A DNA stretch of 64,000 nt from contig NZ_LMUH01000025.1 of NCBI RefSeq assembly GCF_009766105.1, positions 377,190 through 441,189 of the forward strand, read 5' to 3'. The translations under genes were made by a program, and so were the position numbers. This document shows positions 1 to 64,000 of the stretch, in pieces. This stretch comes from Granulicella sp. S156. Lineage in GTDB: Bacteria > Acidobacteriota > Terriglobia > Terriglobales > Acidobacteriaceae. A model generated the notes under the pieces. The model worked only from the letters and a program-made list of their open reading frames with translations, made no database searches and was not told where the DNA came from. Position 1 is the first letter of the stretch. Every line of letters begins with the position of its first letter.

Positions 1-367
1 AGGACTTGATGAACACCTCCCGCAACTGCGGCGTCTGGGATCGCACCGCTGGCTTCTGAGTTTCAAAGGCCTGCGGTGCCAGTGGCGTATTCACAAATGC
101 CGGGATACTTCCGCCTGATGGCGTTTGGGGTGCGACGAATGCCGGTGGATGGACCGGGGCAGCCGCCGGAACTTGCGCCGGAGGAGGGGCTTGCACGGCT
201 ACGGGTGGCGGCGTTGGCTCACGGAACTGCGCAAAGAAATCGTCGACAGCTGGTTCGCCTGGCTGCGGCGGCGCTTCGGGTGCAGAAAACATACCTGTGG
301 CACTGGAAGGAGCAGGATGAGATGCGTTTCCCGGATCGTTGGGATCGTTTGGATTGCTCGAGGACAT
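1..367 (-). CDS. Pro-rich protein of unknown function (partial, cut by window start)
   Basis: The frame stays open from an ATG at 367 leftward to the edge, giving about 122 residues. It begins MSSSNPNDPNDPGN and continues through a low-complexity Pro/Ala/Gln segment with a short acidic-aromatic patch (DDFFAQF). An in-frame TAA lies 15 bases before the ATG, and AGAGG sits about 8 bases upstream, so this start is well supported. No domain is recognisable in the visible part, which looks like a disordered linker. It is divergent from the type VI genes and could belong to that locus, but nothing in the sequence proves it. Confidence 0.55.
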   Translation of the reverse strand, partial: MSSSNPNDPNDPGNASHPAPSSATGMFSAPEAPPQPGEPAVDDFFAQFREPTPPPVAVQAPPPAQVPAAAPVHPPAFVAPQTPSGGSIPAFVNTPLAPQAFETQKPAVRSQTPQLREVFIKS

Positions 368-647
368 CGGAGAACCTCTTTAGGACTCTGACTTCGCAGA
401 ACATGCACTTCTGTCCGCAGGCCAAGAAGGCATCGGGATCTGCGATTGTAGTTAGACAGCGGACAGTTGCAGCAAGATTACACTTGCCGCACTTGACAGT
501 AAAGGCCATAAAAACCTAATATCCATGCACCATTCAGTAACTTAATTGAACCTCATCAAGCACGGGTCGCCATGTTTCATGCGTCACGTGTAACTGAATG
601 CAATTGCATCGGTTGCATAAGCTCCGCCAGAGTTCAGGAACTCATTT
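368..647. promoter_or_regulatory. Divergent intergenic region with a 12-bp palindrome at 598-609
   Basis: About 280 bases separate the leftward Pro-rich gene from tssK. ATGCAATTGCAT at 598-609 is a perfect palindrome, and GGTTGCAT at 611-618 repeats one half-site. This is a plausible operator just upstream of the type VI genes. The left part overlaps the coding-looking Cys-rich reading frame described in the findings. No confident -35/-10 pair was found. Confidence 0.3.
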
Positions 648-2003
648 ATGAAATTTCTTTCACGAGTCGTCTGGTCCGAGGGCATGTATCTAGGGCCGCA
701 TCACTTTCAAACCCAGAGCCGCTACTTTGAAGACTTGTTGAATTTTCTTACGGTAAGTCTGTGGCACAACCCCTGGGGATTTCTAAACCTGCAACTCGAT
801 ACCGAAGCCATTCGCAATGGGAGTGCTGTCCTGTTACATGCCTCCGGCATGATGCCCGACGGCCTGACCTTCGATGTACCTGAATGCGACGACGCGCCGC
901 CAGCCGTCAACATCCTCGCGGCCTTCCCACCCACGGATGCAGAGTTACCGATCTTTCTCGCCATCCCCCGCCGGAAAGACAACGGACTCGACTTTGATCC
1001 ATCGGCCGATCGCGGCTCCGTTCGCTACGGAAGCATGGAGCGCACCCTGCGCGATGAGACAAGCGGGATCGAAGACCGCGAGATTACTCTCGGCGCAAAG
1101 AACCTGCAGATACTCACAAAGGACCAACTCACTCCCGACCTCACATCCCTGCCCATTGCACGAGTACTGCGCGACGGCAACGGCGGTCTGATGTACGACC
1201 CGGAATTTATCCCTGCGTGCCTGCGCATTCACGCCAGCGACGCGTTGATGGTGCTGATCAAGCGCCTGATGGAGACACTTACCGAAAAAAGCCGGACGAT
1301 CGCGCGGGGAGATCTAAAGCCCGGACAGTTTCAGGTCGGCATCTCGGCGCTGGAAGTCGCGAACTACTGGTTTCTGCACTCGCTCCACTCAGCGATGCCA
1401 ACGTTACAGCATCTTTATGCGACGAAGCGCGGACATCCTGAAGAGTTGTTCATGGAACTTTCAAAGCTGGCCGGAGCGCTCTGCACCTTTGCGGTCGACT
1501 CCGATCCTTCAACACTGCCTGCTTACGATCACATGAATCCCGGCCAGGGCTTCCGCCAGCTCGACGCACACATCCGGCGACATCTTGAGATCGTCGTTCC
1601 TTCCAACTCGGTAAAACTGAACTTTGTGCCCAGTGCCGAACCTTATATTCAGGAGGCACCTGTAACGGATGAGCGCTGCATCCGCCGTGCCCGCTGGATC
1701 TTCGGCATTCGTTCTGATATCGGCGAAGCTGATTTGCTTCGCTACGTGCCGCAACTGGTCAAGGTATGTTCGGCGCGCTTTGTTCCGGAACTCGTCAAAC
1801 GTGCTGTGCCGGGTCTTGTGCTTACGCATGTTCCCGTTCCCCCTTCGGCGATGCGTGCACAGGCTGACATGCAGTATTTCAGCGTCAGCACCTCAGGACC
1901 CTGCTGGGAACACATTCTACAAACACGCAAGGTCGGCATTTATATCCCCGGCGAGATTCGCGATCCGCACTTCGAACTAACTGTCATTCTGGAGAACGCC
2001 TAA
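648..2003 (+). CDS. tssK: Type VI secretion system baseplate subunit TssK
   Basis: TssK is the trimeric baseplate adaptor that links the TssFG wedges to the membrane complex through TssL and TssM. The 451-residue product has the family length and the characteristic N-terminal segment VVWSEGMYLGPHHFQ (about residues 7-21), which is the TssK shell-domain signature. AGGA lies about 9 bases before the ATG. The stop TAA shares its last base with the start of tssL (TAATG), so the two are translationally coupled, and tssM follows: the usual tssK-tssL-tssM order. Sheath, Hcp, VgrG and ClpV genes are not in this window and presumably lie outside it. Confidence 0.95.
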   Translation: MKFLSRVVWSEGMYLGPHHFQTQSRYFEDLLNFLTVSLWHNPWGFLNLQLDTEAIRNGSAVLLHASGMMPDGLTFDVPECDDAPPAVNILAAFPPTDAELPIFLAIPRRKDNGLDFDPSADRGSVRYGSMERTLRDETSGIEDREITLGAKNLQILTKDQLTPDLTSLPIARVLRDGNGGLMYDPEFIPACLRIHASDALMVLIKRLMETLTEKSRTIARGDLKPGQFQVGISALEVANYWFLHSLHSAMPTLQHLYATKRGHPEELFMELSKLAGALCTFAVDSDPSTLPAYDHMNPGQGFRQLDAHIRRHLEIVVPSNSVKLNFVPSAEPYIQEAPVTDERCIRRARWIFGIRSDIGEADLLRYVPQLVKVCSARFVPELVKRAVPGLVLTHVPVPPSAMRAQADMQYFSVSTSGPCWEHILQTRKVGIYIPGEIRDPHFELTVILENA

Positions 2004-2725
2004 TGGCTACGTCTCAACCACCCATACAGGCCGTACAAGCGACAGCACGGACCAACTCGCTGGCGCTCGTCTTTCAGGAGGTCTTTACAGCCGTCCTGCG
2101 TACTCGCTATCAACAGCAGCAGGTCTCCGACGCACAACTCTTCCGCACGCACATTCGCCAGGCCATACAGAACGCGCTGCAATCGGCCCGCAACATCGGC
2201 TACTCAAGCGAGGTTGCACAGATGGCCGTCTTCGCTGTAGTTGGTTTTTTGGACGAGAGCGTTCTAAACTCCGGCAATCCGGCTTTCTCCGACTGGTCGC
2301 GCCGGCCACTGCAGGAAGAGCTCTTCGGCGGCCATCTTGCGGGTGAGACCGCCTTCCGCAACATCCGCGATCTGCTCTCACGGCAAGACTCGCCGGAGGT
2401 CGCCGATGTACTTGAGTTGCACGGCCTCTGCCTCCTGCTTGGATTTCGCGGACGCTATGCTCTCGGCGACGCCGGAGAGCTGCATGCGATTCAATCGGCT
2501 ATCGCCGATAAGATTCACCGCATCCGTGGCAACAGCGGCGTCTGGATGAAGAGCCGTCCGGTCGAGATCCGGACCGTCTCGCGCAAAGACCCGTGGATGA
2601 TGCCGCTGATCTTCGGCACGCTCGGCCTTTTACTTCTGACCGTGCTTGGCTTCGCTGGTCTCAAGATCACCGAGGGTGCGACCCTCTCGGGCATTCAAGC
2701 TACTAATGTCAGCTACGCGCGCTAG
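2003..2725 (+). CDS. tssL: Type VI secretion system protein TssL (DotU family)
   Basis: TssL is an inner-membrane component of the TssJLM trans-envelope complex, with a cytoplasmic helical bundle that docks the baseplate. The 240-residue protein shows the DotU-type helical domain (FLDESVLNS at about residues 83-91, the LLGFRGRYALG motif near 147-157) and a single C-terminal membrane anchor at about residues 198-221. It has no C-terminal OmpA or peptidoglycan-binding extension, so it is the short TssL form. It overlaps tssK by one base and is followed 15 bases later by tssM. Confidence 0.93.
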   Translation: MATSQPPIQAVQATARTNSLALVFQEVFTAVLRTRYQQQQVSDAQLFRTHIRQAIQNALQSARNIGYSSEVAQMAVFAVVGFLDESVLNSGNPAFSDWSRRPLQEELFGGHLAGETAFRNIRDLLSRQDSPEVADVLELHGLCLLLGFRGRYALGDAGELHAIQSAIADKIHRIRGNSGVWMKSRPVEIRTVSRKDPWMMPLIFGTLGLLLLTVLGFAGLKITEGATLSGIQATNVSYAR

Positions 2726-2740
2726 CGCCTGGAGTCCGCC

Positions 2741-5700
2741 GTGAGCAAGAAGATCTTCATCATCCTTGGGCTCGTCGTCTATCTCATCCTTATTTATGTC
2801 GCCGCAGTTCTGTTGAAGCTCTCCGGCAGCACAATGGCTCTCTTCATAGGCCTTCTTGCGTTAGTCGGCATCATCGCCGCGATACTCGCACTCTGGTTTA
2901 TGAGTAAGGACCCTTCCTTCTCCGCTGCCTCAGATCCTGCTCTTGCCAACGAACGCACCGCTCTTCAAACGCTCCTGAATGAAGCCGACCATCGCCTGGC
3001 ACAGTCACCCAAAGCCGGCGTCAAGCAGCTCAGTGCGCTGCCCATTATTTATGTCCTCGGCGAGGCGAACTCCGCCAAAACCAGCATTGTGCTCAACTCG
3101 GGACTCGACTCTGAGCTGCTTTCTGGCCAGATCTACCGTGAGAAGGCGGAAGTCGCAGCGACTCAGTTCGTCAACGTGTGGTTCAGTGGGCCGGCCTCTG
3201 TGATGGAGATAGGCGCGCCTGCGTGGAAACAGCGCGGCCTCTGGCAGACCATCATCCGGCACACCTTGCCGAATCGCATTCGAGCGGCTGCTTCTTCCCG
3301 CCTGCCTGCGCGCGCTATCGTCGTATGCGTCAACTGCGAGCGCTTCCTCGCCGGGGCGTCGCCCGAAGAACTTCAGGCTTCTGCACGGCAGCTCAACGAC
3401 CGCCTGCGCGAGATGTCTCAGACGATGGGCATCTCGCTTCCGGTCTATGTGCTCTTCACCAAACTGGATCGAGTACCGAAGTTCGCCGAATACGTAAAGA
3501 ACCTCAATCAGCAGGAGTCCACGCAACTGCTCGGCGCGACGCTTCCCTTCCTCGCCGCCAACGCCGGACTCTATGGCGAGCGCGCCTCGCAGATCATCGG
3601 ACAGAACTTCGACGAGCTCACTTACTCGCTCTCCGAGTTTCGCTACGACCTGCTCTCGCGCGAACAGGAAGCGGCACAGCGCGCCGCCATCTATGAGTTC
3701 ACGCGCGAACTACGCAAACTAAAGCAGCAACTGGTGGAGTATCTCGTCGAACTCGCACGCCCGAGCCAGCTTAGCGCCAGCCCTTATATTCGCGGCTTCT
3801 TCTTTACCGGCGTGCGGGCCAATGTGATCCAGGAATCCGTCAGCGCAGCAGCGGTACAGCCCTCCGCCTCGCCCCTCAATGCCGGTGCCACACAGTTCTT
3901 CTCCGCGCGCGCCGCACAGGCCGCGCAGGTCCAGCAGAACCCCTCTGTCACTTCGCGCAAGGTCGCGCAGTGGGCATTTCTCGCGTATCTCTTCCCGAAC
4001 CTTATCCTGCAGGACCGCAGCGCGCTGGAATCGAGCACAGCCAGTAAGCAGGTAAATCTGATGCGCCGCCTCGCGCTGGCCACGGTCTGCTTCCTGCTCT
4101 TTGCTTATTTCGTAATGCTGATCGTCTCCTATGCGAACAACCAGTCGCTCGCAGGCGCGATCAAGAAGTCCCAGCAGAACCTCCCAACGCTCAGTTCTCC
4201 CACCACCGAACTCGCCGCCGGAACCGATCTACAGCAGATGGACAATCTACGCAGTGTACTGGTACAGCTGCAAGGCTATCGGAAAGACGGCGCTCCCATG
4301 AGTTATCGCATGGGCCTCTACGAAGGCGATGATCTTCTTGATGCCGGCCTGCAAACCTACTTCCAGCACTTCCGCCAACTTATCCTTTCGCAAACCCAGA
4401 CTCGCATCATCACGGCACTCGGCCAAGTTCCCGACACTCCCGCACCTGGAGCGGACTACCAGGCCACCTACGATCCGCTGCGCGCCTACCTGACGACTAC
4501 CTCGAACCACGACAAGAGCACCGTCGACTTCCTCTCACCGGTACTGCAGCAGTACTACCTGAACCAGCGCACGCTGAGTTTGGAGAACCAGATACTTCTT
4601 CGCCGCCAACTCGACTTCTACTCGGCCTATCTCAAAGAAAAGAACCCTTACACGATCTCACCGGATATGGGCGTCGTAACCCACGCTCGCATCTATCTCT
4701 CGAAGTTCGGCGGAATTGAGCGCATCTACCAGAACATGTTGGCAGCCGCTGGTAAGACCAACCCCGCAATCGACTTCAATCGCGACTTCCCCGGCTCTGC
4801 CGAAACCGTCGTCGCGCCGCATATCGTTCCCGCTGCCTTTACCAAGCCGGGCTTCACCTTCATGCAGGACGCCATCCTGCACCCTGACCGCTACTTCAAC
4901 GGCGAGGTATGGGTGCTCGGTGATCAGGCCGGCCAGTCCCTCGACTATGCCAACCTCACTACAAACCTGACGCAGCGCTACAGCGCCGACTACCTCGATC
5001 AATGGCGTACCTTCCTCAAAACCGCTGCCGTGGTTCACTATCGTAGCCTGCCAGACGCCGCTGCGAAGCTTAACACTATTGAGGGTGCGACCTCGCCCCT
5101 CCTCGCTCTCTTCTGGACCGTCTCGCGCAACACGGCTGTCTCGTGGCCAACGATCGCAGACGCCTTCCAGCCCACACAAGCCCTCGTGCCGCCATCGGCG
5201 ACGAACCAGTACATAGGCCCAGGCAACACGGCCTACGTCAACGCGCTGATTGCCCTGCAAGGGTCGATATCACAGGTAGCGCAGAACCCCGGTGGGGCAA
5301 CAGATCCCGCCGCCGCCGGCCCCATCATCAGCGCCGCCACCACGGCCCACTCAGCAGCTCAGCAGACCTCACAAGCTTTCCATATCGATCAGACTGCACA
5401 CGTCGAAGGCATCGTTCTGAAACTCATGCAGGATCCCATCGCTTCCACCGAAGCACTGGTGCGAGGCATGGCTCCCGCACAGGCCAACGGCGGCGGCAAG
5501 AGCTTCTGCAGCGGCTTCAATCACATGACGGCGGAGTTCCCGTTCAACTCTGCCAGCACCACACCTGCGTCTCCTGACGAAGTAAAAGCTCTGCTACAGC
5601 CCGGCAGTGGCGCGCTTTGGCAGTTCTACGACTCCAACCTTAAAACGCTCATCGTGCAACAAGGCCTGCAGTACGCGCCCGCACCCAACGCACCAGTTCG

Positions 5701-6196
5701 CGTCACGGGAGGCTTCCTCTCGTTCTTCAATCATGCTGCGGGCCTCTCACACGCGATGTTCGCCAACAACGCGCAGCAGCCTACATTTACCTTCACCATT
5801 CGCGAATTGCCGAGTCAGGGCATTACCAACGCGACCATCGCCGTCGACAGCCAACAGATATCAAACCCCAACGAAGCCAAGACTTTCACCTGGACCGTAG
5901 GCTCCTCACAGAGCGCCACGCTCACTGCCAGCTATCTTGGCGCGAAGAACCTGCCTCTGCTGCAGTTCAATGGACCATGGGCGATCTTCCAGCTTATGAA
6001 TAAAGCGAAGTCTACCTGGACACCCAGTTCAGGGCACCTGGAGTTCCCGCTCGAGGTCTCTGGCACGCCGATTCATCTACCCGATGGCACGCCGCTGGTC
6101 GTCAAATTCGATGTCACCATGCAGCAGCCCATCGTCTTTGACCATAACTATCTTGCCGGCATGCGCTGTGTCGCCGATGTAGCCAGCGCGAAGTAA
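2741..6196 (+). CDS. tssM: Type VI secretion system membrane subunit TssM (IcmF family)
   Basis: TssM is the large inner-membrane scaffold of the type VI envelope complex. The product is 1151 residues, normal for IcmF proteins. It has two N-terminal membrane helices (about 5-27 and 31-53), a cytoplasmic NTPase-like domain, a third helix at about 443-466, and a long periplasmic part ending in a beta-rich domain. The P-loop region reads GEANSAKT (107-114), with Ala where Walker A normally has Gly, so nucleotide use may be weak. The start is GTG at 2741, with GGAG about 6 bases upstream. It is the last gene of the tssKLM unit. Confidence 0.95.
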   Translation: MSKKIFIILGLVVYLILIYVAAVLLKLSGSTMALFIGLLALVGIIAAILALWFMSKDPSFSAASDPALANERTALQTLLNEADHRLAQSPKAGVKQLSALPIIYVLGEANSAKTSIVLNSGLDSELLSGQIYREKAEVAATQFVNVWFSGPASVMEIGAPAWKQRGLWQTIIRHTLPNRIRAAASSRLPARAIVVCVNCERFLAGASPEELQASARQLNDRLREMSQTMGISLPVYVLFTKLDRVPKFAEYVKNLNQQESTQLLGATLPFLAANAGLYGERASQIIGQNFDELTYSLSEFRYDLLSREQEAAQRAAIYEFTRELRKLKQQLVEYLVELARPSQLSASPYIRGFFFTGVRANVIQESVSAAAVQPSASPLNAGATQFFSARAAQAAQVQQNPSVTSRKVAQWAFLAYLFPNLILQDRSALESSTASKQVNLMRRLALATVCFLLFAYFVMLIVSYANNQSLAGAIKKSQQNLPTLSSPTTELAAGTDLQQMDNLRSVLVQLQGYRKDGAPMSYRMGLYEGDDLLDAGLQTYFQHFRQLILSQTQTRIITALGQVPDTPAPGADYQATYDPLRAYLTTTSNHDKSTVDFLSPVLQQYYLNQRTLSLENQILLRRQLDFYSAYLKEKNPYTISPDMGVVTHARIYLSKFGGIERIYQNMLAAAGKTNPAIDFNRDFPGSAETVVAPHIVPAAFTKPGFTFMQDAILHPDRYFNGEVWVLGDQAGQSLDYANLTTNLTQRYSADYLDQWRTFLKTAAVVHYRSLPDAAAKLNTIEGATSPLLALFWTVSRNTAVSWPTIADAFQPTQALVPPSATNQYIGPGNTAYVNALIALQGSISQVAQNPGGATDPAAAGPIISAATTAHSAAQQTSQAFHIDQTAHVEGIVLKLMQDPIASTEALVRGMAPAQANGGGKSFCSGFNHMTAEFPFNSASTTPASPDEVKALLQPGSGALWQFYDSNLKTLIVQQGLQYAPAPNAPVRVTGGFLSFFNHAAGLSHAMFANNAQQPTFTFTIRELPSQGITNATIAVDSQQISNPNEAKTFTWTVGSSQSATLTASYLGAKNLPLLQFNGPWAIFQLMNKAKSTWTPSSGHLEFPLEVSGTPIHLPDGTPLVVKFDVTMQQPIVFDHNYLAGMRCVADVASAK

Positions 6197-6214
6197 GGGT
6201 GTTTCATGTCGACT

Positions 6215-6970
6215 TTACGCTGCCGCGGACTGCAGCAGGATGCATGTGATGTTGTCAGCACCGCCACGCTCCTTGGCCAGCTCAATCAGCTTCTCGCAAC
6301 GCACGACAAGCTCCTGCGGCCCTGCAAGCTCGGAACTGCTTACCATCTGGGCAATCTCCTCGTCGGTCACATAGCGTGTCAGGCCATCCGACGCTAGCAA
6401 CACCAGGTCACCCTGTTCCAGATCCACACCAAACAGATCCGGCTCGACACTCTCTTCAATCCCTATTGCGCGTGTAATCACTGACTGCATCGGAGACTCG
6501 TCCGCCATTGCCTGCGTCATGAGACCTCGCCGCACCTGCTCGGAAAGAAACGTATGGTCCAGCGTCAACTGCGTGGGTTCTCCCTCGCGGAACAGATAGG
6601 CCCGGCTATCTCCAACGTTGACAACCATCAGCCGTTCACCGATCACATGCGCGGCGACCAGCGTAGCCCCCATCCCGCGGTGATGCGGCTCCAGGAGCGC
6701 GCGGTCATACACCGCCCTGTTCGCAGCTATCGCGGCGTGAAACAGTGCGCTCTTCGACGTCTCCGCGTCCGCGTCTCCGGTGGTTACGGCCACGCCAAAG
6801 GCTTTCAGGAACTCCTCGACTGCAATAGCGCTGGCGACTTCGCCACCCGCAACGCCACCCATGCCGTCGCACACCACATATATCTGGTGCTCCGCGTCGC
6901 CACCAAAGCTATCTTCGTTGTTCCCGCGTACGCAGCCGATGTCTGTTTGCGCCGCTGCCAATACCGTCAT
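6215..6970 (-). CDS. PP2C-family serine/threonine phosphatase
   Basis: This is a soluble metal-dependent protein phosphatase of about 251 residues. The metal-binding motifs appear in order: RGNNEDSF, VCDGMGGVAGGE, GDSRAYL, LASDGLT and GADNIT. Phosphatases of this class (PppA/Stp) reverse threonine phosphorylation that activates some type VI systems, and its position 18 bases beyond tssM, convergent with it, suggests that role. No partner kinase or FHA protein is visible here. Start choice is uncertain: ATG 6970 is used, but ATG 6982 and GTG 6991 are in frame, and AAGGAG lies just before 6982. Confidence 0.9.
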   Translation of the reverse strand: MTVLAAAQTDIGCVRGNNEDSFGGDAEHQIYVVCDGMGGVAGGEVASAIAVEEFLKAFGVAVTTGDADAETSKSALFHAAIAANRAVYDRALLEPHHRGMGATLVAAHVIGERLMVVNVGDSRAYLFREGEPTQLTLDHTFLSEQVRRGLMTQAMADESPMQSVITRAIGIEESVEPDLFGVDLEQGDLVLLASDGLTRYVTDEEIAQMVSSSELAGPQELVVRCEKLIELAKERGGADNITCILLQSAAA

Positions 6971-7167
6971 TGCCACGCGCATCTCCTTCACCGGTCTTAT
7001 CCAACCTGCTATCTATTCAGTCCGGCGGGAACTCTTAGATTCTTTCGAATCAGTATAGACACCGAGAATAGCCTCGTGAACATACATTGCTAGAAATTTC
7101 TTTTCAGTTGTGTGAGATATGCGACATACTGTCTGGACTGTCACCAATCTATTGACGGGAGGCCTTT

Positions 7168-8028
7168 ATGTCCGCACAGGACGACGCGCGCTCCAAAGAA
7201 GACCCGGCAACATCCGCCGAGTCCACGGCTCCCTTTGAAATCTCGCTCGGGGTCGGCCAATATCGAATCGCCGCGAAGGGGGATCTCCCCACTGGCCCGG
7301 CTCGCGTTGTGGATCTGCTGCCAATCCTCCACCAACTCAGCGATGCCATGACCGATATCGGGATTCAGGAAGCCACCAGCGATGGCAAGACCATTACCTG
7401 CGCTCCCCATTGCGGCGCCTGCTGCCGTCAGATGGTTCCGATCACCTACTCGGAAGCGCGTCTGCTCGTTGAGTGGATGATCGATCTCCCCGAGGAACGG
7501 CGCATGGAGTTGATGGCCCGCTTCGACGCTGCAGTGGCTCGCATGGAAGAGAGTGGCCTGCTGCAGCGGTTACACGCGTATCGCCATGGAGACCAGGACA
7601 CGCTTCGGCAACTCGGCTCGGACTACTTCGATCTCCATATCCCCTGCCCATTCCTCGAAGACGAGTCCTGCAGCATCCATCCCATTCGTCCCCTGCGGTG
7701 CCGCGACTATCTTGTCACGAGCTCCGCTGAACTCTGCAAGTCGCCTTACACTTCGAAGCCCAGTGTCATCTGGCCGCCCATCTCGCTCTTTGTCAAACTC
7801 ATCGACTTTCCGCCGGAGATGTCCGCGGCAAATACGGATGGATCGCATGTACGTCAGTGGTTTCCGATGACGCTCATGATGGAGTGGGCCAGGTCGGTTG
7901 ACGCAGAGGTAGCGCCAACACAGATGTCCGCTGGCAATCTGATCAACTCCTTCTTCGCCAGTTTCGCAGAGAAGCCAACTCCGGCGGAAGAGCCAGCCCC
8001 TGGAGGCACGTTCAACTCGCCCTCTTGA
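7168..8028 (+). CDS. YkgJ-family cysteine-cluster protein
   Basis: The 286-residue protein carries a cluster CAPHCGACCRQ followed by CPFLEDESCSIHPIRPLRCRDY, the pattern of the YkgJ/CxxCxxCC family, thought to bind zinc or an iron-sulfur cluster. The family has no settled biochemical role. The N-terminal 70 residues and the C-terminal tail are not recognisable. GGGAGG lies about 7 bases before the ATG. It is divergent from the phosphatase gene and stands alone ahead of dinB. Confidence 0.82.
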   Translation: MSAQDDARSKEDPATSAESTAPFEISLGVGQYRIAAKGDLPTGPARVVDLLPILHQLSDAMTDIGIQEATSDGKTITCAPHCGACCRQMVPITYSEARLLVEWMIDLPEERRMELMARFDAAVARMEESGLLQRLHAYRHGDQDTLRQLGSDYFDLHIPCPFLEDESCSIHPIRPLRCRDYLVTSSAELCKSPYTSKPSVIWPPISLFVKLIDFPPEMSAANTDGSHVRQWFPMTLMMEWARSVDAEVAPTQMSAGNLINSFFASFAEKPTPAEEPAPGGTFNSPS

Positions 8029-8102
8029 AGACTTCTTCTCTGTCCATATAAGTTGGCACCTCCGTGACGCGACTTATAGGACGGGAATACCATGGTTGCG
8101 GG

Positions 8103-9170
8103 ATGAGCCTTCGCAAAATTGTGCATATCGATATGGACGCGTTCTATGCGTCCGTCGAGCAGCGAGATGATCCAAAGCTGCGCGGCAGACCTGTCGTCGT
8201 CGCCTGGAAGGGCAAGCGTTCTGTTGTCTGCGCGGCTTCCTATGAAGCAAGACGATTTGGCGTGCGCTCGGCTATGGCGGCCATTCATGCCGAACGCCTA
8301 TGCCCTGACGCCATCTTTGTTCCGCCAGATTTCACGCGATACAGAGCTGTCTCACATGCAGTGCGTGAGATTTTCCAGCGGCACACTGACCTGATCGAGC
8401 CGCTCTCCCTGGACGAGGCCTACCTCGATGTCACGGAGAACAAGGCGGGGCTTCCCACCGCTACCCGTGTCGCCGTCACAATCCGCGAACAGATTCTGCA
8501 GGAGCTACAGCTCACAGCCTCAGCGGGCGTGGCGCCCAATAAGTTTCTGGCAAAGATAGCTTCAGACTGGCGCAAACCGAACGGGCTCTTTGTGATTCAG
8601 CCAACAGAGGTAGAAGGGTTTCTCGCACCACTGCCGGTCGGCCGTATTCCCGGCGTCGGCAAAGTGACCGAAAAGAAGCTGGAACAACTCGGAATAAGAA
8701 CTGTCGGCGATCTCAGAGAACACGAACTGGAAGCGCTGGAGAACTCTTTTGGACGATATGGCATACGTCTACACGGGCTCGCCCGAGGCCTCGACCATAG
8801 CCCGGTCGTGCCCAATAGACCCACGCAATCTATATCGGCCGAAGACACCTTTGAATATGACGTTACTCTGGCAGAGACGGAGCCGATGATACGGCGGCTC
8901 GCTGAGAAGACATGGATTGCTTCCCGCAAAGAATCGCGCATTGCACGAACAGTGGTGCTCAAACTGAAGACCAGTGAGTTCAACATTCTCACCCGCAGCC
9001 ATACGCCTGAATCTCCACCTTCATCCTGCGAAGAACTCACCACCATCGCGCTTTCATTAAGAGAGAGGGTAGACATGGGTTCACGGCAACGATTTCGTCT
9101 AGTTGGTGTCGGCCTCAATAACTTTTATGCGCCCGATGATACGCCCGATCAGTCAACCCTCTTCGAATAA
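8103..9170 (+). CDS. dinB: DNA polymerase IV
   Basis: This is a Y-family translesion polymerase of about 355 residues, copying past lesions at stalled forks. It starts MSLRKIVHIDMDAFYASVEQ, which holds the first catalytic Asp, and SLDEAYLDVT supplies the Asp-Glu catalytic pair. A helix-hairpin-helix thumb (PGVGKVTEKKLEQLGI) and a little-finger domain follow. The frame is open 39 bases further upstream, but the family alignment and the HIDMDAF position favour ATG 8103. TATAAGT (8047-8053) and ACTTATA (8072-8078) form an inverted pair in the promoter region and could be a damage-response operator. No beta-clamp motif is clear beyond the C-terminal QSTLFE, which fits one. Confidence 0.95.
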   Translation: MSLRKIVHIDMDAFYASVEQRDDPKLRGRPVVVAWKGKRSVVCAASYEARRFGVRSAMAAIHAERLCPDAIFVPPDFTRYRAVSHAVREIFQRHTDLIEPLSLDEAYLDVTENKAGLPTATRVAVTIREQILQELQLTASAGVAPNKFLAKIASDWRKPNGLFVIQPTEVEGFLAPLPVGRIPGVGKVTEKKLEQLGIRTVGDLREHELEALENSFGRYGIRLHGLARGLDHSPVVPNRPTQSISAEDTFEYDVTLAETEPMIRRLAEKTWIASRKESRIARTVVLKLKTSEFNILTRSHTPESPPSSCEELTTIALSLRERVDMGSRQRFRLVGVGLNNFYAPDDTPDQSTLFE

Positions 9171-9439
9171 TTGCGCATCGCGATACCTACTTCTGAGGGC
9201 CCAGGTCGTGTCTGACGGATTAGCTCATTTTTGATTCTGGAATATATCCACTTCGAAGATGGATGAGCGACGACATTCATACAGACAGATAGACTTCCGG
9301 GGAAGCGGTAGCACTGAAAGATGCATCTAAGACCTATTAGCTTTGCCCAGCGCTGGTGCTTTGCCTACTCTATCTTTCTTTTAAGGCGTTACGGCTGCTT
9401 GGCAGGCAATGAGCATCCTACAGGGTTAGGAGAACATTT

Positions 9440-9583
9440 ATGCTCATTATTCTCATCGTCTTGCTTTTGGTTTTCGGTTTTGGCGGCTATCGTATGGGGC
9501 CTGGGTTAGGCTACTATGGCGGCGGTGGCGTTAGTTTAATCCTGTTGATCGTCATCATCTTACTCTTGCTACGAGTTTTTTAA
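9440..9583 (+). CDS. Small hydrophobic DUF3309-like protein
   Basis: This is a 47-residue protein with two short membrane-spanning stretches (residues 2-14 and 32-46) separated by a Gly/Tyr-rich turn (GYRMGPGLGYYGGGG). The layout matches the DUF3309 family of tiny membrane proteins, often induced by stress. AGGAG lies about 7 bases before the ATG. It is followed within five bases by a palindromic terminator, which supports a real transcript. No function is known for the family. Confidence 0.7.
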   Translation: MLIILIVLLLVFGFGGYRMGPGLGYYGGGGVSLILLIVIILLLLRVF

Positions 9584-9587
9584 AGAC

Positions 9588-9614
9588 AGCAGCTAGCAGC
9601 TGCTAGCTGCTTTT
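9588..9614 (+). terminator. Palindromic hairpin plus T-run after the DUF3309-like gene
   Basis: A perfect 24-base palindrome (9588-9611, arms of 12 bases around AGCTAG repeats) begins five bases after the stop and runs into TTTT. It is a good intrinsic terminator for the small gene. Being symmetrical, it could also act on leftward reads. Confidence 0.6.
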
Positions 9615-9716
9615 GGGACTTAGGCTATTTAACCCTTCTCGGCGACGAACTCCTCTTTCACTCCCGATACATTCTATGCTGTCGATAGCGAACTACTCAC
9701 GCGGTTCTCGGTTGAG

Positions 9717-10646
9717 CTATGGCCGAAACGAAGCAGACGGAAGTCCCGCAACATGCGTTCGCATACTGAAAATCCCACCATCTTCCACTCCGCCGAGTTG
9801 TGTACCTTCTCCTGCTGAGGTGAAGTAGAGTGTCTTCCAATCAGACCCGCCAAAGGTACAGGTAGTCGGATTAGGAACCGCCGTGTCAATGACGAGATCG
9901 ACTGCCCCATCTGGTGCGAAGCGCACAATACAACCTCCTCCATAGCGGCAATTCCATAAGAAACCTTCAGAGTCCATCGCAGAGCCATCCGGCAAACCAC
10001 GATCGAACCCTTCGCTGAAGACACGTCTACGAGATATCTGCTGGGCTAACTTGTCATAGTCATACACAGAGATTTCATTACGCAATGTGTCGCCGAAATA
10101 CATCAAGTCGTCCGTCGGCGACCAGGCAATTGTGTTGGCGATGCCAACTCCGCTTTGCCACGTCTTTACAACTCCGCTGCCATCGAGAGAGAGCAATTGA
10201 CCGATGCATTCTGTTGTCTCTCGCGTGCTGCCATCGGCTGCAACGTTGTTTTGCATTGTTCCAAACCAGAGAGTTCCTGCCGGGTCGACACGGGCATCGT
10301 TACAACGTGTTGCCGGCCATTGCGGCAACTTGTAAAGAATAGTGTCGCGACGGTCGCTCTCAGGGTTCCACAAGAGGATATGACCGCCAAGCACAACGAG
10401 TAGCTCTTCTGGATTGGTTGTAAGAGTAAGAGCTACAACCGGCTCATCGAACTCCCACGTCTGAAGATGGTTAGAACTCAGCAGGAGGCGATGCAGGAGT
10501 CTCCGGTTGACGTCCGTCCAATAAATAGCATCGTGCGGAGGGTGCCACACGACACCCTCCCCGCACACGTCTGCCGTTCTCGCGATACAACGAATACTGG
10601 ATTGAAGGATCTTCTCCCCAGACAAATCGCGCTTAACACTTGCCAT
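9717..10646 (-). CDS. SMP-30/gluconolactonase/LRE-family protein
   Basis: The 309-residue six-bladed beta-propeller belongs to the SMP-30/gluconolaconase family, calcium-dependent sugar lactone hydrolases. Visible family features are GEGVVWHPPHDAIYWTDV (metal-binding Glu near the N-terminus), the NDARVDPAGTLWFGTM segment with Asn and Asp ligands, and NTIAWSPTDDLMYFGDT. There is no signal peptide, so it is cytoplasmic. GGTGGGAT precedes the ATG. The substrate cannot be read from sequence, but a sugar 1,4- or 1,5-lactone is likely. Confidence 0.88.
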   Translation of the reverse strand: MASVKRDLSGEKILQSSIRCIARTADVCGEGVVWHPPHDAIYWTDVNRRLLHRLLLSSNHLQTWEFDEPVVALTLTTNPEELLVVLGGHILLWNPESDRRDTILYKLPQWPATRCNDARVDPAGTLWFGTMQNNVAADGSTRETTECIGQLLSLDGSGVVKTWQSGVGIANTIAWSPTDDLMYFGDTLRNEISVYDYDKLAQQISRRRVFSEGFDRGLPDGSAMDSEGFLWNCRYGGGCIVRFAPDGAVDLVIDTAVPNPTTCTFGGSDWKTLYFTSAGEGTQLGGVEDGGIFSMRTHVAGLPSASFRP

Positions 10647-10722
10647 ATCCCACCATCTTTAAACAGGCTTCCAAGTAGTCCCTAGCAAGGTCCGTGCCGC
10701 TGGCAATACCTACAAGAAACGC

Positions 10723-11832
10723 CTAGAACGGTCTGCCGCGAAATAGATACACCAGCTCGATGATCAAAATGATGACGACCGTCACTTCCAGGAAGAATGC
10801 CCGGGTCTGATTGAACTGGTCAACCATGAAGCGATATAGTTCCTCGGCAGTACGCACTTTCTGGGTCACGAGGTCCTTATAGTCAGGCACGCCTACCTTT
10901 AATGCCGCCAGTTTATAAAGCCGGGCTGAAAACATATCGCTGAGGAACTTAATGGCGTTATCGGCGTGCTCCGTTAGCTCCGCCACGTCGAGCAGGACCG
11001 TATGCAGGCGAGTTGCCGACCGCGCCAACCGCCATCGCGCAAAGATGCCTGTTCCTTCATCGAGGAGGGTATACACACGTTCCAGTTCCTTCGTCAGCAG
11101 ATCGTCGTAGTGGCGAAACTCGAGCAGCTGCGAGTTCGCATACTCCAGCAACTGGATAGCGGTTTCCGCGCCCGAAGTGCTGTCGTAGATAAATGCCGCA
11201 TTCCATCCGATCACAGCCAGATCATTGGCATAGTAGGAGATGCGAGATTGCAGTACTTCATTGCACTCACTCTCGGCCAGTTTCCCCATATCACCGCGGA
11301 CCACCTGCGCGATGCAGGAGCCGTACCTCTGGATCAGGTCCGTGACGGAGGGTGAACTATTAACCTCCCGGATATGGAAGATGAGGTAGTCTTCGCTCAG
11401 CCATTCCTTGTACGGCTTGATCAATGCAGGGGCGGCACGTGCCAGTCTGCCGCGAACGATCTCTGTGGCCTGCGCCGCGAAGTCTACATCCCATACCCAC
11501 CGGCTTGCCAAGCCCGTCAGCTTGTCCCATCCTCCAGTAAAAGCAAGCTCGAAGACGACGCTCAGTACGCCGTAGTCGTAGTACTTGATCTCACCTTGTA
11601 ACCGTTCGCCGCTTTCCAGCACCAACGTCTCCACGGGTTCGACGACGGGCGGGCGTTGATAGCGGACATATCCCGGAGCAGGATGTTTCAGGTTGGGAGG
11701 CTCAACAGTGCGAGCACTGATCAGTGCTCGCAATTGGTCAAGACGAATCTCTTCACAGACGTCGAACTGCAATAAGACCAGTACTGAACCGTGTAGCGTG
11801 ACTTCAGCGGTCTGGATCACAAGGTCTGGCAT
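10723..11832 (-). CDS. Membrane-anchored protein resembling the RMD1/YagE (DUF155) family
   Basis: The 369-residue protein has a soluble N-terminal part, then a long helical region (NDLAVIGWNAAFIYD near residue 205, LLEYANSQLLEFRHYDDLL) and a C-terminal membrane helix at about residues 342-363 ending in a short Arg-rich tail. The helical half and the tail anchor resemble RMD1/YagE proteins, whose role in bacteria is unknown. The match is by appearance only. No clear ribosome site precedes the ATG at 11832. It is downstream of nothing obvious and is read away from the gene pair at 11991. Confidence 0.5.
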   Translation of the reverse strand: MPDLVIQTAEVTLHGSVLVLLQFDVCEEIRLDQLRALISARTVEPPNLKHPAPGYVRYQRPPVVEPVETLVLESGERLQGEIKYYDYGVLSVVFELAFTGGWDKLTGLASRWVWDVDFAAQATEIVRGRLARAAPALIKPYKEWLSEDYLIFHIREVNSSPSVTDLIQRYGSCIAQVVRGDMGKLAESECNEVLQSRISYYANDLAVIGWNAAFIYDSTSGAETAIQLLEYANSQLLEFRHYDDLLTKELERVYTLLDEGTGIFARWRLARSATRLHTVLLDVAELTEHADNAIKFLSDMFSARLYKLAALKVGVPDYKDLVTQKVRTAEELYRFMVDQFNQTRAFFLEVTVVIILIIELVYLFRGRPF

Positions 11833-11967
11833 GCAGCAACAATCTTATCTTGCAGCCGTGACCGCCAGAAGAATCCCTGGATCGAGCCACGGCTGCAGGC
11901 ATCAGTTTTTGTGGCATTTTGTGGCGGAATTGGTGCCAGCCAGCTTTCGACTCGTCGACCCTATCTT

Positions 11968-11990
11968 GGTACTGTGGTACATTGGTACAT
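11968..11990 (+). promoter_or_regulatory. Triple GGTAC repeat abutting a start codon
   Basis: GGTAC occurs at 11968, 11976 and 11984, exactly 8 bases apart, and the next base after the array is the ATG at 11991. No Shine-Dalgarno sequence is present. The array looks like a binding site for a repressor, possibly the ribbon-helix-helix-like protein encoded immediately downstream. Confidence 0.45.
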
Positions 11991-12263
11991 ATGAAGCAAC
12001 CAGAAGAACTGGAAGGGGCTGTCGAAGTCGAAAGGGTTCAGACCGGAGTCAGGATCGAGAAGCGGCTGTTGAAGGTCCTGAAAGCTGTTGCTGAACTCAA
12101 GGACATGAGCCTGGGAGATCTGATGGAAGGTATCGTGCTGCATGCCTTTGAAGGCAAGACGGCGTTCTCCCCGCAGACGCTTAAGGACATCGAACAGCTC
12201 AAAACTCTCTACGGAATGACGCTCCATGCGTCCGACAGCCATCATTTGAAGGAGCGCAAATGA
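11991..12263 (+). CDS. Small ribbon-helix-helix-like protein
   Basis: This is a 90-residue soluble protein. Residues about 17-55 fit a short strand (TGVRI) followed by two helices (KRLLKVLKAVAELKDMS and LGDLMEGIVLHAF), the layout of ribbon-helix-helix DNA-binding proteins such as Arc/CopG. It overlaps the next gene by ATGA at 12260-12263, so the two are co-translated. A reading frame continues upstream to 11919, but that stretch looks non-coding. A repeat array sits directly against the ATG, which would suit autoregulation. Confidence 0.6.
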   Translation: MKQPEELEGAVEVERVQTGVRIEKRLLKVLKAVAELKDMSLGDLMEGIVLHAFEGKTAFSPQTLKDIEQLKTLYGMTLHASDSHHLKERK

Positions 12264-12796
12264 TACTGCATACTCTCGCCACCCTCTTATTGGTCTCTGC
12301 CATGACTTCCCCGCAAAAGATTGAACCGAACGTATCACCTGCTGAACTCACGCATGTCAGCAACAGTTTTCACTTCGACATCTCTGCCCCGCTGGAGCGT
12401 GTGGCGCCACTCTTCGGTCCCGAAGCGGAGCGAGGCTGGGCGGGCAAGCACTGGAATCCTGTATTTCTTTACCCTCAACCTGGGAAGGACGTACAGGGAG
12501 CGGTATTCACGGTCCAGCATGGTCCTCATAACAGCATTTGGATCAATACGATCTTTAATGTGCCGGGCGGACGGATGCAATACGTTTCGTTTATTCCTGA
12601 TGTCCTCGTGACGATCGTCGATGTAAAACTTACGCCCCTAGATCGATCTCATACGGCTGTGGAAGTGACCTATGCCCGAACAGCCCTGCAGGCTGCCGCC
12701 AATGACGATGTGCAAGCCCTTGGAGACAGCGATCGTGACAACGGCCCTTATTGGAAAAAGGACGTTGAGACGTTCCTAGGGCTGAAATCAAAATAG
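12260..12796 (+). CDS. SRPBCC/START-like exported protein
   Basis: The 178-residue protein has a short hydrophobic N-terminus (about residues 2-14) that could be a signal peptide. A domain with the SRPBCC pattern follows: an opening strand FHFDISAPLERVAPLFGPE, a WAGKHWNPVFLYPQ segment, and a C-terminal helix ending VETFLGLKSK. SRPBCC domains bind hydrophobic ligands; no ligand can be named. Its start overlaps the stop of the ribbon-helix-helix-like gene, so they form a two-gene unit and the regulator probably controls it. Confidence 0.6.
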   Translation: MILHTLATLLLVSAMTSPQKIEPNVSPAELTHVSNSFHFDISAPLERVAPLFGPEAERGWAGKHWNPVFLYPQPGKDVQGAVFTVQHGPHNSIWINTIFNVPGGRMQYVSFIPDVLVTIVDVKLTPLDRSHTAVEVTYARTALQAAANDDVQALGDSDRDNGPYWKKDVETFLGLKSK

Positions 12797-12853
12797 GTTG
12801 CGGGTGCAAGTCAGATACCTGCGATCCTTGGGGTTGTGAAGACGCTCTAACCC

Positions 12854-14824
12854 TCACGGCAAAGCGAACGCTACGATGGCATCGGACTGAGGTTCTTCGT
12901 CAATATGAGCGTGGCCTCCAGCGGCAATCACAATGTATTGCTTCCCCTTGTATTGATAGGTCATCGGCGTGGCATGGCCGCTGGCGGGAAGCTTCGCCTT
13001 CCATAGTTCCTTCCCGGTCTGAGTATCAAAGGCACGCAGAAATGGATCAATCGTACCGGCGACCAGGACAAGGCCTCCCGCAGTTACGATAGGTCCTCCC
13101 AAACTCGGAGACCCGGGTGGCGACGCCGAGTCTCCCAAGCTGGGAGACCCAGGTAGCGACGTCGAGTTGAATTGACCGAGTGGGATCTGCCAGCGGATCG
13201 TTCCGTTCGCCATATCTACCGCTGTGAGCATTCCCCAGGGCGGCGGAACACACGGCAGATTCTTCTCCGGCGAACGAAAGAAACTTCGAAACATTCCGTA
13301 GGGAGTTCCGGTTTGAGCGGTGTATTCTCCCTTCTCCTCCCTTGGAGCCGAATCAAATTCAGCGCGCGGAATCAGCTTTACCTTGGCTGGAAGATTATTC
13401 GTGTTGGAGATCAGCAGATTCCGTTGCGGATCGAAGGCATATCCGCTCCAGGTCATTCCGCCGATGTTGCCCGGGATGGCCAGTGTTCCCTTCAGACTCG
13501 GCGGAGTAAAGATGCCTTCGTTGCGCAGTTCCTGTATCCACGTACGGCACGTCTCACGGTCCGCAGCCGTAAGGCCCCAGGCCTCATCCGCGGAGAGGTG
13601 CTGCGGCGCCAGCGGTGGAGGAGCCGAGGGAATCGGCTGTGTCGGCGAAGTGACCTCCCCGGGCACATCGCTTTGCGGCACAGGCGTCTCGACTACTGGG
13701 AACAGGGGCTTCCCTGTATCTCGATTGAGCACGTACAAAAATCCTGTCTTGTTGCCCTGAATGACGACGGGAACCTGCTTGCCTTCGTGCGGCAGCGTTG
13801 CGAGCAATGGCGGAGAGGCCGTGTCGTAGTCCCAGAGGTCGTGATGCACCAACTGAAATCCCCACGCGATCTGTCCTGTCTTGGCCTGGAGCGCCACAAC
13901 CGAATCGGCCCATTTATTATCGCCAGGCCGCAAGCCGCCATAGTAATCCGGACTGGCACTGCCTGTAGGAATAAAGACCAGATCGCGTTTCTGGTCCACG
14001 GACATAATGGACCAGGCGTTCGCGGCGCCGGTCAACCATTTTCCTTTGGCCTCTCCGGCCGCCGATGCCGAAGGGTTTGGTGGAATCGGGTCCCAACTCC
14101 AGCGAAGCGTACCCGTGCGAGCATCAAAGGCTCGCACTACGCCGCTTGGCATTTCGGCACGTCCGTTGTCGTCGATCGCAGAGCCTACGATGACGATGTC
14201 GTCAATGACTGCGGGTGGGGAGGTGATGTGGTACCAGCCGCTTCGAAACCCAGGGACATTGCGAAGGTTTACCTGGCCCTTCTCACCGAAGTCAGAGCAA
14301 GGCGCTCCTGTAACGGCGTCGAGAGCGATGAGGCGTGCATCGATGGTCGCCTCAAAGATGCGCCGGCGGCATAGTTTATGCGTCGATCGCTCAGGATCAA
14401 CCCAGGTGGCGACTCCGCGATTAATCAAGCCATCTCCTGAATCCCAGGTCTGGTCGATGTGGGGATCGTAGGCCCATCGTTGCGTCCCTGTCTCAGGATC
14501 GACGGCGATTACGCGATTGAATCCCGTGGTGAGATAGAGCGTTCCATCGACCATAATCGGAGTCGTCTCCAACCCGCTCCGATGTCTATCTCCGCTGCCG
14601 TCCGAGATGTCGGTGGTATGGAATGTCCAGGCGACCTTGAGCTTCGAAACGTTGTCGCGGTCGATCTGCTTCAAAACCGAGTAGCGCATTCCGCCTTCAT
14701 CGTTTCCATAGTGCGGCCAGTCGGATTCTTTTGAGGTTTGGGCGTGGCTTGAGCCTGCGAGCCAAAGCGCGCCGATGCAAAGTGCAAGCGGCCAATGTGT
14801 CCTCGTGAAGAGCAGAGTTTTCAT
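12854..14824 (-). CDS. PQQ-dependent dehydrogenase (membrane glucose dehydrogenase-like quinoprotein)
   Basis: This is an exported eight-bladed propeller oxidoreductase that passes electrons from a sugar or alcohol to the respiratory chain through pyrroloquinoline quinone. A signal peptide covers residues 1-28 (cleavage near SSHAQ). Quinoprotein motifs include DWPHYGNDEGGMRYS, LYLTTGFNRVIAVDPETG, and repeated W-containing propeller blades (GTLRWSWDP, GQIAWGF, GTIRWQIPLG, GKELWKAKLP). The length, 656 residues, and the ending HIDEEPQSDAIVAFALP suit the soluble periplasmic branch without membrane helices. Residues near 553-577 hold an in-frame 12-residue duplication (see repeat). The neighbours do not identify the substrate. 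Confidence 0.9.
   Translation of the reverse strand: MKTLLFTRTHWPLALCIGALWLAGSSHAQTSKESDWPHYGNDEGGMRYSVLKQIDRDNVSKLKVAWTFHTTDISDGSGDRHRSGLETTPIMVDGTLYLTTGFNRVIAVDPETGTQRWAYDPHIDQTWDSGDGLINRGVATWVDPERSTHKLCRRRIFEATIDARLIALDAVTGAPCSDFGEKGQVNLRNVPGFRSGWYHITSPPAVIDDIVIVGSAIDDNGRAEMPSGVVRAFDARTGTLRWSWDPIPPNPSASAAGEAKGKWLTGAANAWSIMSVDQKRDLVFIPTGSASPDYYGGLRPGDNKWADSVVALQAKTGQIAWGFQLVHHDLWDYDTASPPLLATLPHEGKQVPVVIQGNKTGFLYVLNRDTGKPLFPVVETPVPQSDVPGEVTSPTQPIPSAPPPLAPQHLSADEAWGLTAADRETCRTWIQELRNEGIFTPPSLKGTLAIPGNIGGMTWSGYAFDPQRNLLISNTNNLPAKVKLIPRAEFDSAPREEKGEYTAQTGTPYGMFRSFFRSPEKNLPCVPPPWGMLTAVDMANGTIRWQIPLGQFNSTSLPGSPSLGDSASPPGSPSLGGPIVTAGGLVLVAGTIDPFLRAFDTQTGKELWKAKLPASGHATPMTYQYKGKQYIVIAAGGHAHIDEEPQSDAIVAFALP
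13095..13166 (-). repeat. In-frame 36-bp tandem repeat with internal hairpin inside the PQQ dehydrogenase gene
   Basis: Two 36-base units (13095-13130 and 13131-13166) differ at six positions. They encode SLPGSPSLGDSA and SPPGSPSLGGPI. The second unit contains GTCTCCCA-AGC-TGGGAGAC, an 8-bp stem, so the unit resembles a short palindromic element that has been accommodated in frame in a surface loop just before the conserved GGPIVTAGG strand. Confidence 0.7.
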
Positions 14825-15185
14825 GAATCAAGAGATACGTGATGGTATTTCAGTGGAGCAAAGGAGTTGGGACGAGCGGGACTGAGGAGGGATGAACGGG
14901 ATAAATTCCCGTTCTTTTGAAATCTATTCAGAGAAGATACCGAGACAACCGCATTTAAATTCACCTAGCACATACGAGGAACAAGCAACAGCAAAATCCT
15001 TAACGCAGAGGACGCGGAGGTTTCGCAAAGGTCGCAGAGGGTGTCGTGGCGGCCTTTGCGTTTTTCCCCTGCGCCCTCTGCGTTAAGGATTTTGGCTGCT
15101 CGCCACGAATATGCCGAGAAATGAGATGCGTTTGCTTTGGAGTAGATACGTTTAGCCGTTCCAGAAAGGGTGATGTTGCGATACT
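14825..15185. other. Intergenic region between divergent genes, holding a palindromic repeat
   Basis: The 361 bases separate the leftward dehydrogenase gene from the rightward histidine kinase gene. The only structure seen is the inverted repeat at 14992-15094. No reading frame in it looks coding, and no clear promoter elements were found. Confidence 0.6.
14992..15094. repeat. 103-bp palindromic dispersed-type repeat (CGCAGAG/CGCAAAG family)
   Basis: AAAATCCTTAACGCAGAG at 14993-15010 is matched perfectly by its reverse complement at 15076-15093. The interior holds several CGCAGAG, CGCGGAG and CGCAAAG words on both strands. This composition is typical of short non-coding palindromic repeats dispersed in many soil bacteria. 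It cannot encode a transposase and would be mobilised, if at all, in trans. Confidence 0.7.
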
Positions 15186-16322
15186 GTGTATTCATTGATA
15201 CAGACGAAGCTTCAATCCGCAAAAGATTCCTACGCCGTGATAAGCCGCAAGCAATCCTGGCTTCTGGTCTTCCTCGGATTTACGGCGCTGGGGTTCCTCA
15301 ACTTTGAATACCGCTATCTCGACAATCTTGCGCGAGGTTACACGCATACCTTCGTAGTACGCCTGTTTGAGGAAATGACCGGCGCCTATACCGGCCTGCT
15401 GCTATTCCCACTCTTCCTCTGGCTGGTGCGAAGAACCCGCATTCGAAGAGATAACTGGTGGCGCATGGTACCCCTGACGATGCTCACGTTCGTCGTTATC
15501 TCCATTTGCGATACGACCCTGATGAGCCTCAGCCGCAGTGCGCTCGCGCCACTATTCGGCCTGGGGAAGTATGACTACGGCAATATGTTCTACCGCTATC
15601 CCATGGAGTTCGCGCAACATGTGCTGCTGTTTTCCGTTGCCTTGAGCACAATCTATTTCTTCGATTCCTATCGTGACGCGCGGAACCGCCAGTTGGCCAG
15701 CGCCGATCTGGAGGCGCGGCTGGCCGAGGCTCAATTGCAAAATCTTCAGTTGCAGCTGCAGCCCCACTTTCTCTTCAATACGCTGAACACCATCTCATCG
15801 GTGATGCACGAAGACGTGGACCGTGCCGATACCATGCTGGCGCAGCTTAGCGATCTGCTGCGCCGCACTCTGCGGCTCAGTCACTCCCAGGAGATCCCGC
15901 TCAAAGATGAGTTGTCCCTATTGAAGCTGTATATCGCGATTATGGAGGAACGTTTTGCAGAAGAGCTGAAGGTAAAGATTGAGATAGATCCAACGCTCTC
16001 CGAAGCACTCGTACCCCAACTCATCCTGCAGCCGCTGGTCGAGAACTCCATACGCTATGCGCGGGGGGCACACAGTTCCAAGCTTGATATATGCATCGTT
16101 GCGAGTCGAGACCAGGAAGATATGGCTCTTCGAGTGAGTGACAACGGCCCGGGAATTCCCGGGCTTGAAGATGGACGCTGGAGAAAAGGGATCGGGCTTT
16201 CGAACACCGAACAACGCCTCGCCGGTCTTTACGGAGAGAGCCAAAGGATGTTCCTTGAGAATGCAGAGGGCCTCACGGTTACGATTCGCGTTCCGCTGAC
16301 GACGGAGTCTTCCGTCATATGA
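15186..16322 (+). CDS. LytS-type sensor histidine kinase
   Basis: This is a membrane sensor kinase of 378 residues with about four N-terminal membrane helices (residues 20-175). A His_kinase domain follows, in which LQPHFLFNTLNTISS holds the phospho-accepting His (about 194), and then an HATPase domain with LVENSIRYA and DNGPGIPG. This is the LytS/YpdA class that pairs with LytTR regulators. The start GTG at 15186 is the first in frame; the real start might be a later TTG or GTG (15195 or 15238). It overlaps the regulator gene by ATGA at 16319-16322, so the pair is co-translated. The signal is not evident. Confidence 0.92.
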   Translation: MYSLIQTKLQSAKDSYAVISRKQSWLLVFLGFTALGFLNFEYRYLDNLARGYTHTFVVRLFEEMTGAYTGLLLFPLFLWLVRRTRIRRDNWWRMVPLTMLTFVVISICDTTLMSLSRSALAPLFGLGKYDYGNMFYRYPMEFAQHVLLFSVALSTIYFFDSYRDARNRQLASADLEARLAEAQLQNLQLQLQPHFLFNTLNTISSVMHEDVDRADTMLAQLSDLLRRTLRLSHSQEIPLKDELSLLKLYIAIMEERFAEELKVKIEIDPTLSEALVPQLILQPLVENSIRYARGAHSSKLDICIVASRDQEDMALRVSDNGPGIPGLEDGRWRKGIGLSNTEQRLAGLYGESQRMFLENAEGLTVTIRVPLTTESSVI

Positions 16323-17095
16323 CTGCTGCTCCTCCGCTACGAGTATTCGTCACAGACGATGAGGCCCCCGCACGGAAGAAGATCCTTCGCTTCCTTGCTC
16401 AGGAGCCGGATGTTTGCGTTGCAGGAGAAGCCAGCAACGGCGCAGAGGCTGTACTTGGAATTCAGAAGACCAAACCTGACTTGCTGTTTCTGGACGTGCA
16501 GATGCCTGGGATGGATGGTTTCGATGTGATTCGAGCATTGGACCCCAACGCTCTTCCCAGAATCGTCTTTGTTACGGCGCACGATGAATATGCGATACAA
16601 GCATTTGAGGTTCATGCGTTCGGTTACTTGTTGAAGCCCTTCAATCAAGAACGATTTTCCAAAGTCCTGGAAGAGGCGAGACAACATGTCCGGAAAGATC
16701 TGAGAAGCGATGTTGTCACCCACCTTCAAGGACTCCTGGCCCAACTTCAAAACCGCACGCAATCGCAGCCGAAGCTCCTGGTGCAACAGAACGATCGGGG
16801 TTTTCTGCTGTCGCTCCATCAGATTGACTGGGCGGAGTCGGAACGAAACTACCTGAACCTCTACGTTGGCAACCAAATGTATACCGTGAGAGGAACAATC
16901 GAAGCCCTTACGGAAAAACTAGATAGCTCGCAGTTCCTGCGGGTCAATCGTTCCTGCCTGGTCCGCATCGACTTCATACGTGAACTGCACAGCTGGACCC
17001 ACGGTGAGTACCAGGTCATCTTGTTATCCGGCAAGACGTTGATGTGGACACGACGCTATCTAAACCACCATCCAGAGTTGTTGCGAAAACTTTAG
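16319..17095 (+). CDS. LytTR-family response regulator
   Basis: The 258-residue transcription factor has a receiver domain (residues 6-125; DDE acidic pocket near 13-15, phospho-acceptor Asp 59 in LLFLDVQMPGMDG, Lys in LLKPFN) and a LytTR DNA-binding domain (about 155-255; RGTIEALTEKLDSSQFLRVNRS). The partner kinase is encoded by the overlapping upstream gene. LytTR proteins bind pairs of about 9-bp direct repeats; no such target was identified in this window. Confidence 0.95.
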   Translation: MTAAPPLRVFVTDDEAPARKKILRFLAQEPDVCVAGEASNGAEAVLGIQKTKPDLLFLDVQMPGMDGFDVIRALDPNALPRIVFVTAHDEYAIQAFEVHAFGYLLKPFNQERFSKVLEEARQHVRKDLRSDVVTHLQGLLAQLQNRTQSQPKLLVQQNDRGFLLSLHQIDWAESERNYLNLYVGNQMYTVRGTIEALTEKLDSSQFLRVNRSCLVRIDFIRELHSWTHGEYQVILLSGKTLMWTRRYLNHHPELLRKL

Positions 17096-17173
17096 AGAAA
17101 GAATTGCTCTTTCTTGCCACGATCAGGAGTCGCGGCTCTGGGATACCCTAGACAAGAACTTCAGGATTTAGCT

Positions 17174-18031
17174 ATGGAGAGCATGCAGGAAGCAGCCAAA
17201 CCGTCTCGAACCGCTCTTGGAGTCGCCATCCGCAGAGCTTCGCACCAGCTCTACGATTCCCCGCCGCTGGTATTGGAAGATCCGATTGCTGTTCGGATTC
17301 TAGGCGAGGACTATCGTCCTGCATTGGAAGAGGCCGCTGCGTCCATTCACGAGAGGTCTTCTCTTGGAATGCGAGCCTGGGTTGTTGCGCGTAACCGATA
17401 CGCGGAAGACAAGCTGGCCCAAGCCGTAAATCTAGGGGTCCGACAATATGTTCTTCTCGGCGCCGGTCTGGATACTTTTGCGCACCGCAACCCGCACCCC
17501 GATGTTCGCGTCTTTGAGGTCGATCACCCGGCTACCCAGCATTGGAAGCGCGAGCTTTTGGGGTCGAGCGGATTGCAAGAGTCCCCTAACCTACACTTTG
17601 TCTCCGTCGATTTCGAGCGTCAAAGCCTTGCCAGCCAACTGGAAAATAGCGGCCTCGATTGCAAAGCTCCTACTGTCTTCGCGTGGCTCGGAGTTGTGCT
17701 CTATCTTACCTATCCAGCCTTTCGCTCCACTCTCGACTTCATTGCCACGTTTCCCGAGGGCAGCGGCTTCATTATGGATTACGCTTTTCCGCGTGAGGCA
17801 CTGCCGCCAGATGAAGTGGAAGCTCGAGACGCTCTCGCTGCCCGCGTGCAAAGTATAGGCGAGCCTTTCCAACTCTTCTTTACCAAGGAAGAGATTGCTA
17901 CCGAGCTAACCGATTTCCAGACTGTCGAGGATTTGGGTGCGACAGAGCTTAACGCCCGCTACTTCGCTCATCGTACCGATCGGTTGAATCTTCGCGGAAG
18001 GTCGGGACGCCTGCTCAGCGCGTGGCGGTAA
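17174..18031 (+). CDS. Class I SAM-dependent methyltransferase (LCM/TIGR00027 type)
   Basis: The 285-residue enzyme has the SAM-binding motif VLLGAGLDTFAHR and the following acidic strand VFEVDHPATQHWK, diagnostic of the leucine-carboxyl-methyltransferase-like family (PF04072). Members methylate carboxylates or hydroxyls on varied small molecules; the substrate is unknown. The frame is open from 17114, but ATG 17174 has AGGA about 8 bases before it and matches where family members begin. It lies 78 bases after the response regulator, possibly in the same transcript. Confidence 0.85.
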   Translation: MESMQEAAKPSRTALGVAIRRASHQLYDSPPLVLEDPIAVRILGEDYRPALEEAAASIHERSSLGMRAWVVARNRYAEDKLAQAVNLGVRQYVLLGAGLDTFAHRNPHPDVRVFEVDHPATQHWKRELLGSSGLQESPNLHFVSVDFERQSLASQLENSGLDCKAPTVFAWLGVVLYLTYPAFRSTLDFIATFPEGSGFIMDYAFPREALPPDEVEARDALAARVQSIGEPFQLFFTKEEIATELTDFQTVEDLGATELNARYFAHRTDRLNLRGRSGRLLSAWR

Positions 18032-18105
18032 GGTAGATCTGTCGAATAGAAGGCGGGCGTTCTGTCGTGGCTGTCGTTTCTTCGATACGCTCCAGGAGGC
18101 ATTCG

Positions 18106-18612
18106 TTGTTATCTCAAATTCGCATCGCGTGGACCGCCATCATTTTCGCGCTTCTATTTTGTTCGAACGTCTCTACAATAAGAGCTCAGCAAAAGCCCCT
18201 CACCGCCGAGCAGACGAAGATTGTAGATACGGTGAGTACGATATTCACAGCAGCTCGCACAGACGATATCGCGAAGTTCGATTCGGTGATTGCGCCCGGC
18301 TTCTACATCTTCGATGGAGGCCTCCGCTTCAACGGAGATTCGATTATGACCTTCATTAAGACCCAACACGAAGCAGGCAAGCGCTACGAGTGGAACGTGA
18401 CCGAACCAGACGTCCATATCAGTGGCCATACTGCCTGGATTGCTTACACCAATAAGGGCAGCATAAGCGACGCTTCCGGCACCAGGAATCAGAGCTGGCT
18501 GGAATCGGCTTTTCTTGAAAAACAGTCAGGCATCTGGAAGATCGTGTTTATGCAGAGCACCCGTGTCACCGTAGCAGCACAAGAAAATCATGGTGTGACG
18601 TCACAGCATTGA
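18106..18612 (+). CDS. Exported SnoaL-like (DUF4440) nuclear transport factor 2 family protein
   Basis: The protein has an N-terminal signal peptide (hydrophobic IAWTAIIFALLFCS, cleavage near RAQQ). One NTF2-like domain of about 125 residues follows: TEQTKIVDTVSTIF-like opening helix, FDSVIAPGFYIFDGG, and the strands WNVTEPDVHISGHTAWIAYT and WLESAFLEKQSGIWKIVFM. Family members bind small molecules or act as steroid/polyketide cyclases; none is implied here. The start is taken as TTG 18106 because a perfect AGGAGG lies at 18094-18099. GTG 18067 is in frame upstream but lacks such a site. Confidence 0.75.
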   Translation: MLSQIRIAWTAIIFALLFCSNVSTIRAQQKPLTAEQTKIVDTVSTIFTAARTDDIAKFDSVIAPGFYIFDGGLRFNGDSIMTFIKTQHEAGKRYEWNVTEPDVHISGHTAWIAYTNKGSISDASGTRNQSWLESAFLEKQSGIWKIVFMQSTRVTVAAQENHGVTSQH

Positions 18613-18639
18613 TAGCGTTGGTCAGAATGCATGGAGTGT

Positions 18640-18735
18640 GCGGGCCACCATGCCACAGGAGATGAAGGCTTGTCCCAGGGGCTGAAGCCCATTCTGCGGC
18701 GGTCCCTTAATGTCCGGTCTAAAGTCCGGACCTAT
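18640..18735. repeat. Short GC-rich dispersed-type repeat
   Basis: Between two genes that end here lies a patch with a GGGC-TGAA-GCCC hairpin and GTCCGG-N8-CCGGAC (18712-18731). The wording resembles short intergenic repeats common in Acidobacteria. It may also end the rightward transcript, but there is no T-run. Confidence 0.3.
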
Positions 18736-18759
18736 CTCAGAGGCAAAAGCAAAACACCT

Positions 18760-19701
18760 CTATTTCAAGGTTTCGCGTTGCGCCAGCACCTTATGCAGGG
18801 CATCGTCGAGTGTGCCCTTGAAGATAAGAATCTTCATCTCGTACGACGCTTGTGCGTTGTGTGGGAGGGGCACATGCGGATCAACGTGCTGGCAGGTAAG
18901 CTCTGGATTGCTCCAAACATTGTCAGGCTCCCGTGAGAAGCTCGCGGCTACCCAATCGTGATCGGTAGAGACCGTGACGATCATCGGCACATCCACGACA
19001 CGCGAGCTGTAACGGTAGGTGATGCCATCGTCCCGATGCTGCACCCGCTCTGCCGGAACAGGCGCGGTGTAGGACGCATGATAGCGAACAGGAAACCAAT
19101 CCTTGAGAGGCATCGTCAGTCGTTCCGGGGTCTCGGAGGCTAGAAGATCAAAACCCTCTTTGTAGTGAACGTACGTTCGTTCCAGTCGCGGATCGTAAAA
19201 AACGGCGCTAAAGCGAGGGTCGGTGATCGCCGTCGCAAAGTCGTAGTCAGTCGTAGAGTGGTTGACGAACTCGTAATGAAAGAGGATTCCATCGTCTGCC
19301 AGTGTCGCGCGGGCAACGAAATGGATCTCCCCGAAATCGGCGGCATACTCAAGCCCGTTCCCCGCCCTCTTCCATTGCGGCGCCGTGCCCTGGAGCCCAG
19401 GCTTGAAGATATAGAGATGCTTCGCGTCACTCTGCCCGTGGGCGCGAACCGTTACGTGCTCAGGCAACAGAATTTTGAAGCTGCGTTCACTCGCAGGGTC
19501 ACCAGGAACCACGACCTGCAGGGCCGGGTTCCGATCTTCTGCATCTACCGCCATGCGCACACCTGCAGCATTGTGGACTTCAAGCACTTGCGCGTGTGCG
19601 GAGGGAATAAGTAGGAAGGCGGAGATCAGAAGCCATGCAAGACGTGACGATCTGGGTTCACGTGTAGCCTTCTGAAGACGATTGCCTTGTGACCGGACCA
19701 T
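18760..19701 (-). CDS. Exported protein of unknown function
   Basis: The 313-residue protein has a signal peptide (AWLLISAFLLIPSAHAQ, cleavage near AHAQ). A single beta-rich domain follows without motifs I recognise. Visible blocks are WKRAGNGLEYAADFGEIHFVARATLADDGI, HSTTDYDFATAITDPRF and DHDWVAASFSREPDNVW, with a C-terminal helix. It looks like a secreted beta-sandwich protein, perhaps sugar-related. ATG 19701 is chosen over 19722 because AAGGG lies about 7 bases before it. Confidence 0.65.
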   Translation of the reverse strand: MVRSQGNRLQKATREPRSSRLAWLLISAFLLIPSAHAQVLEVHNAAGVRMAVDAEDRNPALQVVVPGDPASERSFKILLPEHVTVRAHGQSDAKHLYIFKPGLQGTAPQWKRAGNGLEYAADFGEIHFVARATLADDGILFHYEFVNHSTTDYDFATAITDPRFSAVFYDPRLERTYVHYKEGFDLLASETPERLTMPLKDWFPVRYHASYTAPVPAERVQHRDDGITYRYSSRVVDVPMIVTVSTDHDWVAASFSREPDNVWSNPELTCQHVDPHVPLPHNAQASYEMKILIFKGTLDDALHKVLAQRETLK

Positions 19702-19747
19702 AAGTGAACCCTTTCTACACAACCTACGTCACCCTTAGTCTAGAGCC

Positions 19748-19940
19748 TGTCATTTCGACCGACCAGCCAGGAGTGGAGAAATGACATACTTTGGGGTTGT
19801 ACAGCGAGTCCTTTGGCTTCTTCGGTAGTGTAGGCATCCGCGAAATACAGGGGTTTCTAGACGCAAAGCGCGCCACAAACATTTGCATCACGCTCTGCAT
19901 CAAGGGGTTTCTCCACTCCCGTTGGTCGGTCGAAATGACA
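19748..19940. repeat. MITE-like element with about 33-bp inverted arms
   Basis: The left arm (19748-19781) begins TGTCATTTCGACCGACC and ends GGAGTGGAGAAA. The right arm (19908-19940) is nearly its reverse complement, with a few mismatches in the middle. The TGTCATTTCGACCGA words at both ends are typical of short non-autonomous dispersed repeats in Acidobacteriaceae. There is no transposase inside the 126-base centre. Confidence 0.65.
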
Positions 19941-19963
19941 GACTTCGGGGGGGTGGGAACGAG

Positions 19964-20008
19964 CGCAGGTGGAATGCAGTGACTGATTCGTCCTGCATTC
20001 CACCTGCG
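19964..20008 (-). terminator. Hairpin downstream of the TIGR03118 gene
   Basis: CGCAGGTGGAATGCAG at 19964-19979 pairs perfectly with 19993-20008 across a 13-base loop. It begins about 20 bases beyond the stop of the leftward gene at 20029. A T-run is missing, so it could stabilise the 3' end rather than terminate. Confidence 0.4.
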
Positions 20009-20028
20009 TATGGTTCGGGTTAGTTGAT

Positions 20029-21234
20029 TTACTGGTCGTTGCCTTCGGTCAGCTCTGCAGCGACTGGCTTGAGGTATCCCAACAGACCGCCTGTACCTTT
20101 ATTAGGACCGGCGGTGAAGTACAACTCGCCGGCGGGAGAGCCTGCGGGGTCGTAGCTGCTGGGAGTTGCGCTATTCGCTGGAGTGATGGCCCAGATGCCG
20201 TTGACGGCAAGGGGCTGGCCGCTCGCGTTCTGCAACAGGCCATCAAATTTACCGGTGGCCAGGTCATAGGCAGCGATCGTGCCACTGCCCTCGGTGGTGC
20301 CTCCGCCAGCGAACTGGCCGATCAACAGATCGTGGCTGAAACGCCCGAAGTCGAGGGGTGCAAGCGCTACGCCCCAAGGTGCATTGAGCTGATCTCCGTG
20401 CTCGAGGCGCTGCAGGAGTTTGCCTTGTGAAGTGAAGATGTCCACGTAGCCGAGCCCTGGACCATCTGTCTCGATGGGTGAGCCTTCCTGGTGGAGGACG
20501 AAGGTAACGACAATGTCGTTGCCGATGGCCTGCACGTTGAAGGGCACGAAGTGAGGCGGAAGCAGGAGATCGGTGAAGGGCTGTTCTTCGAAGCCGAGGA
20601 GGCTGCCGAGGAGTCCACCAATAGGCTGCTCTTGCAGGTGGACCTTATTGAAGGCATTGTCATAGACATCCACACGGCCTTTGTTAAAGTTGGCGGCATA
20701 CAGATAACGGTTGCCGTTCACAAGCGCGCTGGTGAGGCCGGTGTAGGCGGAGCCATCCGTCGTCTTGACGACAACGACCGCGTTCGTTGAAGGAGCCGCT
20801 TTTCCTGGGGTGATGCCGACGGTGGGGTTCCATCCCACGATAGCGCCATCCAGCGTGGAGAAGAGGAATGCGGCTGCAGGTCCTCCAGGCAGGATGAAAT
20901 CGGTCGTGCTGCCATTGGCGATTGTGCCTGTAGGAGTTCCTGCGGGAAAGGTTTTGTTCGTGGGATCAGCTTTCGGAATGGTAACGATCAGAGAGTTTTT
21001 GACGCCGGCACCGTTGAAGAGCGTGCTGAGGCCGGAGCCGTTGTCGGAGATCCACCAGGGACTGCTGGAACTGCGAGAGAGGCCCCAGGGATTAATCAGG
21101 GTTGGGTCGGTGACGGGAGCGACGCCAGAGGTGTTGGATACGAGATTGACCTGGGTATAGTGCTGCGCGAGAGCAGCAGTTCCCAGAGACAGAACCAGCG
21201 ATGCCTGAGTGGCCATACGCAAAAAGCTTTTCAT
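20029..21234 (-). CDS. TIGR03118-family exported protein
   Basis: The 401-residue secreted protein has a signal peptide (residues 1-23, cleavage near ALAQ) and the TIGR03118 opening NLVSNTSGVAPVTDPTLINP with WGLS next. A beta-propeller-like body follows (GLYAANFNKGRVDVYD-like segments, LNAPWGVALAP, GELYFTAGPN). The family is common in Acidobacteria and its function is unknown. ATG 21234 is preceded by AGGAGA at the right distance; the frame reaches upstream to 21300 but without a ribosome site. Confidence 0.85.
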   Translation of the reverse strand: MKSFLRMATQASLVLSLGTAALAQHYTQVNLVSNTSGVAPVTDPTLINPWGLSRSSSSPWWISDNGSGLSTLFNGAGVKNSLIVTIPKADPTNKTFPAGTPTGTIANGSTTDFILPGGPAAAFLFSTLDGAIVGWNPTVGITPGKAAPSTNAVVVVKTTDGSAYTGLTSALVNGNRYLYAANFNKGRVDVYDNAFNKVHLQEQPIGGLLGSLLGFEEQPFTDLLLPPHFVPFNVQAIGNDIVVTFVLHQEGSPIETDGPGLGYVDIFTSQGKLLQRLEHGDQLNAPWGVALAPLDFGRFSHDLLIGQFAGGGTTEGSGTIAAYDLATGKFDGLLQNASGQPLAVNGIWAITPANSATPSSYDPAGSPAGELYFTAGPNKGTGGLLGYLKPVAAELTEGNDQ

Positions 21235-21515
21235 TGGAGGTCTCCTAATACGGTAAGTCCCGCGGGTATAGGTACCTTTGCTCCGTCTGTTCCGGAGCAA
21301 AGGCTGGAGGCGAATCGCAGGCGGGGAGGAGCTGCAATCGAATCCTCAGCGATACTAGGAGGCCGATCAAAGCTTGATGTCAGGGGCTTGTCAGAACTTT
21401 GTCATCTTCTGAAGACACAAGGAAGGTTGTCAGCGCCTCCTTTGTCTTTCCATGCATTTTTGAAAATGCCTTCGCTCCCTTTCTAAGCTATGATTTTGTC
21501 CGACAGGAGCACGCC

Positions 21516-22565
21516 ATGGCTGAGGTTTCTCCGGGCATCGGTAATGTCGTCCCCAACACAGGGCTCGTAGAGATGGCAATGGCATACTCTCGTAGCCGGA
21601 TCCTCTGCGCGGCCGCTCGCCTTGGAGTTGCAGACGCACTCGGCGATGCAGAACGCAGTGTTGAGTCTCTCGCTAACACCTGCCACGCTGATGCCAATGC
21701 GTTGTACCGCCTGCTGCGAGCGCTCGCCAGTATTGGCATTACTACAGAGACGAAGCCTGCGCATTTCCGCCTGACTGCTTTTGGTGAACCGCTTCGCAAG
21801 GATGTGCCTCAGTCCGCGTGGCCTGCCGTTGTCTTTTGGGCAGACCTGCTGGCCGATAGCTGGTCTTTGCTTACCGACTGTGTCCGCACCGGTAAACCGG
21901 CTGACCGAGTGCGCGATCCCGATATCCCTTCGCGCTGGTCGCAGGACCCCGAAGCCTCGGACATCTTCCGGGCTGTGATGGGCACGGCTCCTGCTGAAGA
22001 GTATCTGCCTCTTGCCCAGGCATGGGATTTTTCTCAATCCAGGATCGTCGCCGATCTCGGTGGTGGAGGTGGAGCCCTCCTTGCTGCGGTGCTCCAGATC
22101 TATCCCCATCTGCACGGGATGCTCGTCGATCATGAAGCGAGCATCCTTGCAGCCCAGCCCCGTTTCGCGGCAGAACCTCTCTCCTCCCATTGCGAACTCA
22201 TTGTTGCCGACCTGACCCAATCCATTCCGCCTGGCGCCGACACGTACATGCTGAAACATGTTCTCCACGGATATCGAGACGAGGGCGCCATCAACCTCCT
22301 CAAAAATTGCCGGGCCATCATTCCGAAGGATGGACACCTGCTCATCATGGAGTTTGTCCTGCCTCCGCTCGTCTCCCACGCCGACCCGCAACTCGAAGGG
22401 CGGCTCATGAGTGACCTCAACATGCTGGCCGTTACTGGTGGTAAAGAGCGTAGTGAACGCGAATGGAAAACACTTCTGGAACCGGCAGGATTTGCTCTGC
22501 GCCACGTGCTCTACCCCTCAGGCGATAAAGTCATGGTCGGGGTTCTTGTAGCAGAGCCCGTCTAG
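21516..22565 (+). CDS. O-methyltransferase (hydroxyneurosporene/acetylserotonin type)
   Basis: The 349-residue SAM-dependent methyltransferase belongs to the plant/fungal-like O-methyltransferase 2 family. An N-terminal winged-helix dimerisation domain (ALGDAERSVESLANTCHADANALYRLLRALASIGI) precedes the Rossmann fold with IVADLGGGGGALLAAVL and the catalytic region LKHVLHGYRDEGAINLLKNC. The usual catalytic His is present (KHVLH). Such enzymes methylate phenolic or polyketide hydroxyls; the substrate is unknown. AGGAG lies about 6 bases before ATG 21516, so the longer frame from 21399 is not used. Confidence 0.9.
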   Translation: MAEVSPGIGNVVPNTGLVEMAMAYSRSRILCAAARLGVADALGDAERSVESLANTCHADANALYRLLRALASIGITTETKPAHFRLTAFGEPLRKDVPQSAWPAVVFWADLLADSWSLLTDCVRTGKPADRVRDPDIPSRWSQDPEASDIFRAVMGTAPAEEYLPLAQAWDFSQSRIVADLGGGGGALLAAVLQIYPHLHGMLVDHEASILAAQPRFAAEPLSSHCELIVADLTQSIPPGADTYMLKHVLHGYRDEGAINLLKNCRAIIPKDGHLLIMEFVLPPLVSHADPQLEGRLMSDLNMLAVTGGKERSEREWKTLLEPAGFALRHVLYPSGDKVMVGVLVAEPV

Positions 22566-22759
22566 GGCGCGTTCGATGAATTTAAGCTGGTTGTTTTTCA
22601 GAGTAACCGCATGTCTCCGAGTAGGGATTCCAACGGCGCAGGCTTTCTTGTCAACCTTCTCTCAGGGCGTATATAGTTTCGAGCCAAAGCTAAAATAAGG
22701 CAGCGTTGTCATTAGCAAGCTCCATTTACAGTAAAAAGTTTTTGGAATCAAGGTATTAC

Positions 22760-24208
22760 ATGCCTACCCCGCACAATCTGGAAACCCCTCATGACCGATA
22801 TAAGGGGACAAACCTTCCGTTGGAACACGACGAGAGATGGCTTCTTGTACAACGCATCATCAGAAGTACGCACTTCGTTAAGGCGTCTCAACTCCGGGAG
22901 ATTCTGACTTATGTGGCGCACCAGGTAATTTTGGACGAAGGGGTGGCAATCCCCGAACATGAGATTGCCTGCAAGGTATTGGGGCGCAGGGAGGGCTTCA
23001 ATCCAAATGATGACAATATCGTTCGGGTCCAGGCTGGACACCTGCGAAAGAAACTGGAGCAATATTTTGCCACCGAAGGCCGTGAAGAACCCTATGTCCT
23101 GGAGATCCCCAAGGGAGCCTATGTCCCTCGTTTTGTTCCGCGGCTGAACACCAGTGAATCACGATCAACGTTCACAGCAGAAACTTCCTTTTCCGCGAGG
23201 GCCGAACAGGAACCGGCGTCTGTGTTCCCCCGTACGCAAACTGCTCTTGAAAACGAGCCTTCTGTAGCCGGTCTTTCCGATCAATCCCTCCTAAAGGCGC
23301 GGTGGAAGCTGCAATCTCTGCCAAAGGTTCCCTCGTACTGGCTTCTGGCCGCTTTCAGTCTGGGGATCGTCGCCATGATTTGCTTCTATCGATTGGCTTC
23401 GACACCGCCTCTCATTGCCGCGGCGAGAGGGCTGCCTCGAAACATGATTGAGCAGCGCATCTTTGCCTCAGGCGCTCCTCTTTCGATCGTCACTACAGAT
23501 TCAAGCCTGGTTCTGCTGCAGAACACCCTGCACACCGATATCTCCATCAGCGATTATGTCGGAGGACAATACCCTTCCAACCTGCTGGCGCATTCTTCGG
23601 ACGACGCACGCAGAGTTGCTCTGGAAAATGCTACAGCCGGACGTTACACCAGTCTGGGAGACCTGACGATCGCCTGGCAATGCCAGGAACTAGCCCAGCA
23701 GTTAGGAACTTCGGCAACACTACGGTATGCGCGTTACATGAGCGTTCGGGACTTCGAAAAAGGCAACTTCATCCTTATTGGAAGCCGTAGGGGAAACCCC
23801 TGGATCTCCCTCTTCGAACCACAACTGAATTTTGCGCTCGAAGAGGACAAGGAGACACATCAGTTCCATTTTTTAAATAAAACCCCCGAGCCGGGCGAAC
23901 AGAAAACTTACGCTAACGAGCAGGAGCCCCACGGAGACTATCTAAGCTACGTTGCGATTGCTCTTGTTCCAAATCTGACGAAGACGGGTTATGTTCTCCT
24001 CCTTAATGGCTCAATTATGGACTCTAACGAAGCCGCCGCTCACCTGGTCTTCGATGGAGATTTATCCCCTCCGCTTTTGCAGGCAATCAATCACCAGGCA
24101 GCCGATAAATCGGAATACCTTGAAATTTTTCTGCGGGTCCATTCGCTGCAAGGTGCGCCGAGCAAATTCGATGTCATTGGCACACGAACTGGTGTCATCA
24201 ATTTCTGA
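22760..24208 (+). CDS. Membrane-anchored winged-helix transcriptional regulator
   Basis: The roughly 482-residue protein has an N-terminal DNA-binding-like part. The segment DNIVRVQAGHLRKKLEQYF and the EIPKGAYVPRF wing strand resemble OmpR/CadC-type trans-reg domains seen in Acidobacteria. A membrane helix lies at about residues 193-213 (YWLLAAFSLGIVAMICFY), with a 270-residue presumably periplasmic C-terminal part. This is the one-component CadC-like layout that senses outside the membrane. The start is uncertain: ATG 22760 has AAGG upstream, and TTG 22706 is also plausible. It ends convergently, overlapping the GH31 gene by 11 bases, so it may control that locus. Confidence 0.65.
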   Translation: MPTPHNLETPHDRYKGTNLPLEHDERWLLVQRIIRSTHFVKASQLREILTYVAHQVILDEGVAIPEHEIACKVLGRREGFNPNDDNIVRVQAGHLRKKLEQYFATEGREEPYVLEIPKGAYVPRFVPRLNTSESRSTFTAETSFSARAEQEPASVFPRTQTALENEPSVAGLSDQSLLKARWKLQSLPKVPSYWLLAAFSLGIVAMICFYRLASTPPLIAAARGLPRNMIEQRIFASGAPLSIVTTDSSLVLLQNTLHTDISISDYVGGQYPSNLLAHSSDDARRVALENATAGRYTSLGDLTIAWQCQELAQQLGTSATLRYARYMSVRDFEKGNFILIGSRRGNPWISLFEPQLNFALEEDKETHQFHFLNKTPEPGEQKTYANEQEPHGDYLSYVAIALVPNLTKTGYVLLLNGSIMDSNEAAAHLVFDGDLSPPLLQAINHQAADKSEYLEIFLRVHSLQGAPSKFDVIGTRTGVINF

Positions 24209-27020
24209 AAAGTCGTTCTGGTTTGCCGTCTTTTAATTGGGCCAAAGCACGCTCAAGGGAAGGCTTATAGTTTTGAGCGCGCTCTTTGGCGTTACCGCCG
24301 CCGGGACGCTTGCTGAGCCGCTCGACTAGCTGATCGTCGGACAAGTTTGCAACAGAATCAAGCAACTGTTGCACAGAAGTCTGCGCAGCAGTGTACTTCT
24401 GCGCAAAGTGCGACAACTCATCACGCGCTGTATCGGGATGGTAGCTGAGCCTGTCGCCGGTCTGCCACGCATCGATCAGCGGATCGGGCGACCAGGCAAA
24501 AGGCCATTCCTGGTTGAGGATATCGTAGGCAGAGTGAAGCCGGACTACGGCTCCGGCAAAGCCGTCCAACTGTGCGCGGGCTGCCTGAGAACCTGCAACG
24601 CGGTGAACTTCAATATGCGTGGCTTTCGATGTGGGGTATATGGGGATACGAACAATGGTGGACAGCGTGTTGCCGTCGTAGGACCATCCAGGAGTCGTCG
24701 CATCGGAGGGTTGGAAGGCAAGCGGCTCTCCATCGACCGTGACAGATTCAGGTGGCCAGTCGGCTGGCAGCCGCAGTTCGTAACCGCGATTGCTCTGTAT
24801 GCCGGGATAGCTTCCCTGTACGGGAGCGATGTCCACCGTAAGAGTGTCTCCCTGCTGTGCTGCGGAGATAGGCGTGAGCGCGTAGACACCCTGCTTGTAG
24901 GATTCGGAGTCACTTCCATCTTCATACAGCGTGTAGGAAGAAGACTGTCCATCGACTAAAGGCCAGATGTTCAGGATAAGCGGGTCGACTGGTTTCTGGC
25001 CGGTATACTGCATCGGCGGCTGCATAGGCACAATCGCTCCCGCGCGAAGATAGACGGGTTCCTGACTGATTGAAAAGGAGCGTTCGACCGTCGCAGGACC
25101 AGAGAGGTGTTTGCCGGAAGCCCACTCCACCCAATCGCCTTTGGGGATCCAGACACTCTGCTTCGCGAGTTGGGTTGCAGGATCGGCAGCCTGAACGATC
25201 GGCGCAACGATCATGGAGTCTCCAAACACATACTCGCCTTTGTTGCTATAGGCCTCCGGGGCCTCGGGGTAGTCATAGTAAAGCGGGTGCAGGAAGGCGG
25301 TGCCGGTATCGTAGGTGCGGCGTGCCTCGGTGTAGAGGTAGGGCTCCAGAGCGTAGCGAAGCTGGAAGGTAGAACGCAGGATGCTGGAGTATGGCTCGGG
25401 ATAGGCCCAGACGCGGCGCTCGGCGTCGGGGTTCTTCGTAGTGTGAGTACGAAGGATGGGGCTGAAGGCGCCGAACTGAACCCAACGCGTATAAAGTTCG
25501 GGACCAACGGAACCCGGTGTGTGGCCACCGATGTCATGACTCCAGTAGGCATAGCCGACATTGGCCGCGGTGGACGTAAACCACGGCTGGAAGGCAAGCG
25601 AATCCCAGGTGGAGACTGTGTCTCCGGAGAAGCCTATCTGATATCGGTGGTTCCCTAGACCACCCCAACGATGGAAGAGCAACGGACGTTTCCCCTCACG
25701 CTCCTGGTCCGTGAAATGAACGTAGTTGAGCCACCAGGTCGGGTTGACTCCAGCTATTCTGGTGGATTTTTCCTGCTGCCAGTCAATCCACCAGAAGTCT
25801 ATTCCCTGCTTTTCGAGCGGGTGATGCAGAATGTCGAGATAGTTCTGCGCGAATTTCTTGCTGGCAATATCGAACGGAACATATTGCTTCTCCGCAGGGT
25901 CCTGCCCCATAGCCCGGGCCATCGTGGCGTATTGGTCTTCCCAGGGTTGAATGCCGGAGGCTGGATGCAGATTGAGTGTGACCTTTAGACCATCGCGATG
26001 CAGTTTGCTGAGGAAGGCAGGCGGATCGGGAAAGAGCAACGAATTCCACGAGTAGCCGCCCCAAGCCTGCTTGTGCCCTGAGGCGTCCATCGTCTCGAAG
26101 TGCCGCCCTAAGGTCTTGTGCCAATCCATGTCGATCACGAAGACGTCGAGAGGAGTATCGTTCTCGCGAAAGCTGCGAGCGAGCTCATCTATCTCTTGAT
26201 CGCTATAGCCCCAATAGCGCGACCACCAGGCCCCAAAGGCAAAACGCGGTGGCAGAGGAATGCGGCCAGCCACACGGACATAATCGGCAAGAGCCTGTTT
26301 GTAACTGTGACCATAACCAAAGAAGTACCAGTCCTGCCGGTCGCCAGCGGGACGTGAGATGACCCAGGGCCACGTGCTCTGTTCGCCTTGCGCAAAGGTG
26401 AAGTCATCCGAATCGAACAGCGGGCGAGTGGAATCGTCGATCAGTGTCCAGCCATTGCGGGAGAGCAGTCCGGGCTCGATCGGCTCATTGGTTTTGTCGC
26501 CTCGCACATCGTCGAGTGTGCGAGTGGTGCCTTGTAGGTTACCGGTGTCGCTAAGGCCAGGATGCCAGACAACAGGCGCACTGTCGTCGGGACGAAAACT
26601 CGTCAACGTGATCGTCAGATCTGCGGAGTTGAACTTTCCATTGTCGTGCGGCGTGTAACGCAGAAGGAGCGCACTGGTTTCAAGGATGAGGGTCTTGCCC
26701 TTGTGAGTAACCTTGAACTCCGGTACTGTGAGACGGCGATTGAGAAAGACCAGGGAGGAATGATCTTCAAAGTGGCCATCCTCAGCCCACTCCATGCGGA
26801 TGAGCTGCGGTGTAAGAACAGTGAAGCGCGCATGGGATGACACCACGATGGCTTGCGGATCAGCGGTAGCCAAGTAGGAAGACTCCGGAGATCTCTGAGG
26901 ACTCTCTGTAGAAGACTGGCCACTCATTTGTGCCGGCACGAACAACGATGCCAGCCAAGCCAATGCAAACCCGAAGAAGAGTGACCGGCCCAGACGTATC
27001 AAAGGTGTATTGCCTCTCAT
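24198..27020 (-). CDS. Glycoside hydrolase family 31 enzyme (alpha-glucosidase/xylosidase-like)
   Basis: This is an exported retaining alpha-glycosidase of 940 residues with a signal peptide (FFGFALAWLASLFVPAQ). The N-terminal beta-sandwich is followed by a TIM barrel with RFAFGAWWSRYWGY, then FWWIDW with nucleophile Asp 413, and GFSGDT with acid/base Asp 467. C-terminal sheet domains (EPVYLRAGAIVPMQPP) come next, and the last 120 residues are helical and unusual. The enzyme probably cleaves alpha-linked sugars in the periplasm. It lies 154 bases downstream of a TonB receptor gene, read the same way, suggesting uptake followed by hydrolysis. ATG 27020 is chosen for its signal peptide; the frame continues to 27260 inside the receptor gene. 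Confidence 0.92.
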   Translation of the reverse strand: MRGNTPLIRLGRSLFFGFALAWLASLFVPAQMSGQSSTESPQRSPESSYLATADPQAIVVSSHARFTVLTPQLIRMEWAEDGHFEDHSSLVFLNRRLTVPEFKVTHKGKTLILETSALLLRYTPHDNGKFNSADLTITLTSFRPDDSAPVVWHPGLSDTGNLQGTTRTLDDVRGDKTNEPIEPGLLSRNGWTLIDDSTRPLFDSDDFTFAQGEQSTWPWVISRPAGDRQDWYFFGYGHSYKQALADYVRVAGRIPLPPRFAFGAWWSRYWGYSDQEIDELARSFRENDTPLDVFVIDMDWHKTLGRHFETMDASGHKQAWGGYSWNSLLFPDPPAFLSKLHRDGLKVTLNLHPASGIQPWEDQYATMARAMGQDPAEKQYVPFDIASKKFAQNYLDILHHPLEKQGIDFWWIDWQQEKSTRIAGVNPTWWLNYVHFTDQEREGKRPLLFHRWGGLGNHRYQIGFSGDTVSTWDSLAFQPWFTSTAANVGYAYWSHDIGGHTPGSVGPELYTRWVQFGAFSPILRTHTTKNPDAERRVWAYPEPYSSILRSTFQLRYALEPYLYTEARRTYDTGTAFLHPLYYDYPEAPEAYSNKGEYVFGDSMIVAPIVQAADPATQLAKQSVWIPKGDWVEWASGKHLSGPATVERSFSISQEPVYLRAGAIVPMQPPMQYTGQKPVDPLILNIWPLVDGQSSSYTLYEDGSDSESYKQGVYALTPISAAQQGDTLTVDIAPVQGSYPGIQSNRGYELRLPADWPPESVTVDGEPLAFQPSDATTPGWSYDGNTLSTIVRIPIYPTSKATHIEVHRVAGSQAARAQLDGFAGAVVRLHSAYDILNQEWPFAWSPDPLIDAWQTGDRLSYHPDTARDELSHFAQKYTAAQTSVQQLLDSVANLSDDQLVERLSKRPGGGNAKERAQNYKPSLERALAQLKDGKPERLFRN

Positions 27021-27123
27021 GTTTAGAAGTCCCCTGATCCTGCTCTGCTTTGAAATCTCATCAGGAGGCTTCCTGATTAAACGGAATAACCTGTATCCGA
27101 CCGATCGCAAGACCGGCCGCAAC

Positions 27124-27155
27124 CCGCTCATCCCACTTGTTTGCGAGATGAGCGG
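27124..27155 (-). other. Hairpin between receptor and GH31 genes
   Basis: CCGCTCATC (27124-27132) pairs with GATGAGCGG (27147-27155) over a 14-base loop, between the receptor stop (27175) and the GH31 start (27020). There is no T-run on the minus strand. It may lower or protect the downstream message, in effect separating the levels of receptor and enzyme. Confidence 0.35.
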
Positions 27156-27174
27156 ACTCTTTTGGGTAGTCAGG

Positions 27175-30100
27175 TCAGAATAGTATTTTGGCCGCGATCT
27201 GAACCTCACGCGGGGTGTTAGCTTGAGAGGTAATGGCCCCAAAGGTCGTATCGGACACACCTACATCTGGTCCAGAGAAAACTGGAGTATTGGAGACATT
27301 GAAGGCCTCACACCGGAGTTCCAGCTTGATCTTTCCGGTCACAGCAAACTGCTTGAAGATGGAGGCATCCAGGTTGATCGCTCCTGGATTGCGTAGAGTT
27401 CCCGATGTGCGTGACATGTTTCCGAAGGTGTAGGTAGCTGGTTGTGAGAAGTCAGCTGTGTTGAAATACTTCGTCAGCTTATTCTTTACGCTTCCTCCAA
27501 TCGATGCATTCTGACCGTTCCAGTTAGGACGCTCTCCGGGGTTGAAGATATTGGCTACATTGTTAGCGGAGAAAGCGAGTGGTGTCCCCTTACTTGTAGT
27601 GAATATCCCATTGAACTGGTACCCGCCGAGGAGCGCATCGATCCAGCGGTTCCAGTTGGCCCCAAACCGCTCACCTCGCCCGAATGGAAGGCTATAAACA
27701 CCGCTGACAACTAAGATACGAGGCACATCAAAGGTAGATAACGAGTAAGAGTCTTGCATGAGAGGGACGCTCGCATCTTGATAGGTGCCATTGGAACCGA
27801 AGTTCGAATTATCAATGGAGTAGTCATCAAGAGACTTACTTCCCGTATAGGAGAAAAGAAGTGCAAGGTCCTTGCTGAAGCGCTTTTCGATGCGTATCTG
27901 GATCGAATCGTAGTGAGAGATTGCACCACTGTCCTGATAACCGTTGACGGTCGTGAACTGCGGGAACGGCGCGAGCAGATAACGTTGTTGAACCGTCGCC
28001 CCGGAGAGTGGTCCAGACACCTGGACCTTTCCCTGGAAGGGATTATTGGGAACTGGGTTCAACAGTTGACTGCCTAACGCGAGATCTGAGTCTGGAAGCT
28101 GGTTGCGGCTGGGGCTATAAGGCAGTTGCAGACCGTGGCTTCCAACATAAGTAACGCTGATCATCCAGTTCTGCGGCAACTGATATTCAACGCCTAGCTG
28201 ATAGTTTTCGGAGTATGGAGAGGGCTGGCGGCGCAGGCCAGCGACAATAGAGCTCCCTGTGCTGGTGAGGAGGCCCAAAGTATTTCCTGTCGACGGCACA
28301 AAGACGCCGCCAGGAAAAGGGTTGGAGAGGTAGTTATTGGGTGTGACGCCATCGAGAGTGCCGTAGTAGGTGGTCGTAGCGCGATAGCCTGTATTCTGAA
28401 CAGTCGCGGCGGCTTGATTGGGGCTATCGGCAAAAAAGATGCCAAATGCAGCGCGCACCACGAGCGGCGTAAAGGGATGATAGGCGAGCCCCACCCGCGG
28501 CGAAAAGTTCTTGTAGTTGGGATCCGTAACGTTTCGTGGATTGCCGTCGACTCCAGCGTATTCCAGGCCACCCGTCAAGCCTGTGAGTCCAGTCGTTGCT
28601 GCAAGGGGAGAAGGCACAGTGAGGTCGAGGTACGTCGTCTGATTGTGACGCTCCGTTCTTGGCCTAAAGAGGTCATATCGGATGCCCAGGTTGAGCGTTA
28701 GCTTATTGGTAGCTCTCCAGTCGTCCTGGAGGTAGGCCGCTCCATAGTGACTGAGCGTATTGACGATCTTGAAGTAATGCACGACCGACCCTGATCCGAG
28801 CCCCAGTAGAAATGAAGCAAACCCATCGCCGGCGCCGCTTGAGGCTGTGAGCGCGTTAGGACCTTGGGTGAAGTTCGTGCCAAAGCTGAAGGTGCCTGAC
28901 GCTTCACCATCGTCATTGATGTTGTTGGCCAAGATCCGAAACTCCCCACCAAAGTTAAGCGTGTGGCGCCCCAGCGTCTTCGTGTTGTTGATAAGAAACG
29001 AGTCTTGCAAATATCCGGCTTTTCCCTTGCCCGCCTGGCCGCCAGACCCGATCCCAAGATATCCAGCTGGACTTATTCCAGGAAATGTAAGTGCCGTGGA
29101 AGAACTCGCAAGTGCAGCGGCGGCCAGATAGGAGGGGAAACCCAGGGTTGTGGGATCAAATCCGTCGCCCGCAGTAGCAGTGTTGTAGTTGACGTGAGTT
29201 ACACCTGCCCTGAGCTCAAAGATGTACGTTGGATTTACAGCAAAGCTGTAGTCCAACCCGGCACCGATCGCAGGCTGTGAACCGGTCGATGCATTCTGTG
29301 CTACCTGAATCGCTGCTGGAAAAAGATGGCCGTAGCCTTGTACCGGATTCCTCTTGGAGAAGCGGAAGGCCACTCGTTGACGGTCGGAGATTACCTCATC
29401 CACTTTGATGTCGTACTGATTAATCGTAGAGAGCGATGGGGCGATCGCATAGAAGTTGTTTACAGGTCCAAACGCGCTCGTGTTGGGCAACGGATAATAC
29501 TTCAGAATATTGACAGCGACGGGATCAAATCGCGAGGGATCGATTACATTTCCTGGAAAGGGGGTTCTAATGTAGGTGGTAGTACCTGAGGTGACTACTT
29601 TCTGAGTGGTCGTCGGATCGTAGATGGTCACATTTTGAGGAAAGATTCCCGCTCGCTGCGCAAGGGTTGGCACTCTCGTCAAGGTTCCGCTAGGTGAGTC
29701 CTGGCGGAGGCCTTCGTAGTCGACAAAGAAGAACGTCTTATCGCGCCCATGGTAGAGCTTTGGGAGATACACCGGACCGCCGAGGCTGAAGCCGAACTGG
29801 TTCCGCTTTAAGCTTGGCAATGCGACTCCAGCCCTGTCGGAAAAGAAAGTGTTTGCATCCAGGTAAGAGTTGCGGAGGAAGTCGTAAACGCTCCCATGCA
29901 GGTTGTTCGTTCCGGATTTGTAGACGATGTTCATAATTCCACCGGCTGCATTGCCGAACTGCGACGAGAAGTTGCTGGTTTGTACCTTGAACTCCTGGGT
30001 GGCATCGACAGAGGGAAAGATGCTAAGAAGAGTGAAATCGTCCGACGGCGGTGCGGCTGGAACGCCATCCAGCAGAACGTCCGTGCTGCCGGACCGGGCG

Positions 30101-30687
30101 CCGTTCACATTGAACTGTAGACCGATAAAGGTAGAGTTTACGGAGCCTGTGACACCCGGGACGAGGAGAATCAGGCTATACACGTTCCTCTGATTCAACG
30201 GAAGGTTTTCAATGCTCTGGTTCCTGATGACTTGTCCGATGTCCGAGCTCTGGGTCTCCAATAGAGGTTCAGCGGAGTTCACCTGGACCGTCTCAGAGAT
30301 CGATCCTATCTTGAGGACGAGATCCACCTGTGCGTTTTGGTCTACATCCAGTACCAGACCTGATCTCACGAGCCGTTTGAATCCCGTGGCATCCACGGTG
30401 ACGCTATAGGGTCCTGGAGGCAGATTGGAGACAACGAACTGCCCCGCGCCGTCTGTCTGAGCCTTTACCGTCACCTGGGTTCCGGCGTTCGTAACGGACA
30501 CCACCGCATTTGGGATGACAGCAGCGCTCGAATCACGGACCGTACCCGCGAGTGAGGCTGTGATCCTTTGTGCATTTGCTACTGACAGGCTTGCCACCAG
30601 AAAAATGACAGAGCGCAGTAGAAGAAACCAAGCTTTGCGGGCCTGAAACAGATAGACCAAATTCAGTGGTGAAGGACTTCGGTGCAT
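27175..30687 (-). CDS. TonB-dependent receptor, Oar-like, with carboxypeptidase regulatory-like domain
   Basis: This is an outer-membrane importer of about 1170 residues. After a signal peptide (FLVASLSVANAQ), an Ig-like carboxypeptidase-regulatory domain (LAGTVRDSSAAVIPNA) leads into the plug (SIENLPLNQRNVYSLILLVPG, then VNGARSGSTDVLLDG). A very large beta-barrel ends in the aromatic KILF, the usual outer-membrane signal. Receptors of this kind bring oligosaccharides or peptides into the periplasm. GAGG sits about 6 bases before ATG 30687. The gene heads the unit with the GH31 enzyme, and an operator-like palindrome lies 155 bases upstream. Confidence 0.93.
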   Translation of the reverse strand: MHRSPSPLNLVYLFQARKAWFLLLRSVIFLVASLSVANAQRITASLAGTVRDSSAAVIPNAVVSVTNAGTQVTVKAQTDGAGQFVVSNLPPGPYSVTVDATGFKRLVRSGLVLDVDQNAQVDLVLKIGSISETVQVNSAEPLLETQSSDIGQVIRNQSIENLPLNQRNVYSLILLVPGVTGSVNSTFIGLQFNVNGARSGSTDVLLDGVPAAPPSDDFTLLSIFPSVDATQEFKVQTSNFSSQFGNAAGGIMNIVYKSGTNNLHGSVYDFLRNSYLDANTFFSDRAGVALPSLKRNQFGFSLGGPVYLPKLYHGRDKTFFFVDYEGLRQDSPSGTLTRVPTLAQRAGIFPQNVTIYDPTTTQKVVTSGTTTYIRTPFPGNVIDPSRFDPVAVNILKYYPLPNTSAFGPVNNFYAIAPSLSTINQYDIKVDEVISDRQRVAFRFSKRNPVQGYGHLFPAAIQVAQNASTGSQPAIGAGLDYSFAVNPTYIFELRAGVTHVNYNTATAGDGFDPTTLGFPSYLAAAALASSSTALTFPGISPAGYLGIGSGGQAGKGKAGYLQDSFLINNTKTLGRHTLNFGGEFRILANNINDDGEASGTFSFGTNFTQGPNALTASSGAGDGFASFLLGLGSGSVVHYFKIVNTLSHYGAAYLQDDWRATNKLTLNLGIRYDLFRPRTERHNQTTYLDLTVPSPLAATTGLTGLTGGLEYAGVDGNPRNVTDPNYKNFSPRVGLAYHPFTPLVVRAAFGIFFADSPNQAAATVQNTGYRATTTYYGTLDGVTPNNYLSNPFPGGVFVPSTGNTLGLLTSTGSSIVAGLRRQPSPYSENYQLGVEYQLPQNWMISVTYVGSHGLQLPYSPSRNQLPDSDLALGSQLLNPVPNNPFQGKVQVSGPLSGATVQQRYLLAPFPQFTTVNGYQDSGAISHYDSIQIRIEKRFSKDLALLFSYTGSKSLDDYSIDNSNFGSNGTYQDASVPLMQDSYSLSTFDVPRILVVSGVYSLPFGRGERFGANWNRWIDALLGGYQFNGIFTTSKGTPLAFSANNVANIFNPGERPNWNGQNASIGGSVKNKLTKYFNTADFSQPATYTFGNMSRTSGTLRNPGAINLDASIFKQFAVTGKIKLELRCEAFNVSNTPVFSGPDVGVSDTTFGAITSQANTPREVQIAAKILF

Positions 30688-31114
30688 CGCAACCTCAAAA
30701 TGGAACGAAATAGGAATGAAGCAGAACAGAACGGCCTGACTGAATCTCGTTGGGAAACGACCGCGCATCCACAATCAAAACCTATTCGTAGTAAATTGCC
30801 GAACCGAACGGAAACAAGGTTAATTTACCGTCTATGAAACCTGTTTACGGTAAACACTTATTTAGAATCATTGTGTTACATGAAACCTTGTGGGCTACAC
30901 AGCACACGCAGTCCTACGGCTTCCCAATTGAGTAATCAGGCATTCCCTCTCGCTGAATATGAGAGTTGTCCATAGTTGAGCAGGAAGATCTGAGACTACA
31001 GATAGTGAAACGGCGATCAACATGGGTCAGGTCCCAGTCCCTTCAAAACAAAACCTGGACTTTCAACCGCGTCCCTCATCCATAGCCTGAACCGCCGAAT
31101 TTGATGACATACGC
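30688..31114. other. Intergenic region upstream of the receptor/GH31 unit
   Basis: The 427 bases hold no plausible gene. The receptor side carries the TGTTTACGGTAAACA palindrome. Nothing else, apart from an AT-rich stretch, is recognisable in the half nearest the porin gene end. Confidence 0.6.
30842..30856. promoter_or_regulatory. LacI-like operator palindrome
   Basis: TGTTTACGGTAAACA is a perfect palindrome around one central base, 155 bases upstream of the receptor start. A further half-site TTTACCGT lies at 30824-30831. The form (TGTTTAC arms) is that of LacI/GalR-family sugar-responsive operators. No LacI-family gene is in the window; the regulator could be encoded elsewhere. Confidence 0.45.
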
Positions 31115-32485
31115 CTAAAAGATGATTCTCGACCTCAGACCCAGCAACGCCGTTGTGTACTCCTTGACAGCATTTGTAGGGTGCACCGAAACTTCGAGAT
31201 CGGGTCCCAGCTCCATGCTCTGCGTCAGCCTCACTCGGTAAAACGTCTCGAAGAGGCTCTCATGGTGCCTGGCACCATGGCTTGGGTCCGTGATGTTGAT
31301 CGAAGCTCCAAACATGTCTCCACGGCGCCCAAATGGCCGTACGTGCACGATACCTGCGTCAAAGACTCTCTTGATCGAAGAACCTGTATCTGTTGCCACC
31401 CCGAGACGCCCAAATGGAGCCCACCCATCTTTGAGTTCGTAATCGGAACCGAATCCCGCACCCGCTCCACTTCCCAGCGTAGCCGTATCGTCTCGCCACA
31501 CCAGAAACCGGAAGAGATGCTCCTGCTGAGTCGGGGCACCCTCTTTCCAACCTAGCTCGATCGCATTCATGTACTTCTTGTCGACCAATGTCTTGAGATT
31601 TCTCTGCTGGGCGCCTTCGGTATCGACCGTGACAGCATGGATGTAAATGTGTGGCGTCGCCTGATACTCGAGTGCGGCACCGCCTGCATAGGTTCCATCC
31701 GATGGAATCGTAAGGTTCCCGTCATTTTCGGCGTTTAGAAACTGGGTGCGCTCATCATTGTTATAGAGACTTAGACTGATGAATTCATTGGGGTGAATCT
31801 TACCTATATAGAACGCCATCTTCTTCTGATAAAAATCCTGGCGATAGTAGAGGATGTTGAGCGTGATCGGTTCCTGCGGCCCTCCGCCTGGCAGACAGTT
31901 CAAGACCAATCCGGAGCCCAGCTGATCGCTTAGATTGAACTTCTGGCTAACGCCGAGATTCTCGCCAGACCGCACCAATAGGCTGAATGTCCCAGCGTTC
32001 CCGCCATGGTCGTAGGCTTTCCATCCACCTGCAAGGTCGAACCTTGCTGTTGCCCAGTTGTGCCGCACGCCGTCGGGCGTCTCGGTCGCATATTGATTCA
32101 CAATGGTGTAGGTCGCAGCGAAACTAACCCGCCTTATCCTGCGGAAGTCGTTCAACATCATGTCGACGGGAACCAACGCAGGGCGAAATGGATCCCGCAG
32201 AAAAAGAGGATCCGCCGGTACCTTTGCCAACACCGCTGAGTCCTGATCGAGAGCTTGCCCGGGGAATGGTTGAGGCGGAGAGTGTTCGACTGCAACCTGA
32301 TTTTGTTGCCCAGCCATAGCTTGTCTCTGTACCTGAACGCGCGCTGAAGCGTCCGGAGCGCCAGATCCGATCTGTGACGATGCATACCGCGGCGCTGCAA
32401 GAAAACCCGCAATTAGCGCCACACACGCCAGAATGCGTGCCACATGGCGGAGGTCCAACTTCGAGAGCTCGTAGAGACTGCACAT
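31115..32485 (-). CDS. OprB-type carbohydrate porin
   Basis: The 456-residue outer-membrane porin has a signal sequence (ILACVALIAGFLAAPRYASSQ), a Gln/Pro-rich linker, and a barrel with OprB-like strands (WATARFDLAGGWKAYD, YYRQDFYQKKMAFYIGKI, GDMFGASINI). The C-terminal residue is Phe (RSRIIF), the outer-membrane sorting signal. OprB porins pass mono- and disaccharides. It follows the GH20 gene in the same direction, so it would fit uptake of N-acetylglucosamine or its dimers released outside. Confidence 0.85.
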   Translation of the reverse strand: MCSLYELSKLDLRHVARILACVALIAGFLAAPRYASSQIGSGAPDASARVQVQRQAMAGQQNQVAVEHSPPQPFPGQALDQDSAVLAKVPADPLFLRDPFRPALVPVDMMLNDFRRIRRVSFAATYTIVNQYATETPDGVRHNWATARFDLAGGWKAYDHGGNAGTFSLLVRSGENLGVSQKFNLSDQLGSGLVLNCLPGGGPQEPITLNILYYRQDFYQKKMAFYIGKIHPNEFISLSLYNNDERTQFLNAENDGNLTIPSDGTYAGGAALEYQATPHIYIHAVTVDTEGAQQRNLKTLVDKKYMNAIELGWKEGAPTQQEHLFRFLVWRDDTATLGSGAGAGFGSDYELKDGWAPFGRLGVATDTGSSIKRVFDAGIVHVRPFGRRGDMFGASINITDPSHGARHHESLFETFYRVRLTQSMELGPDLEVSVHPTNAVKEYTTALLGLRSRIIF

Positions 32486-32580
32486 CGAGTTTCACTAACC
32501 CAATCGGAGCGTTGCAGCCATCGAGCATCGAACGATAGAGCAGAATCCCTATAGATGTACCCAGTGGCGATCATCTGAAG

Positions 32581-32605
32581 GGCACTTTTCCCCAAGAAAA
32601 GTGCC
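32581..32605 (-). terminator. Hairpin downstream of the GH20 gene
   Basis: GGCACTTTTC (32581-32590) pairs exactly with GAAAAGTGCC (32596-32605) around a 5-base loop, between the GH20 stop and the porin start. The stem holds its own T stretch. It is a candidate terminator or processing site separating the hexosaminidase from the porin. Confidence 0.4.
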
Positions 32606-32763
32606 GCTGCTCAGCTCTCTCCGGGGGATAGTAATAGGGATTCGGCTCTAGTCTTGCCGGAACGTGTGCCTGCCCAGACACTTTATACCGATTTCTATCC
32701 CGCGGTCATCCTTGAATAAGCTCTATAGAAAGAAGAGAGGCCTTCGATAGACGCGTGTCTTCC

Positions 32764-34815
32764 CTATTGAGTCTTTGTCGCGTGAACCAGCAATTCGACG
32801 CCGGGGACAATCCTATCCAAGAGAATAGCCTCAGGCTTCTCAAGCTCCTTGAGTTCGGATAGCTGTTGCTTCTGCTTTTCTGCACTTATCGCCTGATTCT
32901 TTTGCAGACTATCGAGAGCCAGCAGACCAATCGTGGCGGCATGAGTGAGATTGCGAGACACCGGCACCAACTCGGCGGTCAAGTCAGATTTTTCCAGCGA
33001 AGGCTGAAGAGCTGCATCGTTGTCTCGCCATAACGTCAACCACCGATGCGCTGTCTCCCAATCCCCAGGGGCAGCTTTTCCTGCGGAGATTCGCGCGGCA
33101 AGCTCATCAAACTCCCGTGCCTTTTCGCTTTCGGGTGGAACGGTATCTACGAGTCGATTCAAAGGGGAAAAGGCATCATAAGACTTTAAATCTTCTCTAG
33201 CATAATCCCGCGGCGGCTGCACCACGCTGGCAAGAACCTTCAGAGGCCCTGGATCGTTATAGCCACTCAGGCGCCTTAACATCTGCTCGCTGACGCTTTG
33301 GAAAGGCAAGCCGTAATACGCGAGCTTTTGAGAGAGCGTGTCGAGACGCTGATACATGGAACTGGGATCTTTTACACTCTGCGCTGACCAAAGGCGTTCC
33401 GCGATGACAGCGGTCCGAGGCCAGATTCGACCGTTTGCAGTCTCAGGGGTGACATATTCCGTCCACATCGTCGCTTCGCCGCCCAGGATATGAGCTTCCT
33501 GCTCAGGAGATAGCGTGGCCGTGCCGTTCACCAGAGGATCCACCGCGTAATGGTCGGCTGCCGATTGATTCAGATCGACATAATAGCCTGCGGACAAAAT
33601 CCCGCGATAGCCCCGACGCGCGGCCTCCGCCAAAGAGTCCTGCCCACGCCACGACTGAATCACGACATCGCGAGGTGTGTCAGGCTGTAATACTTCGTCC
33701 CAACCCACCGTGATCTTGTGATGATTGGTAACGAGCTTTTGTACCCTACCGGTGAAGTAGGCCTGAAGGCCGGCGTCATCCTTAATGTGATGGCCTTGCA
33801 TGAACTCTTTGATACGAGGATTCGCATCCCACTCCTTACCGTTGCACTCATCTCCACCGATATGGAAGTAGGCGTCCGGGAAGAGGGCGGTCATCTCGCC
33901 GATGAACTTGTCTAGAAACTGGTAGGTGCTTTCACGGGTGGGATCCATTGCTGGATCAAAGACTCCCCAGTGACGTTCGATCTGGTACGGTCCACTGCCG
34001 CTCGCTAGATCCGGATATCCGACAAACCACGCTGTTGCGTGACCCGGCATGTCGAACTCCGGAATGACGCGAATGCCGCGGTCGTGAGCGTACTCCAGAA
34101 TGCCTCGGACCTGATCCTGCGTATAGTACAGACCGTCGGAACCCTTTTCCTGCAGCAGAGGAAAGGTCTTGCTCTCAATCCGGAAGCCCTGGTCTTCGGA
34201 GAGGTGCCAGTGAAAGACATTCATCTTCACCGCCTCCATGCCATCGAGATTCTCTCGAATCACATCGAGCGGCATAAAGTGCCGACCGGAATCGATCATC
34301 AGACCGCGCCAGGGAAAGCGCGGCTTGTCATCGATGGTCACAGCGGCAACCGAGTAGCCTTCTGGCGTAATGTGAACCAGTTGAAGAAACGTCTGCAATC
34401 CATGCAGTACGCCGAGAGGATTGGGGGCGGAGAGCAGCACTCCGGTTGCGGTCACCTCCAGGTGGTAGGACTCATCCTCGCCCAGCTGCTGCACAGGCGC
34501 ACTCGGGCCGGCCGTTTTGATAACAAACTTCCCTGCCTTAGAAGGCTCGGTGGGTACCTTGAGAATCCCTGTTTCACGAGACAAGATATCGAGAAAACGT
34601 GTTTGCGCGCGATCCAGACGCGGCTCGGTGTAGCCTTCGAATACAACCTTCAGTCCATGATTGACCAGCAGACTTCCGGTTCCCGGGATTGCAGCAGCCG
34701 GAAGAGGCATGATGGGAAGCTGTACCGACTCTTGTGCCGACGAGTTGCGCGAAAACAGCATGAAGCAAAGCACGAAACTGAAGCAACTCGTACGCATCAC
34801 AACAGACTTGAACAT
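32764..34815 (-). CDS. Beta-N-acetylhexosaminidase, glycoside hydrolase family 20
   Basis: This exported enzyme of about 683 residues removes terminal GlcNAc (or GalNAc) from chitooligosaccharides. It has a signal peptide (CFSFVLCFMLFSRNSSAQ), a GH20b-like N-domain, and the GH20 barrel: FHWHLSEDQGFRIES, RVIPEFDMPGHATAW and YFHIGGDECNGKEW, where Asp 322 and Glu 323 are the substrate-assisted catalytic pair. The C-terminal third is helical. ATG 34815 has AAGG close upstream. Its neighbours (GH18 chitinase, receptor, porin) make chitin processing the likely role. Confidence 0.95.
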   Translation of the reverse strand: MFKSVVMRTSCFSFVLCFMLFSRNSSAQESVQLPIMPLPAAAIPGTGSLLVNHGLKVVFEGYTEPRLDRAQTRFLDILSRETGILKVPTEPSKAGKFVIKTAGPSAPVQQLGEDESYHLEVTATGVLLSAPNPLGVLHGLQTFLQLVHITPEGYSVAAVTIDDKPRFPWRGLMIDSGRHFMPLDVIRENLDGMEAVKMNVFHWHLSEDQGFRIESKTFPLLQEKGSDGLYYTQDQVRGILEYAHDRGIRVIPEFDMPGHATAWFVGYPDLASGSGPYQIERHWGVFDPAMDPTRESTYQFLDKFIGEMTALFPDAYFHIGGDECNGKEWDANPRIKEFMQGHHIKDDAGLQAYFTGRVQKLVTNHHKITVGWDEVLQPDTPRDVVIQSWRGQDSLAEAARRGYRGILSAGYYVDLNQSAADHYAVDPLVNGTATLSPEQEAHILGGEATMWTEYVTPETANGRIWPRTAVIAERLWSAQSVKDPSSMYQRLDTLSQKLAYYGLPFQSVSEQMLRRLSGYNDPGPLKVLASVVQPPRDYAREDLKSYDAFSPLNRLVDTVPPESEKAREFDELAARISAGKAAPGDWETAHRWLTLWRDNDAALQPSLEKSDLTAELVPVSRNLTHAATIGLLALDSLQKNQAISAEKQKQQLSELKELEKPEAILLDRIVPGVELLVHATKTQ

Positions 34816-34877
34816 GGCACCTTCTTTGTCGCTGAGCCTCATGGGCTACATGTAAAGAATTGATACATCCAGTTATA

Positions 34878-34911
34878 GACGAAGGCCGAAGCTCGCGCTT
34901 CGGCCTTCGTC
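34878..34911 (-). other. Perfect 15-bp hairpin between receptor and GH20 genes
   Basis: The arms 34878-34892 and 34897-34911 pair perfectly with a TCGC loop. The hairpin starts about 20 bases beyond the receptor stop and precedes the GH20 start by about 60 bases. Without a following T-run it is more likely a stabilising or processing element than a full terminator. Confidence 0.5.
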
Positions 34912-34931
34912 CTGACGGCTTTGGTTATGGG

Positions 34932-37900
34932 TTAGAAGTAGAGCTTTCCGCTAAACTGCATAACGCGTGCAGCACGAGCGGCAGTGGCTTGTCCAAATTG
35001 GGCGTCTCCAAGACCGAGGTCTATGATCGAGAAGTTTGTGTGGTTGAAGAGGTTGAAGGCCTCGGCACGCATCTGAAGATTGATGTCATGGCCGAAGTTG
35101 AAGTTCTTCATCAAACCCAGATCGATCTTTTCCAGACCTGGACTTAAGAAGTTTCCAATGCCGCCATCACCAAAGTGGCCTTGAGCCGTCGCGAAGGAAC
35201 TGGTCGTGAACCATTGGTTCTGAGTCTTGGTCATATGAATGGGTGCCACCAGATCGGGACGAGGAGAGATATCCGGGTTCGGGTTTGTTGCCATCCCCAG
35301 ACCACCGGGATAGGTACCCGCTGGACTGTCCACCGTGCACAGGTGGTTGGTAGGACTTGCAGGATCGCTGGAAGTCGGTGTCGTGCAGGCAAACGGGTCA
35401 ACCTTTTGATAGGCGTTTATAGACAATCCTGAGTTGAAGGAGAGAATGCCTGAAAGTTCCCAGCCGCCGAGCACATGACCCGTCAGGCCATGCTGTTCAC
35501 GGAAGAACGGATCCTTGTAGACGAAGTTGGCGATGAAGATCTGCGGCTCGTTCAGCCCGGACGGGCCGTAGTCAAGCTTCGGGTCATAGACGTAGGTGGT
35601 GGCAGTGCCCGGAGAGCCACTTTGACCGCCCTGCGCAGCAGTACCGCGATCGTTCCACGAATCCGTCATATTCTTGGACCAGGTATAGGAGAGGCCCAGC
35701 GTCAGGTCGCGCGTCGTCCGATGATTCAGCGATACCTGCAGCGAGCTATAGTTGGCCGTAAAGCCCGGTACCCTGGTCTTGAAGTACGAATAGCCGAGAT
35801 AGGGGCGAATGTTGTTGAGAGGCACATCCGGATTTGCCTCACGCGTCTCCAGTGTAGGTATATTGTTATCAACTTCACCCTGCATGTGCCGGGAGATTGT
35901 GCCAACGTAGGCAATCTCAAGCACAGTGGTAGGGGCCAACTGTTGCTGTAACGAAAGATTGTAGGCTGCATACGAGGGGACCTTGAACGTGGGGGTCCCT
36001 GTTGCCGTTATTGAGTTTGGTGCGAGCGCGGGCGCAGCGGCACCGGCGCCTACGGGATTATCAAACGAAGTGCTGTTGATCGTCGTTGTCTGTATCAACG
36101 GTGGGTCGGAGAATGCATTTTGTTCCCAGACACCATCAGCTGTGCGATCGAAGAATTCTCCGAAACCCCCACGCAGAACGGTCTTACCATCTCCGTAGAG
36201 ATTGTAAGCAAAGCCGACACGTGGCCCAAAGTTCCAGTTGTTGGTGGGGTTCACGACACTGCCAAACGGAGAGCAGGTGGCCTGCGCGGAGATGGCTTGC
36301 GCCGCCGCACAGTTGGCACCCGTGGGGAAGATCAATCCATTCGCGTAATTCGCTGCGGTATAGGCCTGCCCGGCAACAAAATTTCCGTTACCGTCGAGGG
36401 CCGGAGCCTGAGCCGCCTGGTAGATCAACGGGTCAAAGTTCGTGAGCAGGTTCTTTGCATCTGAAGGCGAGGGGAACCTTGTCCAGCGAAGGCCAAGGTT
36501 CACAGTCAACCTCTGGGTTGCCTTCCAATCATCCTGGATATAGGCTTCCGTATTCCAGAACCGCAGATCTGGAACCGCATCCTTATCCGCCTGCGTGTAC
36601 TGATTTACATTGCCCAGCAGAAAATCTCCCCATGTATTGAAGGTGAAGTTCGGACCACCGTTACCAGCGTTTTCGGTCTTCAACATCTGCTGAGCTGTAA
36701 CGCCTGCACGCACGGTATGATTGCCCAACGTCACAGTGAAGTTGTCAAAGATGTTTCGGTCCAGGTTGCGCTCCCCATACGGAGCGGCGCCCTGTGCTAC
36801 CCCGATAACGGATCCATCTATAATGGATATGCTCGGAATACGGCCATAGGGGTCTTTATAGGCTTGCTGGTTCGTTAGTGAAGCGAGGACGCTGGGCGAG
36901 TTTCCGGGGCCTGAGAGAGATCCGCGGATAGTTCCCTGCGCGTAGACGAACTCCAATTCGTTCACCATCTTTGGAGAGATCGTCCATGTCAGATTACCGA
37001 CCACATTGTAGCCGGGGGCATTGATACCGACATTCAAGACTCCCGGGAAATTGGGGCCATTGAATAGACCTGTAGGAGAAGTACTGGGAGCCTCGTCCTC
37101 CATGCCGCGTGCAAAGAAATGCCACTTGTCATTGAAGTAGTGGTCGATTCGAACCAGATCCTGGCGGAAGTTATTCAGTACCGGGTAAGTCTGGATCTGG
37201 TTACCGTACGTGAAGTTGTTGGCCGAACTGAAGCTGGGGGAGTTTGCCTCGTTTGGTGTGTAAATCGATGCCAAGTACACTTTGGCGTTTGCGCTGAAGC
37301 AAGAGGGATTGATAGTGCCTGAGCCGCCGCCCGGCGGTACATTCGGATTCGGATTAGGGGTCCATCCTATGATGCAGCCAGCGGGCGCATTCGGTTCACT
37401 TGCAGCATAAAACGAGCCCGCAAGCTCAGCCGCTGTGGGCGCCGCCAAGTTGCTCGGCGTAGGAGTCGTGACCTTGCGCCATTCCTCCGACCAGAAAAAG
37501 AAGGTCTTCTTCTTGCTCTCGTTGTAAATGTGTGGAATATAGAGCGGGCCGCCAAGGGTGAAGCCGTAGTTGTTGTAGTGATCGGGAGGACGCGCAATAT
37601 CTGCCTGATTATTGAAGTAGGAGTTTGCGTCAGTGTTCGCCGTGCGTACAAATTCATAGACTGAGCCGTGGAACGAGCTGGTGCCGGAGCGGGTGGCTAC
37701 CAGAACCTGACCGCCTCCGCTGCGTCCGAAGCTCGCGTCGTAGGAGCTGCGCTCCAACGTAAACTCCTGGATGGCATCCACGCTGGGAACGTTGGTTATC
37801 GAGGAGTTCGCACCACTGTCATTGATGTCCGCACCGTCCACCGACCAGTTATTGGCAGTGGTACGTGCACCGTTTACCGAAATAGAAGATGAGCTATTAA

Positions 37901-38504
37901 GACTGCCAAAACCCGGTGAGTCACCGAGCATGTTCACAACGCCTGGCTGCAGCGTAACCAACTGTTGGAAGTTGCGGTTGACCAACTCGAGTTCGCGCAC
38001 CTGCGTCCCAGAGATGGTTCCAGCCTGGGAGCTGCTTTCGGTATCTACAGATACCGGGTTATCTTCCACCGTTACGGTCTGGCTTTGAGAGCCTGGCTTC
38101 AACTGCGCATTCACGGTGCGCGTTTGTGCCACATTCAGAACAACGTTGCGGTCCGAGAATGTCTGGAAGTTCGGATCCGAAACAGTGATCGTATAGGTAC
38201 CAGCAGGAAGGTTGCTGGCGGTGTAGTTACCGGAGCTATTGGATTGGACTACGCGAGGCTCTCCATTCACTCCGTTCTGAACGATCGTGATACTGGCATT
38301 CTGAATCACTGCCCCGGTGCTGTCCGTTACCGTGCCTGTAAAGGTTCCTGCCAGCTCCTGTGCGTGCGCCAATGGAGAGAACAAAAGCAAAATTGTCGTC
38401 AACAGAAGCAGCCAGGAGCGTCCTTTTCTGAAACTCGCCCTCTTCGCAGAGACATCCGGAACGGATGCAACTTCTGTACAAAACATAGAACTAGATTTGA
38501 TCAT
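34932..38504 (-). CDS. TonB-dependent receptor, Oar-like, of the chitin locus
   Basis: This outer-membrane receptor has about 1190 residues. After a signal peptide (LLLTTILLLFSPLAHAQ) come the regulatory-like domain (LAGTFTGTVTDSTGAVIQ), a plug (NRNFQQLVTLQPGVVNM, ISVNGARTTANNWSVDG) and a large barrel ending GKLYF. It lies between the GH18 and GH20 genes in one direction, so it probably imports chitin-derived oligosaccharides. ATG 38504 has GGAG about 8 bases upstream; 38516 is also in frame but lacks a ribosome site. Confidence 0.93.
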   Translation of the reverse strand: MIKSSSMFCTEVASVPDVSAKRASFRKGRSWLLLLTTILLLFSPLAHAQELAGTFTGTVTDSTGAVIQNASITIVQNGVNGEPRVVQSNSSGNYTASNLPAGTYTITVSDPNFQTFSDRNVVLNVAQTRTVNAQLKPGSQSQTVTVEDNPVSVDTESSSQAGTISGTQVRELELVNRNFQQLVTLQPGVVNMLGDSPGFGSLNSSSSISVNGARTTANNWSVDGADINDSGANSSITNVPSVDAIQEFTLERSSYDASFGRSGGGQVLVATRSGTSSFHGSVYEFVRTANTDANSYFNNQADIARPPDHYNNYGFTLGGPLYIPHIYNESKKKTFFFWSEEWRKVTTPTPSNLAAPTAAELAGSFYAASEPNAPAGCIIGWTPNPNPNVPPGGGSGTINPSCFSANAKVYLASIYTPNEANSPSFSSANNFTYGNQIQTYPVLNNFRQDLVRIDHYFNDKWHFFARGMEDEAPSTSPTGLFNGPNFPGVLNVGINAPGYNVVGNLTWTISPKMVNELEFVYAQGTIRGSLSGPGNSPSVLASLTNQQAYKDPYGRIPSISIIDGSVIGVAQGAAPYGERNLDRNIFDNFTVTLGNHTVRAGVTAQQMLKTENAGNGGPNFTFNTWGDFLLGNVNQYTQADKDAVPDLRFWNTEAYIQDDWKATQRLTVNLGLRWTRFPSPSDAKNLLTNFDPLIYQAAQAPALDGNGNFVAGQAYTAANYANGLIFPTGANCAAAQAISAQATCSPFGSVVNPTNNWNFGPRVGFAYNLYGDGKTVLRGGFGEFFDRTADGVWEQNAFSDPPLIQTTTINSTSFDNPVGAGAAAPALAPNSITATGTPTFKVPSYAAYNLSLQQQLAPTTVLEIAYVGTISRHMQGEVDNNIPTLETREANPDVPLNNIRPYLGYSYFKTRVPGFTANYSSLQVSLNHRTTRDLTLGLSYTWSKNMTDSWNDRGTAAQGGQSGSPGTATTYVYDPKLDYGPSGLNEPQIFIANFVYKDPFFREQHGLTGHVLGGWELSGILSFNSGLSINAYQKVDPFACTTPTSSDPASPTNHLCTVDSPAGTYPGGLGMATNPNPDISPRPDLVAPIHMTKTQNQWFTTSSFATAQGHFGDGGIGNFLSPGLEKIDLGLMKNFNFGHDINLQMRAEAFNLFNHTNFSIIDLGLGDAQFGQATAARAARVMQFSGKLYF

Positions 38505-38580
38505 GAGGCTCTCCATAAATGTTGCTGCTTGCGGCGCAAGGGCGTAGTTTTCGAATGACTTCGGCTTCGTGTGCGGTTTT

Positions 38581-38680
38581 GTTCGACCTTCAGATCGCGA
38601 TCTGTTGCGATCTGAAGGTCGAACTCGTTAGAAGTTCGTTTGCCAAGATGCCGGACAGGATGATTCTTCCCGTCCGGCAT
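38581..38680 (-). other. Two hairpins in the chitinase-receptor gap
   Basis: An 18-bp perfect stem (38581-38598 with 38607-38624, 8-base loop) and a 9-bp stem (38648-38656 with 38672-38680) lie in tandem just past the chitinase stop. Neither is followed by T-runs in the direction of transcription. They may act as a 3'-end stabiliser, or as a partial block between the chitinase and receptor messages. Confidence 0.5.
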
Positions 38681-38687
38681 AACGTTC

Positions 38688-40823
38688 TTACGGGTTAAGG
38701 TCTGTTCCCAGGGTCTTTGTCAGGGATCCGCTGGTGTCGTCGTCTTTCAACGCCCAAACGTAGCCACCGCCCAAACCATTGGCTTTGATGTAGTTCACCT
38801 TGCATTGCACCGACGTAGGATTGTCATAGCTGAATGCCGTGTCGGTGGTTGCATCATACATACGGGCTACGCAACGGGTGGAGTCGTAGGTAGAAGTGAA
38901 TCCGTTATTCAACAGGTTCTCGACCGTTTGGTAGGTTGCCAGGCCGTCGGTCAAGATGAAGTCGCATCCTGCCGCCGGACTTCCCTGGTTGTCACCCGTC
39001 GGGCAATTCCCTACGCCGTTGAGGTTAGGAACCGGAGCAGTTCCATTCGTAGTCAGAGCGCCAGTCGGATCTGTAATCCCGGTTGCGTTCTGATACATGC
39101 CGCTGTTGGCTGAGGTCAAACCTCCCGCCCAGCCGGCACCATAGAGTGGGAATCCCATGGTGTATTTGGCTGGTGTTGCACCGTGCGCGAGATAGTACTG
39201 CACTGTCGACTGAATCGTAAATCCTGTTCCATAGAGCGGGCTGGCAGGATCGTCGTACAAGGGAGACGCATCATTGGTAGCACTCGAAAAGTCTCCGGCG
39301 TAGTTATAGCCATCGACGTTCATGTAGTCCAACACCCCGGACAGAGCCGAGATATTGATCGTGTCATAACCACCGTCGTTGCCCGAATCCGCGGCCGCAC
39401 CCGGTGTTGACGGACCGGCAGCCAAATCGGCCAGCAACTGATAGGTCTTGCCAGTGGTTCCCGTCAATGTGGTCAGTTCGTTGCGGAACTCAGTCATCAA
39501 CGCTGTGTAGTTGGCCGTGTCGTTTGCGTTCGGGAACTCCCAGTCGATGTCGAATCCATCGAAGAGAGTACCGGTGGAAACGCCCGAGGCGACATTGCCC
39601 TGAATAAACATGCTGACGCACGAGCTTACAAAGGCCTGGCGTTGAGCAGTCGTGCTGGCTGCGAGGTCAAAGAGCTGATTGTAGGTGGGTGGGTTCCATC
39701 CGCCTATGGAGATTAACACTTTCAGGTTGGGATGGAGCTGCTTGAGTTGCACGAGCGCACCAAAGTTACCCTGCAACGGGGCTACGGCCGCAGTGGCGCC
39801 AGGTACCTGGGGGACTACCTTCTGGTAATCGGCATAGGAGTCGGCGATCGCGCAAGTCACAGTGCTGCCGTTCGCAGCCGGTTTGGCAAAGGCATAGATG
39901 ACATGCGTAAGGGCGTTGACCTGGCCATTATTCTGCAGGTCTGCAACGTTCGAATTGGCGTAGTAGGTGCCCCACTCTTCAAACCATCCGCCAACAAATG
40001 CGGTGCCGCTGCTGCTAGCGGCGGAGGTCGTCACGTTTACCGTGGCTCCAGACGATGTACCGGCGCTATCCTTGGCTACGACCGTAAAGGTATAGCCGGT
40101 CGAAGCAGTCAGGCCGCTCACAGTATCCGATGCAGTGGTCGAGGTTAAGGTCGAAGGGCCGCCGGAGATGGAATAGCTGACAGTGCAGCCAGTAGGAGGC
40201 GTAACCGCCGTCCAGCTCAAATTGGTGGTGGTAGCTGTTGTGCCGGAGGCCGCCAATCCAGTTGGAGCGCTGGGCGCCGCCGCACAGGAACTTGCCGAGG
40301 TCGTCACACTCGCCGCTGAACTCGCGGCTGAGGTGCCGGCAGCGTCTGTTGCTTCCACGGTGAAGCTATATGTAGTCGAGGGGGAAAGGCCGGTTACAAC
40401 ATCGGAGTTTGTGCTCGGGGTTGCAATCGAAGCGCCGCCTTGCAGCACGTTGTAGCTAACCGTGCAACCTGTGGGAGCAGTAACTGCCGTCCAAGCCAGG
40501 TTTGTGCCGGAGCTAGTTGTTCCAGAGGCCCCTAATCCAGTCGGTACAGCTGGCACGGTCGAACAGGTTGAGCTTGAACAAGTTCCGGTCGCGGTCCAGG
40601 GTTGGCCAGAGCCGGACCCGCCGCTGTTGGTAGCCGGGCTTTGCCCTTGCGTCCACCAATTGGCGACGTAATTCTCGCCACTCAGGCTTGCGGTCATACC
40701 AGCTGTGTAGACAGCTGTGGAACTCCATGCAGTGGCGCATGCGGTCTGGGCCGATGCTGTTCTGGGGATCATGAGCGCGATCAGACCAGAGAGCAGTAAG
40801 AGAGAAAGAAGAGCACGTTTCAT
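38688..40823 (-). CDS. GH18 chitinase with chitin-binding module and two fibronectin type III domains
   Basis: This is a secreted endochitinase of about 711 residues. After the signal peptide (residues 1-25, ending TASAQ) comes a CBM5/12-like module with the aromatic ANWWTQGQSP and QPWTATGTC. Two fibronectin III repeats (about 90-180 and 183-275) and the GH18 barrel (about 280-700) follow. The catalytic motif DGFDIDWEFP holds Asp 422, 425 and 427 and the proton donor Glu 429. The module order is that of extracellular polymer-degrading chitinases. ATG 40823 has AAGG upstream. It heads the GH18-receptor-GH20-porin series. Confidence 0.95.
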   Translation of the reverse strand: MKRALLSLLLLSGLIALMIPRTASAQTACATAWSSTAVYTAGMTASLSGENYVANWWTQGQSPATNSGGSGSGQPWTATGTCSSSTCSTVPAVPTGLGASGTTSSGTNLAWTAVTAPTGCTVSYNVLQGGASIATPSTNSDVVTGLSPSTTYSFTVEATDAAGTSAASSAASVTTSASSCAAAPSAPTGLAASGTTATTTNLSWTAVTPPTGCTVSYSISGGPSTLTSTTASDTVSGLTASTGYTFTVVAKDSAGTSSGATVNVTTSAASSSGTAFVGGWFEEWGTYYANSNVADLQNNGQVNALTHVIYAFAKPAANGSTVTCAIADSYADYQKVVPQVPGATAAVAPLQGNFGALVQLKQLHPNLKVLISIGGWNPPTYNQLFDLAASTTAQRQAFVSSCVSMFIQGNVASGVSTGTLFDGFDIDWEFPNANDTANYTALMTEFRNELTTLTGTTGKTYQLLADLAAGPSTPGAAADSGNDGGYDTINISALSGVLDYMNVDGYNYAGDFSSATNDASPLYDDPASPLYGTGFTIQSTVQYYLAHGATPAKYTMGFPLYGAGWAGGLTSANSGMYQNATGITDPTGALTTNGTAPVPNLNGVGNCPTGDNQGSPAAGCDFILTDGLATYQTVENLLNNGFTSTYDSTRCVARMYDATTDTAFSYDNPTSVQCKVNYIKANGLGGGYVWALKDDDTSGSLTKTLGTDLNP

Positions 40824-41652
40824 CAGGTCACCTTGAATTCGGAGGGGCATGTTCCCCGCCCGCCCGCGGTTAAGAGTTTGGGAACTCGGTTATGGTCGTG
40901 CCAGACAAATCTGAGATAGAACCTGCGAGCGAACCCGTGATAAGGCCGTGAGAGAAGAAAGTAGAAGTGTGGATCAATGGCACAATTGACGTGCCCAGAA
41001 CAATGCCAACCAAAAGCACGGGCAGAAAGCGATTCGACATTCGTTACATTCGAGACCTCCATGGGTGTATCGATGGAACAAAACGAAATGCGCAGCCCGA
41101 AAGTGAGTTAGCCGCAAAAAACTTTTCCTGCGACACCCACCCGAAACAAGACATTAAAACCTGGGTGCAAAAAGATACTTATGAACGTATCATTAGAATC
41201 AAGGTCGGTCAACAGGATTTTCACGATAGCCTAACCGGCTCTTTTCGTCTTTGTGCTTACAAGACCGCCCGTGAATACAAATGCGCCGATCCTCCACTCG
41301 CTCAAGAAGTTACGACTGCTGACAGCACGCTGGAGCACTCATAACAGCACGGTTCGACCACGCGCTTGCCTGAGGAAATCAACACGTTCTCCAGAATCCT
41401 GCCTGTAAGACAGGACTGCCCTGCCAGGCTGCGAACCGAGAACCACTGCGCTTCCAAATTCTACACATCGCACTCAACACCGGCTTCACTTCGTCGATAG
41501 CACCGTAACCCTGACAGGCCACAAGAACAATCAATCAGGCACTGCATGAATACGGGATCGACGACGATATGCAGACAAAGGATTGTCTTTATCTAACTTG
41601 GTTGCGAAGTAGACAAAATACATCCGAATACAAACGTGCAGAAAGTGCAGTT
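40824..41652. other. Long intergenic region between the ROK regulator and the chitinase
   Basis: The 829 bases include the possible small peptide frame at 40870-41040. The rest (41041-41652) holds no frame that looks coding on either strand; the 125-codon rightward frame at 40967-41344 has no recognisable domain. It may contain the promoter of the chitinase locus, but no convincing -35/-10 pair was found. Confidence 0.55.
40870..41040 (-). CDS. Possible small exported peptide upstream of the chitinase
   Basis: The 56-codon frame begins MSNRFLPVLLVGIVLGTS, a clear signal-peptide-like hydrophobic start, and ends in a Ser/Gly/Thr-rich tail. It is read the same way as the chitinase, 46 bases before it. 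The ribosome site GGAGG sits 15 bases away and instead serves an ATG that is followed at once by TAA, in the same frame. Translation of the small frame would then depend on re-initiation, or the stop may be a mutation. It is not proven to be a gene. Confidence 0.35.
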   Translation of the reverse strand: MSNRFLPVLLVGIVLGTSIVPLIHTSTFFSHGLITGSLAGSISDLSGTTITEFPNS

Positions 41653-42867
41653 TCATCCATGATGGGCCTGGTAGCGATATAGCTTTTCTTCTGCATCTCG
41701 CATCGCGACGGCGACGGCACCCCATACGACGGCTGAACTTCCAAGGCTGCTTGGCAACACTCGCGCAACAGCAATTTCGCTCTTGCGAAGCATTTCCACC
41801 GTCGGCTCCAGCAACGCCGGGTGGGCCCCAATATCTCCTCCAAACACAAAAAGGCTGGGATTCAAGGTAAGTGAGAGATTCAGAACAACATCCCTGAGAA
41901 GTCGAGCACGCTGATGAACGACCTTCTGTGCGGTTGAATTACCGTTCAACGCAAGATCAAGCACGCCAATTGCCTTGTGGATCTTTTCCGTCACTCCGGA
42001 TTTACCGCTGACAGCATTCCAGCTTTTTAGGATGCCAGGGCCACCTAGCACCTGTTCGAGCTGGCCAAATTCATACAAGGATGGCTGCACGCTGGAGATA
42101 TTGGGAACGTGAAGATAACCGATCTCTCCAGCCGCCCAACTCGATCCATGCACAATCTGCCCATTCACAAAGATGCCGGCACCAACACCCGATCCAGCCG
42201 TGACCAGGATAAAGATAAAGCTTTCCTCGGATTGGGCAACACCACGAAAGTGCTCGCCAATCGCAGCAAGATTGGTGTCATTCTCCACGAATAGAGCACA
42301 TGAAAATTGCTTCCTGAGTATGTCCAGCAAAGGAACATCTCTCCAGGTGTTTAAATCACCGACGGAGACGATAATTCCATCTCGAGCATTCGTGATTCCT
42401 GCCACGCCCACCGTCATGGCAAGCAATTTCTTCCACGGCAAACCATGTCTCTGCATGAGTGCCTTCAGTGAAACGCGCAACACCTCGATCACCGCATTCG
42501 GATTGCGCGCATCCTTCGGCAGAGGTTCGTATTGCTCCTCGAGAAGAACTCCGTTCAGATCGGTCAACAATATGCGGAGGGCATCTACCGTAATATCGAC
42601 GCCGGCAAGGCATCCATAGTCCGCCTTGAAGCGAAGATTATCCGGCCTGCGGCCACCGCTCGACGTTCCCTCCCCGATCCACTCAATCAAACCGAGATCA
42701 TTGAGATCAGAGATGACATTCGCAACAGTGGGAGCGCTCATACCCGTTTCACGAACAAGGTCCGCGCGCGAGCAATTGCCCAGATTCTTCAACAACATCA
42801 GAATTGTGCGCGCATTGGTTTGGCGCATCAGTGCTGGACTGCCTATCAATATCGGATTTTTACTCAT
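41653..42867 (-). CDS. ROK-family transcriptional regulator (NagC/XylR type)
   Basis: The 404-residue protein has an N-terminal winged-helix domain (RQTNARTILMLLKNLGNCSRADLVRETGMSA..., recognition helix near residues 45-60). A ROK kinase-like domain follows, with LAGVDITVDALRILLTDLNG, an AMTVGVAGI motif, the ENDTNLAAIGEH segment, and VTAGSGVGAGIFVNG. ROK regulators bind sugars or sugar phosphates; NagC, the best studied, responds to GlcNAc-6-phosphate. Placed between the chitin genes and the permease-kinase-esterase operon, it is the best candidate regulator of both. AAGG precedes ATG 42867. Confidence 0.9.
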   Translation of the reverse strand: MSKNPILIGSPALMRQTNARTILMLLKNLGNCSRADLVRETGMSAPTVANVISDLNDLGLIEWIGEGTSSGGRRPDNLRFKADYGCLAGVDITVDALRILLTDLNGVLLEEQYEPLPKDARNPNAVIEVLRVSLKALMQRHGLPWKKLLAMTVGVAGITNARDGIIVSVGDLNTWRDVPLLDILRKQFSCALFVENDTNLAAIGEHFRGVAQSEESFIFILVTAGSGVGAGIFVNGQIVHGSSWAAGEIGYLHVPNISSVQPSLYEFGQLEQVLGGPGILKSWNAVSGKSGVTEKIHKAIGVLDLALNGNSTAQKVVHQRARLLRDVVLNLSLTLNPSLFVFGGDIGAHPALLEPTVEMLRKSEIAVARVLPSSLGSSAVVWGAVAVAMRDAEEKLYRYQAHHG

Positions 42868-43108
42868 TCTGCCGCCTTGATGATTCTAGAAATTCTACAC
42901 TTCCACCATAGGAGCGATCGCTGCCCCTAAAGCCACTTTACCTCCCCACGAAAAGAGCGATGGTGAATAACAACCGATTGAACACGCTACAAATGATACT
43001 TGCCAGCAAGGATTTTTCTGCAACGGTCCTTGACTTGTATTGAGAAACAGTTATGACCAAAAGTTCTAAGCAAACATCATGCAGGCTACTCAAAAACGTC
43101 CACCGGGC

Positions 43109-44062
43109 TCACAAACCACTACGCATTGGGTGAAATACGCCTCGCAGCACCTCGATCTGTTCCTTCAACAAACGCTCTGAGATCGCCGCGGATGGAATGC
43201 TGGCGAAGCCATGAGGAATGGATGGTACCAGATGAAGCTCAACAGCCACTTCAGCCTCCGTCAGGCGGCGGGCATAGTTGAGCCCCTCATCGCGCAAAGG
43301 ATCAAGGCCGGCACAGAGAATATACGCCGTAGGCAGATTCGATAGATCCTCAGCTCGCGCCGGTGCCGCGTACGGCGAGACATTGGGAATGTTTTCGCCC
43401 AGATACCAACGCCACATCGTCTCAGCCTCTGGTCTTGCAAAATCCGGAACGTCTGTAAACTCACGTGCAGACGGTGTCTCGAGGCGGTCGTCCAGGGCAG
43501 GAATCAGGAGCATTTGAAAACAGATCTTTGGACCGCCCCGGTCGCGTGCGAGAAGCGCTATGGCCGCAGCGAGATTGGCCCCCGCACTGGATCCTCCTAC
43601 AGCAAGAAAGCCGCGATCCAGATTCAGCGTTCGGCTCTCCTCCCAAAGAAATTCAAGCACTCGGTAACAGTCCGTGAGCGCAGCGGGAAATGGTTCCTCG
43701 GGAGCGAGCCTGTACTCAACACATACGACGACACACTGTGCGTGAAGAGCGTAATGAGCGCATTGCAACTCCTCGGAGAAGAGATCGCCGCAAAAAAATC
43801 CTCCCCCATGAAGGTAAAGCAGTGCAGGCAACGCACCTGCCGCATTCTTTGGGCGGTAGATGCGCACGGGGATCTGGATCTTCTCACCATCAGCGGGCAG
43901 AACAAAGAAGTCTTCTACCTCAAGACCGAAATCTGACAACCACGGTTTCGCCCCCTGCCGCGCGGCAGTCATCGCTTCGCGCACAACACGGGCATCCCGA
44001 AGAATCTCTCTTGGATGTTTGGCAAGTGATGCGAACGCAGGATCCATCGGTAGGTTCGACAT
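43109..44062 (-). CDS. Alpha/beta hydrolase (hormone-sensitive lipase-like carboxylesterase)
   Basis: This is a cytoplasmic esterase of 317 residues. The oxyanion-hole motif YLHGGGFFCGD, the nucleophile elbow VGGSSAGANLAAA, and the acid and base in GLDPLRDEG and IPHGFASI are all present, which is the HSL (family IV) pattern. A perfect GGAGG lies 5 bases before the ATG. It is 14 bases beyond the sugar-kinase gene, third in an operon with permease and kinase. It may deacetylate or de-esterify an imported compound, though the substrate is not known. Confidence 0.9.
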   Translation of the reverse strand: MSNLPMDPAFASLAKHPREILRDARVVREAMTAARQGAKPWLSDFGLEVEDFFVLPADGEKIQIPVRIYRPKNAAGALPALLYLHGGGFFCGDLFSEELQCAHYALHAQCVVVCVEYRLAPEEPFPAALTDCYRVLEFLWEESRTLNLDRGFLAVGGSSAGANLAAAIALLARDRGGPKICFQMLLIPALDDRLETPSAREFTDVPDFARPEAETMWRWYLGENIPNVSPYAAPARAEDLSNLPTAYILCAGLDPLRDEGLNYARRLTEAEVAVELHLVPSIPHGFASIPSAAISERLLKEQIEVLRGVFHPMRSGL

Positions 44063-44076
44063 TCTCCCTCCAAGAA

Positions 44077-45009
44077 TTAGAAGATAGATTTCTCCGGTAC
44101 GACATCCAGCATCTCTTCGCGGGATGGCAGAGCGGTAAGTGCGCCACGCTCACGGGTAGAGAGCGACCCGCAGATACAAGCTCTCCATAACTGCTCTTCG
44201 ATATCGGCGCCGGACAACCACGCGTCGATGAAGCCAGCGTCAAAAGCATCGCCAGCACCGGTTGTATCTACAACCCGAACATCCGGCGGCACCATTGTGT
44301 ATAGGCGATCGCGCTGAAAAGCGGCTGCCCCGCGGGAACCCAGCTTAACAATGGTATTTTCCAACCCTAACTCAATACAGGCACGCAGCATCTGCTCTGG
44401 ATCCGTATGCCCCGTCAATAGCTGCGCTTCACTTTCGTTCGGCAAAAACAGATCGACCATACGCAATACATCGAGGCTTCCAGAACTCAGAAACCAATCT
44501 TTACGCCACCCCGGATCGATCGAAAGAGTGCAACCGGCAGATCGCAGAGCAGGCAGCAATACTTTTGCGAGCTTCGCTTCTAGTGGCATCGCAAAATGGA
44601 CATGCTGGGCATGAGAAAGAGCAGCAAGCGTCTCGGGCAAAGCCACGTACTTTTCCAGAATTCGGTTCGCTCCAGCATAGCTTAAGAAGCTGCGATCTAC
44701 GGTTGTCGACATGCTTACCGTGAGTGCATTCGGCAACTCAGAGGAGTGGACATGCTCAGCATTCACTCCAAACGAACGAAGCCTCGATCTAAGCCACACC
44801 TCTTCATCTTTGCCCAGGACGCCAAAGAGGGATGAGTGATTTCCAAGACGAGCCAGCGCACAAGCGGTGTTGACAGTGCCGCCTCCGGCCTCACGTCGAT
44901 ACTGCTCCGCGAAGACCTCTTCTCCCGGCAATGGGACGTGATCGAAATCAGTAAATATGTGGTCGACATATACTTCGCCGACTACGGCGATATTCCAGCG
45001 TTTAGTCAT
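44077..45009 (-). CDS. PfkB-family carbohydrate kinase
   Basis: The 310-residue sugar kinase begins NIAVVGEVYVDHI, the ribokinase-type opening. It carries the GGGTVNTACALARLG substrate loop and, near the C-terminus, DTTGAGDAFDAGF with the catalytic Asp and anion hole. The ATG overlaps the permease stop (ATGA at 45006-45009), so the two are co-translated. It would phosphorylate a compound brought in by the permease; the family includes ribokinase, fructokinase, adenosine kinase and others, and the sequence does not choose between them. Confidence 0.92.
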   Translation of the reverse strand: MTKRWNIAVVGEVYVDHIFTDFDHVPLPGEEVFAEQYRREAGGGTVNTACALARLGNHSSLFGVLGKDEEVWLRSRLRSFGVNAEHVHSSELPNALTVSMSTTVDRSFLSYAGANRILEKYVALPETLAALSHAQHVHFAMPLEAKLAKVLLPALRSAGCTLSIDPGWRKDWFLSSGSLDVLRMVDLFLPNESEAQLLTGHTDPEQMLRACIELGLENTIVKLGSRGAAAFQRDRLYTMVPPDVRVVDTTGAGDAFDAGFIDAWLSGADIEEQLWRACICGSLSTRERGALTALPSREEMLDVVPEKSIF

Positions 45010-46367
45010 AAGGTTTCAAAAGGCCAGCTTTGTTCCTGGCGTGATTTATAAAGAAAAGTTGCTATCCCTGCCAACGTTGCAGCAAAAGCGAGAAATATAT
45101 TTCTTGCGCCGCTGGAGATAAGAACAAGAAGCCATCCTATAAAAGCGATCACCGCCGGCAAGGGATATAACGGCATACGAAATGTAAGCTTGCCCTCTTC
45201 AATATGACGCCTGCGCAATAGAACCACGGCAACACACTGAGCGAGAAATTGGACCATTGTCTGAATGACAATGACTAAACTAATGAGCGTATTAAGACTG
45301 AGCATGCAGGCACATGCGGAAAGAATGCCAAGGATAAGCAGCGAAACATGCGGGAAATCCTTGGTCGGATGCACCTTCGCGAAGACGCTAAAGAACTCTC
45401 CTTGTTTTGCGGCAGCAAATGGAATGCGCGAGAAGCCGAGAAGAATCGCAAATACCGAAGCGAAGGACGCAACCAGGATGAGCACATCTGCCACCCTCGC
45501 GTACTTGACGTTGTAAACAGTCTGCATGAAATCCGCTACGATCGCGTTGGAGTGCATGCTTTGCTGAAGGGGCAATACCCCCAGAATGGCAAGGTTCATC
45601 GCTATATAGAGAACAGCCACCAGGAGGATGGAAACGATGATCGAGTATGGGATCGTGCGTTCAGGACGCTTCAGTTCCCCGCCAATCAGACAGACGTTAT
45701 AGTAACCGGCATAGTCATAGACGGCGATCAGAGTCGCGGCCCCCACACCCTTCCAGAAATAGCCGTCCAGGACAGGATAACCACCGCTCATCTGCCCCCT
45801 GAAGGCCGCTGGAATGTGCGTTGCGCCCGCTATGATGATCCAGACGATCGTTCCAACGACCAATATCCAAAGACCAATTGAGATAGCGCCGATCGTAGTG
45901 ATCCGGCGATAGAGCAGCACGACATTAATGAGACAAACGGCCATCGCCAGTGCGCAAAGACCGACATCGTTAAGGACCGGCCAAAGATAATGAAAGTACT
46001 GCGAAAAACCAACTGCCCCGGAGGCAATCAAAAGAGGCGCAGTAAGTACAGAGGACCAAAGCACTAGAAAACTTGCCACTTTGCCATAAGACTCCGCACC
46101 AAATGCCTGCCGCAGATAGAAATACGGCCCACCAGAGAAAGGCATAGCTGCCCCTAACTCTGCCCATACCAAACCATCGCACAACGAGATCACTGCACCC
46201 AATATCCAGGGGAGCAAGACCTTTGACCCATGCACTGCAACCAGCGCAAGAGGGATGCTCAGAAAAGGTCCCACCCCGATCATGTTGAGCATGTTCGAGG
46301 TGCTGGCTCCGAGGATTCCCATCCGTTGACCCGAATTGTCCTCTGCAACTGCTATATCGGCCCGCAT
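45006..46367 (-). CDS. APC-superfamily permease
   Basis: This inner-membrane transporter of about 453 residues has some twelve hydrophobic segments. The APC-type opening is MGILGASTSNMLNMIGVGPFLSIPLAL, and the inner helices ELGAAMPFSGGPYFYLRQAFG and GEL (TM6 region) match amino-acid/polyamine/organocation carriers. It is the first gene of a leftward permease-kinase-esterase operon. A carrier of this fold beside a PfkB kinase and an esterase suggests uptake of a nucleoside-, amino-sugar- or similar compound. ATG 46367 has GGAG about 7 bases before it. Confidence 0.88.
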   Translation of the reverse strand: MRADIAVAEDNSGQRMGILGASTSNMLNMIGVGPFLSIPLALVAVHGSKVLLPWILGAVISLCDGLVWAELGAAMPFSGGPYFYLRQAFGAESYGKVASFLVLWSSVLTAPLLIASGAVGFSQYFHYLWPVLNDVGLCALAMAVCLINVVLLYRRITTIGAISIGLWILVVGTIVWIIIAGATHIPAAFRGQMSGGYPVLDGYFWKGVGAATLIAVYDYAGYYNVCLIGGELKRPERTIPYSIIVSILLVAVLYIAMNLAILGVLPLQQSMHSNAIVADFMQTVYNVKYARVADVLILVASFASVFAILLGFSRIPFAAAKQGEFFSVFAKVHPTKDFPHVSLLILGILSACACMLSLNTLISLVIVIQTMVQFLAQCVAVVLLRRRHIEEGKLTFRMPLYPLPAVIAFIGWLLVLISSGARNIFLAFAATLAGIATFLYKSRQEQSWPFETL

Positions 46368-46678
46368 GAGAGGCTCCGGATCACCATGAATATAGACAAG
46401 TATCGGGTGACAAGGAGTCTTTGTCAATAGTCGTTAAGAAGTTTTGCCAGTAGCTTTGAGATGGGTTACGACTGCAAAGAACAACGCACCTTCAGCAACA
46501 GATTTCTTCGCCGCGCCCCCTATTGCCTCCGCGCATGACTCATTTCTTTCACGCAGACAGCACGAAACTCTGTTTTGTCCGTAATCCCCCTGTTTTACGA
46601 ACGGTCGTAGAGCACAGACACCTACTCTTTGGGCCACCGACAGGGCTTCCAGCGGCGCAGGCCCATCAGTGACCTTCC
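46368..46678. other. Intergenic region, nothing recognised
   Basis: The 311 bases lie between the small membrane-protein gene and the permease gene, both read leftward. The one frame in it (46434-46637) is Cys-rich, but its composition and lack of a ribosome site do not support a gene. Confidence 0.5.
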
Positions 46679-46885
46679 CTACCTCACACCCCGGGTTCGA
46701 TTCGAAACCTTCCTGCCGAAGCTATAACTCCATACAAGTACGGCAAGCGGTAAAGCCAGGGCAACCCAAGACAGTTCATCCCACACGCCATCTCCAAAAA
46801 GCGCCGAAAGCAGTCCCCCCAACGTGATACCGGCGATGACGATCGCCGGTCCATAGACTTTGCGAAACGGAAAGGGCTGACTCAT
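46679..46885 (-). CDS. Small membrane protein of the PepSY operon
   Basis: The 68-residue protein has two predicted helices (about residues 13-33 and 38-58) and a basic tail (GRKVSNRTRGVR). Its ATG overlaps the PepSY gene stop (ATGA at 46882-46885), so it is co-translated. Similar small proteins often follow PepSY-type genes in iron-acquisition operons, but no function is known. Confidence 0.6.
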   Translation of the reverse strand: MSQPFPFRKVYGPAIVIAGITLGGLLSALFGDGVWDELSWVALALPLAVLVWSYSFGRKVSNRTRGVR

Positions 46886-48042
46886 CGCGCCAGAACTCCT
46901 ACCTGCTGTTCTTCCAGACTCACAAGCCGGTCCAGTTCTTTCTCGACCGGGGTTCTGCGGCGGGAGAGCCAAAGGTATACGCCACTCACCAGCACAACGA
47001 TCAGTGCCAGGTCAAAGAGCGCCCAGATGACCTTGAGCGGCAGTCCGCCGTAGTCTCCGAAGTGGAGAGGCCGTGAGACCTCCAGAGCGCGCAGATACCA
47101 GGGCAAACCATGGGAGACAGTCAAGGCGCCGGTCTCTACATCGACCAGCGCTGGCGTAAAGAGCCGTGAGGTTACAGGGGTCTTCCCTTTGCTCCAGACG
47201 ATGTAATGCCGAGGACTGCCCAAGACCTCATTGGGAAAGAGCACAGAATTGCGTTCAGACTGCGGCAAAGCAGCGGAGACCTGCGCGACCGCAGCATCAA
47301 TCGACCCGAAGTGCGCCGGCACGGGCTTGCCATGGTACGGAGCGAGAATCTGCGGCAGGGTCTGGGCACGCCAAAGCCCGAAGAGAGGTTCCGATATAGC
47401 ATTCATCACTCCTGTCGCACCAACTACCAGCGCCCAGGTGAGAGTGACGATTCCGAGCAGATTATGCAGATCGAACCAGCGTGTTCTCGGCGCAGCTTCG
47501 CCACGATAGGTACCGAAGCGCAGACGCCGCATAAACGGACCGTAGACCAAAACTCCCGAGATAAGTGAAACGATAAAAGACAATGCCATCACGCCCATCA
47601 CCAACTCGCCGGGAAGACCAAGAAACATTTCGCTGTGCAGGCGCAGGAGAAATTCGATCAGGTCGAAGCTATCCTTTGGAACTTCAAGCAGCCGCCCGGT
47701 GTGCGCATCGAAGATGACCTGTCGAATCTCGCCAGGCTTTGGAGCGGCGGAGGGGCTCATGTTGACGAAGATGCGCGGTTCATCATCATCCCAGAACAGC
47801 CCAAAGGGATGAAGCGACGGAAATTTGGCCTGTGCCTCAACGACCATTCGATCGAGACTCGCAGCAGGCTCTCCGGCGAGTGCCGGCGAGGGTGCAACGT
47901 GTGGTGCAAGAACCGTCTCCAGTTCATCCGAGAAGACGAGCGGCAAGCCTGTGACACACGCCATCAGCAGGAACGCCGTGCAGAGGAGGCTCGTCCATTT
48001 ATGGATGCGGTACCACGTACGTACTTTTTGAGCGGTCAGCAT
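46882..48042 (-). CDS. PepSY-associated membrane protein (siderophore-iron reductase-like)
   Basis: This inner-membrane protein of about 386 residues has four helices: residues about 18-40 (SLLCTAFLLMACVTGLPLV), two in the middle (GELVMGVMALSFIVSLISG, LLGIVTLTWALVVGATG) and one near the C-terminus (VIWALFDLALIVVLVSGVYLWL). Between them lie periplasmic PepSY domains. Proteins of this type accompany siderophore receptors and are thought to reduce ferric siderophores or help iron release. The start ATG 48042 has AGGAG at the right distance, six bases upstream. It follows the receptor gene by 54 bases. Confidence 0.88.
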   Translation of the reverse strand: MLTAQKVRTWYRIHKWTSLLCTAFLLMACVTGLPLVFSDELETVLAPHVAPSPALAGEPAASLDRMVVEAQAKFPSLHPFGLFWDDDEPRIFVNMSPSAAPKPGEIRQVIFDAHTGRLLEVPKDSFDLIEFLLRLHSEMFLGLPGELVMGVMALSFIVSLISGVLVYGPFMRRLRFGTYRGEAAPRTRWFDLHNLLGIVTLTWALVVGATGVMNAISEPLFGLWRAQTLPQILAPYHGKPVPAHFGSIDAAVAQVSAALPQSERNSVLFPNEVLGSPRHYIVWSKGKTPVTSRLFTPALVDVETGALTVSHGLPWYLRALEVSRPLHFGDYGGLPLKVIWALFDLALIVVLVSGVYLWLSRRRTPVEKELDRLVSLEEQQVGVLAR

Positions 48043-48096
48043 CTTCATCTCCTTAACCCTTGAAATCGACCTTGCCGAGAATGCTGTGTGGTCTGT

Positions 48097-50475
48097 CTAC
48101 CATTGGTAGTTCACCTTGGCGAAGATGGATCTGGTTTGCCCATAGACGCAGCGGCTGGTGTTCTCGCAAGTTGCGATGTATCTCGTGCCAACCAGATTGG
48201 TAACATTTCCCGAGATATTCCAGTGTTCCAGCGAGTAATGCGCCGCGAGATCGACGAGCGTGTTCTTCGGGACACCGAGCGTGTTATACGTATCTCCCCA
48301 CCTGTAGCCTGTGAAACGAACGCCTCCGCCGAAACCGACATTGTTCCAACGTCCGCCATGCACCGTCTTATCAAGCCATCCGTTGGCGAGGTTGCGTGGA
48401 ACATTGATCGGCGCTTTTCCCAGATCGAGGTCATTACTCTTCGTGACCTCAGGGCTCTGATAGCTGTAAGACGCCGTTGCGTCTATCCCACCCGGCAGGC
48501 TGATCTTCGATTCGAGCTCAAGACCACGCACTCGAATCTCTCCCGTTTGAACGCTGAAGTTCGGGTGGTTCGGATCGATGGTGGTTACATTCTGCTCAGT
48601 GAGGTTGTAGGCGGCGATGGTAAATAGAGCGTTCAGCCTGGTCGGCTTGTACTTCATACCTGCTTCAAACTGCTGTGACGTGGTCGGCTTGAAACTTGCG
48701 CCATCGAAGGAGAGGCCATGACTCGGCAGAAACGATGTGGTGTAGCTGAAGTAAGGCACAAGGCTTTCAGCGATGTCATAGGTGACACCCGTGCGGCCGG
48801 TGAAGTGACTCGGTAACTGGGACGTGTAGGTATCTTCGATACGATCTTGTTCGAAGACGCGCGCCCAGTCTTCACGGCCGTTCAAGGTAACGCCCAGGCG
48901 TTTCCATCGCAACTGATCCTGCAGATATACACTCGTTTGCTTCACGCCGTCCGCGGTACTGTAATCCGGAACTGGAATCACAAAGGTCTGGCGATAGTCC
49001 GGCTGGAGCACATCCAATGGGACTGAATCGGAACCATCATTCTCCTGCCAGGTGTCATTCGACTGCAGGTAGTTGAAGCCGCCAAGCAATGTCTGCCGCA
49101 ACGAACCTCGATGCATGCTCCACTCAAGGTGGCTATCACTGACAAAGTTATTGAGTTGAGCCTGCGCACCAAACACATACCGGTCCAACGTGTGCCCATC
49201 AGCTTCAAAGCCGGCCCCCATCAGAGTCTTGTACAGGAGGCCGGAGTGATTGAAGCGCGCATTGATCTGCGCTTGAACACTATCGCTGAAGAGATGATCC
49301 AGGATCAGGCCTTCCGCATGCTCCGTCCGGCGGTACTGGTCATAACCGAGGTCTCCGGTAAACAAGCTGCGCGACAGGTAGCCGAAGGAGGCGTCCGAGA
49401 GCGTACCGACCGCTGGCAGGTACTGCAATGTCCAGCCGCTATCGGTAAGCGATTGATGCGTGAGCAGCGTCAACGAAGTCTTCTCCGTGGGCTGCCACGT
49501 CAGAGCAGGTGCGAGATAGAATCCATGATCGTTGACATGATCTACCTGCGTTCCTCCACCGCGCGCAAATCCGTTTACCCGATAGAGCAACTTGTTCGCC
49601 GCCCCCACAGCCCCACCAAAGTCGCCGAAGCCTTCAATCCTCCCGAAGCTGCCGGACTCCAGCCCAATGGAATAGAGCGGCTCAACATGAGGACGTTTAC
49701 TGATGACATTAATGACTCCACCGGGTGACGTAGCTCCGTAGGAAGTGGACGAGGGACCACGCAGTATCTCGACCCGTTCGGCGGCCGAGGTCTCGAGTTT
49801 AGGAGAGAGCAGAGTGTAGTACGTATATGTCGAAAGCCCATCCAGCAGAGGAGCCGTATCTGTAAAGCCTCGCACCACATACCAGTCGATGCGCTGGTCT
49901 GCGCCGCCATACGCTTCGCCATTGATTCCGGCGCTATAGCGCAATGCCGCACCAACACTCTCCACATTTTGTGCCGTCAACTGATCCTGTGTGACGACGG
50001 AGATGGCCTGAGGCGTTTCCAGCAGCGGGGTTTGCGTCTTCGTTCCTACAGAACTCTCGGCAGCCACATACCCGATGGAAGCGCTGACAGTCACGGTGCT
50101 GTTCGAAGATCCAACCGCAAGCGTGACGTCTCGTTGTACGTCCGAGGAATCAAACACGACACGCTGCCGGCTCGTGGCAAAGCCCTCTGCTACAACTTCA
50201 AGAACATACGCACCAGGGACAAGTTGCAAGGCATAGGTGCCGGTTGCATCGGTCTGCGCTGCTCTGCTGTAAGCCCCACAAGTGACCTTTACGGTTGCGG
50301 AGGGCACTCTCGCGCCTGAGGCATCAACGACACTGCCTGTTAATGTGTGCGCTGGACGATCAGACTGTACGGTGCATCCGTCGCCCGGTACGGGAGGTGC
50401 GGCGTGTTCTGCCAACATCCATGAAGCAGACAGCAAAACAAACGCGGGGACGGATCGAGCCAACCAAAAGAACAT
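48097..50475 (-). CDS. TonB-dependent siderophore-type receptor with Oar-like N-terminal domain
   Basis: The outer-membrane receptor has about 792 residues. After the signal peptide it carries a carboxypeptidase-regulatory domain (LTGSVVDASGARVPSATV) in place of the usual signalling domain. A FhuA/FecA-type plug (LLETPQAISVVTQDQLTAQNV, ILRGPSSTSYGATSPGGVIN) and barrel follow, ending AKVNYQW. The TPQAISVV and SPGGVINVISKRP motifs point to ferric siderophores. The start is uncertain: ATG 50475 has AAAGG 10 bases upstream; ATG 50484 and TTG 50493 are also possible. It stands second in a leftward operon. Confidence 0.9.
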   Translation of the reverse strand: MFFWLARSVPAFVLLSASWMLAEHAAPPVPGDGCTVQSDRPAHTLTGSVVDASGARVPSATVKVTCGAYSRAAQTDATGTYALQLVPGAYVLEVVAEGFATSRQRVVFDSSDVQRDVTLAVGSSNSTVTVSASIGYVAAESSVGTKTQTPLLETPQAISVVTQDQLTAQNVESVGAALRYSAGINGEAYGGADQRIDWYVVRGFTDTAPLLDGLSTYTYYTLLSPKLETSAAERVEILRGPSSTSYGATSPGGVINVISKRPHVEPLYSIGLESGSFGRIEGFGDFGGAVGAANKLLYRVNGFARGGGTQVDHVNDHGFYLAPALTWQPTEKTSLTLLTHQSLTDSGWTLQYLPAVGTLSDASFGYLSRSLFTGDLGYDQYRRTEHAEGLILDHLFSDSVQAQINARFNHSGLLYKTLMGAGFEADGHTLDRYVFGAQAQLNNFVSDSHLEWSMHRGSLRQTLLGGFNYLQSNDTWQENDGSDSVPLDVLQPDYRQTFVIPVPDYSTADGVKQTSVYLQDQLRWKRLGVTLNGREDWARVFEQDRIEDTYTSQLPSHFTGRTGVTYDIAESLVPYFSYTTSFLPSHGLSFDGASFKPTTSQQFEAGMKYKPTRLNALFTIAAYNLTEQNVTTIDPNHPNFSVQTGEIRVRGLELESKISLPGGIDATASYSYQSPEVTKSNDLDLGKAPINVPRNLANGWLDKTVHGGRWNNVGFGGGVRFTGYRWGDTYNTLGVPKNTLVDLAAHYSLEHWNISGNVTNLVGTRYIATCENTSRCVYGQTRSIFAKVNYQW

Positions 50476-50610
50476 TGCGAACATACCTTTCAAATGCAGC
50501 CTTGGAGAGGGTCACGCGCACCTCATGCTTGAGGCATTCCTCGGAGCTGTTGTTTATGGCCTTCTGCGGCGCCTCACTAAGAGACACCGCATGAAACTCG
50601 CTCACTGAAG

Positions 50611-53600
50611 TTAGAAGTGGAGCTTGAGCGCGACCTGCAACGAACGCGGCCCACCAGTCTGATAGAGCGGGTTCAATCCACCTAGCTGCGAACGCTCCAT
50701 GTTGTAGGCATAGCCGAAGGTAGTCGGCGAGGTGAGTTGGTTGTAGATGTTTCCGAAGATCGCGTGATTGAACAGGTTGAAGGCTTCCGCACGAAAACTG
50801 AGCCCCCTCCCTTCTCGAATAGGAAATTCACGTCGAATCGCAGCATCGGCTTGCACGGCATCAAAGCCGCGGGCTGAGTTCCTTCCCGCGTTTCCCTCCG
50901 TTGCCGGCAGATTGGATGGATCGCAATTCAACATGAAGGCCGCACAGTTGATGACACGCCCTCCCGGTGCGGCCGCATCGTGAAGATAGAGAGGAGCTCC
51001 AGGGATACGATTCGGGTGATAGTTAATCTGTGCGCCAGTCTTCGCGTCGATGCCGGAGTTGCCTATGATATCCAGAGGCAGCGCAGAACGTGCCGATAGA
51101 CGCAGGTCGGCGGACCAGTGGTTCAATGCAGCTCCGAGAAATTGATTCTGCACATGACCAGGCAGGTCATACGTAAGAGCCGCTTGCAGGTTATGCCGGA
51201 TGTCGTAGTCCGAGTCCGCGCGCAGTTGCTCATACACATAGAAGTTGCTCGAAACATCGTCCAGGGCATGCGACCAGGTGTAGGACACCAGCGCCTGCAG
51301 TCCATGCGAAAGCCTGCGCTGAAACTGCGCCTGCAACGCGTTATAGTCCGATGACGCACCGTTCGTCGTCAGGTAGATCCCAAAACCATTACTGAACGCC
51401 GCATTGCCAAATAGCTGTGGCTCGAAGACCTTCTGCAGCGTAAGTTGCCGCCCTGCGGAGGCGACATAGCTGAGAGTGAACGTCTGCCGTTCTCCCAGAG
51501 CCTGCTCCAACGAGGCGTTCCACTGAATGGAGTACGGCGTTTTGAGATGTGGATCGGAGGCCATGACCGTGTTTGAGTAAGGTGCCGCAACCGAAGGCGC
51601 GCCAACGCTATCCACTTGCGCCTGCGTTAGAGGAAAGGCACCCTCGAAGTCGCCCTCTGAGGAGAAGCCCGGACCGTTGTATCCATACGACCCTGTAGCG
51701 CTGCCGGTGTCGTAAAAGAGTCCTCCGCCGAGGCGAATGACTGTCTCGCATCCAGGCGTCTGGTTTGCCTGATAGGCCAGGCCGACACGTGGAGCGAAGT
51801 TGGTGTAGCGCGTCTGCCACAAAGACGCATTCTGCGGGGCAAGCTGCATCGTAGACAGATCCGACGTTGTGATGCCGTAGGGGTTGTTGCCTCGTGCATC
51901 GCGTGGCGCAGGATTCAGGTCCCAACGCAAACCGAGTGAGACGTTCAGCTTCGGATTTACCTTCCACTCATCCTGCGCGAAGAGCGAGAGGTTTTGATAC
52001 ACAGGCTTCATGGGCACCTTGTATTCGGTGACCGAAGAGCTCACATCCTCGGTCTCCAGAGTCGTCTGGTCGTATACATAGCCGAACTCATAAGTAGAAG
52101 GCAGCGTCTCAGTCGTGACAAGACGCCGATAGTCCACACCAAACTTGAGGTTGTGCCTGCCTAGAGAGGCGTTGAAGGTATCAACAACGTTGATCTGGCG
52201 TTGATTCGTGGATTGCGGCTGATAGGCGACGTGAGCACGTGTCTCAAAAAACAGCGTGAAGATAAACCAGTCGGAGTTCAGGTCCGTCATCCCCGGAAGC
52301 CCACCGAGATTGAGAGGTACGGCTCCTCCAAAGTTCGTGAACTGGTATTGCTGCGCCTGATTGTTTGCAGTGAGGTTGAAACGAAGCTGGTTGCTGAATC
52401 GTGAGCCGAAGAGATTGTTCGCGCCCAGCGTAATGCCCTTCACCTTCCCTTCGAGAGGCGTCAGGATCGAGGGGTTATCGGAGTATCGACTGCCGAAAGA
52501 CGATGGCGAGTAATAGGCTCTGCCAAAGACGCTGAATCGATCATTGATGACGTGGTCCACGCGCAAGCTGGAGCTATTGATGGAGCCGGGATCCGAGTAG
52601 CTGCCAATAAAGCTGGCAAGGCCATCGCCGTAGTCTGTGCCGTTGGCGCTCGGCAAAGGAAAGGCGTTGAGCACCTGGCTATATCCTGCAGCGGCATTCT
52701 GCCGAACCGACACCGTTGGCACTGCATACGTCTGCGCAGCCTGCGGCGACTGCACACGCAGCCCCTCGTATGAGAAGAAAACGAAGGTCTTGTCCCGGCC
52801 GTCATAGAGTTTGGGAAGAAACAGGCGGCCACCAAAGGTTCCGCCAAAGTCGTTCTGATGCATCGCCTGCCGGGGAGTGCCGTAGTAGTTGTTGAACCAG
52901 TCGTTCGCATCCATCGCCCCGTTGCGCAGATAGTCGAACGCTGACCCATGCCACACGTTTGTACCGGCGCGCGTATTGAACGAGAACTGACCGCCCGGCG
53001 TGCGTCCATACTCCGCGGAGTACGTCGAGGTTGTCGCACGAAACTCCTCAAGGGCATCCACGGAGATAAGGCTCTGCGTGGTACCGAGTGCTGTTTCAGC
53101 GGGCGTCGCGCCGGAGAACCCGCCACCCCAGACAACTGCGCCACCATAGCCGTTGGCTGCTCCAGTATTGGCGCTCACGCCATCAATCAGGAAGTAGTTC
53201 GCCTCGGTCCGCTGCCCATTGACCACAATCTCGCCGCTTGAGCCTTCTCCAAATGCCGATGGAACAATGCTGACCCCAGGGACGAGCGTCAGCAGCGACT
53301 GAAAGGATCGCCCATTGAGCGGCATGTTTTCGACAAACTGACGGTCGATCACCGTGCTGACGGTAGCGTCCGTGGTGTTGATATGGATGCCGCTGCCATC
53401 CACGTTAACCGCCTGCGAGACCGCACCCGGATGCAGAACGTAGTCGAGCGAGACCTTGCCTGCGACTTCCACCACAAGGTTTTGCACCCTCTCTGTCTCA
53501 AATCCGGAAGCAGAGATCGTCACCGTATAGTGGCCCGGCCTAACCGCCGGAGCGTTATATAGACCAGCCCCATTCGTCTTCGCGTGCAGGGTCTCCTGCG

Positions 53601-53760
53601 TCTGCTGATTGACGATCTCGACACTAGCCCCAGGGATTACAGCCCTGGCAGGATCAGATACGAGACCGCTCACTTGAGCAGTTTGTGCAATCAGAGGAGT
53701 TGCGATTCCAAAAACAAGGGGAAAAACAGCAAGAACGCACGAACGCAGACGGTAGAACAT
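50611..53760 (-). CDS. TonB-dependent receptor, Oar-like, first gene of the metal-uptake operon
   Basis: The receptor has about 1049 residues with a signal peptide (LAVFPLVFGIATPLIAQ), a regulatory-like domain (VSGLVSDPARAVIPGASV), a plug (VENMPLNGRSFQSLLTLVPG, VVNGQRTEANYFLIDG) and a barrel ending LQVALKLHF. AAAGG lies 7 bases before ATG 53760. It is read leftward toward the siderophore receptor gene (gap 135 bases) and is divergent from an AraC gene, so it probably shares that regulation. Whether it carries iron complexes or a different ligand is open. Confidence 0.92.
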   Translation of the reverse strand: MFYRLRSCVLAVFPLVFGIATPLIAQTAQVSGLVSDPARAVIPGASVEIVNQQTQETLHAKTNGAGLYNAPAVRPGHYTVTISASGFETERVQNLVVEVAGKVSLDYVLHPGAVSQAVNVDGSGIHINTTDATVSTVIDRQFVENMPLNGRSFQSLLTLVPGVSIVPSAFGEGSSGEIVVNGQRTEANYFLIDGVSANTGAANGYGGAVVWGGGFSGATPAETALGTTQSLISVDALEEFRATTSTYSAEYGRTPGGQFSFNTRAGTNVWHGSAFDYLRNGAMDANDWFNNYYGTPRQAMHQNDFGGTFGGRLFLPKLYDGRDKTFVFFSYEGLRVQSPQAAQTYAVPTVSVRQNAAAGYSQVLNAFPLPSANGTDYGDGLASFIGSYSDPGSINSSSLRVDHVINDRFSVFGRAYYSPSSFGSRYSDNPSILTPLEGKVKGITLGANNLFGSRFSNQLRFNLTANNQAQQYQFTNFGGAVPLNLGGLPGMTDLNSDWFIFTLFFETRAHVAYQPQSTNQRQINVVDTFNASLGRHNLKFGVDYRRLVTTETLPSTYEFGYVYDQTTLETEDVSSSVTEYKVPMKPVYQNLSLFAQDEWKVNPKLNVSLGLRWDLNPAPRDARGNNPYGITTSDLSTMQLAPQNASLWQTRYTNFAPRVGLAYQANQTPGCETVIRLGGGLFYDTGSATGSYGYNGPGFSSEGDFEGAFPLTQAQVDSVGAPSVAAPYSNTVMASDPHLKTPYSIQWNASLEQALGERQTFTLSYVASAGRQLTLQKVFEPQLFGNAAFSNGFGIYLTTNGASSDYNALQAQFQRRLSHGLQALVSYTWSHALDDVSSNFYVYEQLRADSDYDIRHNLQAALTYDLPGHVQNQFLGAALNHWSADLRLSARSALPLDIIGNSGIDAKTGAQINYHPNRIPGAPLYLHDAAAPGGRVINCAAFMLNCDPSNLPATEGNAGRNSARGFDAVQADAAIRREFPIREGRGLSFRAEAFNLFNHAIFGNIYNQLTSPTTFGYAYNMERSQLGGLNPLYQTGGPRSLQVALKLHF

Positions 53761-53984
53761 CGACACACCTTTCCAATACAGCCCAAGGTGTGGCGAGAGC
53801 GTCTATGATGGTAGACATTCGCCAGCCCTCGGGTTGTCGATCTCAGGCCCCTGCGGCGCTTCGCCAAAAAGACAGTCGCAGGGGTCAAAATTGAAATATA
53901 CGACTAATTCAGTCCTCGATTAGAATAACGGTTAAAGGTTCGGCATGCTCCGCGTAAGCCGCCACACCCTACTTCTAATCGGCC
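53761..53984. promoter_or_regulatory. Divergent promoter region with inverted repeats
   Basis: Two candidate sites are visible: GTCTA-N6-TAGAC at 53801-53816, and CGATTAGAA (53917-53925) with TTCTAATCG (53973-53981), whose right arm ends three bases before the AraC ATG. These could be operators for the AraC protein or a metal repressor. No clear -35/-10 pairs are seen. Confidence 0.4.
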
Positions 53985-54764
53985 ATGTCAGAACAATCTA
54001 CGGATCACATCTATCTGCAAAGCGTTCCGCGCCCGGTTGCCGCCATGGCAAAGAGCTATCCGGCGAACTATGCCGGCTATCTGCACAGCCATAAAAGAGC
54101 GCAGCTGCTTTATGCGGCCTCCGGCACCATGAAGGTCCTGTCCGACTGGGGCTGCTGGATTATTCCGCAGCAGCGAGCCGTCTGGATTCCGGCTGACTAT
54201 CCTCACCAGACCGGCAGCATCGGCCCTATGAAGATGCGGACTCTTTACATCCGCGCGGACGCCTGCCCACCCGCAGCACCTCGAGAACCCCGCATGCTCG
54301 CGGTCTCCGGACTGCTCAGGGAGTTGGTACTGCGCGCCACAAAGATGCCAATCGAATATGACGAGCAAGGGCACGACGGCAATCTCATCACAGCGCTATT
54401 GGGAGAGATCGACTGGACTCCTCTGCATCCCGTCAGTCTTCCCCCTTTGCGGGACACGCGATTGCGATCGATCGAAGCCGCTCTGATGAAAAGTCCTGGC
54501 GACACCCGAACGCTCGAAGAGTGGGCGAAACGCATCGGCAGCTCGGCACGCACGCTAAGCCGGCTCTTTCGGCAGGAAGCTCAAGTGTCTTTCCAGACAT
54601 GGCGAGAACAAGTCCGCACCTTCGCAGCGCTACCCCTATTGGCCGAAGGCCGCCCCCTTACAGAGATTGCCGATGCTCTGGGGTATGAGACAGCCTGGAG
54701 CTTCACGGCCATGTTTAAGCGCGTCACAGGGATACTGCCCAGCCGCTACTTTGATAACGCCTGA
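53985..54764 (+). CDS. AraC-family transcriptional regulator
   Basis: The 259-residue protein has an N-terminal cupin sensor (HSHKRAQLLYAASGTMKVLSD, IPQQRAVWIPADYPHQTG). A two-helix-turn-helix AraC domain (residues 160-259) follows, with LEEWAKRIGSSARTLSRLFRQEAQVSFQTW and TEIADALGYETAWSFTAMFKRVTGILPSRYF. It is divergent from the receptor operon, the arrangement used by AraC-type regulators of siderophore uptake, but its cupin could bind another ligand. No ribosome site is visible before ATG 53985. Confidence 0.92.
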   Translation: MSEQSTDHIYLQSVPRPVAAMAKSYPANYAGYLHSHKRAQLLYAASGTMKVLSDWGCWIIPQQRAVWIPADYPHQTGSIGPMKMRTLYIRADACPPAAPREPRMLAVSGLLRELVLRATKMPIEYDEQGHDGNLITALLGEIDWTPLHPVSLPPLRDTRLRSIEAALMKSPGDTRTLEEWAKRIGSSARTLSRLFRQEAQVSFQTWREQVRTFAALPLLAEGRPLTEIADALGYETAWSFTAMFKRVTGILPSRYFDNA

Positions 54765-54994
54765 CCATCTCCCGGATAACAACAATCCTCACTGGACACA
54801 AGATTGCTGATTACAATCAATTCCGCCCACCGGGTACAACGTGTTATTTTTACATGACGCAAAATAATACCCCCTCAAGAGTGGATCACAGCATCATCTC
54901 TTCCCCAAGTAACAACGATGTTTGATGTCTCCGATACGCCATTGCAGGATTACATCAGAACAAAATCCCCGAATTTGAACATTGGAGAAATATC

Positions 54995-56887
54995 TTGAAT
55001 CTTAAGCTCACATCGGAAAGATTTTCTTCTGCAGGAATCGTCGCGCCGTTCATTCGGTCATCAAAACGGAAAGCCTTTAGTCTGTATAAATTTCACCTCT
55101 GCCTCTGCATAATGGCTTGCCTTCTTTTGGGCATCGCGAGAAGTTCAAAGGCCCAGGCTACTGAGCTTGCATATACCTATACAGGCGACCTGAAGCTTGA
55201 TATCAGTAAAACTCCATTCAGCAGATTTGGTTCGTACATAAGCATTTCAGACATGAAGGGATTTCCTTCAACACCCAAGCGTGAAGGCATTTTTTTGCGC
55301 GACCTCCATCAAGGTGGCGAGCAGTCCTTCCAATTAGTGGTGGTTCATAACGGAAAGAGTGTTCCCTTCACCGTTGTCGCCGAACCAACATTGCTCACTC
55401 TTGTATCAGATAAAGGAAACATCGAAATTTGCTTTCAGGGGCCCGATCGGCTTCGAGTAAGGGGAAAAGGTGTTGGACTGAGCCTGATAGCGGCGGATAG
55501 TTCGTGGGCCGTCCAACAGGGTTCGTCCATATGGGAAGTCAACAATAGCGCGACGAAATATAGGCTTTTGCCTGTCGAGGGTGCGCTACAGATGGATGCT
55601 CCCTGGAACGGAACGGGTAGCGAGCATGTTTGGGCCACATTCGAAGCGGCCACCGGTTCAGAACACTTTGAGGCGGAGATCGATGCCTACACAAGCGTGT
55701 GGGTGTCTCATGGAATGGAGGGCAGCTTCGACGAGGCCCGTGCCAACGAGGGCAGGCAGTATGCCGCTTGGCTACGCAAAATGCCCCAGGTAGGAACTCA
55801 GTTTGGAAGAGGAGCTGAGCTAGCTGCCTATGTGAACTGGGAAAGCGTGGTTCAACCGGATGGAAATCTGAAGAGGCCTTCCATGCTCATGTCCAAGAAT
55901 TGGATGAACGCCCTCTGGTCATGGGATCAGTGCTTCAACGCCATGGCGATGACCTATGGCGATCCGGAGCTGGCCTGGGACCAATTCATGCTCCCCATTG
56001 ATATGCAGAACAGCAACGGGGCCTTTCCTGACAAATGGGATTCGGACAATGCTGTATGGGAGTACTCAAAACCGCCAGTGCATGGGTGGGTACTCGCCTG
56101 GATGCTCCGGCAACATCCACAGTTCGCCGACCGGGAATATCTGATTCAGGTCTATGAGCCTCTTGTGAGATGGACGAATTGGTACTTTGAATTTCGAGAC
56201 ACTAACCACAACGGATTTCCGGAGTATAGACACGGCGATGAGTCCGGATGGGACAACGCCACCGTCATGCTCTCGGGTTCACCCGTAGAATCACCCGACC
56301 TCGACGCCTATCTGATCGTGCAGATGGACACACTTGCCCAAGTGGCCCATCTATTGGGGAAAAACGCAGAAGCCAGCGAATGGCATAAAAGATCCGACCA
56401 ACTCTTAGACGCAACGGTCAAACGGTTCTGGAAGGGTGATCGGTTTGTTGCCTTCCTCGAAAGAGACGGAAGCCAGATTGAATCTGAGAGTCTTCAACTA
56501 TCCATGCCTCTCATCCTGGGGAACCGGCTTCCCAAAGAAATACAAGCCCAAATAGTAGCGAACCTCTCGAAACCAGACCGATATCTGACGCAGAACGGAC
56601 TGGCATCGGAGTCGATAAAAAGTAGGTACTATACGGCCGATGGCTATTGGCGAGGGCCCATTTGGGCTCCCACGACGATGATCTTGACGGAAAGCCTTGA
56701 TGAAGTTGGACAACACCAGTTCGCGGATACGCTTCGCGAGAAATTCTGTCGCATGGCCCAGACCGAAGGGATGGCGGAAAACTACGATGCACTGACTGGT
56801 AAAGCGCTGCGAGATCCGGCATACACCTGGACATCTAGTGTGTATCTCATCCTTGCGCACGAACTATTCGCAAGGAACAGACCGTAA
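54995..56887 (+). CDS. Exported GH63-like glycosidase (MGH1-type)
   Basis: The 630-residue secreted enzyme has a hydrophobic segment at residues about 35-49 that ends near SSKAQA, a late but plausible signal peptide. A beta-sandwich domain comes first, then an (alpha/alpha)6 barrel with NWMNALWSWDQCFNAMAMTY, VHGWVLAWML, ESGWDNATVM and TADGYWRGPIWAPTTMILTE. These are GH63/trehalase-like motifs, with the Asp in SGWDN a likely catalytic acid. It probably cleaves alpha-linked sugars. The start is TTG 54995, preceded by GGAG; an upstream gene is absent, so it is monocistronic. Confidence 0.8.
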   Translation: MNLKLTSERFSSAGIVAPFIRSSKRKAFSLYKFHLCLCIMACLLLGIARSSKAQATELAYTYTGDLKLDISKTPFSRFGSYISISDMKGFPSTPKREGIFLRDLHQGGEQSFQLVVVHNGKSVPFTVVAEPTLLTLVSDKGNIEICFQGPDRLRVRGKGVGLSLIAADSSWAVQQGSSIWEVNNSATKYRLLPVEGALQMDAPWNGTGSEHVWATFEAATGSEHFEAEIDAYTSVWVSHGMEGSFDEARANEGRQYAAWLRKMPQVGTQFGRGAELAAYVNWESVVQPDGNLKRPSMLMSKNWMNALWSWDQCFNAMAMTYGDPELAWDQFMLPIDMQNSNGAFPDKWDSDNAVWEYSKPPVHGWVLAWMLRQHPQFADREYLIQVYEPLVRWTNWYFEFRDTNHNGFPEYRHGDESGWDNATVMLSGSPVESPDLDAYLIVQMDTLAQVAHLLGKNAEASEWHKRSDQLLDATVKRFWKGDRFVAFLERDGSQIESESLQLSMPLILGNRLPKEIQAQIVANLSKPDRYLTQNGLASESIKSRYYTADGYWRGPIWAPTTMILTESLDEVGQHQFADTLREKFCRMAQTEGMAENYDALTGKALRDPAYTWTSSVYLILAHELFARNRP

Positions 56888-56931
56888 CTATTCTTTCGTG
56901 GCAGCGCCAGAATTCAACTAAATCGCTCTTA

Positions 56932-56968
56932 CTCGGCAGCTCATCCCTCGCAGGTTTGAGCTGCCGAG
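56932..56968 (+). terminator. Hairpin after the GH63-like gene
   Basis: CTCGGCAGCTCA (56932-56943) pairs exactly with TGAGCTGCCGAG (56957-56968) across a 13-base loop, about 45 bases after the stop. The T-run is missing, so termination would be weak. Confidence 0.45.
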
Positions 56969-57240
56969 AAAGTACTTTCACAAGTGGAACCGAATCCACA
57001 CATACCCTCGATGAGAAATATTACTCGGCCCGTTGGCTTGTAGGACGAAATTCATGATTGCAATCTCCATAGGCTGATAGATTTCCCGCAATTTCCAGTC
57101 AAACATGACTGACTATTTTGTCTAGCTTTACGGAAGAATCGAAAATAGTAAAGCATAACTTTACGAATGCATCTAGATTCGCCTTTAGAAGTAATTACTG
57201 ACAAATATTTTCCTGCTATTTACAGAGTTAAATAAAATTT

Positions 57241-57287
57241 GTGAGTTTATCGCTTGACGCCCTCTCCGGATACGTTTATAAACTCAC
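57241..57287 (+). promoter_or_regulatory. Near-consensus sigma-70 promoter inside an inverted repeat
   Basis: TTGACG (57254-57259) and TATAAA (57277-57282) are spaced by exactly 17 bases. The pair is enclosed by GTGAGTTTAT (57241-57250) and ATAAACTCAC (57278-57287), perfect 10-bp arms that overlap the -10 box. A bound repressor could block it. The predicted start of transcription, about 7 bases after the -10, falls at or next to the ATG at 57290. Confidence 0.6.
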
Positions 57288-57289
57288 CT

Positions 57290-57346
57290 ATGTTTGATCT
57301 CATCCAGTCGCTTCAGCGCTTCCCCAGCCGCTGCTCTTGTTGTTGA
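57290..57346 (+). CDS. Possible leaderless Cys-rich leader peptide
   Basis: The 18-codon frame reads MFDLIQSLQRFPSRCSCC and stops. Its ATG lies at the predicted transcription start, so the message would have no 5' leader. Three of the last four codons are for Cys, as in the leaderless polycysteine reading frames that act as cysteine-responsive attenuators in mycobacteria. The downstream gene is a protease, not a sulfur gene, which leaves the purpose open. Confidence 0.4.
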   Translation: MFDLIQSLQRFPSRCSCC

Positions 57347-57416
57347 TCTATACCAATCCTCCCCTCACAATTCTTTACTGATAGCCAGCATCTGCTTTTT
57401 TGCTGTCTTTGCCGTT

Positions 57417-57482
57417 ATGCGCCATTTTGATCATGGCCTAATAACGGTCAAGCCGCTTCTCGCCCAGATGCCTTGCTGCTAA
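57417..57482 (+). CDS. Second short frame ending Cys-Cys-stop in the same leader
   Basis: A 21-codon frame starts at 57417 and ends AQMPCC-stop. It has no visible ribosome site. Two Cys-Cys-stop endings within 140 bases of one leader may be chance, but they fit repeated sensing of Cys supply. The small frame is a low-confidence call. Confidence 0.25.
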   Translation: MRHFDHGLITVKPLLAQMPCC

Positions 57483-57497
57483 CAGCTTTATAGATCC

Positions 57498-57532
57498 CAC
57501 CTGTTTCCAGCTTTCTGGACACAGGTGTTTCT
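57498..57532 (+). terminator. Terminator-like hairpin in the sedolisin leader
   Basis: CACCTGT (57498-57504) pairs with ACAGGTG (57521-57527), and CCAG (57507-57510) pairs with CTGG (57515-57518) inside, with a TT/AC internal mismatch and a CTTT loop. TTTCT follows. It lies after both short frames, where an attenuator would be expected. Confidence 0.4.
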
Positions 57533-57672
57533 AGACGCTGCCCGCATTTGCAGGAAGAGCGAATAAATTTGCTCCGTGAATCTCTGCGCCTTTTTTTAGG
57601 AGATCACTTACCTGCATCTCTTATGCCGTAAACATGCTGATACTCTCGTCAGTCTTATTTCAAGGAGAAGTC

Positions 57673-59736
57673 ATGATATCCCGCAAGATCTCCGCTAAAA
57701 CATCCTGGGCAGCCTTATCGCTGTTCTCTTTGTCTCCGCTCGCCGTTCATCACGCCCTGGCTCAAGCCACGCCGAATGTATCCAAGGCCGTTGGGATCGC
57801 AACGGATCTCGGCCCCGTGGATCGCAATCAATCGCAGACCCTTACTGTTGTGCTCAAAACACACAATAAGTCCGACTTCGATAAGGCGGTAGAGGATCTT
57901 TACAACCCCGCATCTGCCAGCTACCACCAGTGGTTTTCCGCGAAGGACTTTGAAAAGTATGCACCGACTTCCGCAGAACTGGAGACCGTCAAGCAGGAGT
58001 TGACCAAACAAGGCTTCCAGGTCGTATCCACCGATCCACAAAATTTCTCGATCCGTGTAAGTGGAACCGCCGGTAACGTCGATGATGCCTTCCAAACCGA
58101 GCTTCACAACTTCAGCTACAACGGCAAAACCTTTCAAGCGCATATCCATGATGCGAAGCTACAGGGTCAGGCGGGACAACTGATTGACTCCGTAGCTGGC
58201 CTCGATCGCCATCAAAGCCATTCCCTGCTCAGCGTCGCCCAGAACCCCCGCACCAAGACACCACTCTTCAAAAAGTCGGTAACCCCTGCCGACGCAGGCT
58301 CAACTCTCCTCAGCGAAATCACAGACATTCCGCTCTCTGCGCCTGCACTCACCACCTTCACCACAACAGGAGCCTCACTCCCTCTGGCCGTCTACTACGG
58401 CAACGTATACGACAGCAACAGCAACCTTACGGTTTCCTATACTCCCGCACAACTGCAGTCGCACTATGGCCTAACGTCCCTCATCAAAGAAGGCTATGAC
58501 GGCACCGGTCAAACCATTGCCCTGGTGGAAGCCTATGGTTACGCAGCCGCTGAGACGGATGCGAATGCAGCTGCAACTGCCTTCGGTCTGCCAGCACTCA
58601 CCTCGAAGAACTTCTCTGTCATCTACCCTGAGGGTAAGCCGCTCAATCCCAGTGCCGCTGATTTGACGGGATGGACAACCGAGATCGCGCTCGACATTCA
58701 ATCCGCTCATGCGATTGCCCCGGGAGCCAAAATCCTCGTCGTGGCCTCGGCTGGTCAGGATAATGAAGACCAGATCGCATCGCTCCAATACATCATTACC
58801 AACAAGCTCGCCAACACCGTATCCAGTAGCTGGGAAAATGACGACGAGATACTCTCAGGCCCTGCCGAGGAAGATGCCTTCAACTCGGTTCTCGAGCTTG
58901 GCGCCGCAGCAGGCATCTCCTTCCAGTTTTCCAGTGGAGACGGCGGCGACCTCGGCCTCGGAACCCCATCAGGGTCCGTCAGCGTACCTTCGAATTCGCC
59001 CTATGCCACCGCTGTTGGCGGCACCAGCATCCTCAACAACACCACCGGCACCGGACAGACTGTTACCGGATGGGGTAACGATGTCGACTACATCAATCTC
59101 GGCGGCCCTGTCGATCCTCCCACGAGTGAGAGCTTCTTCAACGGTGGCGCAGGTGGTGGAGAGAGTCTCTACTTCGCCAAACCCTCCTGGCAAAGTGCTC
59201 TTCCTGGAACAGGTCGCCAGGTGCCGGATGTCTCTGCACTCGCCGATCCTTTCACTGGATTCCCTATCATCTATACCTCCAGCGGTGTGCAATACGCTGA
59301 AGCCGGAATCGGCGGGACCAGCCTGGCGAGTCCTATCTTTACCGCCATCTGGGCTATTGCCGACCAATACAACGGCAAGCCGCTCGGTCACGCCGGCCCC
59401 GCCGTCGCCAAGCTGAAGTCCGGTCAAATTACGGATGTCCTGCCTACCTCCAGCCTCGAAACCTCCAACGTCTCCGGTACGGTCTATGACTCAAACGGCC
59501 CTACTTTTTACTCCCAGAGCGGACTCTGGGGTGGTCTCCTCTATTCCCAGACAAACTTCGTGAGCGCAACCTGGGCTCTCAACACGACTGAGTCTGTAGC
59601 AATCACCTTTGGGACCGACTCGTCCCTCACGGTGACTCCCGGCTGGGATAACGTCACCGGTTACGGTGAGCCCAACGGTCTGCCGTTCATCCAGGGCGTC
59701 ACTGGTAAGACAAAGGGAGCTGCCCTCACCCAATAG
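57673..59736 (+). CDS. Sedolisin-type acid serine-carboxyl protease (S53)
   Basis: The 687-residue secreted protease is active at low pH. A signal peptide (ending HALAQ) is followed by a pro-domain of about 190 residues (activation domain, ASASYHQWFSAKDFEKYAPT) and an S53 catalytic domain. The catalytic residues are Glu 337 and Asp 341 in TEIALDIQSAHAIAPGAK, the oxyanion Asp 423 in SSGDGGDLG, and Ser 550 in GGTSLASPIF. The C-terminal DNVTGYGEPNG supplies the calcium site. AAGGAG lies about 7 bases before ATG 57673. It is followed by a strong terminator. Confidence 0.93.
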   Translation: MISRKISAKTSWAALSLFSLSPLAVHHALAQATPNVSKAVGIATDLGPVDRNQSQTLTVVLKTHNKSDFDKAVEDLYNPASASYHQWFSAKDFEKYAPTSAELETVKQELTKQGFQVVSTDPQNFSIRVSGTAGNVDDAFQTELHNFSYNGKTFQAHIHDAKLQGQAGQLIDSVAGLDRHQSHSLLSVAQNPRTKTPLFKKSVTPADAGSTLLSEITDIPLSAPALTTFTTTGASLPLAVYYGNVYDSNSNLTVSYTPAQLQSHYGLTSLIKEGYDGTGQTIALVEAYGYAAAETDANAAATAFGLPALTSKNFSVIYPEGKPLNPSAADLTGWTTEIALDIQSAHAIAPGAKILVVASAGQDNEDQIASLQYIITNKLANTVSSSWENDDEILSGPAEEDAFNSVLELGAAAGISFQFSSGDGGDLGLGTPSGSVSVPSNSPYATAVGGTSILNNTTGTGQTVTGWGNDVDYINLGGPVDPPTSESFFNGGAGGGESLYFAKPSWQSALPGTGRQVPDVSALADPFTGFPIIYTSSGVQYAEAGIGGTSLASPIFTAIWAIADQYNGKPLGHAGPAVAKLKSGQITDVLPTSSLETSNVSGTVYDSNGPTFYSQSGLWGGLLYSQTNFVSATWALNTTESVAITFGTDSSLTVTPGWDNVTGYGEPNGLPFIQGVTGKTKGAALTQ

Positions 59737-59768
59737 TCCACCAATGTACCGGTCACATCCATAACCAG

Positions 59769-59806
59769 AGGCGCGTCGGAGAAACCACTCCGACGCGCCT
59801 TCTCTC
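59769..59806 (+). terminator. Intrinsic terminator after the sedolisin gene
   Basis: AGGCGCGTCGGAG (59769-59781) pairs exactly with 59788-59800 over an AAACCA loop, and TCTCT follows. It starts 32 bases beyond the stop. The stem of 13 bp is strong. Confidence 0.65.
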
Positions 59807-59814
59807 TTGCATCG

Positions 59815-59858
59815 CAATGAACAAGCACTGTCCATAAATGGACAGTGCTTGTTCATTG
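59815..59858. other. Perfect 20-bp hairpin, possibly a bidirectional terminator
   Basis: Positions 59815-59834 and 59839-59858 are exact reverse complements around TAAA. It lies directly after the sedolisin terminator and about 100 bases before the adaptor gene. The role could be termination, a small RNA, or a site for an RNA processing enzyme. Confidence 0.55.
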
Positions 59859-59936
59859 TCGAACATGGATTACCACACGACAACCGCTAAACCATTGATA
59901 AATATAGCCCATGAAGATTCTCATCTTGGCATCTGA

Positions 59937-59956
59937 CGTGCATTAGTACATGCACG
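59937..59956 (+). promoter_or_regulatory. Inverted repeat abutting the adaptor gene start
   Basis: CGTGCAT (59937-59943) and ATGCACG (59950-59956) flank TAGTAC, and the next base is the ATG at 59957. There is no Shine-Dalgarno sequence. It looks like a repressor site placed on the start, perhaps for a PadR- or TetR-type regulator, and the message may be leaderless. Confidence 0.45.
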
Positions 59957-61222
59957 ATGGACATCCAACGCCCTGATCTACGAAAGCGTAAGCTGCGCCG
60001 CAATGCATTTCTGGCCACGGGCCTCGTGCTCGTCCTGGCGGTGGCGGTTTACTTCATTTTGCATCTTAAGCCCGCAATCCCGACGGTCGACAGCGCCGTC
60101 TGGACCGACACCGTTAAGCGTGGCCCGCTGCTGGTCCAGGTGCGTGGGCCCGGCACCCTTGTCCCACGCGAGGACCGCATCCGTCTGATCCCTGCCGAGA
60201 CCGAAGCCACGGTCATGCGTATTCGTGTGCTGCCCGGTGCTCACGTTGAACCCGACACCATTCTGATGGATCTCGTCGACCCGGAATTGCAGCAGCAACT
60301 CCTCGACGCCCAGCTAGAGTTGAAGGGTGCTCAAGCTGATTACAAAAACAAGCAGGCGCTCCTTCAGAGCGACCTGATGACGCAGCGCGCTGGAGCCGCC
60401 ACCGTAGGCGCCGACCAGAAGCAGGCCGGGCTGCAGGCCCAGACCGATAAGAGCCTCTACGACCTCGGCGTAATCAGCGGCCTTACCTATAGCGCGTCGA
60501 AGGGCAAAGCCGATGAGCTCAACGTGCGCAACGACCTGGAACATCAACGGCTCGATCTCAACCAGAACGCAATTGCCACCCAACTCGCTGTACAGCAGAC
60601 CAAAGTTCAGCAGGCTGAGGCGGTACTTGCGCTCAAGCAACGGCAGCAGGAAGCGCTGAGCGTGCGAGCCGGCATCGCCGGCGTATTGGTCGACCTGCCA
60701 CACCAGGTTGGCGAGCATGTTGACGTGGGAGCGACACTCGCAAAGGTTGTCCAACCCGACCAGTTGAAGGCTGCGCTCAAGATTGCCGAGACCCAGGCGC
60801 GAGACATCCAGATTGGCCAACCCGCGGAGATCGATACCCACAACGGCATCATCGATGGCAAAGTCATGCGCGTCGATCCGGCAGTCCAGAATGGAACGGT
60901 CACTGTGGATGTGGAGCTCGTGGGCACGCTGCCGCAAGGTGCGGCGCGTCCGGACCTCTCCGTCGACGGCACCATCGATCTCGCCCGTATGACCGATGTA
61001 CTGTATGTCGGCCGCCCGGCCTTCGGCAACGAGAACTCAACGATCAGCCTCTTCCGTATCTCTCCCGACGGCAAAACCGCGACCCGAGTGCCGGTCAAGG
61101 TCGGACGCGCATCGGTCAACAACATTCAGGTGCTTGAAGGACTTCAACCAGGCGATACCGTTATTCTCTCCGACATGTCCCGCTGGGACTCCGTTGACCA
61201 CGTTCGGCTCCAGAACCAGTAA
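59957..61222 (+). CDS. Periplasmic adaptor (HlyD/MacA family) of an export system
   Basis: The 421-residue membrane-fusion protein has an N-terminal anchor (about residues 15-36, LATGLVLVLAVAVYFILHL). A barrel-sandwich hybrid domain (VQVRGPGTLVPREDRIRL) comes next, then a helical hairpin coiled coil (LQQQLLDAQLELKGAQADYKNKQ to LALKQRQQEAL) and beta-barrel parts (HQVGEHVDVGATLAKVV). It joins an inner-membrane transporter to an outer-membrane channel. The next two genes encode a MacB-type ATPase and permease, so the three form one export unit; an outer-membrane factor gene is not in view. Confidence 0.93.
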   Translation: MDIQRPDLRKRKLRRNAFLATGLVLVLAVAVYFILHLKPAIPTVDSAVWTDTVKRGPLLVQVRGPGTLVPREDRIRLIPAETEATVMRIRVLPGAHVEPDTILMDLVDPELQQQLLDAQLELKGAQADYKNKQALLQSDLMTQRAGAATVGADQKQAGLQAQTDKSLYDLGVISGLTYSASKGKADELNVRNDLEHQRLDLNQNAIATQLAVQQTKVQQAEAVLALKQRQQEALSVRAGIAGVLVDLPHQVGEHVDVGATLAKVVQPDQLKAALKIAETQARDIQIGQPAEIDTHNGIIDGKVMRVDPAVQNGTVTVDVELVGTLPQGAARPDLSVDGTIDLARMTDVLYVGRPAFGNENSTISLFRISPDGKTATRVPVKVGRASVNNIQVLEGLQPGDTVILSDMSRWDSVDHVRLQNQ

Positions 61223-61255
61223 CCCGCATTTCATCAGACTCGAAAGGAAAACCGC

Positions 61256-62023
61256 ATGGCCGCCACCGCAACAGACAGCCTGATCCACATTGAGCAGCTC
61301 ACCAAGGTCTTCTACACCGACGAAATCGAAACGCACGCGCTCTCGGGTGTGCATCTGTCGATCGCGCGTGGCGAGTATCTCGCGATGTCCGGCCCCTCGG
61401 GCTGCGGCAAATCGACGCTTCTGTCCATCCTCGGCCTGCTCGACACGCCGACAGGCGGCCAGTACACGCTCAACGGCAAGGAGGTTGCGAATCTTAACTT
61501 CGCCGACCGCTCGCGTATCCGCAACCAGGAGATCGGCTTCATCTTCCAGAGCTTCAATTTGATCGGCGACCTGACGGTCTTCGAGAACGTCGAGCTGCCA
61601 CTGACCTATCGCTCAGGGATGACGGCTGCGGAGCGCAAGGACCGCGTGATGCGCTCACTCGAGCGCGTGCATATGGCGCACCGCACGCGGCACTATCCGG
61701 CGCAGCTCTCCGGAGGCCAGCAGCAACGTGTCGCTGTTGCGCGTGCGTTGGCAGGATCTCCATCAATCCTGCTGGCCGATGAGCCTACCGGCAATCTCGA
61801 CTCAAAGAACGGCGAAGCCGTGATGAAGCTATTGCAGGAGCTCCACGAAGAGGGCGCAACCATCTGCATGGTGACGCATGACCCACGTTTCGCCGCCCAT
61901 GCTCAGCGACAGGTCCACCTCTTCGACGGCAAGGTTGTCGCCGAAGGAGAATTGCTGCAACTACTTGCCGACCCCGAACATAATCCTTCGACAAGCACCA
62001 CTGCGCCGGATGCACGTGCATAG
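61256..62023 (+). CDS. ABC transporter ATP-binding protein (MacB/LolD type)
   Basis: The 255-residue nucleotide-binding subunit has Walker A GPSGCGKST (46-54), Q-loop FIFQSFNLIGDLTVFENV, signature LSGGQQQRVAVARAL, Walker B ILLADEPTGNLDS and the switch His in VTHD. LSGGQQQRVA and GNLDSKNGEAV are typical of MacB-like ATPases. AAAGGAAAA lies just upstream. It stands between the adaptor and permease genes and powers the export unit. Confidence 0.95.
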   Translation: MAATATDSLIHIEQLTKVFYTDEIETHALSGVHLSIARGEYLAMSGPSGCGKSTLLSILGLLDTPTGGQYTLNGKEVANLNFADRSRIRNQEIGFIFQSFNLIGDLTVFENVELPLTYRSGMTAAERKDRVMRSLERVHMAHRTRHYPAQLSGGQQQRVAVARALAGSPSILLADEPTGNLDSKNGEAVMKLLQELHEEGATICMVTHDPRFAAHAQRQVHLFDGKVVAEGELLQLLADPEHNPSTSTTAPDARA

Positions 62024-62086
62024 CACTAGACACTTCCGTAGAGCTAACGCAAGCAGCGTAATCAGCTAGGCAACGAGGCCAATGCC

Positions 62087-64000
62087 ATGAATTCGATTCT
62101 CCAGGATCTTCGCTACACGCTCCGCCAGCTTGGCCGCTCGCCTGGCTTTGCTGTGACGGCAATCCTGACATTGGCCCTGGGCATTGGCGCAACGACGGCA
62201 ATGTACTCTCTCGTCCGCAGCACCCTGCTTGCGCCCCTTCCGTATCCGCACTCTGAGGAACTCGTCGGCATTGGACTCGTACAATCCGGTACGCCACCCG
62301 CCTCCGACCAGACTGGTGAGACGGGCGACTTTCTATTGGCGCATGCCCAAAGCTTTTCCAGCATAGGCATCGCCGGCGACCGTCCACTGGGGCAGAACTT
62401 CTCCAACGGCAGCGGCAAGGCGCAGACAATCTACTCACTGCATGTCTCCTCGGGTTATCTGCCAACGCTGGGCGTTCCCGCACTACTGGGCCGAACCTTT
62501 ACTCGCGAAGAAGACCTGCCCGGTGCAGCCCCAACCGTCGTACTGAGCGAAGATCTCTGGCGGCGTGTACTGAACGCCGATCCAAACATCGTGGGCCAAG
62601 CGATCCATATCAATGGCGATCCCTTCACAGTGATCGGCGTAATGCCCTCAACACTCTCCACCGTAGATGGTACCGATGTGTGGCAGCCGCTGCATCTATC
62701 GGCTACAGATCCCGGCTATCAAGGCACCAATTTTCAGACGATCGCGCGACTCAAACCGGGCGCATCCGTTGCACAGGCTTCAGCCGAGCTGAGTGGCCTC
62801 ACGTCGACCATCTTCCGCCAGTTTCCCGATTACCAGAAGTGGACCCGTCCAGGCGCGCCAAAGCTGCAAGAGTTCGTCTGGCCACTCCAGCAGATTGTCG
62901 TCAGCAATGCGCGCTCCAGCCTTATTGCACTCTCAGCCGCCGTGCTGGCGGTGCTGCTGATGGCATGCCTGAATCTCGCGGGCCTGATGACCGCACGCTC
63001 TATTACTCGCAAACCAGAGATCGCGCTGCGCACGGCACTTGGTGCCAGTCCTGCCATGATGTTGCGTCTGTTGCTCACCGAAAGCCTTGTGCTGGCATTC
63101 GTGGGTTCACTGCTCGGGCTGGGCTTTGCGCACCTCGCCCTTCCCCTCCTGCTCAGTGCATCGCCGATCGGCCTGCCACAACTCCGCCAGACAACCGTCG
63201 ATCTCCCGGTTGCGGCCTTTGCCATCCTCACAGGCTGCACGTCTACGCTTCTCTTTGGCCTGCTTCCCGCGCTCGGTGTCTTTCGCCAGACTATCGGTTC
63301 AAGCCTCGGGAACGCACGCACAGCCGGTGAGAGCGCTCCGCGGCAGCGACTGAGCAAATCGTTGATCGTGGCCCAGGTGACGCTGGCAACGATGCTGCTC
63401 TCCACCGGAGCACTACTGCTCAACACGTTTCTCCATATGCGGGCGATCCCGTCCGGCGTGCAGCCGCCCCACCTTTATGTGTTGCAGGTGAACCTGAAGG
63501 GTGATGCCTACTCATCAACCTCGCATACGCAGCAGTTCATCTCCGTCGTCGAGCAACGCTTGCGACAAATACCCGGTGTCGCACAGGTGGCGACCGTTAA
63601 CGGTCTTCCCATCGACCGAGGACTGAACAACTCAGGTGGCCCTGCAAACCATCCAGATCAAATAGCCTACGCAGAGTCCCGTTTCATAACGCCCGGCTAC
63701 TTCCGCACAGTTGGAACCACGCTACTGGCGGGTGGGGACATCTCGGACGCAGACACGGCAACCTCGCAACCCGTAGCGCTGATCAACGAATTCGCCGCCA
63801 AGCGCTGGTTTCCGGGCCGCTCACCTATCGGCGAGTACGTCATCACGGGCAGTGATAAGCCACGCCGCGTCATCGGTCTTATTGCCAATGTTCACAGCTC
63901 TTCGCTCACCGATTCGATAGCACCCACCATCTACGTGCCCTACACACAGGTCGACAACGAAAGCATGAAGACGATCAACGGTTGGTTTGCCACCTCGTTT
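62087..64000 (+). CDS. MacB/FtsX-type permease, ADOP-like (partial, cut by window end)
   Basis: The first 638 codons are visible. The start MNSILQDLRYTLRQLGRSPGFAVTAILTLALGIGATTAMYSLV is the hallmark of the acidobacterial duplicated orphan permease (ADOP) class. A MacB periplasmic core domain (LGVPALLGRTFTREEDLPG, VLSEDLWRR, VIGVMPSTLST) follows. An FtsX domain with three helices starts near residue 280, and a second core domain begins near 460. GAGG lies about 8 bases before ATG 62087. Many members are single orphan proteins; here it follows an ATPase and adaptor, so the transporter is complete. Confidence 0.9.
   Translation, partial: MNSILQDLRYTLRQLGRSPGFAVTAILTLALGIGATTAMYSLVRSTLLAPLPYPHSEELVGIGLVQSGTPPASDQTGETGDFLLAHAQSFSSIGIAGDRPLGQNFSNGSGKAQTIYSLHVSSGYLPTLGVPALLGRTFTREEDLPGAAPTVVLSEDLWRRVLNADPNIVGQAIHINGDPFTVIGVMPSTLSTVDGTDVWQPLHLSATDPGYQGTNFQTIARLKPGASVAQASAELSGLTSTIFRQFPDYQKWTRPGAPKLQEFVWPLQQIVVSNARSSLIALSAAVLAVLLMACLNLAGLMTARSITRKPEIALRTALGASPAMMLRLLLTESLVLAFVGSLLGLGFAHLALPLLLSASPIGLPQLRQTTVDLPVAAFAILTGCTSTLLFGLLPALGVFRQTIGSSLGNARTAGESAPRQRLSKSLIVAQVTLATMLLSTGALLLNTFLHMRAIPSGVQPPHLYVLQVNLKGDAYSSTSHTQQFISVVEQRLRQIPGVAQVATVNGLPIDRGLNNSGGPANHPDQIAYAESRFITPGYFRTVGTTLLAGGDISDADTATSQPVALINEFAAKRWFPGRSPIGEYVITGSDKPRRVIGLIANVHSSSLTDSIAPTIYVPYTQVDNESMKTINGWFATSF

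Follow-up and report, generated by a model that had tools for sequence, protein, structure and literature searches.

Leaderless cysteine frames and attenuators in other bacteria

In mycobacteria, leaderless frames rich in Cys codons regulate the genes downstream of them via cysteine-dependent elongation (PMC4633059; PMC9031893). These polycysteine leaderless short open reading frames (ORFs) are attributed to Shell et al. 2015 (PMC4633059) and Canestrari et al. 2020 (doi 10.1111/mmi.14498, via PMC9031893 and PMC9094748). Leaderless genes have been predicted at 13.3% in Acidobacteria, in three of three genomes (PMC3160421). In a search of the literature, leaderless cysteine attenuators were described from mycobacteria alone, and none of the papers found dealt with acidobacterial ones.

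The leader described here lies in a 64-kb window (the whole stretch of Granulicella sp. S156 DNA that was analysed), upstream of a gene for a secreted protease. It resembles the mycobacterial polycysteine ORFs in having a leaderless ATG (predicted here), a short frame, Cys codons clustered near the end of that frame, and relatives positioned 5′ of genes that, in many cases, have a role in sulfur metabolism (the rhodanese cysA2 in mycobacteria; rhodanese/cysteine dioxygenase and sulfite reductase in Acidobacteriaceae). Unlike them, it belongs to another phylum, is separated from its gene by a long gap (326 nt), and is one of a group that has outer-membrane proteins and an exported, sulfur-free protease among its targets; the likeness is one of design, and none of sequence would be expected. 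With the leader peptides of the trp, his and ilv attenuators it has in common a regulatory run of codons in a short upstream frame and a variable peptide. In contrast to those, no intrinsic terminator/antiterminator pair was found in it, its start is predicted to be leaderless, and the regulated gene would be that of a scavenging protease rather than a biosynthetic operon.

The promoter and the cysteine frame

The predicted promoter (+ strand) comprises a −35 element TTGACG (57254–57259) and a −10 element TATAAA (57277–57282), separated by a spacer of 17 nt. The TTGAC of the −35 element is kept in the paralogous leader, in L046, and in the leaders of Terracidiphilus gabretensis and Acidicapsa dinghuensis (all described below), and the −10 element of the homologous leaders is TATAAA, TATATT or TACAAT. 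Judged by a distance of 7 nt from the −10 element, transcription is predicted to start at or beside an ATG (57289–57290, +). This ATG, at 57290 and 7 nt past TATAAA, opens a predicted leaderless upstream ORF (uORF) of 18 codons, MFDLIQSLQRFPSRCSCC, which ends in CSCC-stop (57290–57346, +); the positions given for promoter and frame in the first-pass annotation were all accurate. The putative regulatory codons TGC-TCT-TGT-TGT (57332–57343, +) stand immediately 5′ of the TGA. A promoter, an ATG at the distance of +1 and Cys codons in frame with it occur together far more often than chance would give. The Cys codons fall within codons 15–18, later than in most members of the class of leaders described below, and the window leader is an atypical member of that class, both in its late, stop-adjacent Cys codons and in having a protease as its target.

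A secreted protease without internal sulfur

The uORF is followed by a 5′ untranslated region (UTR) of 326 nt (57347–57672, +), which includes the Shine–Dalgarno sequence AAGGAG (57662–57667, +), and then by a gene for a secreted S53 (kumamolisin/sedolisin-type) protease of 687 amino acids (57673–59736, +). The cysteine frame was rightly said to precede a protease, the start of which was placed at 57673, 57634 being merely its first in-frame ATG. The protein matches the Pro-kumamolisin activation domain (PF09286, 1.4e-23) and kumamolisin itself (1t1e, 2e-26), with the E..D and GGTS motifs aligned, and so has both the activation domain and the catalytic domain by which S53 peptidases are recognised. 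The pro-domain, the catalytic domain, ExxxD and GGTSxxxP are common to kumamolisin, sedolisin and the window protease, which differs from the other two in the absence of Cys and of internal Met, and in its inferred control by a leader with Cys codons.

The protease contains no Cys, and its only Met is the initiator. Its internal Cys plus Met content is 0, compared with about 18 expected from the genome average, the lowest sulfur content among 424 ORFs of at least 400 amino acids in 1.66 Mb sampled from its own genome. This lack of Cys and Met is the sole link of the window locus, with its S53 protease as target, to sulfur. Among orthologs of the protease, those that carry the leader have 0–1 internal sulfur residues and those without a recognised leader have 1–13 (Mann–Whitney p = 0.001; p = 0.011 for orthologs at least 50% identical), a comparison that is partly confounded by phylogeny; the contents of W, H, K and Q did not differ in this way between the same two sets. 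One ortholog (L076) is sulfur-poor yet lacks a recognised leader. The protease at L035/L047 likewise has 0 Cys and 0 internal Met; its contig stops 147 nt before the gene, and a leader of this kind is predicted to lie there.

Low sulfur content is not exclusive to leader-controlled genes. An exported protein of 401 amino acids in the window (20032–21234, −) contains just one Cys/Met residue apart from the initiator, and no Cys leader could be recognised before its gene; immediately 5′ of it is the inverted repeat CCTTTGCTCC. Elsewhere in the window, a protein of 1197 amino acids (27178–30768, −) has a Cys+Met content of only 0.58%, and upstream of it is a Cys-rich GTG frame, beginning VCCVAHKVSCNTM, with no clear promoter. 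At three further loci (L182, L184, L185), an exported protein of 146 amino acids, with no Cys, with the initiator as its only Met and with no match to a Pfam family, is encoded behind the predicted leaderless frame MHFxSAARYCCPxSL.

Homologous leaders

A second copy of the leader lies 65 kb away in the same genome, at G000:C23:499730-500168, and is 68% identical across 439 nt. Its promoter is retained, an ATG stands at the distance predicted for the transcription start, and SSCC follows in frame; an insertion of 1 nt has removed the stop. No recognisable protease gene follows this copy, and no significant match to a remnant of the protease was found there by tblastn. The copy (L002, L228) lies about 220 nt upstream of an ORF for a LuxR-type regulator.

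The closest S53 proteins in other genomes of the genus are only about 30–38% identical to the window protease, which is therefore not a core gene of the genus; orthologs at 40–81% identity occur in other genera. The ortholog at 81% (L046) is preceded by TTGACT-17-TATATT-6-ATG with the frame MFDRVQLLRSLPSLRTC, and its UTR can be aligned along the whole length; promoter and +1-distance ATG are kept, and the frame ends in Cys, the single Cys left in it. The leader in T. gabretensis (L036/L049; protease 65% identical) reads TTGACA-16-TACAAT-7-ATG with the frame MAFEPVIPTLPTQDAARCC; it cannot be aligned to that of the window, yet carries a frame ending RCC-stop at the leaderless distance. At L052 (protease 55% identical) the arrangement is TAGACA-17-TATATT-6-ATG with the frame MLPAYIYPACYSCSIDVGTGLHTH. 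A weaker candidate frame in A. dinghuensis ends in Cys and has its ATG at 12 nt; the weaker counterparts of the uORF are those at L050/L041. At the orthologous protease loci L048, L051, L076, L077, L075, L042 and L053, no recognisable leader is present.

Where the frame occurs before orthologous proteases (L046, L049, L052), its position is conserved and its peptide is divergent, and the feature that recurs is a cluster of Cys codons in a short frame: CSCC-stop in the window, and SSCC, RCC-stop and RTC-stop in relatives. The first-pass annotation had named a Cys-Cys-stop kept behind variable codons in relatives as support for its reading. T. gabretensis agrees with this, the genome G302 agrees in part (one Cys before the stop), and the several orthologs without a recognisable leader do not. 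The uORFs of the window and L046 differ at 6 first, 5 second and 4 third positions of codons. No purifying pattern on the codons was seen in this comparison, which implies that the peptide itself is not under selection; this would be expected of an attenuator that reads codons, and equally of a frame without function.

A class of cysteine frames in Acidobacteriaceae

Similar frames were sought across genomes. When the gap was set to 7 nt, a CC-stop pattern gave 4 matches in 300 Acidobacteriaceae genomes and 0 in controls, two of the 4 being the window site and the leader of the T. gabretensis ortholog; with the strict CC-stop pattern, the window site was the sole match in 399 genomes of the taxonomic class. 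A relaxed pattern (TTGAC-N17/18-TANNNT-N6-ATG with TGYTGY within 36 nt, no stop being demanded) was found in 98 of 300 Acidobacteriaceae genomes when the ATG was at 6 nt, compared with 29 of 300 when it was at 13 nt; several of the 13-nt control matches carry another ATG, at 7 nt, and are probably true members. At 26 of 30 automatically retrieved loci, the Cys-Cys lies in a short frame opened by the ATG. Within 1.66 Mb of unselected sequence from the genome of the window (a set that includes the window site and the paralogous leader), C.?C occurred in 4 of 5 short frames at 6–7 nt and in 4 of 25 at other spacings (p = 0.011). The sole short frame at 6–7 nt in 400 kb of G302 is Cys-rich, MRILNVLHCCRSSQ...CCC.

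About 11 further candidates were found in the window's own genome. The Cys codons of its candidates are 32 TGT and 9 TGC, compared with 26% TGT in its long ORFs, and the uORFs of the class as a whole use mostly TGT. The ATG lies at 6 nt in 72 of 78 catalogued sites, most of which had been selected for that distance. Members have Cys codons in common, not sequence, and none of nine class peptides scored above cut-off against NCBIfam models. The element is one member of a set that is widespread in the Acidobacteriaceae, which makes the observation broader than the first-pass annotation had it.

Several arrangements within this set were observed in their own right. Divergent predicted leaderless Cys frames, MPSISTMQCSRRCCCSCR and MFSLAASRCCRCSLPLEWTSACARL, lie at L107:2600-3350 (G000:C23, about 643600–644350) between a gene for a DUF6152 protein and one for a second exported protein, and similar layouts occur at L171, L229, L232 and L235. 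Four predicted leaderless Cys frames within about 12 kb (L222; G000:C4:376501-396500) precede genes for a 1290-amino-acid outer-membrane beta-barrel protein, an ankyrin protein, an exported protein with a redoxin domain and an unassigned protein; this may be a sulfur-economy island. In the leaders of three sulfite reductases (L167, L168, L169), the peptides have the same tail behind their Cys cluster, ...RTAKAMA, which suggests a constraint at the nucleotide level 3′ of the Cys codons. Cys leaders with a motif resembling CC.SSQ.CP.ELSG......CC (L224, L178, L254, L160, and L279 on the minus strand at 5943) precede, in part, outer-membrane proteins or proteins with carboxypeptidase-regulatory domains, and their peptides are more conserved than those of the rest of the class.

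The genes behind the leaders

The class as a whole is located 5′ of genes of cysteine and sulfur metabolism. Among 49 downstream proteins, which had been picked for a readable ORF and thus form a sample that is not strictly random, Pfam matches identified 11 ferredoxin-type nitrite/sulfite reductases (NIR_SIR), 9 AhpC/TSA proteins (1-Cys peroxiredoxins and exported thioredoxin-like proteins among them), 5 outer-membrane beta-barrel proteins (OMP), 2 proteins with a PAPS_reduct domain, 2 fusions of cysteine dioxygenase and rhodanese (CDO_I 2, rhodanese 2), 2 carbonic anhydrases and 2 YeiH-type proteins; also represented were DUF6152 proteins, a NIL-domain ABC transporter, an FGE-sulfatase-type protein and a LysR regulator. 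By these assignments, the genes behind the leaders constitute a sulfur-economy set. That such frames usually precede genes of sulfur uptake suggests a switch that responds to a shortage of cysteine.

A probable cysteine-responsive attenuator

The leader is likely (with a probability of about 0.7) to be a cysteine-responsive attenuator, similar to the mycobacterial polycysteine ORFs, that controls a sulfur-sparing scavenging protease. The RNA would begin with the A of the uORF ATG or immediately beside it, and 70S ribosomes would begin directly on the leaderless frame of 18 codons. When Cys-tRNA is scarce, the ribosome would, on the mycobacterial precedent, stall at TGC-TCT-TGT-TGT before the stop, and this stalling would alter the fate of the structured 5′ UTR, allowing the mRNA of the protease to be completed or to be translated. 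When cysteine is ample, the ribosome would finish and depart, and expression would be attenuated via Rho-dependent termination or a rearrangement of the RNA; the long, untranslated and structured stretch behind the uORF would suit Rho-dependent polarity. The output would be a nearly sulfur-free enzyme that frees sulfur amino acids from environmental protein at no sulfur cost. A leaderless Cys attenuator had already been suggested for this site, and is supported by the orthologs, by the large number of comparable leaders in front of sulfur genes and by the lack of sulfur in the protease; the operator that was part of that suggestion found no support.

Two routes by which stalling might act were rejected. 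Attenuation by an intrinsic terminator is not favoured, as there is no terminator-like site: the terminator scan found none from the uORF to the protease start, and the hairpin CACCTG..CCAG/CTGG..CAGGTG (57498–57527, +) is without a proper T run and is lost in the homologs. Unmasking of the Shine–Dalgarno sequence by a stalled ribosome had no consistent effect when about 70 leaders were folded; for the window, the modelled unpaired fraction was 0.27 free and 0.30 stalled.

Translation of the leaderless uORF could matter in its own right, by loading or clearing ribosomes or by insulating the 5′ end of the RNA, with the Cys content incidental. The lack of a codon-position signal, the variation in Cys number (1–2) and the paralog without a stop would fit this, but the enrichment of Cys in predicted leaderless frames across the Acidobacteriaceae, their bias towards TGT, the sulfur genes that follow them and the lack of sulfur in the protease make it rather improbable.

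Structure of the 5′ untranslated region

The whole leader folds better than shuffled sequences (z −2.8). The hairpin GAGCGAAT-AAATTTGCTC (57557–57574, +) is present in the window, L046 and the paralog; a second, ATCTCT...AGGAGAT (57580–57604, +), lies beside an invariant GGAGATCACTT block. Both are retained in the three homologs, with few compensatory changes. This folding, together with the conservation of UTR nucleotides in the three homologs and indels of a non-coding kind, is what would be expected if the functional element were an RNA motif or structure (TTGTTGWTGA plus hairpins), riboswitch-like or the target of a small RNA, and the frame its by-product. However, no Rfam family matches the leader, the T. 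gabretensis leader has its RCC-stop frame in spite of being unalignable, and Cys codons rather than sequence are common to the class. We consider an RNA motif of this kind less probable still than an incidental Cys content.

The inverted repeat

The promoter had been described as lying inside perfect arms that could serve as an operator. The arms of 10 bp, GTGAGTTTAT (57241–57250) and ATAAACTCAC (57278–57287), neither assigned to a strand, are perfectly complementary and lie where they were reported; the −10 element overlaps the right arm, so that the promoter is not wholly between them. A regulator that binds this repeat could repress the protease gene, the frame being non-functional, and the perfect arms across the −10 element are of the form that such an operator would take. 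However, perfect 10-bp arms with a loop of 3–60 nt occur at about 16 separate places in the 64-kb window (51 overlapping 10-mers), i.e., about one per 4 kb, and the repeat alone is therefore unremarkable. Furthermore, it is retained neither in the 68%-identical paralog, where the left arm is gone, nor in L046, where that arm is not conserved, although both keep the promoter. Because the repeat is unconserved in these two homologs the operator idea fails, and it is very improbable. Chance, which easily yields a short frame ending in Cys behind a promoter at a single locus, is the least credible explanation, being largely refuted by recurrence at orthologous loci and by the enrichment across the family.

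Implications for the Acidobacteriaceae

There is about an even chance that the Acidobacteriaceae have a sulfur-starvation regulon organised in cis, in which many genes across the family each have their own leaderless Cys-codon sensor, no shared regulator protein is needed, and the exported members, the window protease among them, have been purged of sulfur amino acids. If so, the purge would mean that scavenging enzymes can still be made once cysteine is gone. A second abundant set of such leaders would imply either that the design has two origins or that its age and spread have been underestimated, and would assign roles to small frames, so far unannotated, in one of the major phyla of soil. 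The coupling of cysteine sensing by translation to secreted proteins free of sulfur would provide a directly testable link to the way in which soil bacteria gain organic sulfur.
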